The notes under the pieces were generated by a model. It saw only the letters and a program-made list of their open reading frames with translations, had not been told where the DNA came from and searched no databases. The position numbers and the translations under genes were made by a program. A stretch of DNA of 64,000 nucleotides from a virus. The DNA lies in IMG/VR virus record IMGVR_UViG_3300031456_000001, positions 1 through 64,000 of that record; one strand, 5' to 3'. Numbering within the stretch: position 1 is the first letter of the stretch; each line of letters opens with the position of its first letter. Below, in pieces: positions 1 to 64,000 of this stretch.

Positions 1-31
1 GGGGGCGGCGGGGGTTCGCGGTCACGGTCAC
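1..31 (-). CDS. 5' end of a gene cut by the window edge
   Basis: A GTG codon at 31 follows a good ribosome binding site (GAGGGAG, 7 nt spacing) on the minus strand and opens a frame running off the left edge after about ten codons (MTVTANPRRP). From its place after the terminase genes it could be the portal gene, but too little is visible to tell. Confidence 0.5.
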   Translation of the reverse strand, partial: MTVTANPRRP

Positions 32-151
32 GCTGAAACTCCCTCGCCGAAACCCTTGACGTATGGAGCCGCAAAGTGCTTACGGCGCTGCGGCCAGAGT
101 ACCGGTTGGCGATCACGGCGTACAGCGCCGTTCGTACGCGGGTACGAAGAA

Positions 152-172
152 GCCCCCGCACCGGGCGGGGGC
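152..172 (-). terminator. Rho-independent terminator
   Basis: Perfect 8-bp stem (GCCCCCGC / GCGGGGGC) with a 5-nt loop. On the minus strand it is followed by TTCTTC. It sits just after the stop of the 44-aa gene at 184-318. Confidence 0.7.
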
Positions 173-183
173 CTTCGGGGTGG

Positions 184-318
184 TCAGCGGCCTTCGCGGC
201 AGTCGCAGATCGGGGCGAAGCTGGAGTGTTGGGCCGGGGTCCGCTTCCGGCATTCCTGGCCGACGGGGTGCACGTGCTCGCAGGAGTAGCAGGGCTTGGG
301 CTTCTTCGTGGTGGCCAT
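184..318 (-). CDS. small Cys-rich protein (44 aa)
   Basis: Reads MATTKKPKPCYSCEHVHPVG and ends ICDCREGR. It has CxxC, a single Cys and CxC, suggesting a zinc-binding knuckle. The ATG is preceded by AAGGAG at 5 nt spacing. It has its own promoter (344-373) and terminator (152-172), so it is a monocistronic unit. Family not recognised; function unknown. Confidence 0.7.
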   Translation of the reverse strand: MATTKKPKPCYSCEHVHPVGQECRKRTPAQHSSFAPICDCREGR

Positions 319-326
319 CTTGACTC

Positions 327-354
327 CTTGGTAGGCTGCATGCAGCCTACCAAG
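327..354. repeat. 28-bp perfect palindrome in a promoter leader
   Basis: A perfect inverted repeat with no spacer, centred at 340/341 (half-site CTTGGTAGGCTGCA). It contains the -10 box of the promoter for the 184-318 gene and its last bases form part of the ribosome binding site. As DNA it could be an operator; as RNA a hairpin that hides the ribosome binding site. Confidence 0.8.
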
Positions 355-373
355 ATGTCACACCGTGTGTCAA
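344..373 (-). promoter_or_regulatory. promoter with TGACAC palindrome
   Basis: On the minus strand TTGACA (373-368), an 18-nt spacer and TAGGCT (349-344). The -35 is the first half of the recurring palindrome (tgtcacaccgtgtgtcaa at 356-373). Confidence 0.7.
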
Positions 374-375
374 GT

Positions 376-987
376 TCAGCGGCAAATCTTCGCATCACCC
401 AGTAGCGGCGAGCCGGACGTGTTGCCACCCCGGCCGTTCGCCTGCCGGTGCGCATGCCACGTCCAGGTGCGCTCTGGCAGGTGCGCGATGCGGCCCCCGG
501 CGTCCAGGACACGCAGCCAGGCACCCCACTCCTCACATTCGGCGGGCGGGGCGATCGACAGATCCCGCCGGAAACCGCCGACGTCGAGCAGTAGCGGCCG
601 GCGCACCAATACGGTGACCGGGACGAAGTTGGACCGGCGCAGCGCGTCCGGATCGAACGCCTGTCCGAACCGCTCGGGCCAGGGGTCGTGATGCCCCACC
701 ACCCGGAACCACGGATACACCAGGTCGACGCCGGTCGCCCCGGCGTGCCGAATGAGGCGCTCCAGGTGATCGGGGTCAAGCTCGTCGTCGGAGTCGAGGA
801 ACGCCACCCAGTCCGAGGCGGCGCGGGCCAAACCGGCATTGCGGGTGGCCGCCGCGCCGGCGCGGGTGTCGTCGAGCTGCAGCACCGCGCGAGCCGGCAC
901 GGTCTGCGCCTCGACGCTGGCCACCGCGCGGGCCAGCATGCCGCTGTCGACGCGGGCCTGGTGATAGGGGATCACGACGTCGATCAC
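376..987 (-). CDS. GT2-family glycosyltransferase
   Basis: 203 aa. The start is IDVVIPYHQARV and the core has WVAFLDSDDELDPDHLERL, the DSDD signature of GT-A fold family 2 enzymes. These transfer a sugar from a nucleotide-sugar donor; the acceptor is unknown. The GTG start overlaps the HNH stop as GTGA, so it is translationally coupled. Its C-terminal GGNTSG motif is shared with the glycosyltransferase at 47809-48459, so the two are probably paralogues although this one lies 40 kb away beside the terminase. Confidence 0.8.
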   Translation of the reverse strand: MIDVVIPYHQARVDSGMLARAVASVEAQTVPARAVLQLDDTRAGAAATRNAGLARAASDWVAFLDSDDELDPDHLERLIRHAGATGVDLVYPWFRVVGHHDPWPERFGQAFDPDALRRSNFVPVTVLVRRPLLLDVGGFRRDLSIAPPAECEEWGAWLRVLDAGGRIAHLPERTWTWHAHRQANGRGGNTSGSPLLGDAKICR

Positions 988-1607
988 GGCGTGATCAGTC
1001 CAGCGAAGGCCATCTCGACACCATGGCGCTTGATCCTCCCGTACAGGACGGAATGCGTAACGCCCAGTCTGCGAGCCCACTCCGCAATGGGGAGCGCCTC
1101 ACCCCCATATTCGATCAACCTTGTCGTTCTTCTGTTGGCCCCCTGCTCGCGGGGGGTGGCCCATCGGCAATTGCCCGGTTCATAATTTCGGTCATTATCG
1201 ATGCGATCAAGGCTGTGACGGCCGGAGGGACGCGGTCCCACGTCCTGATAGAACGCCTCGAAGCTACCTCGCCACCGCTGACAGACAGTGATTCCACGTC
1301 CGCCGTACCGCTCCCAGTGCGGACAGGTAGGGGTATGGCATCGATAGACCATCTGGCGCCAAGCGCGCGCCTCCGGCGTTTTTGACATGCCGTGCCTGAT
1401 GTTGACCAGGGGCCACATTTGACGACGCCAACATCCGCAACTCACATGCCTACCGCTCAGCAGGTCTCGAACGCGAGCTACGGCCTGCCCGCCACAGTCA
1501 CATATGCAAGTCCAACCATGCCCGGATCGAGGGATGGAGATTTGATCGATGCATGTCAACATGCCGAACCTCCGGCCCGGCGCAATGAGTGTGGAAGTAG
1601 GATTCAC
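984..1607 (-). CDS. HNH endonuclease (phage homing type)
   Basis: 207 aa from a GTG with AGGAG 6 nt upstream. The N-terminal RFGMLTCIDQ and CICDCGG segment is followed by RAWRQMVYRC, YGGRGITVCQRW and SLDRIDNDRNYEPGNCRWAT, the usual signature of phage HNH endonucleases, then a C-terminal helix-turn-helix-like region. It makes DNA breaks. Position between terminase and a glycosyltransferase fits either a mobile homing gene or an HNH that assists packaging; the sequence type favours homing. The region looks somewhat less G+C rich than its neighbours. Confidence 0.9.
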   Translation of the reverse strand: MNPTSTLIAPGRRFGMLTCIDQISIPRSGHGWTCICDCGGQAVARVRDLLSGRHVSCGCWRRQMWPLVNIRHGMSKTPEARAWRQMVYRCHTPTCPHWERYGGRGITVCQRWRGSFEAFYQDVGPRPSGRHSLDRIDNDRNYEPGNCRWATPREQGANRRTTRLIEYGGEALPIAEWARRLGVTHSVLYGRIKRHGVEMAFAGLITP

Positions 1608-1678
1608 TGTCAGCTCCTCAGGCTGGCCGCACCCCGGGCCGTTCCAGCGGCGCCGGGGCTTTTCTGCATCCTACCCAG

Positions 1679-3382
1679 CTATCTGGGCGTAATGGTCCCA
1701 TCCCTGAGGGCATGCTTTGGTGTCAATAGACGTAGAATGCCGCTAGCCACCGCATCGAGCACATCGTCATGCGGAACACGCGGCCAGGCAAGGGCCTGAT
1801 CTTCAAATGCATTGATCACTCGCGATATGGTGACCCGGCGTCGCTGGAAGAAGTCGAGGGCGCGGGCGAACCGCACCTCCTTGCTCTCGTACGAGCCGTA
1901 GGTGACCAGCTTCACCGGCAGACCATCAAGAACGTCGATCCATAGGTCGCCTCCCTGATTGTTCTCCAGCACCACGGCCTTGACCTCCGGGTGCTCCTGC
2001 AGGATGCCCATGAGGAACTTCTTCAGCGGCTTCCCGGTCAGCCGCACCCCCCACGCCTCCTCGATGTGCACCCGCGGCAGCCGCGCCGTGCGCCCCGCCT
2101 CGATCTCGTGCTCCAGCAGAGCCTCACGCAGGTAATCCTTGCCGAACGTCGCCAGCTGCTCCCGCGTCACCCCGCCCTGACCGGGCACCCCCGGGGCGTA
2201 GCCGACCAGCGCGATACCACACTCGTCGGACCGGGTCTTCTGCGTCACCGGCGGATCGACGAAGATGAACCACTTGGTGATGTTCGGCGGGCGACCGTAC
2301 CGGATGTCCTCCGACTGCCAGTAGTCGCCCTGCCGGCCTTTCGGGTCGTTGTCGTAGTTGAGCTTGAACGAGCGGGTATGCCGGATGCTGACCAGGTACG
2401 CCATGGTCCACTTGCGCGGCCACACGCTGCGTTCGGTGCCGTCGGGCCGGGCGACGATCGCCCGCGTGTGGTAGGTGCGGATCTTCTGCTCGTCAACCCA
2501 GGACTCGACCTCCTCGCCTTTCGCGTGCCGCACCAACTCATGGATGATCGAGCCCGGCATGGTGACCGTGCCGACGATCACCACCCGGGCCAGCTCGTTC
2601 AGCGGCAGGATCGCATTCTCCACAGTGGACAGACGCTTGTCCCGCTGGAACGGCGAATAGGTAGATTCAGGAGGTTCGATATCGTCGAAGATCAATAGGT
2701 CGGGCCGGTCGGCACCCATCTTCATACCGAGCGACGTCGAATCGATGCCCTTCGCCACGAACGTGAAGCCGCTGCGGGTGTGGAGCATATTTTGGTTATC
2801 TGCAACGGTTCTACCGGTGTGCCGGCGGGCCGGGTTGCAGAACTCCGGGAAGTCGGTGCGCAACAACACGTTCTCGGCCTGCTCGGCCTTGAACGTGGCC
2901 AGGTGCAGCTCTGCCTGGGCGCCGGAGTCGGCGAACGCCGCGGCGAATTTCACATGCTTGTTGGCCCCGGCCCACATGACCAGGATGAGAAAGAACCACG
3001 TCGATTTCCCGCAGGCCCGGGGCGCGACGAAGGCTTTGCGGTCCTCCCGCTGACCACGGGCGGGGCCGATCCACCGCCGGGCCGCGCGGACCCACAGGAA
3101 GTGGGCGTCGGCGAAGGAGATCTCGCCCTCGTCGTTGCGCAGGTGCCGGCGCATGTAGATCAACGCGAACAGCATCGGGTCGAGGCGACAGAGGGCGCGC
3201 CGGCCTTCGCTGGTCTTCATCAGCTCCGGGTTGAACCGGGCCAGGTAGCTGTCGAGGGAGAAGTTCGCCGACGTGGTGCCGGGATCGTAGGGGTCGTCGG
3301 ACCAGGCCAGTTCGCCGTGTTCGTCGAGGAACCGCTTCCAGGCGATCGCGGCCTGTCGTGCCTCCGGTGCGGTGGTGGTCAC
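1679..3382 (-). CDS. terL: terminase large subunit
   Basis: 567 aa. The packaging ATPase has a Walker A-like VAPRACGKST near residues 119-128 and Walker B DLLIFDDIE near 229-236. The C-terminal nuclease half carries acidic residues in WFIFVDPP, AVVLENNQGGD and HDDVLDAVASG. It powers DNA translocation into the capsid and cuts the concatemer. The GTG start overlaps the upstream stop (GTGA) and is in frame with no better start. No intein or frameshift seen. Confidence 0.93.
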   Translation of the reverse strand: MTTTAPEARQAAIAWKRFLDEHGELAWSDDPYDPGTTSANFSLDSYLARFNPELMKTSEGRRALCRLDPMLFALIYMRRHLRNDEGEISFADAHFLWVRAARRWIGPARGQREDRKAFVAPRACGKSTWFFLILVMWAGANKHVKFAAAFADSGAQAELHLATFKAEQAENVLLRTDFPEFCNPARRHTGRTVADNQNMLHTRSGFTFVAKGIDSTSLGMKMGADRPDLLIFDDIEPPESTYSPFQRDKRLSTVENAILPLNELARVVIVGTVTMPGSIIHELVRHAKGEEVESWVDEQKIRTYHTRAIVARPDGTERSVWPRKWTMAYLVSIRHTRSFKLNYDNDPKGRQGDYWQSEDIRYGRPPNITKWFIFVDPPVTQKTRSDECGIALVGYAPGVPGQGGVTREQLATFGKDYLREALLEHEIEAGRTARLPRVHIEEAWGVRLTGKPLKKFLMGILQEHPEVKAVVLENNQGGDLWIDVLDGLPVKLVTYGSYESKEVRFARALDFFQRRRVTISRVINAFEDQALAWPRVPHDDVLDAVASGILRLLTPKHALRDGTITPR

Positions 3383-3912
3383 GGCACCGGTGGGGCGGGC
3401 GGCCTGCCGTAGCGCCAGTCGTCCCACAGCAGCGGGGCTGCGCCGGTCTCGCGGGCGACCTCGTCGATGGCAATGCCGACGTACTGGGTGCGGGGGTTGG
3501 CGGCGCACTGCTGGCCGGGCATGAGCAGGTGGGCGCGCTGGCGCACCCGCACGCTGTACGGATCGTCCGCCATGAAGCTCTCGTGCTTGAACACCTCGGC
3601 GGCCGGGCCGTCGTGGACGCACAGCACGCAGCCGGACCGGTGGGCCAGGTCGGCGGCCTCGGCGAGCTGCTGGATCTGCCGGAAGACGGCGTCGCGCACA
3701 GCCCCATCGACGACCGCCCGCCGGGCGGCGAGGTCGCCGGCGTCGTCGATCTCGTCGCGACCGATCGGCGTCTTCACCTCGAACGTGAGCGACGGGGTCG
3801 GCCCGCGGTCCAGCCGGTACGGCGTGTTGCTGATCGTCTCGAAGGCGCGCAGCAGCTCGGCGAACACCTCGTCGGGGTCGCCGCCGGTAGCCGGCGGCTG
3901 GTCGGGGTTCAC
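3379..3912 (-). CDS. unknown protein between terminase subunits
   Basis: 177 aa with GTGA overlaps at both ends, so it is co-translated with both terminase genes. It has a CVLCVHDG patch and is otherwise soluble and acidic. Not recognised. Its position suggests a role in packaging or a structural accessory role, which is inference only. Confidence 0.8.
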   Translation of the reverse strand: MNPDQPPATGGDPDEVFAELLRAFETISNTPYRLDRGPTPSLTFEVKTPIGRDEIDDAGDLAARRAVVDGAVRDAVFRQIQQLAEAADLAHRSGCVLCVHDGPAAEVFKHESFMADDPYSVRVRQRAHLLMPGQQCAANPRTQYVGIAIDEVARETGAAPLLWDDWRYGRPPAPPVP

Positions 3913-4532
3913 AGGTCCGGGTCCTCGCTGGCGGCGGCGATGATCGCGGCCTCGTCGGCGGCGGCCTTCGCCTGGGCTTCACGCACCATCGCCTGCAACT
4001 CCATCTCCGCGTCACTGAGGGCGTGGATCTCCACCTCGACCCTGACGGGTCGGATGGCGCCTTCGAGGCGCGCCTTCGAGTTGGTGATCGACTCGACCCG
4101 GTTGAGGGCCTCCCCCATGATTTTCGGGGCGCCCCCGGCGTCGGCCTTGCGGAACATGTCCCACGCCTTGCGGCGGGCGACGTCGAGGTGCTGGGAGGCT
4201 TCGGCGCGAGCCTCGGCGGCCTCGACCCGGGTGCGGTTCCTGCGATCCTCGCCCGCCCAGTTAGAAACGGTCTGGATCGATACGCCCCACTTTTCGGAGA
4301 CCTCGCGGAGCGTCATGCCGGACACCCGGTCGGCGACGACCTGGCCGACGATGTCGGGGTCGGCGAAAGCGTTCTGCCCGTGGCCGTTGGTGTTGCGCCA
4401 CTGGCGCTGCTTGTTCCGGCGCTTGGCCGGGTCGGGCAGCATGATCTCGCCCTCCAGCACCTCGCCGGTGCCGTGGGCCGCCCCGTCCTGCCCGTCGGGG
4501 TCCTCGTCCTGCTCGTCGTACGGTTCGCCCAT
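3909..4532 (-). CDS. terS: terminase small subunit (HTH protein)
   Basis: 207 aa from an ATG with AGGAGG 8 nt upstream. The central GMTLREVSEKWGVSIQTVSN (about residues 70-90) is a clear helix-turn-helix, followed by long charged helices suited to oligomerisation, the usual plan of DNA-recognising small terminase subunits. It is coupled to the gene before terL. Assignment rests on HTH, size and position. Confidence 0.75.
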   Translation of the reverse strand: MGEPYDEQDEDPDGQDGAAHGTGEVLEGEIMLPDPAKRRNKQRQWRNTNGHGQNAFADPDIVGQVVADRVSGMTLREVSEKWGVSIQTVSNWAGEDRRNRTRVEAAEARAEASQHLDVARRKAWDMFRKADAGGAPKIMGEALNRVESITNSKARLEGAIRPVRVEVEIHALSDAEMELQAMVREAQAKAAADEAAIIAAASEDPDL

Positions 4533-4632
4533 CGCGGGTGCCTCCTGGTGCCATGCCGTCGCGGCGTGCGGGCCGGCGTCACGCCGGGTGCCCGTGGCCC
4601 CAGGATAGCGGCTTTCGAACGGATGATCGAGG

Positions 4633-4869
4633 CTACAGCGGGTCGTCGGGGTCGACCTTGCGGGCGGCGACCGCCCCGGCGATCCCGGACAGGTGCCCGG
4701 CCAGGTTGGCGTACACGGAGCAGAGCACCAGGAACGGCACGCTGTCACGCCACCACAGCAGCCCGGGCGGCAGCAGCAGCGCCCACAGCACGGTGAGGGC
4801 GACGTTGAGGCGGAACTGGAAGCCGGGTGCGGTGAAGGCGGCGAACGCGCGCCGCGTCGCCGCCCTCAT
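4633..4869 (-). CDS. small membrane protein, two TM segments
   Basis: 78 aa. Hydrophobic stretches LNVALTVLWALLLPPGLLWW and PFLVLCSVYANLAGHLSGIA look like two membrane helices with a basic N-terminus. No family recognised. It lies between the terminase genes and the 175-aa gene. Confidence 0.65.
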   Translation of the reverse strand: MRAATRRAFAAFTAPGFQFRLNVALTVLWALLLPPGLLWWRDSVPFLVLCSVYANLAGHLSGIAGAVAARKVDPDDPL

Positions 4870-4881
4870 CGTGGTCAGCCT

Positions 4882-5409
4882 CTACTTCCTGCCGGCCGGC
4901 GGCGCCTTGTCGGCGGCGGCCCGGTTGCTGGCCGCGGTGCTGCTCTCCCCGGCCTGGCGGGCCGCTTCGGCGGCGTCGCGTTCGCCCTGGACGAGCCGGT
5001 TGGTCCGGGCCTGCTGCTTGGCGGCGGCCTGGTACGGGTTGTCACCCTCCTGCGGCTCCGGGTCGCCGGCGAGTTTCTTGCCCTGGGAGTGGGCGACGAA
5101 GCGCAGGAAGTCGATCAGGGGGAACTTCCAGGGCCGGTCGGCCTGGTTGGCGTCGCGGACGATGACCTGCCCGGCGTCCACGTCGGTGACGATGTAGTCG
5201 CGGGGGCCGTCGCCGTAGGCGAGGATCGGCACGACGGGTTCGCCCATGTCGGCGTAGCCGTCGCCGTCGGGGTCGGGGAGCGGCACGTGGGCGATGACGT
5301 GGCGCTGCCAGGTTTCGAAGTTGGGGCCGAATGCGGCTTCGATGGTGGCGGCCGGGGTGCCGGTGCCCAGTGCGCGGGCCGCCTCTTCCTTGCGGATCTC
5401 GTCGGCCAT
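4882..5409 (-). CDS. unknown protein with charged C-terminus
   Basis: 175 aa starting MADEIRKEEAARAL. The ATG at 5409 is preceded by AAAGG at 8 nt; a GTG nine bases upstream is less well placed. The middle contains DPDGDGYADMG, a possible Ca-binding-like loop, and the last 50 residues are Ala/Lys/Glu-rich. Not recognised. Confidence 0.7.
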   Translation of the reverse strand: MADEIRKEEAARALGTGTPAATIEAAFGPNFETWQRHVIAHVPLPDPDGDGYADMGEPVVPILAYGDGPRDYIVTDVDAGQVIVRDANQADRPWKFPLIDFLRFVAHSQGKKLAGDPEPQEGDNPYQAAAKQQARTNRLVQGERDAAEAARQAGESSTAASNRAAADKAPPAGRK

Positions 5410-5446
5410 CACGGCCACCTTTCAAGATCGTTCCACGGATGGGAAA

Positions 5447-5472
5447 CCGCCCTCCGGATGCCCGGAGGGCGG
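5447..5472 (-). terminator. terminator after the Ro60 gene
   Basis: 11-bp perfect stem (CCGCCCTCCGG / CCGGAGGGCGG) with a 4-nt loop. On the minus strand it is followed by TTTCCC and lies about 30 nt after the Ro60 stop. Confidence 0.7.
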
Positions 5473-5502
5473 CTCGGTGAAACGTCGGCCCGGCCGGCGC
5501 GC

Positions 5503-7161
5503 TCAGCCCTGGTCGACCGCGGTCTCCCACGGCCAAGAGGTATCCTCTCCCCGCTCCAGGTACGGCACCATCTGCAGCGTGCGATCGGTGTAGCCGCCAA
5601 GCTGGTGCCGGTTGGGTGCGACCGTGGACAGGGCGGCGGCCCGGTAGCCCTGCAGGTCGTAGGCGTACAGCGGCACGTGCGCCGGGATGAGCTTCACCGG
5701 ATCGGTTGCGTAGTAGCTGCGGTGCCCGCCGACGGTCTGCATGTCGGACAGCAGGAACACCCGGTCGTGCCCGGCGTACGCCTTGAACGCGGCCGGAATG
5801 TCGGTGCCGTGGCCGCCCTGGCCGGTGGTGGCGAGGAACCCTTCGACCTCGCGCAGCGTCGAGGCGCCCCGGGTCAGCTTGTAGCTGTAGGGGAAGTTGG
5901 CCCAGCCGTACACGTCGGCGCCCTGGCTCTTCGCGAGGGCGATGCCGAGCACCGCGGCGGCGGCGGCCGCGGTGACCTTCGACTTCTCGGAGATGGTGCA
6001 GCCCGTCATCGACCCGGAGGTGTCGATGAGGACGAGGGTGCGGCCGGGCAGCTTCGGCAGGTTGACCAGGGCCACGTCGAGCGCCTTGCCCAAGGGGTGC
6101 CTCCACCGGTCGGACGGCACCTCGACGTAGGCGCTGTAGAAGCGGAAGGGCAGCTGCCGGGACCTGGCGACCTGGGCGGGGTCGGTGAGGCGCTGCGCGA
6201 CCTGGTCGGCGACCTCGTCGGAGACGCCGGCCTCGTCGAAGTTGCGCAGGTTGCGCAGCAGCGCCATGTACCCCATGGACGGGATCATGGCCTCCCACAG
6301 CTTCCGCTTGTCGATCTTGTTCCCGGCGAGGCTGAGGGCGTCCTCCCAGGTCATGCCGGCGGCCTTGAGCAGGTCGGGGTCGGTGAACAGGGCGACGTTG
6401 CCGTGGGCGATCGACTGCCGGAAGTGGTAGTTGGCGGCGACCATGGGCAGCGATTCGCCCTGGGCCGGGTGGCCGTCCCATTCGCGGCCGTGCCGGCGGT
6501 CGAGGGCGTGAACGAACAGCGCCCCCTGCGCGGGGGTGGCCGGCTTCGGGTGGGTGAGGTCGAGGACGTCGGCGAACCGCCAGCCGTGCGAGGCCGTGTC
6601 GTACTTGAGCAAGCTGTACTCGGAATAGAGCTTGCGCACGGCGTCGGCGACACCGCGCTTCACCGGCTGGGGGATCTTCCGGCCGTAGTGGGCCGTCCAG
6701 TAGGCGAGCATCTCGCCGGGCTCGTCGGCGCGCTGGAGGGCGGCACCGATAATCTGCCGAGTGGTGGGGCGGGCGGGCATGGTCAGGGTGTTCGAAGCAT
6801 CCACGGCCCGCCCCGATGCCATCGTACAGGCTCTGGCGGCCTCGGCGGCCATGACGAGCGCCGCGGAGCGCATGTTGGCCTCGCCGCGCAGCCAGCCGAT
6901 CATCCCAAACATCCAGGCCGGGTCGGAGACGGCGACCTTGTGCACGAGCGCCTTGAAGCGGCTGTCGCGGTCGGCGCCCGCCTCGTAGAAGGTGTTTTCG
7001 CCGACCACGTTGGACACGGCGAGGAGGAACAGCTCCGTCTTGGCCTTCTTCGCGAAGCCGGGGCCGCCCTCGTGCGTGACCAGCGTTGGCTCGCCCTTCT
7101 TCGTCTTCATCGGGCCGCGGCCGGCGGCTGCGCGGGTGTCCTTGACGTTGAACTTGCCCAT
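5503..7161 (-). CDS. rsr: Ro60 (TROVE domain) RNA-binding protein
   Basis: 552 aa from an ATG with AGGAGG 6 nt upstream. The first 340 residues form an alpha-helical TROVE region (for example FKALVHKVAVSDPAWMFGMI). A von Willebrand A domain follows with MIDAS residues: LVLIDTSGSMTG near residue 380, the Thr of GGHGTDIPAAF and the Asp of FLLSDMQT. Ro60 is a ring that binds Y RNAs and ends of structured or misfolded RNAs, and in bacteria can be tethered to PNPase. Three Y RNA candidates lie directly upstream on the same strand. A host-type Ro60 operon often also has RtcB; none is here. Confidence 0.92.
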   Translation of the reverse strand: MGKFNVKDTRAAAGRGPMKTKKGEPTLVTHEGGPGFAKKAKTELFLLAVSNVVGENTFYEAGADRDSRFKALVHKVAVSDPAWMFGMIGWLRGEANMRSAALVMAAEAARACTMASGRAVDASNTLTMPARPTTRQIIGAALQRADEPGEMLAYWTAHYGRKIPQPVKRGVADAVRKLYSEYSLLKYDTASHGWRFADVLDLTHPKPATPAQGALFVHALDRRHGREWDGHPAQGESLPMVAANYHFRQSIAHGNVALFTDPDLLKAAGMTWEDALSLAGNKIDKRKLWEAMIPSMGYMALLRNLRNFDEAGVSDEVADQVAQRLTDPAQVARSRQLPFRFYSAYVEVPSDRWRHPLGKALDVALVNLPKLPGRTLVLIDTSGSMTGCTISEKSKVTAAAAAAVLGIALAKSQGADVYGWANFPYSYKLTRGASTLREVEGFLATTGQGGHGTDIPAAFKAYAGHDRVFLLSDMQTVGGHRSYYATDPVKLIPAHVPLYAYDLQGYRAAALSTVAPNRHQLGGYTDRTLQMVPYLERGEDTSWPWETAVDQG

Positions 7162-7185
7162 GGGGGCCCTCCTGTGGTGGGGAAC

Positions 7186-7211
7186 GAAAAACCCCCGCCG
7201 GGTGGCGGGGG
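7186..7211 (-). terminator. terminator after the Y RNA cluster
   Basis: 8-bp stem (CCCCCGCC / GGCGGGGG), 4-nt loop, then TTTTTCG on the minus strand, a strong intrinsic terminator. It separates the Y RNAs from the Ro60 start 25 nt further on, so Ro60 expression would need readthrough. Confidence 0.85.
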
Positions 7212-7223
7212 TTCGCGTTGTGT

Positions 7224-7362
7224 GATGCCCGAGGTCAAGTCGCACTTCCGCACGTAGCTGCTCTGCCATTTGAGCTACACCCCGTCTTAGGGAGCGGCGG
7301 GATTCGAACCCGCATCCTGCCGCTTAACAGGCGAAGTAAGGAAGCACTGCGCACCGGGCATC
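7224..7362 (-). ncRNA. Y RNA candidate c with tRNA-like module
   Basis: The ends pair over 8 bp (GATGCCCG / CGGGCATC). Next comes an internal loop with GGTGCGCAG on the 5' strand and ACTTGACCT on the 3' strand, then an 8-bp stem (GTGCTTCC / GGAAGTGC, two G-U type pairs). Vertebrate Y RNAs have GGUCCGANNG and UUGACU at the same place. Inside are, in order, a CGC-CTGTTAA-GCG hairpin (GTT anticodon loop), a T arm (GCGGG TTCGAAT CCCGC), a weak acceptor-like stem and a D arm (GCTC..GAGC): a tRNA with 3' half before 5' half. Confidence 0.8.
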
Positions 7363-7371
7363 AAAGCGTGA

Positions 7372-7514
7372 ACCCTCCCGAGATCAAATCGCGTCACGGC
7401 GGCGTTTCTTTTACCAATGCTCTGCCGTTGAGCTACCTCCCGCACGAGGCGGGAGGGCGGGGATCGAACCCGCAACCCTCGGAAGTAGCCGATGACGCTT
7501 CGCACCGGGAAGGT
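7372..7514 (-). ncRNA. Y RNA candidate b with permuted tRNA-like module
   Basis: End stem of 9 bp (ACCTTCCCG / CGGGAGGGT). Internal loop with GGTGCGAAG against ATTTGATCT, then GCGTCA / TGACGC. The inner module runs T arm (GCGGG TTCGATC CCCGC), CCTCCCGC, a 5-nt linker, GCGGGAGG, D arm (GCTC AACGGCA GAGC). The 8-bp acceptor stem is perfect but capped by the linker, so this is a circularly permuted tRNA mimic as described for YrlA-type bacterial Y RNAs. Confidence 0.85.
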
Positions 7515-7538
7515 GCATGTTCAGTTGTCAATTTGCGC

Positions 7539-7568
7539 GGTGATGTGGACTCTGACCCCCGCATCACC
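7539..7568 (-). other. hairpin between Y RNA candidates
   Basis: 7-bp stem (GGTGATG / CATCACC) with a 16-nt loop, between Y RNA candidates a and b. It could be a processing or termination element. Confidence 0.4.
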
Positions 7569-7591
7569 CATCACTGCAAGTGGCGTTTGTG

Positions 7592-7666
7592 CCGCCAGAG
7601 ATCAAATTGCCGGTTGGGGTGTTTTTCACCGAAAGAAGTAACCCCGTTTGGCGTCGCACCTGGCGG
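7592..7666 (-). ncRNA. Y RNA candidate a, compact, no tRNA-like module
   Basis: 75 nt. End stem CCGCCAG / CTGGCGG, internal loop with GGTGCGACG against AATTTGATCT, a short GCC/GGC stem, then a stem-loop (GGGGT..ACCCC enclosing TTTC GGT GAAA). It lies 14 nt after the predicted start point of the promoter at 7687-7716. The conserved loop pair ties it to candidates b and c. Confidence 0.75.
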
Positions 7667-7686
7667 TGTGAAGCTGTGTCGTATCG

Positions 7687-14228: not shown

Positions 14229-14960
14229 TCACAGGTAGTCGATGCCGCAGGTCTGACACACCATGCCGACCGTCTCGCGAGTCGGCCCCGAGCATGTCGG
14301 GCACGGCCGCGCGGCCTGCAGTTCCTCGATGCGCTTCTGCTTCAGCCGGTTGGTCTCCAGCAGGCGCGCGACCTCGGCGCGGGTCTCGTCGCGCTCGTCG
14401 CGGATCTTGATCGTTAGGGCATCACGCTCATTCATCCGATCCTGCATGCTGGCCAGCGTCGGCAGTACGCCACTGGGCCGATCCACGATCAGCTCGGCCA
14501 TGACCTGCGCGATGAGGTCGGGCTGCTGCGGCGTGCCGTGGAACGCGTCGGGGCACAGGCCGGTGATCTCGCCGCCGCCGCCGACCGCCGGATGCATGCT
14601 CGGCTGCGGGCTGTCGCAGGTCGGGCAGCGCAGTGGGTCGCACTCCGGCGTGGGGTCGCCGCCGACGAGCAGCGGGCGCCACGGGGCATTACCGCCGTCC
14701 GCCGGGCACACTCCGGGCTCATCCGGCGCCCACTCGGCGTGCACCACGTACCCGCACCGGTCGTGCTGCCACAGCGGCAGGTCCGACTCGTCGCGCGCCT
14801 GTACGGGCTGCTGTGCCACGAGGGCAGCGATCCCACGCGAGACGTTGGCAAACAGCATTTCGGCTTCGCGGCTGCGGGGTTCCCGGGTGCTGCCCCCGTC
14901 TTCGCGCTCCCGCAGGCCGTACTCCTGCACGAGTTTGATCAGGTTGTCGATATAACTCAC
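14229..14960 (-). CDS. zinc-ribbon protein with coiled coil
   Basis: 243 aa from GTG (AAGGGG 7 nt upstream; a TTG two codons earlier is less likely). CPTC near the middle, a coiled-coil stretch (RDERDETRAEVARLLETNRL) and a C-terminal CPTCSGPT..CQTCG ribbon. Probably a nucleic-acid or protein adaptor. Not recognised. Confidence 0.75.
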   Translation of the reverse strand: MSYIDNLIKLVQEYGLREREDGGSTREPRSREAEMLFANVSRGIAALVAQQPVQARDESDLPLWQHDRCGYVVHAEWAPDEPGVCPADGGNAPWRPLLVGGDPTPECDPLRCPTCDSPQPSMHPAVGGGGEITGLCPDAFHGTPQQPDLIAQVMAELIVDRPSGVLPTLASMQDRMNERDALTIKIRDERDETRAEVARLLETNRLKQKRIEELQAARPCPTCSGPTRETVGMVCQTCGIDYL

Positions 14961-14986
14961 TGTCAATCCCCTTCCGTGGTGGACGA

Positions 14987-15667
14987 TCAGGCAGCAGACG
15001 GGTAGCGGTCACGCCACACGCCGCTACCGTCCTGGTACATCAACGGTTCCCCCGTGTCGCAGTCCACAATGGACCACGGGCTACGGCACGGCACCGTCCA
15101 CTTGCGACGGTGCACAGACGCGGTAGCCACGTTTGCAAAGTCTCCATGGCAGTCCGTGCAGTGCGTCACCACACTGCGCTTGTCCTTCGCATAGGACAGT
15201 TCGCAGCCGCAGGTCAACTCCTCCGGCGCCCAGCGGGCCACGAACGGCTTGCGCTCCCGCGACGGGTCCGGCCCCCACGGCTCCCCGTCGTCGTCGGGCA
15301 GCCAGTCGGCGGCCTCGTGCGGGGCGTGCCAGCCGGCGGGCTCGTCGGGGATCTCGAACGGCGGCGCCTCCGGGTCGGGCAGCACGGTGACGGCGGTGGC
15401 GTAGAGCACGTTGGCGCTGTGGTGGGCGCAGCAGTCGCCGGGGCGGCCGGCGCGGGTGCCGTTCCAGCAGGGGCAGCGGGAGCGGGCCTGCCCGGTGCCT
15501 TTCTTGATCCACCAGCATTTGCCGTCGGACCAGGCGGGCGCGTCGGCGCGGGTTTCGACGCACCGGCACGGGTGCGGCAGGCAGCCGGGGGTGCCGGCGG
15601 CCAGCCATATGCCGCAGGTGCCGGTGCAGTCGTCGGCGTGGGCCAGCTCGACCACGGGCGCGGTCAC
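14987..15667 (-). CDS. Cys-rich protein of unknown function
   Basis: 226 aa if the GTG overlapping the upstream stop (GTGA at 15667) is used; an in-frame GTG at 15676 is possible. Many Cys and Trp residues (CTGTCGIWLAAG, CRCVET, CPCWNG, GDCCAHH, CGCE, CTDCH) suggest several zinc sites. Function unknown. Confidence 0.75.
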   Translation of the reverse strand: MTAPVVELAHADDCTGTCGIWLAAGTPGCLPHPCRCVETRADAPAWSDGKCWWIKKGTGQARSRCPCWNGTRAGRPGDCCAHHSANVLYATAVTVLPDPEAPPFEIPDEPAGWHAPHEAADWLPDDDGEPWGPDPSRERKPFVARWAPEELTCGCELSYAKDKRSVVTHCTDCHGDFANVATASVHRRKWTVPCRSPWSIVDCDTGEPLMYQDGSGVWRDRYPSAA

Positions 15668-15861
15668 CGCAGACACTCCCCGCAGACGCAGTCCGGCCCG
15701 TGCGGATCTGGAGATTCGATGCCCGACGGCGCGGCCGGGCGCCGCTGGACGACATGTTCCCTGGCCAGCCTGGCCGCCTTGCGTTCGTATGCGACACCCT
15801 TGTTGTGCCGGTCGATGCCGAGGTCGTGCGCGCGCAGCTTGTGGCGCCGGTAGCGGTTCAC
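15664..15861 (-). CDS. small basic protein with C-terminal CVCGEC motif
   Basis: 65 aa, GTG start overlapping the upstream stop. N-terminus MNRYRRHKLRAHDLGI; C-terminus DPHGPDCVCGECLR. The same DPHGP.CVC.ECL motif opens the protein at 53551-53790, so this is a recurring phage micro-domain. Confidence 0.7.
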   Translation of the reverse strand: MNRYRRHKLRAHDLGIDRHNKGVAYERKAARLAREHVVQRRPAAPSGIESPDPHGPDCVCGECLR

Positions 15862-16022
15862 GAACCGACCTCCTCGTCCGCCTCGGTGCCGATCTCGGCG
15901 GCGACCTCCTTCACATGCTCCTCGTGGTGCTCACAGGTGATGCTCGTGCCGCCGTGCTCGTCCACGACCAGGTAGAAGTTTCGGCGACCACAATGCCAGC
16001 ACACGAGATCGAAGCCCGTCAC
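15858..16022 (-). CDS. small CxxC protein (54 aa)
   Basis: GTG with GTGA overlap. FDLVCWHCGRRNFYLVVDEH then CEHH, a probable single zinc finger. Acidic tail. Part of an overlapping run of small genes from 16455 to 14987. Confidence 0.7.
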   Translation of the reverse strand: MTGFDLVCWHCGRRNFYLVVDEHGGTSITCEHHEEHVKEVAAEIGTEADEEVGS

Positions 16023-16270
16023 GACAGCCGCCCCCGGACCCGTACGCCCGGCCCGAACACGCCGACCATGACGACGATCCGCGCCCTCATGACCTCGTAG
16101 TCGTCCACATCGACACAGGCCGTACAGCAGCGCCAGAAGCGCCGCCGCAGCCACTTGGTGCGGCCTTGCGTGACATACGGCAGACGCCGATCCGGCTCGA
16201 CCTCGGCAAGCCGACGACACAGGCGTTCGGCGTCGGCGTCACCGTAGGCGATCAACTCCAGCAGGATCAT
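16019..16270 (-). CDS. small protein (83 aa)
   Basis: ATG with ATGA overlap. Helical N-terminus (MILLELIAYGDADAERLCRR), a CCTACVDVDD patch and a hydrophobic Val/Gly/Arg tail. Not recognised. Confidence 0.65.
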   Translation of the reverse strand: MILLELIAYGDADAERLCRRLAEVEPDRRLPYVTQGRTKWLRRRFWRCCTACVDVDDYEVMRARIVVMVGVFGPGVRVRGRLS

Positions 16271-16455
16271 GACGGCCGCCGCTGCGCCGGCACGGACAGC
16301 GGGTTGGCCGCGGTGCGCCGTGCGTAAGGCCCGAAGCCGCACAACGCGGCGACCGCGCACCCCAGGCCGTACAGCACGGCCCAGACGAACAGAATGAGGA
16401 CGTACAGCGCGGCGAGCAGCGCGAACACCAGCACGCCGACCGGGTTCCATCTCAT
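16267..16455 (-). CDS. small membrane protein (62 aa)
   Basis: ATG at 16455, MRWNPVGVLVFALLAALYVL; about 35 hydrophobic residues make one or two membrane helices. It is the first gene of its run, and the promoter lies so close that the transcript would be nearly leaderless. Confidence 0.65.
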   Translation of the reverse strand: MRWNPVGVLVFALLAALYVLILFVWAVLYGLGCAVAALCGFGPYARRTAANPLSVPAQRRPS

Positions 16456-16461
16456 CCCCAC

Positions 16462-16490
16462 ATTGTCACACGGCGTGTCATGCCGCGCAA
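16462..16490 (-). promoter_or_regulatory. promoter with TGACAC palindrome in the spacer
   Basis: TTGCGC (16490-16485), 17-nt spacer, GACAAT (16467-16462). The palindrome tgtcacacggcgtgtca (16464-16480) fills the spacer and touches the -10. Confidence 0.5.
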
Positions 16491-16504
16491 TGGCGGGGCG
16501 CCGG

Positions 16505-16741
16505 TCAGACGCCGGGCGTGAACGTGATCATGACGGGCTCGCCGGGCTCGAAACGGTCGGCGACCGCGGCGAGCACGTTGACCTCCACCGCGGCGGCCGG
16601 GGTGCCCTTCGCCCAGGCGGCGTTAGCGCCCTCGGTGTAGTCGGGCTGGAACGTAACCGCCCACTGGTCGGGGTCCTGCGTCTGCAGTTTCGCCGCGACG
16701 TGCGCCTGGACGGTGAATGCGGGCTTCGCGGTGGCCATCAT
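16505..16741 (-). CDS. unknown protein (78 aa)
   Basis: Two adjacent ATG codons; the first overlaps the upstream stop as ATGA, the second is better spaced from GAGAGGGG. A beta-rich small domain (WAVTFQPDYTEGANAAWAKG). Not recognised. Confidence 0.7.
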   Translation of the reverse strand: MMATAKPAFTVQAHVAAKLQTQDPDQWAVTFQPDYTEGANAAWAKGTPAAAVEVNVLAAVADRFEPGEPVMITFTPGV

Positions 16742-17457
16742 GGCCCCTCTCGGTAGGTGCGGACATCGTAGCGGGCCCTGCGCAGCTCCATGGCGTGCTC
16801 GCCGCACAGCTGCTCGATCCGGTCGAGACCGGGCCGGAACGGCAGCGGCTCAAAACTGAACCGCCACTCCTCGCGGATGGGGACGATCAGCTTGAAGACG
16901 GCCTTCTCGGCGCAGCCGGGCCGCGGACAGGTCGGCAGCAGCTCGTAGTCGAGGGCGGCGCGCAGGTCCTTGGCGATGACCGCCCGCACGCCGTTCCTGA
17001 CCGGCTCGTCCTCCGCAAGCTCCCAACCGTCGGTCTGCTGCACAGCCCGCAACCAGTCCGGGGAGCGGCTGACGTCGGCCATGACGTAGGTGACGGTGAG
17101 ACGCCACAGCCATACGGGGGGCGGGACCATGTCTTCGTCGATGCCGGTGCCGACCCAGAACCAGGCGTGGATCTTCTTCCATTCGCTGTGGCCGGGCGCG
17201 ATGCGCCGGGGCCACGCCTCGGTGTCGACGTGCCCGTTCCACAGTGCGCCGTCGGCGAGGAACACCCGTTCCCCGGTCGGTGCCACGTGCAGGCGGTATT
17301 TGGTGTGCGGCATGCGGGTGTCGAGCGTCGCGGCAGTGTCCTCCGTGGCGTAGACGGCCGGTCCGGCAACGTGCGCCACAGCGAAGTCGCTGAGACTGCT
17401 GGTGACCTGTTCACGCCGGCCGTCCCACGGGCCGCCGACGAACAGGCGCTCAACCAC
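16738..17457 (-). CDS. unknown protein with GGPWDG start
   Basis: 239 aa, GTG start overlapping the upstream gene by 8 nt. The N-terminal VVERLFVGGPWDGRREQV pattern is common in actinobacterial and actinophage proteins of unknown function. The middle is Trp-rich; CPRPGC could bind metal. No known activity. Confidence 0.75.
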   Translation of the reverse strand: MVERLFVGGPWDGRREQVTSSLSDFAVAHVAGPAVYATEDTAATLDTRMPHTKYRLHVAPTGERVFLADGALWNGHVDTEAWPRRIAPGHSEWKKIHAWFWVGTGIDEDMVPPPVWLWRLTVTYVMADVSRSPDWLRAVQQTDGWELAEDEPVRNGVRAVIAKDLRAALDYELLPTCPRPGCAEKAVFKLIVPIREEWRFSFEPLPFRPGLDRIEQLCGEHAMELRRARYDVRTYREGP

Positions 17458-17857
17458 GGCGGCCGCCGTCGAGCAGGTCGGCGGCCCAATCGACAGCGCG
17501 CTGCCAGTGCCCGGCGTCGTCCCGGATCTCCGGGTCTTTGCTGGGCCTGGCGCGCAGCCAGTCGGCAACCGCGGCCGCCACTTCATGCGCGTCATGGTCG
17601 GCGGTGACCCCCTTCCAGCGCCCCTCACCGCACACGCAGCGCAACGAACCGGCCAGCGAGCGGTTGCGGGCCAACACCGCCTTGACCGCCTCGGCGACAG
17701 TACCGGTGGTGGTCCGAGCGACCTGCTGGGCGCGGTGCTCGACCCGCAGTTCCTCGGCGGCGCGTGAGATGTCGGCCATCTCGGACCGCTCCTCGGCAAG
17801 GCCGTGGGCCCGTTCGAGAGCCGCCTGAATGGTGCTGTAGCTCTCCTCGGAGATCAT
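17450..17857 (-). CDS. unknown helical protein (135 aa)
   Basis: ATG after the conserved leader CCACCACCGGAAGGAC. Helical, charged; a CVCGEGRWKG motif in the middle. First gene of a run that continues through 16505. Confidence 0.75.
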   Translation of the reverse strand: MISEESYSTIQAALERAHGLAEERSEMADISRAAEELRVEHRAQQVARTTTGTVAEAVKAVLARNRSLAGSLRCVCGEGRWKGVTADHDAHEVAAAVADWLRARPSKDPEIRDDAGHWQRAVDWAADLLDGGRRG

Positions 17858-17887
17858 GCAGCGGTCCTTCCGGTGGTGGATGTGAAG

Positions 17888-17936
17888 CCGCCCGCCAGGA
17901 TAACCCCGACGGGCGGACATGTCACGCTGTGTGTCA
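17888..17936 (-). promoter_or_regulatory. promoter with -10 inside a hairpin loop
   Basis: GTGACA (17925-17920), 17-nt spacer, TATCCT (17902-17897). The palindrome is at 17920-17936. The -10 lies in the loop of a 7-bp GC hairpin (CCGCCCG/CGGGCGG, 17888-17916). Confidence 0.6.
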
Positions 17937-17940
17937 GATG

Positions 17941-18858
17941 CTATGCGGCGAAGTCGGTGCGACGGCGCCGCGAGAAGTAGATGCCGGCCGCACCGGCCAC
18001 GACGAGCAGCAGGCCCACACCGGCGATGATGCCCACGCCGGGGCCGGTGACCGGCAGTGAGGCCCCGACCATCGCGGGCGGTGTCGTCGTCGGCGCGGTC
18101 ACGATCGGCGTCGCCGAGGCCGACGGGCCGGGCGTGACCGCATTCGACGGGGTCGCCGACGTCGAGGCGGACGGGGTGGCCGACGTGCTGCCGCTCGGGC
18201 TCTTCGGCGCGTACACCGTCCCCCACTTGTGGACCTTGCACGTGGTCTTCGTGGCCAGCTTCAACGTGTTCACGGTGTTGTCGGCGATGCCGCCCGCACC
18301 CTGGTTGAGGCCGTAGTAGGTGGCCGTCGTGTCGGCCGGCAGCAGGGCGACGATCTCGGCCCACGTCTTCGCGGTGTGCGCGGTGTAGCCCAACGCCGGG
18401 AACGACTTCGTGATGTACCAGACGCTCGCGCCGCCGTGCAGGACGTCACCGACACCGGCCAGCCCGGCCGGCTGGTAGGTCGACTCCCAGGCGAGGGTTC
18501 CGCCCCACGCACCGTTGACCTTGAGGCCGAACTGGTAGGACGGCAGCCAGCCGGACGTGTTGCTGTTGGCGAAGCCGGCGGCGGTGATGTCGGTGAGCTT
18601 CACCTCGGGGCTGAGCGGCAGGTAGCCGTAGACCTTGGCCGCGGCGTCGGGGGTGACGATGCGCACCCCGTTGGTCAGCAGGGTGTGGGTGCCGTTGGTC
18701 TGGGTGGTTCCGTCGGCGGCGAGGTGCACGAACGGGCTGACCGTGTCGTGGGTGGCGATCGGGCACGGCGGCGTCCAGGTGGCGCCGGCCGGGGCCGCGG
18801 TGGCGGCCAACCCGGTCGCGGCGAGAACCGCGACGACGGCGAGGATGCGGCGGATCAT
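17941..18858 (-). CDS. LPXTG cell-wall-anchored surface protein
   Basis: 305 aa. Signal peptide MIRRILAVVAVLAATGLAAT..AGA, then an extracellular domain of about 190 aa with paired Cys, a Ser/Thr/Pro/Ala stalk (about residues 205-265), then LPVTG, a membrane helix and RRRR. This is the complete sortase signal, so the host sortase would attach it to the wall. A phage-encoded wall protein may alter adsorption or exclude superinfection (inference). Confidence 0.9.
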   Translation of the reverse strand: MIRRILAVVAVLAATGLAATAAPAGATWTPPCPIATHDTVSPFVHLAADGTTQTNGTHTLLTNGVRIVTPDAAAKVYGYLPLSPEVKLTDITAAGFANSNTSGWLPSYQFGLKVNGAWGGTLAWESTYQPAGLAGVGDVLHGGASVWYITKSFPALGYTAHTAKTWAEIVALLPADTTATYYGLNQGAGGIADNTVNTLKLATKTTCKVHKWGTVYAPKSPSGSTSATPSASTSATPSNAVTPGPSASATPIVTAPTTTPPAMVGASLPVTGPGVGIIAGVGLLLVVAGAAGIYFSRRRRTDFAA

Positions 18859-18887
18859 GGGGGCCTCTCGGTAGTGGGTGTGCAAAA

Positions 18888-18935
18888 CGCCCGTCAGCCT
18901 AGCGGCCAACGGGCGCTTTGTCACGCGACGTGTCA
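18888..18935 (-). promoter_or_regulatory. promoter with -10 inside a terminator-like hairpin
   Basis: GTGACA (18924-18919), 17-nt spacer, TAGGCT (18901-18896). The palindrome tgtcacgcgacgtgtca is at 18919-18935. A CGCCCGT/ACGGGCG stem (18888-18915) followed by TTTT on the minus strand has the -10 in its loop. Confidence 0.65.
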
Positions 18936-19169
18936 GGCGACGGGGATGCCGAGTTTGCGGGCGGTCCGCCACAGCTCGTCGCCGAGCTGGTCGGTGGGGT
19001 CGGGGTTGAGCCACCGTTCCCGATTGAGCACCGTCTCGGCGACGATGCGCAGGGCGTCGGATTGGCTGACGCGACGGCCGAGCGTCGCGGACACGTGCAC
19101 GGTGAGCAGGCGAACCGCGTTGGCGGTTTCGCGGCTGGCGCTCAGGTTGGTGTAGCCGGGGGCGACCAT
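18933..19169 (-). CDS. small RHH-like regulator candidate (78 aa)
   Basis: ATG after GAAGGAG and a CCACGACGAAGG leader. NLSASRETANAVRLLTVHVS and SQSDALRIVAETVL fit a short strand plus two helices of ribbon-helix-helix proteins, without certainty. It has its own promoter with a distinct palindrome, consistent with autoregulation. Confidence 0.55.
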   Translation of the reverse strand: MVAPGYTNLSASRETANAVRLLTVHVSATLGRRVSQSDALRIVAETVLNRERWLNPDPTDQLGDELWRTARKLGIPVA

Positions 19170-19199
19170 GGCTGGCTCCTTCGTCGTGGTGGAGCCTTC

Positions 19200-19228
19200 A
19201 GTTTACTGGAATATCCAGTAGAGAGCAA
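19200..19228 (-). promoter_or_regulatory. promoter with a different palindrome (TACTGGA)
   Basis: TTGCTC (19228-19223), 17-nt spacer, TAAACT (19205-19200). The inverted repeat tactggaatatccagta (19204-19220) fills the spacer. It is unlike the TGACAC operators. Confidence 0.65.
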
Positions 19229-19282
19229 GTCCCGGGCGACCCCGTGGACCGCTGGGAACACAGGGGTGCCCGCCCTGGTCGG

Positions 19283-19960
19283 TCAGCCACCGATGCGGCT
19301 CAACGCCTCGTCCCAGACCTCGACCGGCCACGCGTTGACGGTGCCGAAGATCGTGGAGTGCGCCTTCTCGACCGGGACGCCGTCACGCCGGGCAATGGCT
19401 GCCGCCGTCTTCCCGAGGCGGTTCAGGTAGCCGACGTCGTGACGCAGGCCGCGCAGATTGGCGAACCCGGTGGCGGCCAGCCGCTCGTATCCGGCCTCCA
19501 GGCGTTCGGTACGCGCGCCCAACTCCAAGATGGCACGGTCATGCTGAACCAGGTGATCCCGCTGGATCCGCATCTGGTCGATCATGACCTGAAGAGCGTC
19601 GAGCGGGTCCATGGCCTTCGGGCTGACCACGTAGGCGCCGGTCTTGCGGATCGTGGGCAGCACCTCTCCGGTAACCCAGTCCTGGAACGCCTCCGCCTCT
19701 CCACGCTCGGAGCGCATCACGAGCCGGTAGAGCCCCTGCTCACTGATGATGGTGGAATCTTGCACGCCACCGGGGGTGCGCACTGGATGCGTACCCTTCT
19801 CCCGGTCACGAAGCATGCGCATTGCGTCAGGACCATTTCGGTAGCCAAGAATCTTGGCTACGTCGGCGGCCACGAACCACGGCTCCCCGTCGATCATGAC
19901 GACGCGGATGGAGTTGCCGTTGAAGTCGAACGGGTCGAGCGCTGTGCTTACACTGGTCAC
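19283..19960 (-). CDS. BRO-N domain antirepressor-like protein
   Basis: 225 aa from GTG (AAGGCAGGT upstream). The N-terminal domain is typical BRO-N: IRVVMIDGEPWFVAADVAKI, LGYRNGPDAMRMLRD, EAFQDWVTGEVLPTIRKTGAY. The C-terminal half is helical with a likely DNA-binding part (GKTAAAIARRDGVPVEKAHS). Such proteins act as antirepressors or DNA-binding regulators in phages. Confidence 0.85.
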   Translation of the reverse strand: MTSVSTALDPFDFNGNSIRVVMIDGEPWFVAADVAKILGYRNGPDAMRMLRDREKGTHPVRTPGGVQDSTIISEQGLYRLVMRSERGEAEAFQDWVTGEVLPTIRKTGAYVVSPKAMDPLDALQVMIDQMRIQRDHLVQHDRAILELGARTERLEAGYERLAATGFANLRGLRHDVGYLNRLGKTAAAIARRDGVPVEKAHSTIFGTVNAWPVEVWDEALSRIGG

Positions 19961-20004
19961 GGGTAAGTACCTGCCTTCTAGTCCAAGGCGTGGGAAAGCC
20001 CCAC

Positions 20005-20039
20005 GAGGGCCTGGCGTGCGGGAACACGCGCAGGCCCTC
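20005..20039. terminator. hairpin upstream of the antirepressor
   Basis: 9-bp stem (GAGGGCCTG/CAGGCCCTC) with an inner CGTG/CACG stem. It lies between the 20051 gene and the antirepressor start. No strong T-tract. Confidence 0.55.
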
Positions 20040-20050
20040 ACACTACCCGG

Positions 20051-20251
20051 TCACCCGCCGGGGCGGCGGCCCAGCATCACGTCCAGCAGCTGCCGGAGCT
20101 GCCCCGCGTCGAGCGGCGGCGGGTGGGCGACCGTCCCGCCGCGGCACGCCGCCTGGTCCGGCGGCGCCTGCCGGCCGTCGTACATGGCGAACGTCCACTC
20201 GGGGCAGGTGCACAGCGGGTGCCGGCGGGGGAAGCGCTCAGCGTGGGCCAC
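20051..20251 (-). CDS. small protein with CTCPEW motif (66 aa)
   Basis: GTG start 14 nt inside the upstream gene. RRHPLCTCPEWTFAMYDG, then a second Cys and a helical tail. Not recognised. Confidence 0.55.
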   Translation of the reverse strand: MAHAERFPRRHPLCTCPEWTFAMYDGRQAPPDQAACRGGTVAHPPPLDAGQLRQLLDVMLGRRPGG

Positions 20252-20522
20252 GGCGCCAGTCCAGCCCCAGGAGGCGCTCCTGTCGCAGCATGCGCCGGAT
20301 CCGCTGTTCCCGCCCCCACGAATCATCCATCCACTGCTCAAACTTATTGCGGTCGATGAGACCTGTGCTGAAAAGTCTCGCCCCGGTGATCCGGATAATT
20401 TCCTCCGTTTCGAGCAGGGTTCGGCTCGTTCGCGCCGATAAGCGGTTCGCGACCACGACCAGAACGAGCAGGCCGGCGAACACGGCCAGCAGGACGAGCA
20501 CCTTGGCGAGGGTTTCAGTCAC
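20238..20522 (-). CDS. membrane-anchored helical protein (94 aa)
   Basis: GTG start, 8-nt overlap. ETLAKVLVLLAVFAGLLVLV is an N-terminal membrane helix; a charged helical cytoplasmic or extracytoplasmic region follows. Not recognised. Confidence 0.65.
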   Translation of the reverse strand: MTETLAKVLVLLAVFAGLLVLVVVANRLSARTSRTLLETEEIIRITGARLFSTGLIDRNKFEQWMDDSWGREQRIRRMLRQERLLGLDWRRGPR

Positions 20523-21732
20523 GGTCCGCCGCCTTCCGCATCCAGTCGCCCCGCTCGGGCCACACCTCGGCGAGCACCGTGTCATCGACGTGATGCGCCA
20601 ATTCTTCGCACACCTGTTCGAGCCGGTTGCGCTTGGTGAAAAGGCCGTCACGCTGCCTGACGAGGGAGACGATCCGCTCGTTGGCCCGCTCCAGCCGGCC
20701 GTTCAGCCGCGCCACCTCGACGAGCAGCGCCTCCCGGCCCAGCGCCCTGCGCACCGCGATCGGCGTGCGCCCGTTCGCGGCCACGTCGAGGGCGGCGTGA
20801 AAGACCTCCGGCCCGCTGACCACGGGCGGTTGGTCGGCCCCGAGCCGACGCCTGCGCTCGGCCGAGGTCTCGACGGCGCACTGCCCCGGGTCGGCCACGT
20901 CCCGCAGGTGCTCGGGCAGCTCCCAGCCGCAGCCGGGCGCCCAGACGATGTCCTGCCCCCGTCGACCGATCAAAGTCACCGTCTCAAGACGACCGTCCAC
21001 GAAAACGGCCCGAACTTCATGAGGCGTAGTTTTTTTATCACCGGCGGTGATCTCGTTGCCGGGATTTACGGCGTGCAGGTACGAATTTGTGACACACCGC
21101 CCGTCCTTCGACACGGTACGTGAGCGGGGCCGCGTCTGCGTCGGCTCACTGTCGGCCCGCAGCATCGCAGGCCCCTCAGCGCCTCCAGGAGCCCCCGGGG
21201 TGTCCGTACCCCCCGCCGGGGCGCCCTGGGCGCTCTGCGTGGCGCTGGCGGCCGCCGCCGGGGCTGTTGCGTCCTGGCTGACCACCGGGCAGCCGCACCG
21301 TTCGACGTCACCGGGGGTCGCCCATGCCCCCCGCTTCTCGGCGCAGACGTGCCGCCGCCACCCGGCCGTGTCCAGCTGGGGGTCGAACGCGTTCTGGGCC
21401 TGCCGGCGCGCCTTCAGGAACCCCGGTGAGGCGTCTTTCAGCAGCTCGTCGGCCTTCGGGTGGTAGTACAGCGCCCAGAACAGCCGCGCCCCGGCTTTCG
21501 CCTGGGAGGCTACCGGGGCTACGGGTCGGCCGGCGGCCACGTAGGGCCGTGGCACGTCGATCCGGTCGGCTGCGGCCCGCAGCGCCGCGGCGGCGGCCGC
21601 CGGGTCTTCGGTGATGACCCGCAGCACGGTCCGGCTCGTGCCGGCGGCGTCGTCGTGCCGGTGCAGTTCCGCAGCCCAGCGCACCTGTGGCGTCTCTTCG
21701 TCGGCCTGCCCGTCCAGTTCATTCTCACTCAC
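20515..21732 (-). CDS. unknown multidomain protein (405 aa)
   Basis: GTG at 21732 with GACGGAG 8 nt upstream; a TTG 66 nt upstream is much weaker. An Ala/Gly/Pro-rich linker (about residues 155-185) separates an N-terminal helical part from a C-terminal part ending in coiled coil (LLVEVARLNGRLERANERIV). Not recognised. Confidence 0.7.
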   Translation of the reverse strand: MSENELDGQADEETPQVRWAAELHRHDDAAGTSRTVLRVITEDPAAAAAALRAAADRIDVPRPYVAAGRPVAPVASQAKAGARLFWALYYHPKADELLKDASPGFLKARRQAQNAFDPQLDTAGWRRHVCAEKRGAWATPGDVERCGCPVVSQDATAPAAAASATQSAQGAPAGGTDTPGAPGGAEGPAMLRADSEPTQTRPRSRTVSKDGRCVTNSYLHAVNPGNEITAGDKKTTPHEVRAVFVDGRLETVTLIGRRGQDIVWAPGCGWELPEHLRDVADPGQCAVETSAERRRRLGADQPPVVSGPEVFHAALDVAANGRTPIAVRRALGREALLVEVARLNGRLERANERIVSLVRQRDGLFTKRNRLEQVCEELAHHVDDTVLAEVWPERGDWMRKAADRD

Positions 21733-21779
21733 CGCGTTGTCTCCGTCACTCTCTGTTCGCCGATTCCATATGTCCAGAA

Positions 21780-21797
21780 TGTCACTTATGTGGATCA
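21780..21797 (-). promoter_or_regulatory. weak variant of the palindromic promoter element
   Basis: Minus strand TTGATCCACATAAGTGAC, similar to TTGACAC..GTGACA. It lies upstream of the 20515-21732 gene; the -10 is uncertain (GACATA after 18 nt). Confidence 0.35.
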
Positions 21798-21820
21798 ATT
21801 CCGCTAAGCGGACCGACCGG

Positions 21821-23344
21821 TCACCATCCGAGAATCAGCTGTTCTGCAGGTAGGGCAGGTGCTGGGTATTCGTCAGGCAATGTCATGCCGGGAGACTGGG
21901 GTCCCACCTGACCGAGAAGGTTGGGTTTCAGGTGGACCTTGCATCCGGCCTCCCTGGCCTGGGCGACGATGCGCGCCACCCATTCGAAGGGTGGCGCGAA
22001 CGCTGGGACCACGCCGTTCGGCTGCCGTGTCTCGGTCTGTGCGCCGATGACTACCCAGTCGAACATCGAGAGGTCAGTGAATTCGAGGGGTTCCCGCAGT
22101 GGCTCCAGGGACAGCCAGCGAACGGCGACCCCTTCAATCTGGCGGAAGGCGTCTTCGGCGATCCGCACCCGCTTCTGCTCGTCCACCGAGGTGCCGATCC
22201 ACGCTGTGGCGGGCAGTTGGAGTCCGACATAGCGTGACGGAAACTTGGTGAGCATGAGGTACTGCCAGCGCAGCTCCCGTGCGCAGGCGGTCAGTACCTG
22301 GTCGATCCACTCGTCAGGCACCCAACGACCGAACAGATCGGCCATGGAGCAAACGAAAACCCGCTGAAGACTGGAATCTCGGGCGATGTCGGCCGGCGAG
22401 GGAACCGTGGTGTTGACGGGGGCGTCGAGCCGCTCATGGTGGAACAAGGGGGTGAATCCGACGGGATAGGCGGCGGCATAGCTGGGCTTGACGGCCAGTT
22501 CGCGGGCGTAGCAGTAGTCGCAGCCGTGCAGGCAGCCGGTTACCGGGTTCCAGGACCAGCCCGCCCACGAGATGCCTTCGCCGGTGGTCCGGTTGAACGT
22601 CGCCTTGGCCTTGGGCTGCGGGTAGGGCACTTCGCGGCCGGCGTGGGTGCGAAGGGTGAGCATGACGGGTCCGGACCGGCCGGTCGGTGCCGGTGTGGTC
22701 GGTTCCGGTTTCGGCTCGGCACGCAGCCGCCGGGTGGCCTGTTTCGCGGCGGCGTCCAGGGACATGGCACCGGACCGTACGGCGGGGATCAGGTCGGGCG
22801 CGGCGCGCTCGACCTTTTTGGCCTGCTGGACGGAACGGCCGGAGGCGCCTACCGCAGCGGCGGCGCGTTCACGAGACTCGCGCTCACGGCGAGCCGGCGG
22901 CTCCGACGATCCAGCTTCCGGCAGGTCTGCCGGAAGCTCCGTCCGTTTTGCCGGTTCCGGAAACTTCGACCTGGCCTGACCTGCTTCGCGCTGCCGCTCC
23001 TTCGCCTGCGGCGCGTACCGGCGCTCATACGCGAGCGCGATCACAGCCCGCTGCCCCGGGTTCAGGTGCCGTCGCTCCACATTGGTCGAGATGATGTAGT
23101 CGGCGATCATCTGATCCGTGTAGCGCTCCGGCAGGTGTTCGAACACCGGATCAAGATTCGCCGCGAGGCAGGCCCGGTAACGATTCCGCCCGTCAACCAG
23201 GGTGTTGCCGTCGTAGGTGAGGACGATGGGGCGACGAAGCCCCTGTCGCCGGATGTCGACGACGAGCGCCCCGAACTCCCCGCCCTCGATGAGTGGGAAC
23301 TCATCCGCGAAAGGGTGGACCGCGTAGGGCCCGAGTGTCGTCAC
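21821..23344 (-). CDS. ParB-like / radical SAM (Gp37/Gp68) fusion
   Basis: 507 aa; GTG start overlaps the upstream stop. Residues 1-110 are a ParB/Srx-like domain (GNTLVDGRNRYRACLAANLD, RRHLNPGQRAVIALAYER), then a helical linker. From about 265 a phage Gp37/Gp68 domain follows: GISWAGWSWNPVTGCLHGCD and CLHGCDYCYAR, a CxxxCxxC radical SAM cluster. The reaction is unknown; a role in nucleic-acid modification is inferred from the DNA-binding-like N-terminus and the methyltransferase-like neighbour. Confidence 0.85.
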   Translation of the reverse strand: MTTLGPYAVHPFADEFPLIEGGEFGALVVDIRRQGLRRPIVLTYDGNTLVDGRNRYRACLAANLDPVFEHLPERYTDQMIADYIISTNVERRHLNPGQRAVIALAYERRYAPQAKERQREAGQARSKFPEPAKRTELPADLPEAGSSEPPARRERESRERAAAAVGASGRSVQQAKKVERAAPDLIPAVRSGAMSLDAAAKQATRRLRAEPKPEPTTPAPTGRSGPVMLTLRTHAGREVPYPQPKAKATFNRTTGEGISWAGWSWNPVTGCLHGCDYCYARELAVKPSYAAAYPVGFTPLFHHERLDAPVNTTVPSPADIARDSSLQRVFVCSMADLFGRWVPDEWIDQVLTACARELRWQYLMLTKFPSRYVGLQLPATAWIGTSVDEQKRVRIAEDAFRQIEGVAVRWLSLEPLREPLEFTDLSMFDWVVIGAQTETRQPNGVVPAFAPPFEWVARIVAQAREAGCKVHLKPNLLGQVGPQSPGMTLPDEYPAPALPAEQLILGW

Positions 23345-24270
23345 ATCCGCTCCTTCTTCGTCAGGAACAGCTCGTCGAGCAGGGCGCGAAATCCTGCCGG
23401 ATCGCGACGCAGCCACACCTTCCGCATCGTCATGCCGTGAGCGGTGAATGCTTTGTCGACATCGTCTTCAGCCCGCTCCCCCCAGGCGTTGGCCTCTTCC
23501 ACCAGGTAGGCCCACTGCGAGTCGTCCCGCTCGATCGCCGCCAGCAGAAGATCGTGATGGGGGTACAGCCCGTCCGCCGCCTGCTGTACCAGTCCATACC
23601 ACTGACCGCGCTCCTCGCGGTTGAGGCGCTTCAACCCTTTCGCGTTGCATCCCATCGTGGAGATCCCCCGGAACCAGGGGGTGCGCTCCCGGATCTCCGC
23701 CACAAAGGTGGGTCGCATGGCCCACGTGTTGATGGCGTTCGGGTCGTTGACCACGACGACGGCCGTACGTGCGGTGACATCTTCGACGGAGGCTCCGGCG
23801 CCGTCCGCATTGAAACTCCTCACCTGCGAGTAGCCGCGCCACCAGTGGTCACCGTTCCAGCCGTAGGCCACCGACTCGCCCCGGCGACCCTCCAGGCGCG
23901 GCAGATGGTCGTGGAGATTCCCGTCGAGGCGGTCGAACGTGGCCGGCTGGATCTCATGCAGGCGAACCCTGATCCGCTTGTGTGCCGCCGTGGCATGGTA
24001 GGCCAGCAGGCCGGGTGAACAGTTCGACCACCATGGACCCTCGGCCAGGTACGGCACGCCGTCCCCCGCGGTCAGGTCAAGCCACAGATGCTCGTCGAAC
24101 CCGCGGATATGCCTGCCCGCCCCCACCTCCCGACCGATCAGCCGGCCCATGAGCGCGTGCTTGGCCGGGGTCCGCACGCTGTGCCCGACATTCCGGCTTC
24201 CCCGCAGGGGTCGACGTTTCGACGTCACCCCTTCCCCCTCCCCGAAGGGCAGCTCGTCCTGCGGGGTCAT
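23341..24270 (-). CDS. methyltransferase-like partner of the radical SAM protein
   Basis: 309 aa; ATG overlapping the RHH gene stop. LWLDLTAGDGVPYLAEGPWW is a SAM-binding-like motif I, followed by RVRLHEIQPATFDRL (acidic residue after strand 2) and AVVVVNDPNAINTW (motif IV-like). Proteins of this kind occur next to Gp37/Gp68 radical SAM proteins (three-Cys-motif partner type); membership is my inference. Substrate unknown. Confidence 0.65.
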   Translation of the reverse strand: MTPQDELPFGEGEGVTSKRRPLRGSRNVGHSVRTPAKHALMGRLIGREVGAGRHIRGFDEHLWLDLTAGDGVPYLAEGPWWSNCSPGLLAYHATAAHKRIRVRLHEIQPATFDRLDGNLHDHLPRLEGRRGESVAYGWNGDHWWRGYSQVRSFNADGAGASVEDVTARTAVVVVNDPNAINTWAMRPTFVAEIRERTPWFRGISTMGCNAKGLKRLNREERGQWYGLVQQAADGLYPHHDLLLAAIERDDSQWAYLVEEANAWGERAEDDVDKAFTAHGMTMRKVWLRRDPAGFRALLDELFLTKKERM

Positions 24271-24425
24271 GTCGTCGTCACCCGCTCGGCGTGCTCCTTC
24301 TCCCTGACGATCATCTGCTCGACGAACTCCGTCACCGACATCCGGCGCCGCAACGCCTCGATCTTCAACCACTCCAACGTGCTCAGCCGCAGCCGTAGCG
24401 ACGTGGGCCTGCGTTCCTCATCCAT
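24267..24425 (-). CDS. ribbon-helix-helix regulator (52 aa)
   Basis: MDEERRPTSLRLRLSTLEWL then KIEALRRRMSVTEFVEQMIV: strand plus two helices of the Arc/CopG fold. Upstream is TCGCGA-N10-TCGCGA, a likely operator, and TTCGAA-N17-TAGTTT, which would give a nearly leaderless transcript. ATGA overlap with the methyltransferase-like gene, so it probably controls the modification operon. Confidence 0.8.
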   Translation of the reverse strand: MDEERRPTSLRLRLSTLEWLKIEALRRRMSVTEFVEQMIVREKEHAERVTTT

Positions 24426-24439
24426 GTCGCGAAACTATC

Positions 24440-24775
24440 ACGTCGCGAGGGTGGTTCGAACGCCCCCCGAACGTATGGCCCCCACCCGGCCCGCACACGT
24501 TCACCACTTCTAAAGAGTGGTGAAACGTGTGTGCGGGTGTGTGCCGGCGTGTGTGAGGTGCCGTGTGCGTATCTGACCTGGGGAAATGAAGATCGCGTGT
24601 GAGGGCGTGTGACCCCTCGTATGCGGATCATGGGGTCACACGCGTGTGCGGAGTGTAGGCAGACTACGCATGAGGCTGAGTTTTACCTGGTCAGCATGCA
24701 TGCTTGATCAACTAGCCGTTTCCACATGATGGGAAACGGTCATTTCGCTGTGATGCGTTATCCACAAGTGATCCA
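24440..24775. other. candidate replication origin
   Basis: A 336-base non-coding region next to the helicase and prim-pol genes. It holds a perfect DnaA box TTATCCACA (24758-24766), a long hairpin at 24491-24537, an 11-bp stem CGTGTGACCCC / GGGGTCACACG (24606-24642), the palindromes AGCATGCATGCT (24693-24704) and TTGATCAA (24704-24711), and CCGTTTCC / GGAAACGG around 24715-24739. G/T-rich GTGTG repeats lie at 24530-24610. The 24660-24775 part is the least GC-rich. Confidence 0.6.
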
Positions 24776-26122
24776 CTAGAACAGCGTCCCCCCGAGCCCG
24801 TCCTCCTGCCGGCCGCCGTGCGGCTGCGGCGGCTGCATGCCGAGCACCACCCGCCAACGCTTCAGGTTGTCGGCCCGGTCTGGCGCCATCTCCAACACAC
24901 CCTGCTTCATCCGCGTGTTGAGCTGATTACGGGCCGCATTCACGCTCAGGCCGACATACCGGGCATAGTCGCCTGCGGTGATCCCGCCCGCACCTGCCCC
25001 CTTGATCCAGGCGATCGGGTTGAGGTGGACGGAGGCGCCCATCGTGCCCTCCGTCTTGTCCACGGTCACCTCCTGCTCGGCGATGAACTCCCCCGGCGAC
25101 TTCACCTGACGCACGTGCACCAACGTCGAGCCCTCCTCGTCGACCCACATCGACACCACCGACCCGGCCCCGGCCGTCAACCAGCGCGAGCCGTACACGT
25201 CGTCGATGCCGTTGGTCCGCTGCTGCCCCTGCTGGATCTTCCGGTTGTGGTGATCCTCGACCCACTGCATGCCCCGGGCCACACACTCCTGCCTGGCCCG
25301 GTTGTAGCCGTTCGCCGACTCGTCGTCCGACGGCTTCGGGCAGTAGTCCTTCACGCTGTCCACGAACACGTCCGAACACTTGTGCGGCTGCGCCTGCGCC
25401 ATGTCCGCCAGGGCGTCCTTCTCCGTGGTCAGGTCGAACGGCAGCGGCCCGTCATGCACCAGCAGATGATCACGCAGCACGTCGGCCATCCAGTCCCGCC
25501 GGTGCCGGCGCATCGCCCGCCGGATCTGCCGCGGCCGGTCCCCGGCCAGGTACAGCACCAGCCCGGCCAGGTCCATGGGCCGCACCGGCATGCCCAGCAC
25601 CGCCCCCCAGTCGTCGGGGTGGTCGTCGGGGCCGACCCGCCGGTGGTCAGCGCGGGGCCGCCCGTCCGGCCCGAGGAGACCCAGCCGGGCGAACACCAGC
25701 AGATGCGACAGCGTCGACTTGAACACGCCGTTGCCGCCGAACAGCATCAGCGGCTCCCCGGGCGCCCACACCACACCGCCGCCGGGCGCCCCCCACACCT
25801 GCTCGTCGCCGTCGGCGTCTTCGGCGAGGAACTCCCACCCGTCGAGGAGGCGCAGTTTCCGGGCCGCCCGCAGCGCCGCGAACTCTTCGGCGTCGATCTC
25901 CTTGCGGACCCTGCGCCGGTTGCGTTCCGATTTGCGCTGCCGGGCCAGCTCGCGTTGCTCCTCCGCGTCGGCGAGCTGCCTCCGGCGCTCCTCCTCCTCC
26001 TCGGCGGTGAGGCCCGACTCGGTATCCGGCGGCGGGCCGTTCGACGGGTTGTCGGGCTGACCACCGGGGGGCGTGTCGCCTTCAGCGGCCGACCAGTCGA
26101 ACGGGGGGGCGTCGTCGGTCAC
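24776..26122 (-). CDS. RepA-like replicative ATPase / helicase
   Basis: 448 aa, GTG start overlapping the prim-pol stop (GTGA). Walker A GGNGVFKST near residues 129-137, a central RecA-type core, and a C-terminal winged-helix-like segment (ITAGDYARYVGLSVNAARNQ). The first 100 residues are acidic then basic helix. With prim-pol it forms the usual phage/plasmid replication pair. Confidence 0.8.
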   Translation of the reverse strand: MTDDAPPFDWSAAEGDTPPGGQPDNPSNGPPPDTESGLTAEEEEERRRQLADAEEQRELARQRKSERNRRRVRKEIDAEEFAALRAARKLRLLDGWEFLAEDADGDEQVWGAPGGGVVWAPGEPLMLFGGNGVFKSTLSHLLVFARLGLLGPDGRPRADHRRVGPDDHPDDWGAVLGMPVRPMDLAGLVLYLAGDRPRQIRRAMRRHRRDWMADVLRDHLLVHDGPLPFDLTTEKDALADMAQAQPHKCSDVFVDSVKDYCPKPSDDESANGYNRARQECVARGMQWVEDHHNRKIQQGQQRTNGIDDVYGSRWLTAGAGSVVSMWVDEEGSTLVHVRQVKSPGEFIAEQEVTVDKTEGTMGASVHLNPIAWIKGAGAGGITAGDYARYVGLSVNAARNQLNTRMKQGVLEMAPDRADNLKRWRVVLGMQPPQPHGGRQEDGLGGTLF

Positions 26123-26997
26123 ACGCCACCACCGAGGATCTTGCCGGTGGCCGATGCGATGGTCTTGCGGACCTCGGCGTCGCCGAGCCCGGACAGGATG
26201 GCCTCCGAGCGCAGGTCGCCGAGCCGGTCGGTGCCGTAGCCGGATTCGAGAATGCGGCACGCGGCCCAGTACAGCGACTCGTTGCGGTTGCCGGCGGTCT
26301 GCTGCGCGAACCAGCGGATGAGCGGTTCCGCATGGTCGGTGAAGGCCGTCTGTGTCAGGTCGCGCGGCGGCGGCGGCGGGTTCAGGAAGTCGCGCACGTC
26401 CAGCCAGGACAGCAGTCCGTCTTTAGCCAGGTCGAACCACGACCACCGGTAGAACAGCGGCCCAACCTGCGAGCAGGGCGCGGCCACATAGCCGCCGCAG
26501 GAACGGAAGTCGATGCCGTGTTTCTTCAGGCAGGCCGACTGCTGGCCGGTGCCGTCGTAGTAGAAGTGCCAGCCGCCGGACGGGGTGACGACCGCGGCGA
26601 ACGCCCCGGTGGTCAGCCCGACCTCACGGAGCCGCCCGAACGACACCTTGCCGGGGGCGCCGCCTTTGACGTCCACGTCGAGCACGTCCGGCGACGAGGT
26701 GCCCGGCCCGCCGGGGGAGCCGGTGGCGATGCCGATGTTGCACCGCGGGTCCCGCGCCCACCACCGGGCCACCCGTTCGACGTCGGCGGTGGCGTCTTTG
26801 AAGCCGTGGCCGAGCCGGCCGCAGACCTGACCACCGGGGCAGGCGGCCTGTTCGGCGTCGTCGGCGTGGGCACGGCGGAACCGGGGGACTTTGCCGCCGG
26901 GGACGAGGGGGAACACCCGCCAGCCGAGGACGGCGTATGCGGCGGCCGCCCCGGCGAGGGTCTCCGGCAGTTCGGTGGCGGTGCTGACGCTGCCCAT
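26119..26997 (-). CDS. bifunctional primase/polymerase (prim-pol)
   Basis: 292 aa, ATG with AGGGAGAG 5 nt upstream. AYAVLGWRVFPLVPGGKVPR, then CNIGIATGSPGG, LDVDVKGGAPG and SGGWHFYYDG are the motifs of the AEP-type prim-pol N-terminal domain. The C-terminal helical region is about 90 aa. It makes primers for phage replication. Confidence 0.9.
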   Translation of the reverse strand: MGSVSTATELPETLAGAAAAYAVLGWRVFPLVPGGKVPRFRRAHADDAEQAACPGGQVCGRLGHGFKDATADVERVARWWARDPRCNIGIATGSPGGPGTSSPDVLDVDVKGGAPGKVSFGRLREVGLTTGAFAAVVTPSGGWHFYYDGTGQQSACLKKHGIDFRSCGGYVAAPCSQVGPLFYRWSWFDLAKDGLLSWLDVRDFLNPPPPPRDLTQTAFTDHAEPLIRWFAQQTAGNRNESLYWAACRILESGYGTDRLGDLRSEAILSGLGDAEVRKTIASATGKILGGGV

Positions 26998-27066
26998 CTA
27001 TGCTCTCCCTGCTGGCTACGAATGGGTGTTCGGGGGCTGCCGCCTGGATCGCGGTGGCCCCCACTG

Positions 27067-27294
27067 CTACCGGCGGTAGAACGCCCCGACCTCCACCCCG
27101 TACAGCCCGGCGAGCACGCCGAGGATCGACGAGGGTACATCGATGAGGCCGGTCTCGTATTTGCCGACGGTCACCCAGTGCCGGTCGATGTGGGCGGCGA
27201 CGTCGCGCAGGCTCATGCCGGCCCGGTCGCGCGCGGCGCGCAGGGCGTCACGGTCCAGGACGTGGACAGGGTGGAGTGCCGCCGGAGCGGTCAT
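27067..27294 (-). CDS. XRE-type HTH regulator (75 aa)
   Basis: ALRAARDRAGMSLRDVAAHI and VTVGKYETGLIDVPSSILGV are a standard Cro/CI-type HTH. ATG after GAAAGG. It precedes the prim-pol/helicase genes and could regulate them. Confidence 0.88.
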   Translation of the reverse strand: MTAPAALHPVHVLDRDALRAARDRAGMSLRDVAAHIDRHWVTVGKYETGLIDVPSSILGVLAGLYGVEVGAFYRR

Positions 27295-27739
27295 GGGGGT
27301 GCCTTTCGGTCATCTCGCCAGGGGGCGATCACGTCGAGGGATGCGAGCCTAACCGAACCCCGCCCGTAAGGCCAGGGGCTACAGGGCCGTGTCGCCGGGG
27401 CCCGGCTGCCGGTCTGGCCGCTGGCCAGGATCGGCCTGACCCGGCTACCATCGGTCGTAGATCGGGTTGGTCTCCGCCCCGTTGATCGGTGTGTGTGACC
27501 TGCTGGTTCCTTTCTTGTGGTGGGAGAGGGAGAACCCCCGCCGTTCCCTTACGAGGGGCGCGACGGGGGTTCTCCGTGTCCGGGGCCGATGTGCCGCGGG
27601 TGGTGTCGGCAAGTCGATGTGCCGCGGGCGGCTGCTGACAGGGCATGTCGGGCCGGCGGGGACGGGGTAGCAACCAGGCAGGTCGGTTGAGACTGCAGCG
27701 GTCCGTCGGGTAAGGCCGGGGTGCCCGGGGGGAGGCTAG
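27295..27739. other. non-coding region with hairpin and repeats
   Basis: 445 bases without a supported gene. It has an 11-bp stem (GAGAACCCCCG/CGGGGGTTCTC, 27530-27574) followed on the minus strand by the conserved leader CCACCACAAGAAAGGAACC, but no start codon at the right distance. A 14-bp direct repeat CGATGTGCCGCGGG occurs at 27587 and 27615. It is C-rich in the leftward transcript. Confidence 0.55.
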
Positions 27740-27958
27740 TCAGAGGGCGAGGAGCAGGCCGAGTACGGCGACGGCGGCGAGGATGACGACGACGGCGAAG
27801 TCGGCGTAGCCGGGCAGCGTCGCGGCGGCGGGTGTCGCAGCGGGCAGGGGCGGGAAGGGCGGGCATGTCGCGGGGGAAGGGGGTGGCGGGTCGGCGTTCA
27901 CCGCGGGTCGGGTCGACGTGTCGGCGGAACCGTGGTGGATAGGTGAGTCGGTCGGCAT
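27740..27958 (-). CDS. small C-tail-anchored membrane protein (72 aa)
   Basis: ATG 5 nt after AGGAG. A Pro-rich hydrophilic N-terminus is followed by DFAVVVILAAVAVLGLLLAL, one membrane helix ending at the C-terminus. Not recognised. The long C-rich leader upstream is repeat-laden. Confidence 0.6.
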   Translation of the reverse strand: MPTDSPIHHGSADTSTRPAVNADPPPPSPATCPPFPPLPAATPAAATLPGYADFAVVVILAAVAVLGLLLAL

Positions 27959-28329
27959 GTCGGCTCCTGGTTGGGACGTCCGGACGGGGGTGGTCGGTCG
28001 GGCCGGGGTGATGGGGTCGGATCGATGGCACGGTACGTCGGCGGGGTCGCGGGTCGGGGGTGTTCTTGCGGGGCCCGTCGTCGCGAGGTGGGCTCGGCAA
28101 GGCGTGTCGGATCGCAGAGAGTGGGTGCGGGTCGTCGGTGTGGGCTTGTGCGGGAAGGCGTGTCGGTGCGGGCCCGGGATGGCATGTCGACCGGTGTGTA
28201 TCGGCAAGGAATGTGACCGGAAAAGGCCGTCGGGGCATGTCGGGTGGATGTGTGGCGCCGGAAAGGTCGGGGGGCGGGGCGGGCCGGGAAGTCGAGCCGG
28301 GTACGGGGTGGGAAGGCTGGTCGGCACGT
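27959..28329. repeat. non-coding region with degenerate GGCATGTCGG repeats
   Basis: 371 bases with no supported gene. It carries a loose family of elements such as GGCGTGTCGG, GGCATGTCGA, GGAATGTGACC and GGCATGTCGG (near 28103, 28163, 28186, 28211 and 28240), 23-60 bp apart. The leftward transcript strand is C-rich and G-poor. Confidence 0.5.
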
Positions 28330-28674
28330 TCAGGCCGGCGGTGCGGGTTTCCAGTCGGGGTGGTGGTGGGTGCTGTAGCAGCCGACGGCGTGCAGCCAGG
28401 ACCGGCACCGCGCGCACCACACCATCGGCGCCGCCACGGTGGCGATCTCCTGCACCGGCCGGGTGCCGTCGCGCCGCGGGTCGGGGGCGAACTGGGCCGG
28501 GTCGGGTATCCGCTGGTCGGGCATGCGGTGGTCGCGGCCGCCGCAGCCGGCACAGTCGGCGTCGGTGGCCGTCGAGGCGTCCGGGGTGGTGTCGCGTTCT
28601 GCGGTGAACGCGAGCCGCCCGACGAGCCGGGCCAGGTCGAGCCGCGGGAACGGCATGGGCAACGGGGACCGCAT
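28330..28674 (-). CDS. zinc-binding protein candidate (114 aa)
   Basis: ATG 2 nt after the upstream stop. CAGCGGRDH and CARCRSWLHAVGC with a His-rich end suggest two zinc knuckles. Not recognised. Confidence 0.65.
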   Translation of the reverse strand: MRSPLPMPFPRLDLARLVGRLAFTAERDTTPDASTATDADCAGCGGRDHRMPDQRIPDPAQFAPDPRRDGTRPVQEIATVAAPMVWCARCRSWLHAVGCYSTHHHPDWKPAPPA

Positions 28675-28675
28675 T

Positions 28676-28912
28676 TCAGTCCTCTCTGGTGAACTGCTTG
28701 AACTCCAGCTCGTCGACCTGGTCGATGTCGAGGCTGAACCGGACCGGGTACTTGTTGAGGTGTGTGGTGTAGCCGGAGCACTGGATGCAGAGGTCGGTGC
28801 CCGGCTCGTATTCGCCGTCGGCGAGCAGCGCGCGGGCCTCCTCCTCCGTGTCGGCGTGGATCTCGACGGATATCGATCCGGTGATCGGTAGGTCCAACTT
28901 CCAGACGGTCAT
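28676..28912 (-). CDS. unknown protein (78 aa)
   Basis: ATG after the conserved leader CCACGCGAAGGAGCGG. Alternating strands and a helix (DTEEEARALLADGEYEPGTD) with a CIQC motif. Acidic. Not recognised. Confidence 0.7.
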   Translation of the reverse strand: MTVWKLDLPITGSISVEIHADTEEEARALLADGEYEPGTDLCIQCSGYTTHLNKYPVRFSLDIDQVDELEFKQFTRED

Positions 28913-28943
28913 CGCTTCCGCTCCTTCGCGTGGTGGAAACCCC

Positions 28944-28973
28944 ACAGTAGCAAAGTGTCATGCGGTGTGTCAA
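28944..28973 (-). promoter_or_regulatory. promoter with TGACAC palindrome
   Basis: TTGACA (28973-28968), 18-nt spacer, TACTGT (28949-28944); palindrome tgtcatgcggtgtgtcaa. Confidence 0.75.
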
Positions 28974-28974
28974 T

Positions 28975-29487
28975 TCAGGGCTGGTGGACGGGCATCCAGG
29001 CGAACCAGCCGGCCATGATGCCGAAGGCGAGGACGGCGGCGGCGAGCACGAACCCGGCCAGCCCGAACAGGCAGAGGATGCCGAGGTAGGCGCGGATCGC
29101 CTCCAGGACGTCCATGTGCCGCTGGTGGGCGTGCCGGCGGCGGGCTTCGGCGTCCGCGGCCCGCTGCCGGGCGGCGGCGACCTCGGCGAGGGACGGTCCG
29201 GCGGTGGGCCGCCAGCCGAACAGTCCGCCGGGGCCGATCCGGCGGATCCGGTTGGTGGCCGCGGAGTCGGCGACCGCCTCGACCGCGGCGGTGGCCGGGC
29301 CGTATCTGCCGGGGGGCTGGACGCGCGGCGCGGGCGCGGTGCGTACCGGCTCCGGCGGCATCGGGGCGTTGCGCAGCGCGGGGCTGACGAGGACGGTGGG
29401 TGCGGCCAGGTCGCCGAGGCCGTCGAGGGCGAGCCGGGTGCGGCCGGCGCCGCGCACCCGGCGGTGTGTCTCGGTCTGATGGTTCAT
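28975..29487 (-). CDS. C-terminally membrane-anchored protein (170 aa)
   Basis: ATG 9 nt after GGGAG. A Pro/Ala/Arg-rich N-terminus, a coiled-coil-like stretch (AEVAAARQRAADAEARRRHA) and a final membrane segment (LFGLAGFVLAAAVLAFGIMA). Preceded by a 140-bp C-rich leader with CGACACGCC-like repeats. Not recognised. Confidence 0.65.
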   Translation of the reverse strand: MNHQTETHRRVRGAGRTRLALDGLGDLAAPTVLVSPALRNAPMPPEPVRTAPAPRVQPPGRYGPATAAVEAVADSAATNRIRRIGPGGLFGWRPTAGPSLAEVAAARQRAADAEARRRHAHQRHMDVLEAIRAYLGILCLFGLAGFVLAAAVLAFGIMAGWFAWMPVHQP

Positions 29488-29627
29488 GTCGGTGGTCTCC
29501 CGGGGCGGTGGTGGCTGCTGGGGCACGGGATCGGTTCGGCGATGCATAGTCGGCAGGGCTGTAGGCAGGGGTAGGCGTGTCGGCAGGGCGGGCGTGTGTG
29601 GGTGGGTGTGTCGGGACGGGACGGGTG

Positions 29628-30518
29628 CTAGTCGGTCGGCGTGTCCCCATGCTCGCCGAGTAGGTCGATGAATGTCGAGGGGCCGGTGCCGAGCAGCGCC
29701 GGCCACGTGCCGGTCGCCCGGCGGCACCGGTCGAGGAGTGTGCCGACCGCGACGGCGGTGTCGAGCGGTGGCGGCTCGTCGCCGATGACCGTGTCGACCC
29801 CGGCGAGCGCGCCGAGGCCGGGCAGCCGGTGGGCGTTGAGGACCGCAATCCAGATGCTGACACCGCCGTCGCCGGAACCGTCCCGTGGGCCGCCGTTGGC
29901 CTGCACCTGCGCACCGGCATCGACGAGCAGCCGCTCCAGAGCCTCCTCCGGGCCGGGTGCGGTGGTGGTGACGTCGAGGACGACCCAGATGTCGAGCCGG
30001 CCGATGTACGCCGCCCACGGGGCGAGCCCGACGGTGTGCATGGCGTCCTGGGCGGTCTGCCCGTCGCCCGCCTCGATGAGGACCCGGCCGCCCATGCGGA
30101 GCACGCTGTCGCGGGCGGCGGCGGCGAGGTCGCCGATCTCGACAGGCGCCGGGATGATCAACCCAGCGCCGTAGTCCCCGCGGTGCTGGACGGTGACCCG
30201 GTGGCCGAGCCGGTTGAGCCGGCCGAGGTCGTCGGTCAGCCACCGCGGCTCGCCGGTGTAGGCGATGCCGAGGTTGGTGTCCGGGTGCTGCCACGCCGAC
30301 GGCAGCACCGACAGCGCTACGGAGTCGGCCGGCGACCCGTACGGGTTGGGGCTGGCGTGCGCGACGTCGGACCCGTCGCTGACCACGGTGCGGATGGCGA
30401 GCCCGTCGCGCAGGCCGCGGCCGAGGCGCGCGGCGACCGGGCCGACGTCGACCCCGGGCGGACCGGTGACGACGGTGACGGTGCCGGTGGCGCTGTTGCG
30501 GTTGCGATAGGTGCTCAT
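29628..30518 (-). CDS. unknown protein with P-loop-like N-terminus
   Basis: 296 aa; TGATG overlap with the upstream gene. GTVTVVTGPPGVDVGPVAAR resembles a Walker A segment but has no Lys, and RVLIEAGDGQ and DIWVVLDVTT resemble the strands of a MinD/ParA-type fold. May be a degenerate P-loop protein. Not otherwise recognised. Confidence 0.6.
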   Translation of the reverse strand: MSTYRNRNSATGTVTVVTGPPGVDVGPVAARLGRGLRDGLAIRTVVSDGSDVAHASPNPYGSPADSVALSVLPSAWQHPDTNLGIAYTGEPRWLTDDLGRLNRLGHRVTVQHRGDYGAGLIIPAPVEIGDLAAAARDSVLRMGGRVLIEAGDGQTAQDAMHTVGLAPWAAYIGRLDIWVVLDVTTTAPGPEEALERLLVDAGAQVQANGGPRDGSGDGGVSIWIAVLNAHRLPGLGALAGVDTVIGDEPPPLDTAVAVGTLLDRCRRATGTWPALLGTGPSTFIDLLGEHGDTPTD

Positions 30519-30859
30519 CAGAGGACTTCCCCTCGTTCGATCCGGGCCGCCTCGGCGACGAGGTCGGCGGCCTGCTCGCGCAGCCGGTCAGCCCGCGCCT
30601 TGCGAGAGTTGCGATCATCGACATAGGCGTATACCTCGTCGAGTGTCCGCGCTGGACCGGGACCGTCCTTGCGGGCGACGCCGTCGCCGCCGCGCAGGAA
30701 GTCGTCGGACTCGACGACGGTGACGCCGCACAATTCGCGGATGTGCTCGTCAGCCAGGTAGTGGTCGCCGATGACGTCCAGCTTGCCATCGACGTACAGC
30801 GCTGACCATTCGCCGGAGCCGATATGCAGCTCCAGCTTGGGCCGGTCGTCGGTAGGCAT
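30518..30859 (-). CDS. unknown protein (113 aa)
   Basis: ATG start. An alpha/beta N-terminus (ELHIGSGEWSALYVDGKLDV) and a helical basic C-terminus. Tightly packed between its neighbours. Not recognised. Confidence 0.7.
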   Translation of the reverse strand: MPTDDRPKLELHIGSGEWSALYVDGKLDVIGDHYLADEHIRELCGVTVVESDDFLRGGDGVARKDGPGPARTLDEVYAYVDDRNSRKARADRLREQAADLVAEAARIERGEVL

Positions 30860-30860
30860 G

Positions 30861-31223
30861 TCAGCTTGCCGCGGGGGCGGGGCGGGGATCGGCCTGGGCG
30901 CCGGTGGCGGCCGGCATCCACTTCGACTCGACGCCGCCGCAGAAGGGCACGTCCCATTCCGGCACCCGGATCAGGTTGTTGCCCGCGTCGCGGCTCGTCG
31001 TCAGGAACGCGACCTTGCCGATGCAGAGCCGCACCATGTTCGGGTGGCCATCGACGTTGTTGTATGCCTCGATCTTGTCGGGCTTGACCGCGGGCACGCC
31101 CTTCAGGTCGCCGGAGGTGGCGTTGCCCTCGTTGAGGCTGCCGCAGCCGCCGAGCAGGGCGAGGGCGGTCAGGCCGGTGACGGTCGCCGCGGCGGCCTTC
31201 TTGACGGGGGTCATGGTGCGCAT
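30861..31223 (-). CDS. lipoprotein (120 aa)
   Basis: MRTMTPVKKAAAATVTGLTA then LALLGGC: a signal peptide with a good lipobox (LGGC). The mature domain has paired Cys (RLCIGK, PFCGG). It would be exported and lipidated at the host membrane. Phage lipoproteins often block superinfection, but function here is unknown. ATG after GAGAGGAA. Confidence 0.8.
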   Translation of the reverse strand: MRTMTPVKKAAAATVTGLTALALLGGCGSLNEGNATSGDLKGVPAVKPDKIEAYNNVDGHPNMVRLCIGKVAFLTTSRDAGNNLIRVPEWDVPFCGGVESKWMPAATGAQADPRPAPAAS

Positions 31224-31249
31224 GGGGGTTCCTCTCGTGGACGGAAAGT

Positions 31250-31289
31250 GCACCCCGGCAGTCTGCCGGGGTGCCACACGGTGTGTCAA
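31250..31289 (-). promoter_or_regulatory. promoter overlapped by a hairpin
   Basis: TTGACA (31289-31284), 18-nt spacer, CAGACT (31265-31260). An 11-bp stem (GCACCCCGGCA/TGCCGGGGTGC, 31250-31274) with 3-nt loop covers the -10 and start point. Confidence 0.65.
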
Positions 31290-31585
31290 TTCTCTTCGGC
31301 GCATTCGGTGTGTACCCACGTGCCGGTGTGGTTGCCGGTGGTCTTGAACCGCTGCGGCCGGATCGTGTCGCCCGGCTCGTAGCGTTCCTGGCATTCGGGG
31401 CAGCGTCCGCCGTACCGGGCGATGATCGGCGCCCCGTAGCTGGGCTGGTCGCCGTTGCGTCGGGCGTACGGCTCGACCTCGGCGGTGAGGCCACGCGCCG
31501 TGGCGCCGGCAGCCCCGGCGTGCAGGCGGCAGCCGCACTGTTCGATGAGCAGCTCGGTCAGCTCGCAGCGGTCCTGCGCGGTCAC
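31286..31585 (-). CDS. zinc-finger protein (99 aa)
   Basis: GTG overlapping the upstream stop. ARYGGRCPECQERYEPGDTI and TWVHTECAEEN match a CxxC..HxxC finger of the PARP-type-like kind found in many actinophage proteins. Two more Cys in QCGCRLH. Probably nucleic-acid binding. Confidence 0.7.
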   Translation of the reverse strand: MTAQDRCELTELLIEQCGCRLHAGAAGATARGLTAEVEPYARRNGDQPSYGAPIIARYGGRCPECQERYEPGDTIRPQRFKTTGNHTGTWVHTECAEEN

Positions 31586-31815
31586 GGCGCACCGGTTGCG
31601 GCGAAGGCCGCAAGGGCTGTCTCGTACGCCTCGATCTCGCCGCGCGCGTGGTCGCCCAGGGCGACGGTGGCGGCGAGGTTGTGCCAGCCGGACCCGTCGC
31701 CCTGCTCGGCCTGCCGGGCGAACCGGGCGACCTCCTCGACGGCGATGCGGTATCGGTGTCGGGCCGATTTGAGGCGGCTTTCGATGTGCCTGCGCGCCCA
31801 CTCTTCGCTCTTCAT
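31582..31815 (-). CDS. small helical protein (77 aa)
   Basis: ATG with GGAG 6 nt upstream. All-helical, charged (RHIESRLKSARHRYRIAVEE). Not recognised. Confidence 0.7.
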   Translation of the reverse strand: MKSEEWARRHIESRLKSARHRYRIAVEEVARFARQAEQGDGSGWHNLAATVALGDHARGEIEAYETALAAFAATGAP

Positions 31816-31838
31816 GTGATGCTCCAGGTGATCGAAGG

Positions 31839-31864
31839 GGGCCGGGCGGTGGTCCGCCCGGCCC
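31839..31864 (-). terminator. hairpin terminator candidate
   Basis: 11-bp perfect stem (GGGCCGGGCGG/CCGCCCGGCCC), 4-nt loop, just after the stop of the 31874-32482 gene; CCTTCG follows on the minus strand. Confidence 0.6.
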
Positions 31865-31873
31865 GGGGGCGAC

Positions 31874-32482
31874 CTACCAGGGCAGGCCGCGGTGCTTGGC
31901 GCAGGTCTCGCCGTAGCCGGCGGCCCGTGAGCGGGCGTTGGTCAGCGGGTGCGGGCCGAACGCGCAGATCCCCAACGTCCGGCCGAACAGCCCGGCGGCG
32001 GCGGCCACGTCCTCCAGGATGTGACTGGCGGCGAAGACCTGGTGCCGGGCGTGCAGCTTCTGCTGGCTGAGGCCGGTGCCGTTGGAGATGAGCTGGTACA
32101 GCCGGCGCGTGCCGTTGCGGAACTCGACGACCTCGAAGAAGGTGATGTCGTTCCCGGCGGCGGTCGGCGTGGTGCGCGGCAGGGCGTACCGGCCGGCGGG
32201 CAGCTTCGCGGCCATCCGGTTCGCCTCGGCGTACAGCTCGCCCAGGTTCGGCGTGGCGTACGTGATCGGCGTCTGCGGCTTCGGCTGCGCGTGCTGCGCC
32301 ACGAACGTCTGCGCCCGCTCCCGGGCCGCCTGGCGCTGCGGGGTGCGGGCCGGGGTGCCGGTGCTGCCGCCGGTGATCTGGCGTAGCACCTGGCCCTGCT
32401 CGCGGGCGACCTCGGCCAGGGGGCGCAGGCCGTTGCGCTCACGCCAGGTGCTCAGCGATCCGAGGGTGGCGGACTGGGTCAT
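31874..32482 (-). CDS. unknown protein (202 aa)
   Basis: ATG after CCACCACGGAGG. A Gln/Thr/Pro-rich segment (about residues 35-75), then a compact domain with NDITFFEVVEFRNGTRRLYQ and a terminal YGETCAKH. Not recognised. It has its own promoter and leader hairpin. Confidence 0.75.
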   Translation of the reverse strand: MTQSATLGSLSTWRERNGLRPLAEVAREQGQVLRQITGGSTGTPARTPQRQAARERAQTFVAQHAQPKPQTPITYATPNLGELYAEANRMAAKLPAGRYALPRTTPTAAGNDITFFEVVEFRNGTRRLYQLISNGTGLSQQKLHARHQVFAASHILEDVAAAAGLFGRTLGICAFGPHPLTNARSRAAGYGETCAKHRGLPW

Positions 32483-32504
32483 GGCGGCTACCTCCGTGGT
32501 GGAA

Positions 32505-32530
32505 GGGGGCGGGCGTTTTCACCCGCCCCC
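32505..32530. terminator. leader hairpin
   Basis: 9-bp GC stem (GGGGGCGGG/CCCGCCCCC) with an 8-nt loop, located between the promoter at 32533-32562 and the ribosome binding site of the 31874-32482 gene, so it acts as terminator or attenuator. Confidence 0.65.
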
Positions 32531-32532
32531 CG

Positions 32533-32562
32533 AAGGTAGCAAACTGTCACACGGCGTGTCAA
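32533..32562 (-). promoter_or_regulatory. promoter with TGACAC palindrome
   Basis: TTGACA (32562-32557), 18-nt spacer, TACCTT (32538-32533); palindrome tgtcacacggcgtgtcaa. A second TTGACA lies 15 bp upstream. Confidence 0.75.
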
Positions 32563-32578
32563 TCGAAAGTGTCAACCG

Positions 32579-32689
32579 TCAGCGGTTGGCGAAGATCTTC
32601 GCGTCGTGGGCGAGCAGGAAGATGACCAGCACCAGCAGGAAGACGATGAACACCTTCCATCCGCGGGCCGGGCCGTTGTCACCGCTCAT
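32579..32689 (-). CDS. 36-aa single-TM peptide
   Basis: MSGDNGPARGWKVFIVFLLV then LVIFLLAHDAKIFANR. One membrane helix with a basic end. The ATG overlaps the upstream stop as ATGA, which supports translation. Not recognised. Confidence 0.6.
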   Translation of the reverse strand: MSGDNGPARGWKVFIVFLLVLVIFLLAHDAKIFANR

Positions 32690-33477
32690 CGGGCCGGGGC
32701 GTTGGTTGCGCCGACGACCCGGTCGCCTTCCCGGATGCACAGGCACCGGTCGGAGGCCCCCGGGTGGGCGAGGCGCATCGGGCAGGTGGACCAGTGCGCG
32801 GCGCGGGCCTGCAGCGTGGTCAGCTTCTTGCCGCCGGTCGGTAGGCCCTTGCGCAGCGCCCGCATCAGCGGCTGCTCGCGCAGCCATTCGAGCGGTTCGC
32901 GCAGAAGGCCGTCCATCTCCCGCTCGAAGGCGTCGGTCGCCATGTCGCCGGACGGGCCGAACGGGCTCGCCCCGATGGCGGCCATGTGCCAGTATTCGCG
33001 GTCGGCGAGCTGCGCGGCGCGCCGCTCGATGTACCGGAGGGTGTTGAACCGCCACGGCTTGTCCATCTCGGCGACCCGGACGGCGGGGCGCCGGTGCGGA
33101 TACCACCAGGTGTCCTGGCCGAGCAGCCACGTGTACGACGGCAGCAGCGGGCCGAGGACCGGCGGCGGGTCGACCTCGGCGACGGTGCGGATGGGCCCGC
33201 CCGCGGCGACCTCGTCGAGCAGCGCATTGAGCGCCTTGCGGTCGGTCCGGTGCTCGTGCCGGCCGGACCAGCAGCACAGCGCGTCCAACCCGGTCTGGCC
33301 GGCGCCGAGCACCTGGCAGGTCTTCTGGTCGGTGCCGCAGTCGACGCACTTCGCGGTGTCCTCGATGTGCTGGCGGCGGGCCGCGATGGTCGCGGCGGCC
33401 CGACCGCGCTGTTCCTCGATGACCTCGTTGAACTCGTCGTTGAAGTCGCGCTCGCGCTGGGTCTCGGCGTCCATCAC
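32686..33477 (-). CDS. unknown protein with Cys motifs (263 aa)
   Basis: GTG overlapping the upstream stop, followed directly by ATG. CVDCGTDQKTC and CCWSGRHEH near the N-terminus and CLCIREG near the C-terminus suggest zinc binding; helical and Trp-rich in between. Not recognised. Confidence 0.72.
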   Translation of the reverse strand: MMDAETQRERDFNDEFNEVIEEQRGRAAATIAARRQHIEDTAKCVDCGTDQKTCQVLGAGQTGLDALCCWSGRHEHRTDRKALNALLDEVAAGGPIRTVAEVDPPPVLGPLLPSYTWLLGQDTWWYPHRRPAVRVAEMDKPWRFNTLRYIERRAAQLADREYWHMAAIGASPFGPSGDMATDAFEREMDGLLREPLEWLREQPLMRALRKGLPTGGKKLTTLQARAAHWSTCPMRLAHPGASDRCLCIREGDRVVGATNAPAR

Positions 33478-33968
33478 AGGCCCTTCGCCTTCAGCTCGCG
33501 GTCCCGCAGGATGGCGCGCATGATGTCGTTCGCCGTCCAGGTGTCGCCGTAGCTGGCGTTGCCGGAGTCCTCCCCCGGACGCGGGTTGCCATGGAACCGG
33601 TAGTCGTGCTCCGGCAGCGGCCGCCGGGCGATCTCTTCGGCACCTTCCCGGCCGTACAGGGCCAACGCCTGCGCGGCCACGTCGATGATCTCGACCCGCG
33701 CGAGGGCGGGCGCCTCCAGCTCATGCCGGTCGGCGTCGAGGATGGCATGGGCGAGCGAACGCGCGTCGTCGGCGTTCATCACCATCTCAGCCCAGAACGT
33801 GCCCGCGTCGGGCGCGACGATGAGCTGCCAGCGGCCGTCGCCGAGGTTTTTCAACGCAGCCTGCCCGCGCAGGTGATCGACCTCCCGGGCTGCCCGGTCC
33901 TCGGCGGTGGCGAGATCCCCCGCCCCGGACGTCTTGCGCATCTCGGTCTTCCAGGTGAAGTCGGACAT
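33474..33968 (-). CDS. unknown protein (164 aa)
   Basis: ATG after CCACGAGGAG. A beta strand (GRWQLIVAPDAGTFWAEMVM) plus helices with a charged C-terminus. Not recognised. First gene of the run that ends with the 36-aa peptide. Confidence 0.72.
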   Translation of the reverse strand: MSDFTWKTEMRKTSGAGDLATAEDRAAREVDHLRGQAALKNLGDGRWQLIVAPDAGTFWAEMVMNADDARSLAHAILDADRHELEAPALARVEIIDVAAQALALYGREGAEEIARRPLPEHDYRFHGNPRPGEDSGNASYGDTWTANDIMRAILRDRELKAKGL

Positions 33969-34003
33969 GATGGAACTCCTCGTGGTGGGGAGGGTGGGTG
34001 GGG

Positions 34004-34654
34004 TCAGACGGGCACGTCGGCGGCCAGCAGGGCCTCCAGCTCGGTCAGGCTGTACCCGCCGGTCATCGTCGCCTCGGCCTTCCTGACCATGAGACGGAAC
34101 TCGTCGGAGACCTCGGCGACCGCCTCGGCGCAGTGCGCGCAGCGCGCCGTCGCGTCCTCGTGCAGGTAGTGCATCCACGTGTCGGCCCGCACGGTTCGCT
34201 CCCGGAAGCCGGCCAGGGCAACTTCCATGACCCGGTCGAAGCGGGCGAAGAAGTCGACGTCGGCACGCCGGGCGGCCTCGTCGTGGGCGGCGACCTCGGC
34301 GGCGGCCACCTCGGCCCGGGCGCGGGGGCCGCGCATCGTCGTGGGGGCGACCGCGTCGGCGACGCTGACCACGGAGCCGGCGCCCGGTGCGACGTGCTCG
34401 ACGATCGCCTCCACGTCGGCGGCGTTCAGCGTCGGGTCGATGACCAGCTCGGCGGTGCGGTCGTCGAACACCGGCCACGGGGTCGTGGAGTGCTGCACGG
34501 CGGGCTGCCGGGCGATGCTGACGCCAACGACGATCCCGCCGACGGCGAACGTCGCCAGAAACGCCTGCCAGGCGACGGGCAGGGCCGCGGTGTAGTCGAC
34601 CATCACGGCCAGCCAGGACAGGATCACGGCGGGCGTCTGCTGGATGAGCTGCAT
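34004..34654 (-). CDS. membrane-anchored protein (216 aa)
   Basis: ATG 5 nt after AGGAG. Membrane segment(s) in residues 8-48 (AFLATFAVGGIVVGVSIARQ), then helical soluble region with CAHC near residue 170. Not recognised. Confidence 0.7.
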   Translation of the reverse strand: MQLIQQTPAVILSWLAVMVDYTAALPVAWQAFLATFAVGGIVVGVSIARQPAVQHSTTPWPVFDDRTAELVIDPTLNAADVEAIVEHVAPGAGSVVSVADAVAPTTMRGPRARAEVAAAEVAAHDEAARRADVDFFARFDRVMEVALAGFRERTVRADTWMHYLHEDATARCAHCAEAVAEVSDEFRLMVRKAEATMTGGYSLTELEALLAADVPV

Positions 34655-34704
34655 CGGTTCTCCTCGCGTCGGTGCTGGCGGTGTCGGTTCTCCGTCGGGT
34701 CCGG

Positions 34705-34734
34705 TGTTCAGGTACGTGTCTCGCAGTGTGTCAC
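34705..34734 (-). promoter_or_regulatory. promoter with TGACAC palindrome
   Basis: GTGACA (34734-34729), 18-nt spacer, TGAACA (34710-34705); half-conserved palindrome tgtctcgcagtgtgtca (34717-34733). The stop of the next gene upstream lies in the -35. Confidence 0.55.
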
Positions 34735-35039
34735 GTGGGGCTACGGGCGGCTGCCTGCCGGAGTTGCCGGCGGCGGGTCTGGTGGCTGCGGTGCGGGTCG
34801 AGAAGGTGCACGAAGCCCTCCCCGGGCGGCGGTCCGGCGAGGGCGTGCCGCACGGCGTCGGGGTGGCCGCGGGCGCGCGCCCGGCAGACGAACCGGTCGA
34901 GGGCGTCGCGGCTGATGCCGAGCTGGGCGGCGATCTCGGCGACGGGAATGCCCTGCTCGGCGCCCCGCCGCCAGATGATGAGCCGATCGGCGGTGTCGGG
35001 GTCGGGGGTGTAGTCGCTGCCCCGGCGGCCGCGGGTCAC
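34731..35039 (-). CDS. HTH DNA-binding protein (102 aa)
   Basis: GTG overlapping the upstream stop. QGIPVAEIAAQLGISRDALD (about residues 29-48) is a helix-turn-helix; the C-terminus is very basic (HQTRRRQLRQ). A small regulator. Confidence 0.72.
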   Translation of the reverse strand: MTRGRRGSDYTPDPDTADRLIIWRRGAEQGIPVAEIAAQLGISRDALDRFVCRARARGHPDAVRHALAGPPPGEGFVHLLDPHRSHQTRRRQLRQAAARSPT

Positions 35040-35422
35040 GGCGCGTCGACCTCCTCACCGCCGTCACCGGGGCTGACCACGGTGGTGCGGGCCTGCGGGT
35101 CGCGGACCGCCTCGTACCGGGCGATCGCGGCGAGCATCTCCCTGCCGTGCCCGGGATGGATGATGGCCCGCTTCACCTCGTCGAGGAACCCGGCCAACGT
35201 CTGAGCCATCGCCCCTCCCCCCGAATCCGGGTAGTTCGGGAAGACCGCGCTGACGGCGTCGGCCAGGTCGGCCGCCCCGAAGAGCGTGCCGATCGTCTCG
35301 AACATCCGGCGCACCGCGTCCGGGTCGGGCGTGCTCGTCGACCGGCCGGTGTTGCCACTCCAACGCAGCGTGCCGCCCTGCATCTCGTCGAGCGCCGCCT
35401 GAACGTGCCTGCCGTGTTCCAT
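35036..35422 (-). CDS. unknown protein (128 aa)
   Basis: ATG 5 nt after GGAGG. Helical with a Gly/Ser-rich bend. First gene of a two-gene operon with the HTH protein, divergent from the plus-strand HTH gene at 35571. Confidence 0.7.
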   Translation of the reverse strand: MEHGRHVQAALDEMQGGTLRWSGNTGRSTSTPDPDAVRRMFETIGTLFGAADLADAVSAVFPNYPDSGGGAMAQTLAGFLDEVKRAIIHPGHGREMLAAIARYEAVRDPQARTTVVSPGDGGEEVDAP

Positions 35423-35461
35423 GCCAGCCTCCGGGGGTCTGGGGGAAGTTGTGTCACACCC

Positions 35462-35491
35462 AGTTCCTCATACTGTCACGCGACTTGTCAA
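35462..35491 (-). promoter_or_regulatory. leftward promoter of the divergent pair
   Basis: TTGACA (35491-35486), 18-nt spacer, GGAACT (35467-35462); palindrome tgtcacgcgacttgtcaa. Confidence 0.55.
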
Positions 35492-35534
35492 GTATGATGG
35501 GTGCCGGACGCTATGCGGACAAGATCATCCGCGG

Positions 35535-35564
35535 TTGACACGCGGTGTGCCATATTGAGAGGAT
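35535..35564 (+). promoter_or_regulatory. rightward promoter of the divergent pair
   Basis: TTGACA (35535-35540), 18-nt spacer, GAGGAT (35559-35564); palindrome ttgacacgcggtgtgcca. It drives the long plus-strand block. The -10 is poor. Confidence 0.55.
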
Positions 35565-35570
35565 CTGCAG

Positions 35571-36092
35571 ATGAGCACCACACACGACCCACCCGCGCAT
35601 CCCGGGGCGGCCACCATCCCGGCCGCCCTGCTCGCCGTGTTCGACGAGCAGGGCTTCGAGAAGTACCAGCTGCTGCGCGACCGGCTCGACGAGGAGCCGA
35701 TGGAGCGCATCCACCGGATGGTCACCGGCACGTACCGGATCAAGCGCCGCCGCAACGGCGACCCCGTACCCGATCAGACCGATCCCACCGGCAACACCCC
35801 GACCCCCGACTACATGTCGTTCCGCAAGATCGCCGTCGAGCTGCAGGAGACGGCCGGTGTCGCCATCTCCTACGAGACGGTGCGCCGCTGGTGGTACCAG
35901 GTGTGGCCGGAGGACCGGGGCCGCGGCTTCGAGGACGGCACCCCGGAGGCTGCGGAACGCATTCAGGCCCGGCTCGCCCGGCTGCACACCGCGCAGGCCG
36001 AGGCGTCGGCCCGGCACACCAACGAGGCGGTGCCCCCGGCGGCGTTCCTCGCCCCCGACGACGCGCCGGCCGCCGCACACCCGCTCGACTGA
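35571..36092 (+). CDS. HTH regulator candidate (173 aa)
   Basis: ATG 6 nt after GAGAGGAT. SFRKIAVELQETAGVAISYE and TVRRWWYQVW form a helix-turn-helix with a Trp-rich recognition helix, at about residues 83-112. It is the first gene of the rightward block, between divergent palindromic promoters, so it may control both. Confidence 0.7.
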   Translation: MSTTHDPPAHPGAATIPAALLAVFDEQGFEKYQLLRDRLDEEPMERIHRMVTGTYRIKRRRNGDPVPDQTDPTGNTPTPDYMSFRKIAVELQETAGVAISYETVRRWWYQVWPEDRGRGFEDGTPEAAERIQARLARLHTAQAEASARHTNEAVPPAAFLAPDDAPAAAHPLD

Positions 36093-36117
36093 GCACCCCC
36101 ACCACGAGGAGCAGGCC

Positions 36118-36312
36118 ATGGGCACCAACGACATGCACAAGGGCGCGGACGTCGGGAAGGGCATCGCGGTTGCCGGCATCTGGGTCGGCTGGGCCACGAC
36201 CACCCTCGGCGTCGCGATCGCCTGGGGTCCGACGGCGTCGGGCATGACGCTCGTCATCGCTATTTTCGGTGGGATGATGGCGTTCCTCGGCACGTTCGCG
36301 GTCTACAAGTGA
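36118..36312 (+). CDS. small membrane protein, two TM segments (64 aa)
   Basis: ATG after CCACCACGAGGAGC. GIAVAGIWVGWATTTLGVAI and MTLVIAIFGGMMAFLGTFAV are two membrane helices. Its stop overlaps the nuclease start (GTGA). Not recognised. Confidence 0.72.
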   Translation: MGTNDMHKGADVGKGIAVAGIWVGWATTTLGVAIAWGPTASGMTLVIAIFGGMMAFLGTFAVYK

Positions 36313-37538
36313 GCGACGGGCGGGAGCCGTACCAGCGGCGCACCAACGACGACGGCTCCAAGTTCTACGAGCACCCCACCCGCACCGAGGAGGTGCCCGG
36401 CCCGGACGGGACCAGCACGATCGTCCGGCCGGCGCGCTACGTGTCGGTGACCACGGCGCTCGGCGTCGTCGACAAGCCGGCGTTGGTGTTCTGGTCGGCG
36501 AACCTGGCTGCGCGCCGGGCCATGCAGAACCTGCCCCGGCTCATCGCCGACGTGTTCAAGGACGACTGCGGCCGGGCCGCCGCCCGCACGGAGCCGCTCG
36601 GCTGCGGCACCTGCTCGGCGTGCACCGAGCGGTGGGTGGCGCTGTTCCACCACGGGGAGAAGGAGCGCCGCGCCCGGGAAGGCTCGGCCACCCACGACAT
36701 CCTGGAGTGGTGGACGAAGACCGGCGAATGGGTGTACCGGCCGCGGGACTCGTGGGGGGAGTACGCGCCGACGCCGGAGGAGATCGCGCCGTACATGCGG
36801 TCCCTGCAGGCGTTCGTCGCCGATTTCGGGCTGACGCCGGAGTCGTGGCTGATCTGCGAGTGCACCGTCTTCCATCACGGTCTGAAGTACGGCGGCACTC
36901 TCGACGGCGTCGTCGTGATCTTTCCGCGGACGAAGGCGTCGGCCGAGTTCTGCGCCCGGATCGCGCACAGCCTCGACATCCCCTGGTCGAAGGTCGTCGC
37001 CGAGGGGATCCGGGTGGTCGTCGACTGCAAGAGCCGGGAGGGCGAGAAGGCCGCGATCTACGTCGAGGCGGTGCTGCAGCTCACCGGGTACCGGTTCGCG
37101 GAGACGATGATCCCGGCGAAGGGCAGCCTCATCGAGATGGCGATGCTGGCCACCGACGGCGCCGTGGTGCTGCAGGTCCGGCCCGACGGCTACACGTTCC
37201 GGCCGGTGCTCGCCGACGGCCGGGCGATGGCTGCGTTCCGGGCGGTGCTGGATCTGCACCGCTGGCACAGCGAGTGGGGTGACTACTCGACGCAGGTGCA
37301 GGCGTTCCCGAAGCCGCCGGACTGGACGTGGGAGCCGCCGACCGTACCCGGGGCAGAGCCGGCGAAGAAGGCGGCGGCGAAGCGCGCGCCGCGCGGTGCG
37401 GCGAAGAAGGCCGCGAAGGCCGCCGCCGACGGCGCGACGGCGGGCCGGCAGCCGTCGGCGACGATCGCGAGCATGGCCGGCAAGATGAGCCAGCCCGGCG
37501 CCCGCCACAGCATCGACGACGGTGCCATTCCGTTCTGA
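36309..37538 (+). CDS. PD-(D/E)XK nuclease, RecB/Cas4-like exonuclease
   Basis: 409 aa, GTG start. Active-site order: GSATHDILEW (His), GGTLDGVVV (Asp), VVVDCKSREG (D-x-K) and AVLQLTGYR (Gln/Tyr), as in the Cas4/RecB exonuclease family. A CGTCSAC cluster near residue 101 could bind metal. The tail after about residue 355 is Lys/Ala-rich and histone-like. Probably resects DNA ends for recombination together with SSB and the neighbouring genes. Confidence 0.82.
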   Translation: MSDGREPYQRRTNDDGSKFYEHPTRTEEVPGPDGTSTIVRPARYVSVTTALGVVDKPALVFWSANLAARRAMQNLPRLIADVFKDDCGRAAARTEPLGCGTCSACTERWVALFHHGEKERRAREGSATHDILEWWTKTGEWVYRPRDSWGEYAPTPEEIAPYMRSLQAFVADFGLTPESWLICECTVFHHGLKYGGTLDGVVVIFPRTKASAEFCARIAHSLDIPWSKVVAEGIRVVVDCKSREGEKAAIYVEAVLQLTGYRFAETMIPAKGSLIEMAMLATDGAVVLQVRPDGYTFRPVLADGRAMAAFRAVLDLHRWHSEWGDYSTQVQAFPKPPDWTWEPPTVPGAEPAKKAAAKRAPRGAAKKAAKAAADGATAGRQPSATIASMAGKMSQPGARHSIDDGAIPF

Positions 37539-37564
37539 CACGCCCCATGACATTCTGATACCCT
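37535..37564 (+). promoter_or_regulatory. promoter with TGACAC palindrome
   Basis: CTGACA (37535-37540), 18-nt spacer, TACCCT (37559-37564); palindrome tgacacgccccatgaca. The stop codon of the nuclease is inside the -35. Confidence 0.7.
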
Positions 37565-37595
37565 CCGGGCACCACCACGAGAGAGGATGGCGCGT

Positions 37596-39287
37596 GTGGC
37601 CATCGTGCGCATGATCAGCAGGGACGTCGAGGAGTTCAGGGCGTTCCAGACCCGCAACACCGAAGTTGGCCGGATCCGGATCGGGCAGTTCGTCACGCCG
37701 GAAGGCAAGCGCGGCCGCCCGGTGAAGCTCGACAGGTTCCGGCTGACCAGCCCGACGGAGAACCACATCCGGGTGGCCGCCACCAGGTACGGCGGCACGC
37801 CCCAGCTGTACCAGCCGCAGGGCGGCGGCGCACAGCAGTGGGAGGTGATCACCAAGGCGGACGCGCTGGACGTGTGGATCGTCAACCGGCAGAACATCGA
37901 CCCGGTCTACGAGATGTGGGGCGCGGGCCGCACCTGCACCCGCCGGTGCGACGGCGAGTGGAACACTGTGCTGCAGGAGCCGTGCCTGTGCAACGACCCG
38001 GAGCGCCGCCCGGCAGACCCCCGACAACTGTGCAAGATCACAACTCGGGTGAACGTGATGTTGCCGAAGGTGGCCGGGTTGCACTCGTGGCGTTTCGAGA
38101 CGCACAGCGAGAACGCCGCCGTGGAGATGGCCGCCCCGTCGGTGGCCGGGGTGGTCCGGATTGCGCCGGTGCCGGTTCCGTCGACCCTGCGGCTGCGCCG
38201 GGAGCAGCGCCGGGAGCGCAACCACGAGAAGGGGACCTTCGAGTCGAAGGACTTCTACGTGCCGTGGTTCGACCTGTCCCAGATCGGCGCGCAGGCCCTC
38301 GCCGGGGGCGAGGAGGCGCTGATGGAGGCGCTCACCGGGGCGGGGGCGCCGGAGCTGCTGGCCGACCAGCGGGCGATCGGCACGGCGCCGGTGTCGGTCG
38401 TCCCAGCGCCGGGGCCGCAGCCGGGATCACCCACCGGGCAGCCGCCCCTCGCACCGGACCAGGGGATTGGCGACGAGCTGCGGGCGAAAATCCTGCAGGA
38501 CATCGAAGGTCGCAGCACCGTCGAGGCGCTCATGGAGGTGAAGGCGAAACTGCAGGATCGTGGCATCACCGACGCCGCGGTCCGTGCGGCGTGGCGTTCG
38601 AAGCTCAACGCCATCGAGGCCGCCGCGAAGGCGGTGCTGGCCGACGCGGGCGAACCGGAGCCGGAATACGCGGTCGGCGACACGGTCACCGTCGGCGGCG
38701 TCGAGTTCACGAAGATCTCCGACGACCCGTTCCCGCCGATGGATGACTCTCCACTCGCCCGGGCGATCCGCGGGGAAACCCCGGACCCGGACGCGCTGGC
38801 CCGGGACATGGCGCTCACGGGCGGCCGGGCCTTCTTCGACGACGAGCTGCCCCAGTACGACGAGGCGGTCAGTCGTGGCGCCACGCACACCACGATCGTC
38901 GAGGCGGGTGGGCCGGTGCACTGGCTGGCCACCGACGACCAGGCCCGCGCAACGGCGCAGATCGAGGCCGAGATCGCCCACGAGATGCAGCGCGCCGAGG
39001 ACGAGGAACGCCAGGCCGCCGCGGCGCCGGTCGAAGACCCGTGGGCCGAGGCCGTCGAAGGCACCGTCGTCGGCGACGACGGCCTGCCGGCGCTGCCGCC
39101 GGGCAGCTACACCTTCAACGACGAGTTGCCGAAGCTCATGGCCATCGCGGGCCGGCGCACCCCGCCGCTGACCACGGGCGGGGTCCGCGACGTCCTCATC
39201 GCCGCGTTCAGCCTGGCGAAGGCCAGTGACGCCACCGGCTACCAGGTCGCCCAGATCACGGAGGCCATGAAGCGCGGCATCCTGTGA
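37596..39287 (+). CDS. Gp3-like protein (phiC31 RDF family candidate)
   Basis: 563 aa from the GTG at 37596, well spaced from GAGAGG; an ATG at 37587 touches the ribosome binding site. The N-terminal 220 residues (GRIRIGQFVTP, GRPVKLDRFRLTSPTENHIR, WEVITKADALDVWI, CTRRCDGEWNTV, CLCND) look like the Gp3-like family, whose founding member is the phiC31 recombination directionality factor; other members may act in recombination. The C-terminal half is acidic and helical. No integrase is visible in the window. Confidence 0.6.
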   Translation: MAIVRMISRDVEEFRAFQTRNTEVGRIRIGQFVTPEGKRGRPVKLDRFRLTSPTENHIRVAATRYGGTPQLYQPQGGGAQQWEVITKADALDVWIVNRQNIDPVYEMWGAGRTCTRRCDGEWNTVLQEPCLCNDPERRPADPRQLCKITTRVNVMLPKVAGLHSWRFETHSENAAVEMAAPSVAGVVRIAPVPVPSTLRLRREQRRERNHEKGTFESKDFYVPWFDLSQIGAQALAGGEEALMEALTGAGAPELLADQRAIGTAPVSVVPAPGPQPGSPTGQPPLAPDQGIGDELRAKILQDIEGRSTVEALMEVKAKLQDRGITDAAVRAAWRSKLNAIEAAAKAVLADAGEPEPEYAVGDTVTVGGVEFTKISDDPFPPMDDSPLARAIRGETPDPDALARDMALTGGRAFFDDELPQYDEAVSRGATHTTIVEAGGPVHWLATDDQARATAQIEAEIAHEMQRAEDEERQAAAAPVEDPWAEAVEGTVVGDDGLPALPPGSYTFNDELPKLMAIAGRRTPPLTTGGVRDVLIAAFSLAKASDATGYQVAQITEAMKRGIL

Positions 39288-39598
39288 GGCCGCAGGTGCC
39301 GGTGGTGCCGTGCGAGCACGGGCGCTGCCGCCGGAAGGTGTTCCCGGCCCGGATGCTCAAGGCCCGCGGCGCGCCGGTGGATGTGGTGCTCGACGCGACC
39401 CCGTCGACCTGGGCGGAGGGCGCCCGGATCAAGCTGGCCGGCGTCAACTCGATGGGCCAGCAACTCGCGGAGAAGCTGACGCAGGCCCAGATCCACAAGG
39501 CGTTCGCCGTCAAGGAGATGTACGTGCCACATGAGCAGGTGTGCCAGGTGGCGCAGAAGCGGGCCGGCGCGAAGAAGAAGGACGGCACGCATGCCTAG
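39284..39598 (+). CDS. unknown protein (104 aa)
   Basis: GTG overlapping the previous stop. VPCEHGRCRRKVFPARMLKA gives a possible zinc pair; a helical C-terminus. Lies between the Gp3-like protein and the exonuclease. Not recognised. Confidence 0.72.
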   Translation: MRPQVPVVPCEHGRCRRKVFPARMLKARGAPVDVVLDATPSTWAEGARIKLAGVNSMGQQLAEKLTQAQIHKAFAVKEMYVPHEQVCQVAQKRAGAKKKDGTHA

Positions 39599-40373
39599 CG
39601 TCCCCTGGCATCTCGGCCCACTGTCCATGCTGGACTTCGAAACGACCGGGATCGATACCCGTGAGGCCCGGATCGTCACCGGCCATTTCGGCACGGTGCT
39701 CGGTCGCGACGGCGGGCGCCGCCCCGCCTCCAGGCCCGTCGACCTGCTCGTCAACCCGGGCGTGCCCATCCCCGTGGGGGCAACCGAGGTGCACGGCATC
39801 ACCAACGAGATGGCGCAGGTGAAAGGCGTGGATCCGCGTGATGCGGTCAACACCTACGCCAAGGAGATTTCCCGGTCCCTCATCGCCCGCATTCCAGTGA
39901 CCGGCTTCAATATAGCATATGATCTGTCCCTCTTATACTGGGAGTGCCTGCGCTGGGACGTGCCGACGGTGGCGGAGCGGATGGGCCTGCCTCCCTCGTC
40001 GGCGTTCGGGCCGATCATCGACGCCTACGTGCTCGACATGCACGTCGACCAGTGGCGGAAGGGCTCCCGGAAGCTCGACGACACCTTCTTGAAAGGTCCG
40101 GGGGTGGCCACCCACTACGGGGTGCCGCTCACCGCGGCGCACACCGCCGATGCCGACGCCATGGCTTCGGTGCGGGTGGCGGTGCGCATCGCCGAGAAGT
40201 ACCCGGACGAGATCCCCACCGACGCTGTTGTCCTGCACCGGCTGCAGAAACTGTGGCGGGCCGACCAGGCGTCCAGCCTACAGCGGTACTTCCGCACCAA
40301 GGGCCGCAAGCCAGACGCTTACGTCGATCCATGCTGGCCCCTGTGCACCGACCTCACACATCCGTCCGGTTGA
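39591..40373 (+). CDS. DnaQ-like 3'-5' exonuclease (DEDDh)
   Basis: 260 aa, ATG at 39591 overlapping the previous gene by 8 nt. LDFETTGID (ExoI, about residues 14-22), EVHGI, VTGFNIAYDLSLL (ExoII) and HTADADAM (ExoIII with His) give the full DEDDh set. It degrades or proofreads DNA 3' ends. No phage polymerase in view, so it may act in recombination. Confidence 0.88.
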   Translation: MPSVPWHLGPLSMLDFETTGIDTREARIVTGHFGTVLGRDGGRRPASRPVDLLVNPGVPIPVGATEVHGITNEMAQVKGVDPRDAVNTYAKEISRSLIARIPVTGFNIAYDLSLLYWECLRWDVPTVAERMGLPPSSAFGPIIDAYVLDMHVDQWRKGSRKLDDTFLKGPGVATHYGVPLTAAHTADADAMASVRVAVRIAEKYPDEIPTDAVVLHRLQKLWRADQASSLQRYFRTKGRKPDAYVDPCWPLCTDLTHPSG

Positions 40374-40584
40374 CGACCATCCATCCCCTCCCACATCGGA
40401 CCGGACCACACCGACGACCCATCCCGAGACCGGACCTCCCCCGCAGCCGACCGTTACGACGATCCTGGATAGCCCGATCCCAGCCCATCCGACAAACCCC
40501 GTCGACCCGCCTGCGGCACGGTGCACATCGACTTACCAATCCTTCCGCCGCCCGCATCGACTTACCACGGACAGGAGTTCCACC
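40374..40584. other. C-rich untranslated spacer with repeated motif
   Basis: 211 bases without a gene. The plus (transcript) strand is C-rich and G-poor. It carries CATCGACTTACC twice (40526-40537 and 40555-40566); 14 of 15 bases around the first match a site at 27608-27622 in inverse orientation. Confidence 0.55.
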
Positions 40585-40938
40585 ATGAGCGGACCGAAGC
40601 CGGTCAAGCTGCTCGCCAAACTGCCGAAAGAGTCCAGGCTCAACGGCCTGGAGTCGGTACACGACCAGCTGGCCAGGTTCGGCACGGCGACGATCGTCAT
40701 GACCGTGTCGACGAAGCTGGTCGAGCGGCACGCGGGCGACGTCCTGCAGCCGGTCATGCAGATCGAGCACGTCGAGGGCCTGCCGGCCGGCGCGCTCGCC
40801 AAGGCGGGCGAGCAGCTGATGACGCAGGCCCGCATCGCCCGCCTCGGCGGCGAGGAGGAGGCCCTGCCGCCGGAAGTCGTCGACTTCGGCCAGCCGGATG
40901 ACGACAACGACGATCCTGAGCCATACCAGGTTGATTGA
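40585..40938 (+). CDS. unknown protein (117 aa)
   Basis: ATG after ACAGGAGTTCCACC. ATIVMTVSTKLVERHAGDVL then a helical region and an acidic tail (DDDNDDPEP). Lies between the exonuclease and SSB, so a replication or recombination accessory is likely. Not recognised. Confidence 0.72.
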   Translation: MSGPKPVKLLAKLPKESRLNGLESVHDQLARFGTATIVMTVSTKLVERHAGDVLQPVMQIEHVEGLPAGALAKAGEQLMTQARIARLGGEEEALPPEVVDFGQPDDDNDDPEPYQVD

Positions 40939-40964
40939 CACGCTGCGTGACATCTGATGTGATG
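40935..40964 (+). promoter_or_regulatory. promoter candidate upstream of SSB
   Basis: TTGACA (40935-40940), 18-nt spacer, GTGATG (40959-40964); palindrome ttgacacgctgcgtgaca. The stop of the preceding gene is inside the -35. The -10 is weak. Confidence 0.5.
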
Positions 40965-41094
40965 TCCGCCGACGGACCGGACCGTAACGGCAGCGCCCCC
41001 TACCCGACGACCCCGCACGCAACCGTCCCACCTGGACCAGAACGACGCACCATAACGCGCCATTCCCGGCCTCAAACGACGAACCAAGCCTGAA

Positions 41095-41127
41095 CCTGCA
41101 TCACCTGCACCACCTGCACCACCTGCA
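41095..41127 (+). repeat. 9-bp tandem repeat (CCTGCAYCA)
   Basis: Four tandem units CCTGCA(T/C)CA, the last incomplete, in the C-rich leader of the SSB gene. Confidence 0.85.
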
Positions 41128-41159
41128 CGGACTGTAGAGCGAGTGAAGAGGAGCAGCAC

Positions 41160-41690
41160 GTGAACGAGCCCATCACCACGGTTGTCGGCAACATCACCGA
41201 GGCGCCGGAGCTGCGGTTCACCCCGTCCGGGGTGGCCGTCGCCAAGTTCCGGATCCTGCAGACCCCCCGGCGCAAGAACGCCGCGGGCGAGTACGAGGAC
41301 GGCGATCCGTTCGGCGTCAACGTCACCGTGTGGCGCGAGCTGGCCGAGAACCTCGCGGCCTGCGAACTGCAGAAGGGCGCCCGGCTGATCGTGTTCGGCC
41401 GGCTCAGCATGCGCCAGTACGAAGACAAGGAAGGCAACAAGCGCACCAGCTTCGACATGGACGCCGATGCGGTCGGCCCCGACCTGCGCTTCGCCACCGT
41501 CGTGTTGACGAAGACCAGCAAGGGCGGCGGCGGTGGCGGCGTCGGCCGTGGTGACGAGGAGTGGGCCAGCGCCAGCAAGACCCGCCCCGCCGGATCCCCG
41601 GCAGCGGCCGCAGCGGCCGGAGCGAACGTCACCGGCGGCGGGGGCACCCCGGCCGGGCAGGCGGCAACCCCGCCGTCCGACGGCTGGTGA
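41160..41690 (+). CDS. ssb: single-stranded DNA-binding protein
   Basis: 176 aa from GTG after GAGGAGCAGCAC. The OB fold is clear: TTVVGNITEAPELRFTPSGV, AKFRILQTPRRKNA, VTVWRELAENLAACELQKGA, LIVFGRLSMRQYED. The C-terminal 60 residues are Gly/Ala-rich and end SDGW without the acidic tip usual for cellular SSB, so contacts with host SSB partners may be absent. Confidence 0.92.
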   Translation: MNEPITTVVGNITEAPELRFTPSGVAVAKFRILQTPRRKNAAGEYEDGDPFGVNVTVWRELAENLAACELQKGARLIVFGRLSMRQYEDKEGNKRTSFDMDADAVGPDLRFATVVLTKTSKGGGGGGVGRGDEEWASASKTRPAGSPAAAAAAGANVTGGGGTPAGQAATPPSDGW

Positions 41691-42031
41691 TCCGCCACAA
41701 CCCGCTCGGGCCGCGGTTCCCGGTCATCTGGGGCCGCACGGCCGACATGGGCGACCACCCGGATCGGCTGCACTGTTTCGCCTGCAGCCATGAACTGCCG
41801 GTCCGGGCCGCCGTCCAGTGCGGGGAATGCGCCCACGCCTGGCGGTGGGGGTGGCTGCTCAGCCTGCGTCACGTGTGGCTCGACGTGCGGCGCGGGCCGC
41901 ACCTGAACGACGGGTGGGGCACCAGGGCGCCATGGTGGCGGCTCGACCGCTGGGTGGCGCTCCTGCCCTACGTCCACCCCAGGCGGCCGTCGCACATCTG
42001 GACGTGCCCCTGCTGCGCGCACGACCTTTGA
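41687..42031 (+). CDS. zinc-binding protein (114 aa)
   Basis: GTG overlapping the SSB stop. CFACSHELP, CGECAHAW and a terminal CPCCAHDL suggest two zinc sites; the middle is Trp/Arg-rich. Not recognised. Confidence 0.72.
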   Translation: MIRHNPLGPRFPVIWGRTADMGDHPDRLHCFACSHELPVRAAVQCGECAHAWRWGWLLSLRHVWLDVRRGPHLNDGWGTRAPWWRLDRWVALLPYVHPRRPSHIWTCPCCAHDL

Positions 42032-42091
42032 GATCATGGCCCGGGATGCCGTCGGACGCATCCCGGGCCGCTCCGACCGGCTGGAGGACGC

Positions 42092-43270
42092 ATGACGACC
42101 GAGCTGACCACGGGGGCGCTCGTCGGGCAGGTGCGCGCCTCCGAATCCCCGGCCCGGCCGCTCAAGATCTTCATGTGGGCGGCGAGCATGGTCGACGGGA
42201 CCTGGATATACCGCCTCGACATGCCGGCTCGGGAGCTGCGCCGGCTCGGCCACGAGGTGCAGATCTCCAGCACGATGAGCGCCTGGGCCCGCGACGAGGC
42301 CGACATCATCGTCGGGCAGCGGGTCTTCCAGGACCTGCCGTCGCGGATGTGGCAGCTGCTCTGCGAGGAGCGGCGGGCGTCCGGCCGTGGCGGCATGGTG
42401 TTCGAACTGGACGACGACCTGATCAACATCGACCCGAAGACCAACCCGCTCGCCCTGCGGTTCCGGCACCCACGGGTCCAGGAAAACCTGAAGATCAACC
42501 TGCGTGCCGCCAACGGGGTCACCGTCTCCACGGAGCCGCTGGCCGCGGTGGTCAGGAAGGTGCGCCGCGGCGATCCGGCGGAGGTGCACGTCGTGCCCAA
42601 CGCGGTGCGCGCCGAGACGTTCGCCGTCACGAAGACCGCGGACCGCACCTACCTGACCATGTACGGCTGGCAGGGTTCCAGCACGCACGGTGCGGACTGG
42701 CGGGTGGCCCGTGACGCGGTGGCGTTGGTGCTCGCCGAGGATGCGATCCGGCTGCGGTTCCTCGGCACCGCCCACCTGGAGGGCCTGCCCCTGACCGCTG
42801 TGCAGCGGGGCCGGAGCCGGGTCGACGCCAAGCCGTGGACCACCGACATCGACGAGCACTACCGGCGGGTAGCCGAGTTCGACGTCAGCCTGGCCCCGCT
42901 GGCCAACACGCCGTTCAACCGGAGCAAGAGCGCCCTGCGAGCGCAGGAGAGCCTTGCTCTCGGTGTGCCGGTCGTCGCCTCCGACGTGCCCTCCTACCGC
43001 GGCTGGGTCACCGACGGCGTCACCGGCTTCATCGTGCCCGCCTCGACCGGTAAGTGGGTGCGGGCGATGCGGGCGCTGCAGGACCCGGCGTTGCGCGCCG
43101 AGATGGGCGCTGCGGGCCGGGAGGCCGCGAAAGCCTGGTCGATCGAAGTTCTCGTCCATCGCTGGCTCGACGTCTACTACTCGCTGCTGCCCGACTTGTC
43201 AGCCCGGCTCAACACGCAACAGACCGACGCGCCTGACCATCCTGTATCCGGGCCGACGGCCCATGCCTGA
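42092..43270 (+). CDS. GT4-like glycosyltransferase
   Basis: 392 aa, ATG after TGGAGGACGC. GT-B plan: FMWAASMVDGTWIYRLDMPA, MVFELDDDLINID, EVHVVPNAV, then a C-terminal Rossmann part with NRSKSALRAQESLALGVPVV (E-x7-E-like) and DVPSYRGWVTDGVTGFIVP. It transfers a sugar using a nucleotide donor. First gene of the glycosylation cassette. Confidence 0.85.
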   Translation: MTTELTTGALVGQVRASESPARPLKIFMWAASMVDGTWIYRLDMPARELRRLGHEVQISSTMSAWARDEADIIVGQRVFQDLPSRMWQLLCEERRASGRGGMVFELDDDLINIDPKTNPLALRFRHPRVQENLKINLRAANGVTVSTEPLAAVVRKVRRGDPAEVHVVPNAVRAETFAVTKTADRTYLTMYGWQGSSTHGADWRVARDAVALVLAEDAIRLRFLGTAHLEGLPLTAVQRGRSRVDAKPWTTDIDEHYRRVAEFDVSLAPLANTPFNRSKSALRAQESLALGVPVVASDVPSYRGWVTDGVTGFIVPASTGKWVRAMRALQDPALRAEMGAAGREAAKAWSIEVLVHRWLDVYYSLLPDLSARLNTQQTDAPDHPVSGPTAHA

Positions 43271-43463
43271 ACGAATATCGCCACAGCTGTCCCGACCGCC
43301 CCCCGTACGACGGCCCACCGCTGGCCGCCGCCACGCCCTCCCCGACCTCTGGCCGACCTTCCTGCACGCGACCATCCCACTCGGCTTGCCGACTGACCCG
43401 CCCGTGGCTGAGCTGTCCGACAGGCCAGTCCCCCACCATCCACCCCCCACCCCGAGGAGTCCG

Positions 43464-44195
43464 ATGATCGACATTCCGCGCCTGGCGGTGGTCAGCACGC
43501 ACAACCGCCCGGCCGAGCTGGCCCGGCTGCTCACCGCGATCACACCGCAGTGCCACAAGGTGTTCGTGGTCGACAACGCCAGTGACCCGCCGGTGGTGTT
43601 CCCGTCGGGCCGGCTGTACGGCCCGGGGATGCCGGACCCGGAGGTGCCGGGCACCTGTCTGATCACGCGGGTCGAGGTGATCCGGGACGAGGAGCAGCCG
43701 CCGAACCTGAGCAGGCTGTGGAACGTCGGTATCGACGCGGCCCGCGACTACGTGCGCGGCGGCGACTACATCGGCCACGACGTGGCGATCCTCAACGACG
43801 ACGCGGTGCCGCCGCCGGGCTGGTGGGATGCCGTGTCCGGGGCGATGCGCGGCGCCGGCGCGATGGCCGGGTCGTCCAGCCCGTTCGACACCGCACCGGG
43901 CGTGGTTCAGCACTGGGGCTCGGGGATACCGATGTCGGTGGCGACCCGGCTGACCGGTTGGGCGATGCTGCTGCGCGGCGAGTGGGAGGGCGCCCGGTTC
44001 GACGAGCGGCTGCGGTGGTGGTACGGCGAGGATGACCTTTCGTTCCGCGCCCGGCTGGCGGGGGGCATCGTGCACGTCGGCGGATTCCCGGTGCCGAACA
44101 CCGGCGCGAACACCAGCACCGTCGGCGTGCTGGCCGAGCAGGCCGGGCGGGACCGGGCGATGTTCGTGCACATCCACGGACGGCAGCCGTGGTGA
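43464..44195 (+). CDS. GT2-like glycosyltransferase
   Basis: 243 aa, ATG after CGAGGAG. RLAVVSTHNRPAELARLLTA, VFVVDNASDPP and AILNDDAVPPPGWWDAV give the GT-A fold with an NDD metal motif. GEDDLSFRARLAG fits the catalytic ED motif. The C-rich spacer before it (43271-43463) holds no gene. Confidence 0.85.
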   Translation: MIDIPRLAVVSTHNRPAELARLLTAITPQCHKVFVVDNASDPPVVFPSGRLYGPGMPDPEVPGTCLITRVEVIRDEEQPPNLSRLWNVGIDAARDYVRGGDYIGHDVAILNDDAVPPPGWWDAVSGAMRGAGAMAGSSSPFDTAPGVVQHWGSGIPMSVATRLTGWAMLLRGEWEGARFDERLRWWYGEDDLSFRARLAGGIVHVGGFPVPNTGANTSTVGVLAEQAGRDRAMFVHIHGRQPW

Positions 44196-44521
44196 CCGAG
44201 GTGCCGGATCCGGCGGCGCGTAACGTGTTCAGGCTGCTAGCGCTGGACACCGCGGAACGGGGCACCGTCCGCAGCTACCTGACGGAGCTGCTGTGCGCGC
44301 TCTGGCTCTACGAGGCCGACGCCAAGTACGGCGTGACCGGCGAGTCCGACTGGCGGTACGACATCTACGAGCCGATGCAGCGGGCCGGGCTCATCCCGGC
44401 ATGGCGCGACGGTTACGGGGTCGGCTATCGGATCGACGACAGTCGACATCCCGAGGATCGGCAGCACGCCGATGCGCTGATCTGCGCGGCGATCCGGCAC
44501 ATGACAGGAGAACCCCGGTGA
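44192..44521 (+). CDS. unknown protein (109 aa)
   Basis: GTG overlapping the upstream stop; a second GTG lies one codon earlier. Helical, Tyr- and Trp-rich (YEPMQRAGLIPAWRDGYGVG). Position suggests a helper in glycosylation. Not recognised. Confidence 0.68.
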   Translation: MTEVPDPAARNVFRLLALDTAERGTVRSYLTELLCALWLYEADAKYGVTGESDWRYDIYEPMQRAGLIPAWRDGYGVGYRIDDSRHPEDRQHADALICAAIRHMTGEPR

Positions 44522-45213
44522 ACTACGGTGCACGGCACGATTTTCTGCGCAGCCTGCACGAGCTGCTGCGCCCGGCCACCTACCTGGAGATCGGCGTGCA
44601 GACCGGCCGGTCCCTGGCCCTGGCCATTCCGCCGACCAAGGCAATTGCCGTCGATCCGGAGCCGCAGATCTCGGTGCCGATCACGGTGCCGTACGCGCTG
44701 TACCCGATGACCTCCGACAAATATTTCCACGTTGATGAGATCACCGGCATCACTCCATCCGCCCACGGCCCGATCGACCTGGCGTTCATCGACGGCATGC
44801 ACCTGTTCGAATACGCCCTGCGCGACTTCATGGGCGTCGAGCGGCACGCCCGGCCCGACGGGCGCACCGTGGCCGTGTTCGACGACGTGCTGCCCTACTC
44901 CCCGGACATCGCCGGGCGCACCCCGCTGCCCGGCGACTGGGCCGGCGACGTGTGGAAGATCGTCAACGCGTTGCAGAGCACCCGCGCCGACCTGCGGTTC
45001 ATCCTGGTCGACGTCGACCCGACCGGCGTGCTCGTGGTGTTGAACCTCGACCCGGCCAGTACCACACTGTCCGCCGTGTACGAGCACCTGCACGCCATCT
45101 ACGCCAACGACCAGGAGCAGCTCCCGGCGCACCAGCTGAACCGCGACTACGCAGCACAGCCCGATCGGGCCCTCGACCTCATCCGCCAGCACCTGAACAT
45201 CACGGAGGCATAG
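44518..45213 (+). CDS. class I SAM methyltransferase
   Basis: 231 aa, GTG overlapping the upstream stop. TYLEIGVQTGRSLALAIPPT is SAM motif I, AIAVDPEP motif II, IDLAFIDGMHLFEYALRDF and VAVFDDVLPYS later motifs, as in the Methyltransf_24 type often found with glycosyltransferases. It probably methylates a sugar of the glycan. Confidence 0.82.
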   Translation: MNYGARHDFLRSLHELLRPATYLEIGVQTGRSLALAIPPTKAIAVDPEPQISVPITVPYALYPMTSDKYFHVDEITGITPSAHGPIDLAFIDGMHLFEYALRDFMGVERHARPDGRTVAVFDDVLPYSPDIAGRTPLPGDWAGDVWKIVNALQSTRADLRFILVDVDPTGVLVVLNLDPASTTLSAVYEHLHAIYANDQEQLPAHQLNRDYAAQPDRALDLIRQHLNITEA

Positions 45214-45217
45214 AAGC

Positions 45218-46069
45218 ATGCGCATTCTCGTAACCGGTGGTGGTGGCTTTCTCGGTGCCGCCACCGTGCAGGCGGGGGAGGCGATCGGCCACGAGATGTC
45301 GATCTTCGACCGCTCGACGGGGCTCGACATCACCAACCGGAAACTGATCTTCGACGCGTTCGAGGACATCGGGCCGCACCGCGTCATCCACCTGGCCGGC
45401 GTGCTCGGCACGGCCGAGCTGTTCGACGACCCACACATCGCGGTCGACGTCAACATCCACGGCACGCTCAACGTGTTGGAGGCGTGCACCGCATTCGGCG
45501 CGAGCTACACCGCGATCACCATGCCACCCGTGTTCAACTCCGTCTACACGGCAACCAAGGTGTGTGCCGACCGGCTCGCCACGGCCTGGCACGAGTCGAT
45601 GGGCCTGCACACGTCGAAAGTCGTCGCCTACAACGCCTACGGCGCCGGCCAGAAGCACGGCCCCGGCCACCCGCAGAAGATCATCCCGACCTTCGCGACG
45701 GAGGCGTGGGCCGGACGGCCGATCCCCGTGTGGGGCGACGGTGAGCAGACCGTCGACCTGGTGCACGCCGACGACCTCGGCCGGATGCTGGTCGCGGCCA
45801 CCGGGTTCAGCAACGACGAGGTCTTCGACGGCGGCGCCGGCTACGCGCTGACCGTCAACCAGGTCGCCGACTTCGTCAACGAGGTCACCGGCAACACCGC
45901 GGGCATCGAGTATCTGTCGATGCGCCGCGGTGAGAAGCCGACCCGCATCGTCGCCAAAGGTCGCGGCTGGGACCTGCTCGGCTGGCGGCCGACGATGGAA
46001 TGGGACCGGCTGTCCGCGGCGATCGAGGCGTACCGCCCGGCTGACCACGCAGGGGCGGGCGTCTCGTGA
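45218..46069 (+). CDS. NAD-dependent sugar epimerase/dehydratase
   Basis: 283 aa. MRILVTGGGGFLGAATVQAG carries the GxxGxxG NAD site; DITNRKLIFDAFEDIGPHRV follows, and VYTATKVCADRL supplies YxxxK. The catalytic Ser/Thr segment reads ITMPPVFN. An extended SDR making or modifying a nucleotide sugar. Confidence 0.87.
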   Translation: MRILVTGGGGFLGAATVQAGEAIGHEMSIFDRSTGLDITNRKLIFDAFEDIGPHRVIHLAGVLGTAELFDDPHIAVDVNIHGTLNVLEACTAFGASYTAITMPPVFNSVYTATKVCADRLATAWHESMGLHTSKVVAYNAYGAGQKHGPGHPQKIIPTFATEAWAGRPIPVWGDGEQTVDLVHADDLGRMLVAATGFSNDEVFDGGAGYALTVNQVADFVNEVTGNTAGIEYLSMRRGEKPTRIVAKGRGWDLLGWRPTMEWDRLSAAIEAYRPADHAGAGVS

Positions 46070-46812
46070 TCCGTGCGACGGTGCTTACGTCCACAATGGA
46101 CGATTACGACACGCTGAAGCCGGTGCTGGCGCAGGACGGCGCCCAGGTCAACTGGGTGTGCCTCACCGACAGCAAGCAGCTACTGGCCGAGGCCAAGGAG
46201 TGGGGGATCACGTTCGACCGTGGCCCGCACGGCGACCACATGACCGGATTCGCGCACCCGACCGGCTGGCGGATCGTCTACTACGCGCGACCCGCCGACG
46301 AACACCCCAACCGGGCCGCCAAGAAGCCGAAGGTGGCGCCGCGGATGTTCACCGACGCCCCGTTCTCGGTGTGGCTCGACGCCAGCTTCCGCGTGGTCAG
46401 CCCCCGGTTCGTCGTCGACACGGTGACCCTGGCCGCCGAGTCGGATTCCGGTGTCGCCCAGTTCAAGCACCCGTGGCGTGACGACTACCGGGACGAGGCG
46501 GACGCCTCGCTGGCGCTGGTGAAGTACACCCACCAGCAGGGCATGATCCGGCGCCAGGCGGACGCCTACGACCACGCGGGGATGCCCCGGCACTGGGGCC
46601 TGTGGGCCACCGGTGTCATCGCCCGGCGGCACAGCGCGCCGGTCGTCGACTGGGGCCACGTCTGGGGCCGGGAAATCCGCAACCACTCCTACCAGGATCA
46701 GATCAGCCACCCGTATGCGTGCTGGCGCAACGGCATCCGGCCGGTCGACCTGCCCGGCGACCACTTCCACAACAACTGGCTTGCCTACGAAGGAAGTGCC
46801 CGTCATGGCTGA
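46066..46812 (+). CDS. DUF616/TOD1-like glycosyltransferase
   Basis: 248 aa, GTG overlapping the upstream stop. VNWVCLTDSK, AAKKPKVAPRMFTDAPFSVW and LDASFRVVSPRFV follow the usual plan of DUF616 proteins (K-x-P-K..SxWxDA). QFKHPWRDDYRDEADA and an HNNW end complete it. Donor and acceptor unknown. Confidence 0.7.
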   Translation: MIRATVLTSTMDDYDTLKPVLAQDGAQVNWVCLTDSKQLLAEAKEWGITFDRGPHGDHMTGFAHPTGWRIVYYARPADEHPNRAAKKPKVAPRMFTDAPFSVWLDASFRVVSPRFVVDTVTLAAESDSGVAQFKHPWRDDYRDEADASLALVKYTHQQGMIRRQADAYDHAGMPRHWGLWATGVIARRHSAPVVDWGHVWGREIRNHSYQDQISHPYACWRNGIRPVDLPGDHFHNNWLAYEGSARHG

Positions 46813-47812
46813 GCGCAAAGGAAAGCGGGTGCTCGTCTCCGGCGGTGGCGGTTTCATCGGCTCGCACCTGGTCGACGCCCTGCTGGCCGCGGGTCACGAG
46901 GTGTGGGTGTTCGACAACTGGTCGACCGGCCGCCCGTCCAACCTGGTCGATGCCTACGCTCACAAGCCCGGCGTGCACACCCACGTCGGCTCGGTGTCCT
47001 GGTGGCACGACGTCAAACAGGCGTTCGGCGAGTCCCTGCCGGAGGTCGTGTTCCACCTGGCCGCGCAGACCGATGTGCGGATCTCGGTCACCGATCCGGT
47101 CCACGACATGGTGACCAACGTCGAGGGCACGCTGAACGTGCTGCGGGCCTGCGACGAGTTCGGGGTGCGCCGCTTCGTGCTGGCCTCCTCCGCGGCCGTG
47201 TACGGCCATCACACCGACCCGGTCGACCTGGGCACCCCGTACGCCCCGATCTCGCCGTACGGGGCGTCCAAGGCCGCCGCGGAGGGCTATGCGGCCATGT
47301 TCGACCGGCTGGCCACCTACCGGGGTGTGCTGACCATCGGCGAGGCGCCGAACTGCACGACGGTGATCATGTCGAACGTGTACGGCCCGCGGCAGCGGCC
47401 CGGCGCCGGCGCGGTCAACATCTTCGCGCGGGCGCTGCTGGCCGGGGAGCCGATGACGCTGTACGGCGACGGTCACAACGTGCGCGACTACGTCTATGTC
47501 ACCGACGCGGTGCGCACGCTGCAGTGGGCGGGGGGCTGCCTGCCGGCTGACTACCGGTCCTGGTGGCCGTCGCGGGTGCTGTGCGGCACCGGCGTCGGCA
47601 CCACCGATGCCGATCTGCTGAGCGTGGTGGCCCGGGAGGTGGAGCGTCAGGCCGGCGCGCCGATGTGGGTGGAGGGCCTGACCGAAGCGAGGCCCACCCG
47701 GCCGGAGGACATCCGTTCGATGGTGTTCGCCGGTGAGCGGGTGGGGCGCATCCCGCTGGCCGAGGGCGTGCGGCTGACCGTCGAGGCGCTGCGGAAGGAG
47801 CTGGGGTTGTGA
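46805..47812 (+). CDS. UDP-glucose 4-epimerase-like SDR
   Basis: 335 aa, ATG 8 nt after AAGGAAG and inside the previous gene. RVLVSGGGGFIGSHLVDALL (NAD site), VVFHLAAQTDV, LASSAAVYG and SPYGASKAAAEGY (YxxxK) are the full GalE-type set. It supplies a nucleotide sugar to the cassette. Confidence 0.9.
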   Translation: MAERKGKRVLVSGGGGFIGSHLVDALLAAGHEVWVFDNWSTGRPSNLVDAYAHKPGVHTHVGSVSWWHDVKQAFGESLPEVVFHLAAQTDVRISVTDPVHDMVTNVEGTLNVLRACDEFGVRRFVLASSAAVYGHHTDPVDLGTPYAPISPYGASKAAAEGYAAMFDRLATYRGVLTIGEAPNCTTVIMSNVYGPRQRPGAGAVNIFARALLAGEPMTLYGDGHNVRDYVYVTDAVRTLQWAGGCLPADYRSWWPSRVLCGTGVGTTDADLLSVVAREVERQAGAPMWVEGLTEARPTRPEDIRSMVFAGERVGRIPLAEGVRLTVEALRKELGL

Positions 47813-48459
47813 TCGACACGTACGGGGTACCGGTGCCGGGCCTACCGACGGTACCGGTCACCGTGGTCACGCCGACGCATCCGGCGCGCGGCGCCGCGGA
47901 GCTGCCGGGCACACTGCTCGGCCGGGCGGTGGCCAGCGTGCGGGCGCAGATGCTGCAGCCGGCCGGCGGGATCTCGATCGTCTGCGACCTGAACGGCGAC
48001 GGCGCGGCGACCACCCGGCAGCGCGCGCTCGACGGGGTCGAGACGGAGTGGGTCAGCTTCCTGGACAGCGACGACTACTGGTATCCGCAGCACCTGCGGG
48101 TGCACTGCGATCTGCTACATGAGCAGGGAGCGGATGTAGCGTATTCCTGGTTTGGGGGCAATCGTCCGTTTCCGGAGTCGACGCATCGGGGTATTCCGTT
48201 CGACCCGGCGCATCCGCACCACATCACGATGACGCTGACGGTGCGCACGAGCCTGGCGAAGGCTGCGGGGTTCGGCGATCGGCCCCTCGACCCGGAGTGG
48301 GCCGGCGAGGACTGGATCTTCATCCTGCGCCTGTGCGAGCTGGGCGCGCGGTTCGTCGGCACCGGCGAGGAGACCTGGTTCTACGACGCCGGCCACGGCG
48401 GCAACACCTCGGGGCACCCGGGGCGCGGCGACGGCCCGTCGGCGGTGCCGATCCGATGA
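47809..48459 (+). CDS. GT2-family glycosyltransferase
   Basis: 216 aa, GTG overlap. VPVTVVTPTHPARG, EWVSFLDSDDYWYPQHLRVH (DSDD) and GEDWIFILRLCELGA. The terminal GHGGNTSGHPGRGD is shared with the glycosyltransferase at 376-987, evidence of paralogy. Confidence 0.85.
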   Translation: MIDTYGVPVPGLPTVPVTVVTPTHPARGAAELPGTLLGRAVASVRAQMLQPAGGISIVCDLNGDGAATTRQRALDGVETEWVSFLDSDDYWYPQHLRVHCDLLHEQGADVAYSWFGGNRPFPESTHRGIPFDPAHPHHITMTLTVRTSLAKAAGFGDRPLDPEWAGEDWIFILRLCELGARFVGTGEETWFYDAGHGGNTSGHPGRGDGPSAVPIR

Positions 48460-48803
48460 GCAGGCCCGGCGCCCCCGGCACGTGGAACCGCGAGCTGTGG
48501 TGCGCGTTCGCCTACGCCGGGTCGCGCCGGTTCGGCCTCATCCCGCCGTACCACAGCCGGGGCTTCCTGGTCACGGCGGCCGAACCGAACATGCCGTGGG
48601 GCCGCTCGACGCACGTCAGCGGCTACCTGTCGCACGCCGTCGGCATGCTCACCCTGGCGTGGCGGGGCGGCCGGTACGCGGGCGCTGCGGCGCGCTGGCG
48701 GTGCGGGGCGCAGACGGTCCACTTCCGCCTGGAAGCGGAACCGTCGGGGCCGCTGTGCCCGCTGTGCATGATCGAACGACCGGCAGGACGGAGAGGGCAT
48801 TGA
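48456..48803 (+). CDS. unknown protein with C-terminal CxxC (115 aa)
   Basis: ATG overlapping the previous stop (ATGA). Trp/Tyr/Gly-rich; WRCGAQTVHFRLEAEPSGPL then CPLCMIERP, a four-Cys/His-type site. Function unknown though embedded in the cassette. Confidence 0.7.
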   Translation: MSRPGAPGTWNRELWCAFAYAGSRRFGLIPPYHSRGFLVTAAEPNMPWGRSTHVSGYLSHAVGMLTLAWRGGRYAGAAARWRCGAQTVHFRLEAEPSGPLCPLCMIERPAGRRGH

Positions 48804-49498
48804 TAGCGTTCGTCATCTTCAGGGACCGGGTCAGCTATGCCAGGCGGTGCATCGATGCCCTGTACGATGCCAGGCTCGACGTCGTCATCGTCGACCACGA
48901 CTCGGCGTGGCCGTCGGCGCTGGACCTGCTCGACCGGGCGCGGAGGCTGCCGGCGCTGCACGACGGCACACCGCGGCTGGTGCGGGATACGAACCGGCAT
49001 CCCCGGGACCTGTGGCGGCTCGGCGGTCCGATCGGGGCGGCCGTCGGGCCGGGTGAGCGGTTCATCGTCACCGACTGCGACGTGGTGCCGGACGAGGGCT
49101 GCCCGGGCGACTGGCCGGCGCTGCTCGGCGAGCTGCTCGACCGCTTCCCCAACGTCGCCAAGGCGGGCCTGGGCCTGCGCATCGACGACCTGCCCGACCA
49201 CTTCGCCCACAAGGCGCGGGTGATCGAATGGGAGACCGGTGTGCTCGACGGCGTGTACGCGGAGGGCCGGGCGCGCCGCGGCGACATCGACACCACCCTG
49301 GCCATGTACCGGCGGTATGAGCCGTTCGCGCTGGGTCCGGCGCTGCGCACGGTGGCGCCGTACATGGCCCGGCATCTGCCCTGGTACGAGGACACCGCCA
49401 ACCCGACACCCGAACAGGCGTTCTACCGCAAGTACGCGGAGTATGGCCACTGGCGTGATCCGGACGGGTACGCCGACACGCACAACCTGGAGGCATAA
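48800..49498 (+). CDS. glycosyltransferase with DCD motif
   Basis: 232 aa from a TTG overlapping the previous stop (TTGA), with GGAGAGG just upstream. AFVIFRDRVSYARRCIDALY, DVVIVDHDSAWPS and RFIVTDCDVVPDE (DxD) fit a GT-A enzyme. RRGDIDTTLAMYR may supply the catalytic acid. Start at TTG is inferred from overlap and ribosome binding site. Confidence 0.72.
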   Translation: MIAFVIFRDRVSYARRCIDALYDARLDVVIVDHDSAWPSALDLLDRARRLPALHDGTPRLVRDTNRHPRDLWRLGGPIGAAVGPGERFIVTDCDVVPDEGCPGDWPALLGELLDRFPNVAKAGLGLRIDDLPDHFAHKARVIEWETGVLDGVYAEGRARRGDIDTTLAMYRRYEPFALGPALRTVAPYMARHLPWYEDTANPTPEQAFYRKYAEYGHWRDPDGYADTHNLEA

Positions 49499-51210
49499 TG
49501 GACGAACAGACGTTCGAATTCACGGAACGCCCTGGCGAGCCGCTCACCCTGGAAGGGGCGGTGTTCGAGGCGCTCGGCGCGGCCTCGATGTGCTGGACGG
49601 AGCCGCCCGCGGGCGTCTTCGACAGCACGCGGGCGATGGTCGTCGGCAACGCGCTGGTCGAGCGCATCCGCCGGGGTGACCCTCGCATGACCGTCGAGGA
49701 GATCCCGGCCGCACCGGAGCCGGCGAAACTGACCGCGATCCGCTGGCTGCGTAACGGCGACCATCCCGCCGACGGCGACACGTACCCGCGCCTGGAAGGC
49801 GCCGTGGTGCGCTTCTTCCGGCACCCCGACTTCCCCGGCGACCAGAAGCACAACGGACCGGGCGGCTGCTGGGAGCGGTGGCACGACCACGGCTGGATCG
49901 ACGACGTGCCGGCCGGCATCACCGTCTGCCCCGGCGACCTCGTCGTCGACCTGCCCGACGGCGGCCACGAGGTGCTGAAGCTGGGCCGGGGCGCCCACCG
50001 GGACCGCAACGACCACTACGTGCCAGCCGGACTGAGCTTGGACGGCAAGCCGCAGTTCGTCGAAGTGTCGGAACCGCGCGAGCTGAACCCGCAGTGGGCC
50101 ATGGACATGCTGGAGAGCGCCGCGCGCCTCCTGCTGCAGGTGCGCCACGGTGGCCCGGACGTGCCGCCGGAACTACCCGCCCAGATTGGCCACTGGCTGG
50201 GCGAGCACGACCCAGAGGGGTTCAAGGGCTGGTCCGGTCTGCCGCGCCCGGCGAGGACGGCCCGGCTGGCCATGGCCATGCCCGACGAGCTGAACCGCGA
50301 CCAGAACCACTGGTGGTGGGCGGACCTGTCCGCCGACGGCGAAGACGCCGGCACGCACTGGTCGGTGTTCCGCGGCCACCGGGTCCAGGTCGATGTGGAG
50401 CTGCACACCAGCAACCGGCGCGAGGTCAACGACTGGAAGGGCCGCGACGAGATCCGGGCCGGCGGCGAATGGTCGATCAAGCTGAACCGGCAGCAGGTCT
50501 ACGACGGGTACATCGGACTGGACGTGCCGGCGACACTGCGGAAGATCGCCGACAAGGTCGAGGCGCTCATCGGCGACAACACGGGCGGGGGCTGCCCCGG
50601 TTTCGACCTGGCCGACCCGACACCGTTCGAGGAGCAGCTGACGGGCCGGCGGGTCTACTACCGCGACACCCCCGCCGTGGTCAGCTCGGCGTCGGTGCTG
50701 CACCAGGGCTGCGTCATGCTGAAGCCGGTGGGCGGCTTCAGCGCGTTCCCCCGGCAGGGGTATGACCTGGACCGGGAACCGGACGGCACCGGCCACGGCG
50801 AGCAGGACTCGTATGACGAGTTCGAGGCCCGTGAGGTGAAGGTCGAGATCGACAGCCCGCACATCTGGTGGTGGCGGGACCGGCCGTACAGCGCGGACGA
50901 AACGGACGGGCGCTACCGCCCGAGACGGAACAGGGAGGCCAAGATGGAGGCGAAGGAGCAAGGCGAGCCGCAGGAGGCGCCGGAGTTCAACCCGGCGTCG
51001 GGTAACCCGGTGCCGGAGGATATGCGGCCCGGCCAGAAGTCGCCGTGGAAGCCGCTCACGGCTGGCGGATCGATGTACGTGGCGCCGCTCGGAACCGAGG
51101 TGCCGGACGTGGTCTTCCAACCGCTGCCGCCGGTCGACGACGAGCAGGCCGGGCAGGCGCGTGAGTCGGTACCGGTCGAGGCTGGCGACGACGAGGGCGA
51201 CGACAGCTAG
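49498..51210 (+). CDS. large unknown protein (570 aa)
   Basis: ATG overlapping the previous stop (TAATG). Soluble, Trp- and Asp-rich. Segments ALGAASMCWTEPPAGVFDST, RWLRNGDHPADGDTYPRLEG and HSLxD-free repeats do not match a family I know. The C-terminal 110 residues are acidic and disordered. Last gene of the rightward block. Confidence 0.75.
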   Translation: MDEQTFEFTERPGEPLTLEGAVFEALGAASMCWTEPPAGVFDSTRAMVVGNALVERIRRGDPRMTVEEIPAAPEPAKLTAIRWLRNGDHPADGDTYPRLEGAVVRFFRHPDFPGDQKHNGPGGCWERWHDHGWIDDVPAGITVCPGDLVVDLPDGGHEVLKLGRGAHRDRNDHYVPAGLSLDGKPQFVEVSEPRELNPQWAMDMLESAARLLLQVRHGGPDVPPELPAQIGHWLGEHDPEGFKGWSGLPRPARTARLAMAMPDELNRDQNHWWWADLSADGEDAGTHWSVFRGHRVQVDVELHTSNRREVNDWKGRDEIRAGGEWSIKLNRQQVYDGYIGLDVPATLRKIADKVEALIGDNTGGGCPGFDLADPTPFEEQLTGRRVYYRDTPAVVSSASVLHQGCVMLKPVGGFSAFPRQGYDLDREPDGTGHGEQDSYDEFEAREVKVEIDSPHIWWWRDRPYSADETDGRYRPRRNREAKMEAKEQGEPQEAPEFNPASGNPVPEDMRPGQKSPWKPLTAGGSMYVAPLGTEVPDVVFQPLPPVDDEQAGQARESVPVEAGDDEGDDS

Positions 51211-51353
51211 GCAGCCCCGACGATGAGGCCGGCGACGGTGAAGGCGAGCCCCGCGGCGAGCAGGTTGAAGCGGGGCGCGCCGACACCCGGGGCGAACGTG
51301 GCGACGCCGAAGAGTACGACGGCGACGATCCAGAGCACGAGCTGCAGTGTCAT
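51207..51353 (-). CDS. 48-aa membrane protein
   Basis: MTLQLVLWIVAVVLFGVATF, a short loop, then LLAAGLAFTVAGLIVGAA: two membrane helices. Its stop (CTAG shared) overlaps the convergent stop of the 49498-51210 gene. The ribosome binding site (CAGGG, close to ATG) is weak. Confidence 0.5.
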   Translation of the reverse strand: MTLQLVLWIVAVVLFGVATFAPGVGAPRFNLLAAGLAFTVAGLIVGAA

Positions 51354-51411
51354 GCCCTGGTGGTACCCCGCGGGCGGCCGGGCCTACCCGGCGACCGCGG
51401 CAACAGGGAAC

Positions 51412-51436
51412 ACCCCCACCGACGCCCGGCGGGGGT
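51412..51436. terminator. hairpin terminator candidate
   Basis: 10-bp stem with one mismatch (ACCCCCACCG/CGGCGGGGGT), 5-nt loop, followed by ATTTGG on the plus strand. It can stop rightward transcription from the glycosylation block and leftward transcription after 51456. Confidence 0.6.
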
Positions 51437-51455
51437 ATTTGGCTGGTGGGGCCGC

Positions 51456-51863
51456 TCAGACGGCCTCGTACTGCCAGATCGGGTGACGGACGATTTCGCC
51501 CCGCTCGGTCCGGCGACGGTCGTTGTCGTTCTGGTAGGCGGCACGCTCGGTGCGACGGTCGTCACCCCACCCGTTCAGCTCGACGTATTCGGCGGTGACG
51601 TAGAGGGCGCCGTGCGGCTGCCACGTAAACACATCGCTGGTGACCCGGATGATGTAGCCGCTCGACGCGTGCCGCAGGAGCGCGCCGACGCGGACGGCGG
51701 GAAGTACGGCCTGCTCCTTGGCAACTCGCTGCGCGTCCCAGTAGGCGAGGACCGCGGTCAGCAGCCGCTCACCGGTCATCTTGGAGCGGAGCGGGATCTT
51801 GTATTCGGTGGCGTAGCGGCGAAGTTCGGTGATGCTGTAGTTGCCGAACAGCGTGCGGGCCAT
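51456..51863 (-). CDS. unknown protein (135 aa)
   Basis: ATG 5 nt after CGGAGG. Helical N-terminus (SITELRRYATEYKIPLRSKM, SAP-like helix-extension-helix shape), then beta-rich AVRVGALLRHASSGYIIRVT and a charged C-terminus. Possibly DNA-binding. Own promoter with a GGCGGG/CCCGCC leader hairpin. Confidence 0.7.
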   Translation of the reverse strand: MARTLFGNYSITELRRYATEYKIPLRSKMTGERLLTAVLAYWDAQRVAKEQAVLPAVRVGALLRHASSGYIIRVTSDVFTWQPHGALYVTAEYVELNGWGDDRRTERAAYQNDNDRRRTERGEIVRHPIWQYEAV

Positions 51864-51907
51864 GACTGCCTCCGGGTGTCCGGCGGGCCGTTCCCGCCAA
51901 CAAGGCA

Positions 51908-51937
51908 AGAATAGCAAACTGTCACACGACGTGTCAA
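51908..51937 (-). promoter_or_regulatory. promoter with TGACAC palindrome
   Basis: TTGACA (51937-51932), 18-nt spacer, TATTCT (51913-51908); palindrome tgtcacacgacgtgtcaa. One of the best copies. Confidence 0.8.
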
Positions 51938-52132
51938 CTACCGGCGGCGGCCGCGGGCCTTGCGGGTGCGGGCGGCCTTGCGGGCCATGCGGACGCGCTG
52001 GCCGTGGAAGCGGCCGGCGTTCGAGATCCGGGCGGCCTTGCTCTTGCTGGCGCCCTTGCGGCGCAACGCCTTGTACACCCGCTGCCGGGAGGGATAGACG
52101 AATCCATATCTCCCGCCACGCGCACTGACCAC
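51938..52132 (-). CDS. small very basic protein (64 aa)
   Basis: GTG at 52132, 8 nt after GTGGAGG; an in-frame GTG at 52147 is possible. RVYKALRRKGASKSKAARIS resembles a short motif seen in many actinobacterial small proteins; the tail is Arg/Lys-rich. Likely nucleic-acid binding. Confidence 0.65.
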   Translation of the reverse strand: MVSARGGRYGFVYPSRQRVYKALRRKGASKSKAARISNAGRFHGQRVRMARKAARTRKARGRRR

Positions 52133-52168
52133 GGTGACCACCTCCACCGTCGAGGGTACCCAGCAGGA

Positions 52169-52202
52169 AGCCCCCGGTCACTCCCTTCGGAGGCCGGGGG
52201 CT
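52169..52202 (-). terminator. hairpin terminator
   Basis: 9-bp stem (AGCCCCCGG/CCGGGGGCT) with 16-nt loop, followed by TCCTG on the minus strand, between the 50-aa and 64-aa genes. Confidence 0.65.
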
Positions 52203-52212
52203 CACGTGCAGG

Positions 52213-52365
52213 TCAGAGGACGATGAACGACCCGCGCCACTCATCCCAGGAGATCGAGTCGACGATGCCGGACCCGGAGATCACGATCCGGTCGCCGTCG
52301 AGGCCGATCACCTCGAAGTCGAGGCCGACCCAGATGCTGCGGATGATGCTGCCGATGCGGATCAT
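52213..52365 (-). CDS. small beta-rich protein (50 aa)
   Basis: ATG 6 nt after AGAGGGG. MIRIGSIIRSIWVGLDFEVI then GLDGDRIVISGSG and an SWDEWRGSF end. Acidic. Own promoter and terminator. Not recognised. Confidence 0.6.
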   Translation of the reverse strand: MIRIGSIIRSIWVGLDFEVIGLDGDRIVISGSGIVDSISWDEWRGSFIVL

Positions 52366-52394
52366 GTCCGGCCCCTCTCGTTGGTGGAGAACCC

Positions 52395-52424
52395 AACCTA
52401 GCAGACTGTCACGTCACGTGTCAA
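52395..52424 (-). promoter_or_regulatory. promoter with TGACAC palindrome
   Basis: TTGACA (52424-52419), 18-nt spacer, TAGGTT (52400-52395); palindrome tgtcacgtcacgtgtcaa. The stop codon of the upstream gene lies inside the palindrome. Confidence 0.8.
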
Positions 52425-52791
52425 TTATGCACAGCCTGTCGACGCCTCGCAGGTCGAGGCTGTAGCACAGCTCCAGTTCCTTCAGGTCGTGGATGTCGAC
52501 CTCCATCCAGGCCAGGCCGCCGTAGATCCGTAGCTGCTCGCCGTGGATCCGAACCTCGACCGGCTGGTCGGCGGCCGGGGCCAGGCCGGCGGCGATGAGC
52601 GCCTGCAGGCGTCGCATCTGCCGGGCGGTGCAGTGCGGTACCCGGATGCGCCAACTCCGATGCGGCACCGTCCAGACCGGACCGACGTCCCCGACGACCG
52701 ACATTCCCTCAGGTTCGTCGATGTCGAGGGTGGCGACGAGGGGGCCGATGTCGTTGATCGAGACGAGGGCGTCGCCTTCCATCCGGCTCAC
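52414..52791 (-). CDS. unknown protein (125 aa)
   Basis: GTG overlapping the stop of the 28-aa gene (GTGA). Central PHCTARQMRRLQALIAAGLA and beta segments EVRIHGEQLRIYGG, DIHDLKELELCYSLDLRGVD. Not recognised. Its 3' end overlaps the next promoter. Confidence 0.7.
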   Translation of the reverse strand: MSRMEGDALVSINDIGPLVATLDIDEPEGMSVVGDVGPVWTVPHRSWRIRVPHCTARQMRRLQALIAAGLAPAADQPVEVRIHGEQLRIYGGLAWMEVDIHDLKELELCYSLDLRGVDRLCIIDT

Positions 52792-52874
52792 CAGGTGCCT
52801 GCCCGGTGCCCGACGACCGCCACGAACAGGGCGGCCAGGGCCAGGATGACCAGAACGGCCAGGATGCCGCGCAT
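52788..52874 (-). CDS. 28-aa single-TM peptide
   Basis: MRGILAVLVILALAALFVAV then VGHRAGTW. TGATG overlap with the resolvase stop and GTGA overlap with the next gene both support translation. A micro-membrane protein. Confidence 0.55.
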   Translation of the reverse strand: MRGILAVLVILALAALFVAVVGHRAGTW

Positions 52875-53488
52875 CAGGCCCGCACCCCCGGCGGCAGCTC
52901 CAGCTTGTCGAGGGCCTTGCGGTGTTTCGCGGGCAGCTCGACGAGCGGCTCACCGAGCAGTTCGCAGCCCAGCGCCATCAGGGCGACCGCGTCGGCCTTG
53001 TTGTCGTCGTACGTGGTCAGCACCTTGCCGGCCTTGCTCGTCCTGTGGATCTCGAAGGCGGGGAACCACTCGGCGATCCCCGCGATGACCTCGCGCTTGT
53101 TGGCGTTGCCCATGCCGCAGGCGTAGAGCTTCACCACGGACGGCTGCACGACCAGTATCGGCACGCCGTGCACGGTAAGCAGGTGGACAACCCGCCACCA
53201 CACGTGACAGCGCTCCGGGTCGACGCTGGTACGTGCCGACGGCAACGCCTCGACGAGCACCAGCCGGGGCGGGTCTGTGGCGCCGGGCGGGCCGCTGCCG
53301 ACCCAGTTGGCCAGGGTGACCGCGAGGTCTTCGAGTCCTGCGGCGCGCTGTGCTTCGGCGATCCGGTCGTTGGTGAGTCCTGCCGCACCGCGGGTGCCGA
53401 CGGTGCCGTCGGGCCAGGCGAGTGCGGTTGCGGTGAGGGACAGGTCGAGGCCGCCGACATCGGGCAGGGTGGTCGGGGGTGCGGTCAC
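52874..53488 (-). CDS. RuvC-like Holliday junction resolvase
   Basis: 204 aa, GTG after AGGAGG at 6 nt. GGLDLSLTATALAW (first acidic residue), RLVLVEALPSA (Glu), and DDNKADAVALMALG (paired acidic residues) are the RuvC-type active site. KLYACGMGNANKREVIAGIA is the typical middle. It would cut branched DNA before packaging. Confidence 0.82.
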   Translation of the reverse strand: MTAPPTTLPDVGGLDLSLTATALAWPDGTVGTRGAAGLTNDRIAEAQRAAGLEDLAVTLANWVGSGPPGATDPPRLVLVEALPSARTSVDPERCHVWWRVVHLLTVHGVPILVVQPSVVKLYACGMGNANKREVIAGIAEWFPAFEIHRTSKAGKVLTTYDDNKADAVALMALGCELLGEPLVELPAKHRKALDKLELPPGVRA

Positions 53489-53550
53489 GGGTTGCCTCCT
53501 GGGTGGTACGGGAGCGGCCCGCCCGGCGGTTGCCGGGCGGGCATTGTCGA

Positions 53551-53790
53551 TCATGCCTGGCCTACGTGCCAGAGCTGGCAGATGCCGCACCGATAGGCGT
53601 TCAGCGTGGTGTTTCCGGAGCGCATCTTGTCGGCGCCGGTGCGCAGGATCTGCCGGGCGTGGCCCCTGGCCTGCCACTCCGCGGCGTGGCCGATCTTGGG
53701 CTTGCCGCCCGTGGAGTAGTGCTGGCGCGGATCCTGCGGCAGCAGGCATTCCCTGCAGACGCATTTCGGTCCGTGTGGGTCTCGACTCAT
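53551..53790 (-). CDS. small protein with CVCREC motif (79 aa)
   Basis: ATG overlapping the upstream stop. MSRDPHGPKCVCRECLLPQD and a C-terminal RCGICQLWH give a probable four-Cys zinc site. Shares the DPHGP.CVC.ECL motif with 15664-15861. Confidence 0.7.
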   Translation of the reverse strand: MSRDPHGPKCVCRECLLPQDPRQHYSTGGKPKIGHAAEWQARGHARQILRTGADKMRSGNTTLNAYRCGICQLWHVGQA

Positions 53791-54983
53791 CGGCGTTCCC
53801 GCAGCGCCGCCTCGATGCGATCGAAGCTCTCCTCGGCCTCTCCCGGGGGAAAGCTCACGGGCAGCGAACGGCACATGCTGAGCATCCATCGGCGCAGCTT
53901 GTCCACGTCGGCCAGCGCGACGGCGGCGCGATCGCTGATGCCGTTGCGCGCCTCGGCGGGGGTGCCCGTGTGCTCGGCGGCGTTCTGGCCACAGCGCGGG
54001 CACAACTCGATCTCGGCGACCCACGGCCGCCCGCAGGTGCGCGCCTCGGCGGGGGTGGTGGGCTGGTCGTCGAGATCACTATCGGGGGCGCCGGAGATGA
54101 TGCTCGCGCCGTAGCCACCGCAGTCGTTCATCGTATCGGTGCCGAACGTGTCGATCACGTCCCGTCGATGCGCCGGAGTCATCGCGTTCCACTCGGTCCG
54201 CGGGATCTCCATGCGCTCGGTCGTCTCGATCATCTGCTCGACGTGCGCTTCGATGATCACCGGCTCGTTGTTCTCGGCGGGGGTGGTGGGCGGGTACGGG
54301 TAGGGCTCTTCGCCCTTGGCGAATTTGGCCAGCTCGGCGCGCAGTCCGGTCGCGTAGGCGTTGTACTCGGGAGTTCCTGGCGGGAACGTGGGCGCGGCGA
54401 GCATGCCATCCGGCTGGCCCCAACCCTGCTCCCCATCGTCCGGCCCGCCCCAGCGGCCATCGACGGCGCGGGCATGGGCCGCATCACGTTCGATGCGAGC
54501 GTCCCGCTCGTTGTATGCCTCGACCAGCGCCTTTGCCCTGTCGCGATCGGCCGTCTCACCGGAGGCGACCAGCTCGAACGCCGGCACCGCGGCGGCCATA
54601 TCCTGATCGCCCGCGGCCTTGACTGCCGCGCAGAGCCTGCGGTGCGTGTCGTTGATGACCTCGGTGCGCCGCGCGTCCATGTCCAGCGCCTCGGCATACG
54701 CCCGGTCAATCTCACCGCTGCACGCCTCGTCCCACACCTGGGCGGGCGTCGTCGCTACCTGGTGGACGCCGTGACTGCGCTTCGCCTCACGCAGGATGCC
54801 GCGGTCCATCAGGGCGACCACGGTGTTGACGCCGGTGCCGCGCCCGCAATCGCGCACCGGATCGACGTTCCCGTGCTGGTTCAGCGCACGCACCAGGCGC
54901 TGCATCGCGGGGGACAGCTTCACCTCGCGGTCCAGGACGTGGGAGAAGGTGTAGCCACGATCGTCGATCGGGAAGTTCGGCAT
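53787..54983 (-). CDS. unknown multidomain protein (398 aa)
   Basis: ATG after CCAACGAGGAGG. An N-terminal winged-helix-like region (KLSPAMQRLVRALNQHGNVD, VNTVVALMDRGILREAKRSH), a helical centre, and three TTPAE-type linkers. CGRPWVAEIELCPRCGQN is a zinc ribbon. Possibly a regulator. Not recognised. Confidence 0.72.
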   Translation of the reverse strand: MPNFPIDDRGYTFSHVLDREVKLSPAMQRLVRALNQHGNVDPVRDCGRGTGVNTVVALMDRGILREAKRSHGVHQVATTPAQVWDEACSGEIDRAYAEALDMDARRTEVINDTHRRLCAAVKAAGDQDMAAAVPAFELVASGETADRDRAKALVEAYNERDARIERDAAHARAVDGRWGGPDDGEQGWGQPDGMLAAPTFPPGTPEYNAYATGLRAELAKFAKGEEPYPYPPTTPAENNEPVIIEAHVEQMIETTERMEIPRTEWNAMTPAHRRDVIDTFGTDTMNDCGGYGASIISGAPDSDLDDQPTTPAEARTCGRPWVAEIELCPRCGQNAAEHTGTPAEARNGISDRAAVALADVDKLRRWMLSMCRSLPVSFPPGEAEESFDRIEAALRERR

Positions 54984-55011
54984 CTGGGGCCTCCTCGTTG
55001 GTGGAGACCCC

Positions 55012-55041
55012 AGACTAGCAAACTGTCACGCGACGTGTCAA
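55012..55041 (-). promoter_or_regulatory. promoter with TGACAC palindrome
   Basis: TTGACA (55041-55036), 18-nt spacer, TAGTCT (55017-55012); palindrome tgtcacgcgacgtgtcaa. Confidence 0.8.
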
Positions 55042-55131
55042 CTGTCGTGGGCTGGTGCCGGGAAGGCGAGTCGATCCGGGTGGGCTGGACGGGAAAGTCG
55101 GCTCGGTCAGCAACGCGGTTGGGCCGGATAG

Positions 55132-64000: not shown

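What the first reader, a model, noticed from the sequence alone, without database searches (positions are those of the whole stretch)
7224..7514. Circularly permuted tRNA mimics inside two Y RNA candidates
In candidate b the order is T arm, acceptor 3' strand, 5-nt linker, acceptor 5' strand, D arm, with an 8-bp perfect acceptor stem. Candidate c has the same order plus a hairpin with a GTT anticodon loop. This is a tRNA with its anticodon side opened and fused to the Ro60-binding stem. The acceptor end is capped, so it cannot be aminoacylated. Standard tRNA finders would split or miss it.
Basis: seen in the sequence. Interest (0 to 1): 0.8.

Follow-up and report, generated by a model that had tools for sequence, protein, structure and literature searches.

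The report
Ro-bound Y RNAs mimicking whole tRNAs
Next to a phage gene for a Ro60-like RNA-binding protein lie small RNAs that imitate a transfer RNA cut and rejoined in a different order, and one of them belongs to a widespread phage and bacterial set that even carries a tRNA-like anticodon loop, which may make these RNAs tethered decoys for enzymes that act on tRNAs.

Summary
On the minus strand, directly upstream of a TROVE/Ro60 gene (5503-7161), RNAs b (7372-7514) and c (7224-7362) carry tRNA arms in the order T arm, capped acceptor, D arm. This is the known YrlA layout: both are sub-threshold matches to Rfam YrlA (37.6 and 35.3 bits; cut-off 69). The permutation itself is therefore not new.

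What goes beyond the descriptions I could read is c's anticodon hairpin. It is not a one-off. Among 126 dissimilar permuted elements upstream of related Ro genes, 47% have a perfect 5-bp stem with exactly a 7-base loop in the anticodon position (10 ± 2% in re-paired controls). Loops keep U33, follow the 36/37 rule of real tRNAs, and show 26 anticodons. In 6 of 7 groups of close relatives the anticodon differs while the rest is kept. Acceptor caps are enriched in stable tetraloops, so these look like permanent mimics, not permuted genes.

Most likely they are Ro60-tethered, unchargeable tRNA mimics that bind anticodon-arm-reading enzymes, perhaps host anticodon nucleases; this mechanism is inferred. 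The primary YrlA papers were not available, so prior notice of the anticodon arm cannot be excluded.

The parts
5503..7161 (-). Ro60-like (TROVE) protein gene, 552 aa
   Evidence: Pfam TROVE 4e-20; PHROG 850 'RNA-binding protein' 5e-43; relatives annotated 'Ro-like RNA binding protein'
7188..7216 (-). G+C-rich hairpin followed by a T run, directly 3' of RNA c; terminator-like
   Evidence: sequence and weak Rfam hairpin match; the consensus scan did not list it
7224..7362 (-). RNA c: Y RNA with complete permuted tRNA mimic including anticodon arm
   Evidence: model R1 132.6 bits (c was in the training alignment)
7355..7362 (-). c: basal stem 5' strand (pairs with 7224-7231)
   Evidence: covarying helix in relatives
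7319..7335 (-). c: anticodon-like arm, loop CTGTTAA, GTT at 7326-7328
7297..7313 (-). c: T arm, loop TTCGAAT
7278..7296 (-). c: capped acceptor stem (3' strand 7296-7290, 5-nt cap, 5' strand 7284-7278)
7260..7275 (-). c: D arm
7233..7239 (-). c: conserved CTTGACC of the presumed Ro60-binding internal loop
7372..7514 (-). RNA b: Y RNA with permuted T-acceptor-D mimic, no 7-nt anticodon loop
   Evidence: model R1 72.4 bits, E 1.1e-16, not in training
7457..7473 (-). b: T arm
7436..7456 (-). b: capped 8-bp acceptor stem with 5-nt cap
7419..7433 (-). b: D arm
7382..7388 (-). b: conserved TTTGATC of the presumed Ro60-binding internal loop
7589..7673 (-). RNA a: third Y RNA-like stem without tRNA-like domain
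   Evidence: model R1 23.1 bits, E 8e-4; fold z -2.4 for 7588-7685

Best explanation
b and c are YrlA-type Y RNAs of a phage or prophage whose nearest relatives are actinobacterial, made next to the Ro60 homologue that presumably binds them through the basal stem. The tRNA-like end is a tRNA circularly permuted so that its new ends lie between D arm and anticodon arm (tRNA positions 26/27), where the Ro-binding stem is inserted, while the old 5' and 3' ends are joined by a short cap. b keeps T, acceptor and D arms. c belongs to a subtype that also keeps the anticodon arm. Shown by sequence: the architecture, its spread, covariation, tRNA-like loop rules and differing anticodons in close relatives. 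Inferred: the capped, unchargeable mimic, held on Ro60, is bound by enzymes that read tRNA including its anticodon arm. I think the likeliest use in phages is as a competitive decoy or tether for tRNA-cleaving host defence enzymes, with anticodons switching as targets change. Confidence in the identity is about 0.93 and in the decoy step about 0.4.
For: Identity: TROVE next door; RF02553 alignment in the same order; RNAalifold on 32 sequences recovers basal stem, anticodon arm, T arm, capped acceptor and D arm with both-sided changes in 25 of 36 pairs (31 of these rows were pre-selected for a 5/5 anticodon stem). Anticodon arm without that pre-selection: 47% of 126 elements have a 5/5 stem with a 7-base loop against 10 +- 2% (maximum 18%) when 5' and 3' strands of different elements are combined; loop lengths 4, 5, 6, 8, 9, 10, 11 show no 5/5 excess. 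U33 in 81 of 92; 36-37 mutual information 0.66, 0 of 2000 shuffles as high; the same T-A, G-G, A-A, C-A combinations dominate in 177 standard tRNAs of the same loci. 26 anticodons in 100 elements; 6 of 7 groups at least 80% identical outside the arm differ in the anticodon; in close pairs position 35 is the most variable site of the arm (67%; positions 33 and 38, 0%). Caps: YNCG in 43 of 126 (shuffled 16.2 +- 3.6), GNRA in 22 (7.9 +- 2.5). Precedent: the YrlA tRNA-like domain was proposed as a competitive inhibitor of an anticodon nuclease (PMC7790460, passages); a phage tRNA-Lys escapes the tRNA-cutting PARIS defence (PMC11455837, passages).
Against: No experiment shows expression, Ro binding or any target. 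c's anticodon arm is not favoured by single-sequence folding. In PMC7790460 Salmonella YrlA was not cut by the anticodon nuclease studied there, which is compatible with inhibition but is not evidence of binding. 34 of 126 elements, b among them, lack the arm at the 4-of-5 threshold, so it is not needed for every Y RNA; at that looser threshold the controls also reach 46%. Cellular Streptomyces copies include loops that real tRNAs avoid (CTCCACA, CTCATCA); in the cellular subset the 36/37 rule is not significant (8 elements, 227 of 2000 shuffles as high). Variation at position 35 could be relaxed constraint rather than diversifying selection, and the groups are few.
Confidence: 0.5

Rival explanations
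1. Ordinary YrlA function: the RNA gates Ro60 or tethers it to PNPase or to tRNA-modifying enzymes; the anticodon arm only completes the tRNA shape and its letters do not matter.
For: This is the described role of bacterial Y RNAs (PMC8394870 passages: DusA and TruB substrate, Rsr-YrlA-PNPase). b and 34 of 126 elements do without the arm. Anticodon letters vary, as an unread loop would.
Against: An unread loop need not keep U33 or obey the 36/37 combinations of real tRNAs, nor sit on an exact 7-base loop.
Confidence: 0.33
2. Sponge or substrate for anticodon-loop modification enzymes (for example the t6A pathway), changing tRNA modification during infection.
For: Loops ending U36-A37-A38, the t6A type as I recall it, dominate; U36 in 49 of 92 against 64 of 177 standard tRNAs (Fisher p 0.009), C36 in 6 of 92 against 35 of 177 (p 0.004).
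Against: Many loops are of other types (G36-G37 in 20 of 92); switching of position 35 is not explained.
Confidence: 0.12
3. Circularly permuted tRNA genes: the transcript is cut, circularised and trimmed to a working tRNA, as in algae.
For: Reordered elements score as complete tRNAs (105 of 106 called; scores about 108-125), though this partly follows from how they were selected. PMC10085705 (passage) notes that such genes exist elsewhere.
Against: Caps of mostly 3-9 nt rich in tetraloops leave little room for processing; CCA in only 8 of 126 caps; the conserved Ro-binding stem.
Confidence: 0.04
4. Chance pairing or remnants of tandem tRNAs.
For: The descriptor does pick up some genuine tandem tRNAs: 7 of 154 were removed.
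Against: 0 in 200 random windows; native scores 100-106 against about 108-125 reordered; covariation.
Confidence: 0.01

Closest known systems
YrlA Y RNA family (Rfam RF02553; Salmonella YrlA, structure 6CU1 as cited in PMC8394870)
   Same: Ro60-associated, long basal stem, T arm - capped acceptor - D arm order
   Different: Score far below the Rfam cut-off; c and many relatives add a full anticodon arm that the RF02553 consensus and the review passages do not show
Circularly permuted tRNA genes (algae, archaea)
   Same: 3' half of the tRNA precedes the 5' half
   Different: Permanent capped hairpin and Ro stem; no sign of processing to a tRNA
Phage-encoded tRNAs that escape anticodon nucleases (PARIS, T5 tRNA-Lys)
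   Same: Phage RNA with tRNA anticodon arm facing host tRNA-targeting defence (proposed here)
   Different: Those are chargeable replacement tRNAs; these could only bind or compete
tmRNA tRNA-like domain
   Same: Partial tRNA mimic in a larger RNA
   Different: tmRNA keeps an open, charged acceptor and has no anticodon; here the acceptor is closed and the anticodon is present

Membership tests
YrlA-type Y RNA (by architecture) | encoded beside a Ro60 orthologue | tested here: met
   TROVE gene 5503-7161; c ends about 60 bases before its start codon
YrlA-type Y RNA (by architecture) | basal stem with conserved internal loop for Ro60 | tested here: met
   helix 8-13/153-158 covaries in all 6 pairs; strands GGTGCG and CTTGATCTC conserved. 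Protein binding itself not tested
YrlA-type Y RNA (by architecture) | tRNA-like domain with T arm, capped acceptor, D arm | tested here: met
Rfam RF02553 YrlA as curated | score of at least 69 bits | tested here: not met
   37.6 and 35.3 bits; 0 YrlA matches at the cut-off in 15 relatives' loci
YrlA-type Y RNA (by architecture) | pseudouridine and dihydrouridine introduced by TruB and Dus | not testable with these tools
   needs RNA
Standard tRNA | cloverleaf in normal order with open acceptor | tested here: not met
   no ARAGORN call on b or c; RF00005 22.6 bits below 29
Circularly permuted tRNA gene | linker able to be processed to mature 5' and 3' ends | tested here: inconclusive
   5-nt caps in b and c and tetraloop enrichment in relatives argue against it but processing was not assayed
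Circularly permuted tRNA gene | mature tRNA is produced | not testable with these tools
   needs RNA

The most novel reading that the evidence does not exclude
Phages and some bacteria run a switching repertoire of Ro60-tethered whole-tRNA decoys: capped, permuted tRNAs whose anticodon arm is kept authentic and whose anticodon is changed on an otherwise constant scaffold, to capture or block anticodon-specific nucleases of the host.
Probability: 0.3. Interest if true: 0.88.

Novelty: new variant of a known kind. Interest (0 to 1): 0.62.

Why it matters
What the tRNA-like end of bacterial Y RNAs is for is open. A subtype with a genuine anticodon arm that differs between close relatives in phages makes one answer testable: tRNA-reading defence enzymes as targets. 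It also means that tRNA calls beside phage Ro genes in public records can be Y RNAs mis-annotated as tRNAs; six named cases were found here.

Tried and rejected
ARAGORN's 105 of 106 calls on reordered elements is weak support, because elements were selected for all arms; the score contrast with native readings is the useful part. In loci with two or more armed elements the anticodons within a locus differ, but draws from the pool would often give that too, so I make nothing of it. Model R1 hits on c and VanLee are by construction (training rows). R1 also matches ordinary tRNAs weakly over positions 34-113, so only full-length hits were read as Y RNAs. The DNA pattern scan is biased to its own loop and was used only in the descriptive count. 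The census used Ro loci on the plus strand of the window's relatives and the window's minus strand; L088-L090 were not in it. Promoter scan: none. Outside actinobacteria: R1 full-length hits with anticodon arms in Xanthomonas, Caulobacter and Brevundimonas phages; no hit at E 0.001 in the Meiothermus plasmid, SRB7757, phiLo, phiKT1024 and crAss001 loci, 5 of the 8 loci. Not in print as far as I could see: searches; the primary papers (Chen 2014, Wang 2018, two Sim reviews) are not held, so an anticodon arm in, for example, the Mycobacterium smegmatis YrlA may already be described there.

Full report
Setting. The window lies in an 85,079-base IMG/VR virus record. On its minus strand a 552-aa protein (5503-7161) has a TROVE domain (Pfam 4e-20; PHROG 850). 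Its relatives are annotated 'Ro-like RNA binding protein' in phages of Streptomyces, Gordonia and Arthrobacter (39-41% identity for the best). Upstream of it lie three Y RNA-like stems, a (7589-7673), b (7372-7514) and c (7224-7362). A G+C-rich hairpin with a T run (7188-7216) follows c, and a group of tRNA genes starts at 8047.

Checking the observation. b has T arm, 8-bp acceptor closed by a 5-nt cap, and D arm in this order. The unconstrained fold gives exactly these arms. c has the same order, a weaker acceptor (6 of 7, two G-U) and an additional hairpin with loop CTGTTAA. c's lowest-energy fold is another one, 1.9 kcal/mol better than the best fold with the T, acceptor and D arms imposed, and a rival hairpin competes with the anticodon arm. 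Random sequences of the window's composition gave no element scoring as b or c do in 200 windows.

What is known. Rfam YrlA (RF02553) aligns to both with its own structure line, which has T arm, capped hairpin and D arm in this order. The review PMC8394870 (passages read) describes YrlA as a stem that binds Rsr plus a domain resembling the D, T and acceptor arms, a substrate of DusA and TruB, tethering Rsr to PNPase. The permutation and the cap are thus the known design. The score stays below Rfam's cut-off, for the window and for the loci of 15 relatives tested. I therefore file b and c as YrlA-type by architecture, not as members of RF02553 as curated.

Related loci. Searches with the Ro protein gave 38 viral loci, 38 actinobacterial genome loci, 80 viral loci from a profile search, some of the same contigs, and named phage and plasmid records. 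A descriptor (T arm, 5-7 pair acceptor with 3-16 nt cap, D arm with GG) found 154 distinct elements within 2.3 kb upstream of Ro genes on the same strand, credited to 109 locus records (duplicates are credited once, so this is not a prevalence). Seven were ordinary tRNAs and were dropped; 147 remained, 126 after removing those over 85% identical.

The anticodon arm. Without selecting for it, 92 of 126 elements have at least 4 of 5 pairs with a 7-base loop a few bases before the T arm, and 47% have 5 of 5. Combining strands of different elements gives 46% for the looser test and 10 +- 2% for 5 of 5; no other loop length from 4 to 11 shows an excess of 5-of-5 stems. On 32 aligned sequences (31 of the 40 fully paired elements, plus c), the two inner pairs change on both sides in 19 and 15 sequences, and RNAalifold recovers the whole structure.

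The loop behaves like a tRNA loop. U33 is present in 81 of 92, and positions 36 and 37 are coupled (46 T-A, 20 G-G, 6 A-A; mutual information 0.66, 0 of 2000 shuffles). T-A, G-G, C-A and A-A make up 167 of 177 standard tRNAs in these loci. In the viral subset alone the coupling holds (51 elements with 5 of 5, 0 of 2000); in the cellular subset (8 elements) it is not significant (227 of 2000). Some Streptomyces loops (CTCCACA, CTCATCA) are unlike real tRNAs.

Anticodon switching. 100 of the 147 elements have the arm and U33, with 26 triplets. Among groups at least 80% identical outside the arm, 6 of 7 hold more than one triplet. Over close pairs, position 35 differs in 67%, positions 33 and 38 in none, and cap linkers in 36% (pairs are not independent, many are from one Streptomyces group). 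This fits selection for changing anticodons, or a free loop apex; the 36/37 rule argues against a wholly free loop.

Cap. Caps contain YNCG in 43 and GNRA in 22 of 126 (shuffled 16.2 +- 3.6 and 7.9 +- 2.5), CCA in 8. This speaks for a permanent hairpin and against a tRNA precursor.

Mis-annotation. In named records these RNAs are annotated as tRNAs: VanLee tRNA-Arg(tct), GiJojo tRNA-Arg(cct), Alone3 tRNA-Ser(gct), Frankenweenie tRNA-Pro(tgg), SM23 tRNA-Asn and Kikimora tRNA-Ser each overlap a full-length R1 match. 39 of 147 elements have a native ARAGORN call over the T arm, with scores 100-106 against about 108-125 in tRNA order.

Spread. R1 finds full-length matches outside actinobacteria: Caulobacter CcrPW (102.5 bits), Brevundimonas Kikimora (101.7) and Xanthomonas Olaya (100.6), each with an anticodon arm (CTGTTAA, CTGCTAA, CTGTTAA). 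None of these three was in the training set.

Mechanism. Shown: a Ro-linked, capped, permuted tRNA mimic, in many cases with an authentic-looking anticodon arm. Inferred: binding by Ro60; no charging; binding by enzymes that read the anticodon arm. For Salmonella, whose YrlA has no anticodon arm in the descriptions I read, the authors of PMC7790460 suggested that its tRNA-like domain might competitively inhibit an anticodon nuclease (passages). Phage tRNAs defeat the tRNA-cutting PARIS defence (PMC11455837, passages). An anticodon-bearing Y RNA would be a better inhibitor of such enzymes. The plain YrlA role remains a strong rival.

Verdict. The permuted mimic is a known kind; the complete, anticodon-bearing subtype with anticodons that differ between close relatives is, as far as I could check, a new variant. 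The key papers could not be opened.

Noticed in passing
window 7589-7673 (-): Third Y RNA-like stem (a) without a tRNA-like domain, upstream of b; b and c both carry such a domain
   Followed up: partly
L090 (Rhodococcus phage Weasels2), 2968-3109 (-): Permuted tRNA-mimic Y RNA (CTCTTAA loop) with further TACTTC-type repeats, but no TROVE match anywhere in the 134,973-base record; an RtcB gene lies nearby. Perhaps it uses the host's Ro60
   Followed up: partly
L089 (Microbacterium phage SM23): TROVE domain split over two frames (313 and 225 aa open frames) beside a Y RNA annotated as tRNA-Asn
   Followed up: no
L298, L303, L300, L295: Arrays of several Y RNA-like matches upstream of Ro in Caulobacter, Brevundimonas, Rhizobium and Xanthomonas phages
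   Followed up: partly
L303 6341-6686: Permuted tmRNA (RF04321, 57.7 bits) about 2 kb beyond the Ro gene of phage Kikimora
   Followed up: no
L005, L043 and similar Nocardia loci: Ro-binding 5' strand reads CTGGTCCG.AGG instead of CCGGTGCG.AG; as I recall, this resembles the lower stem of vertebrate Y RNAs
   Followed up: no
window 8458-8951 (-): Several divergent tRNAs in the tRNA group: three with undetermined anticodon in ARAGORN and one Cys call with anticodon aca
   Followed up: no
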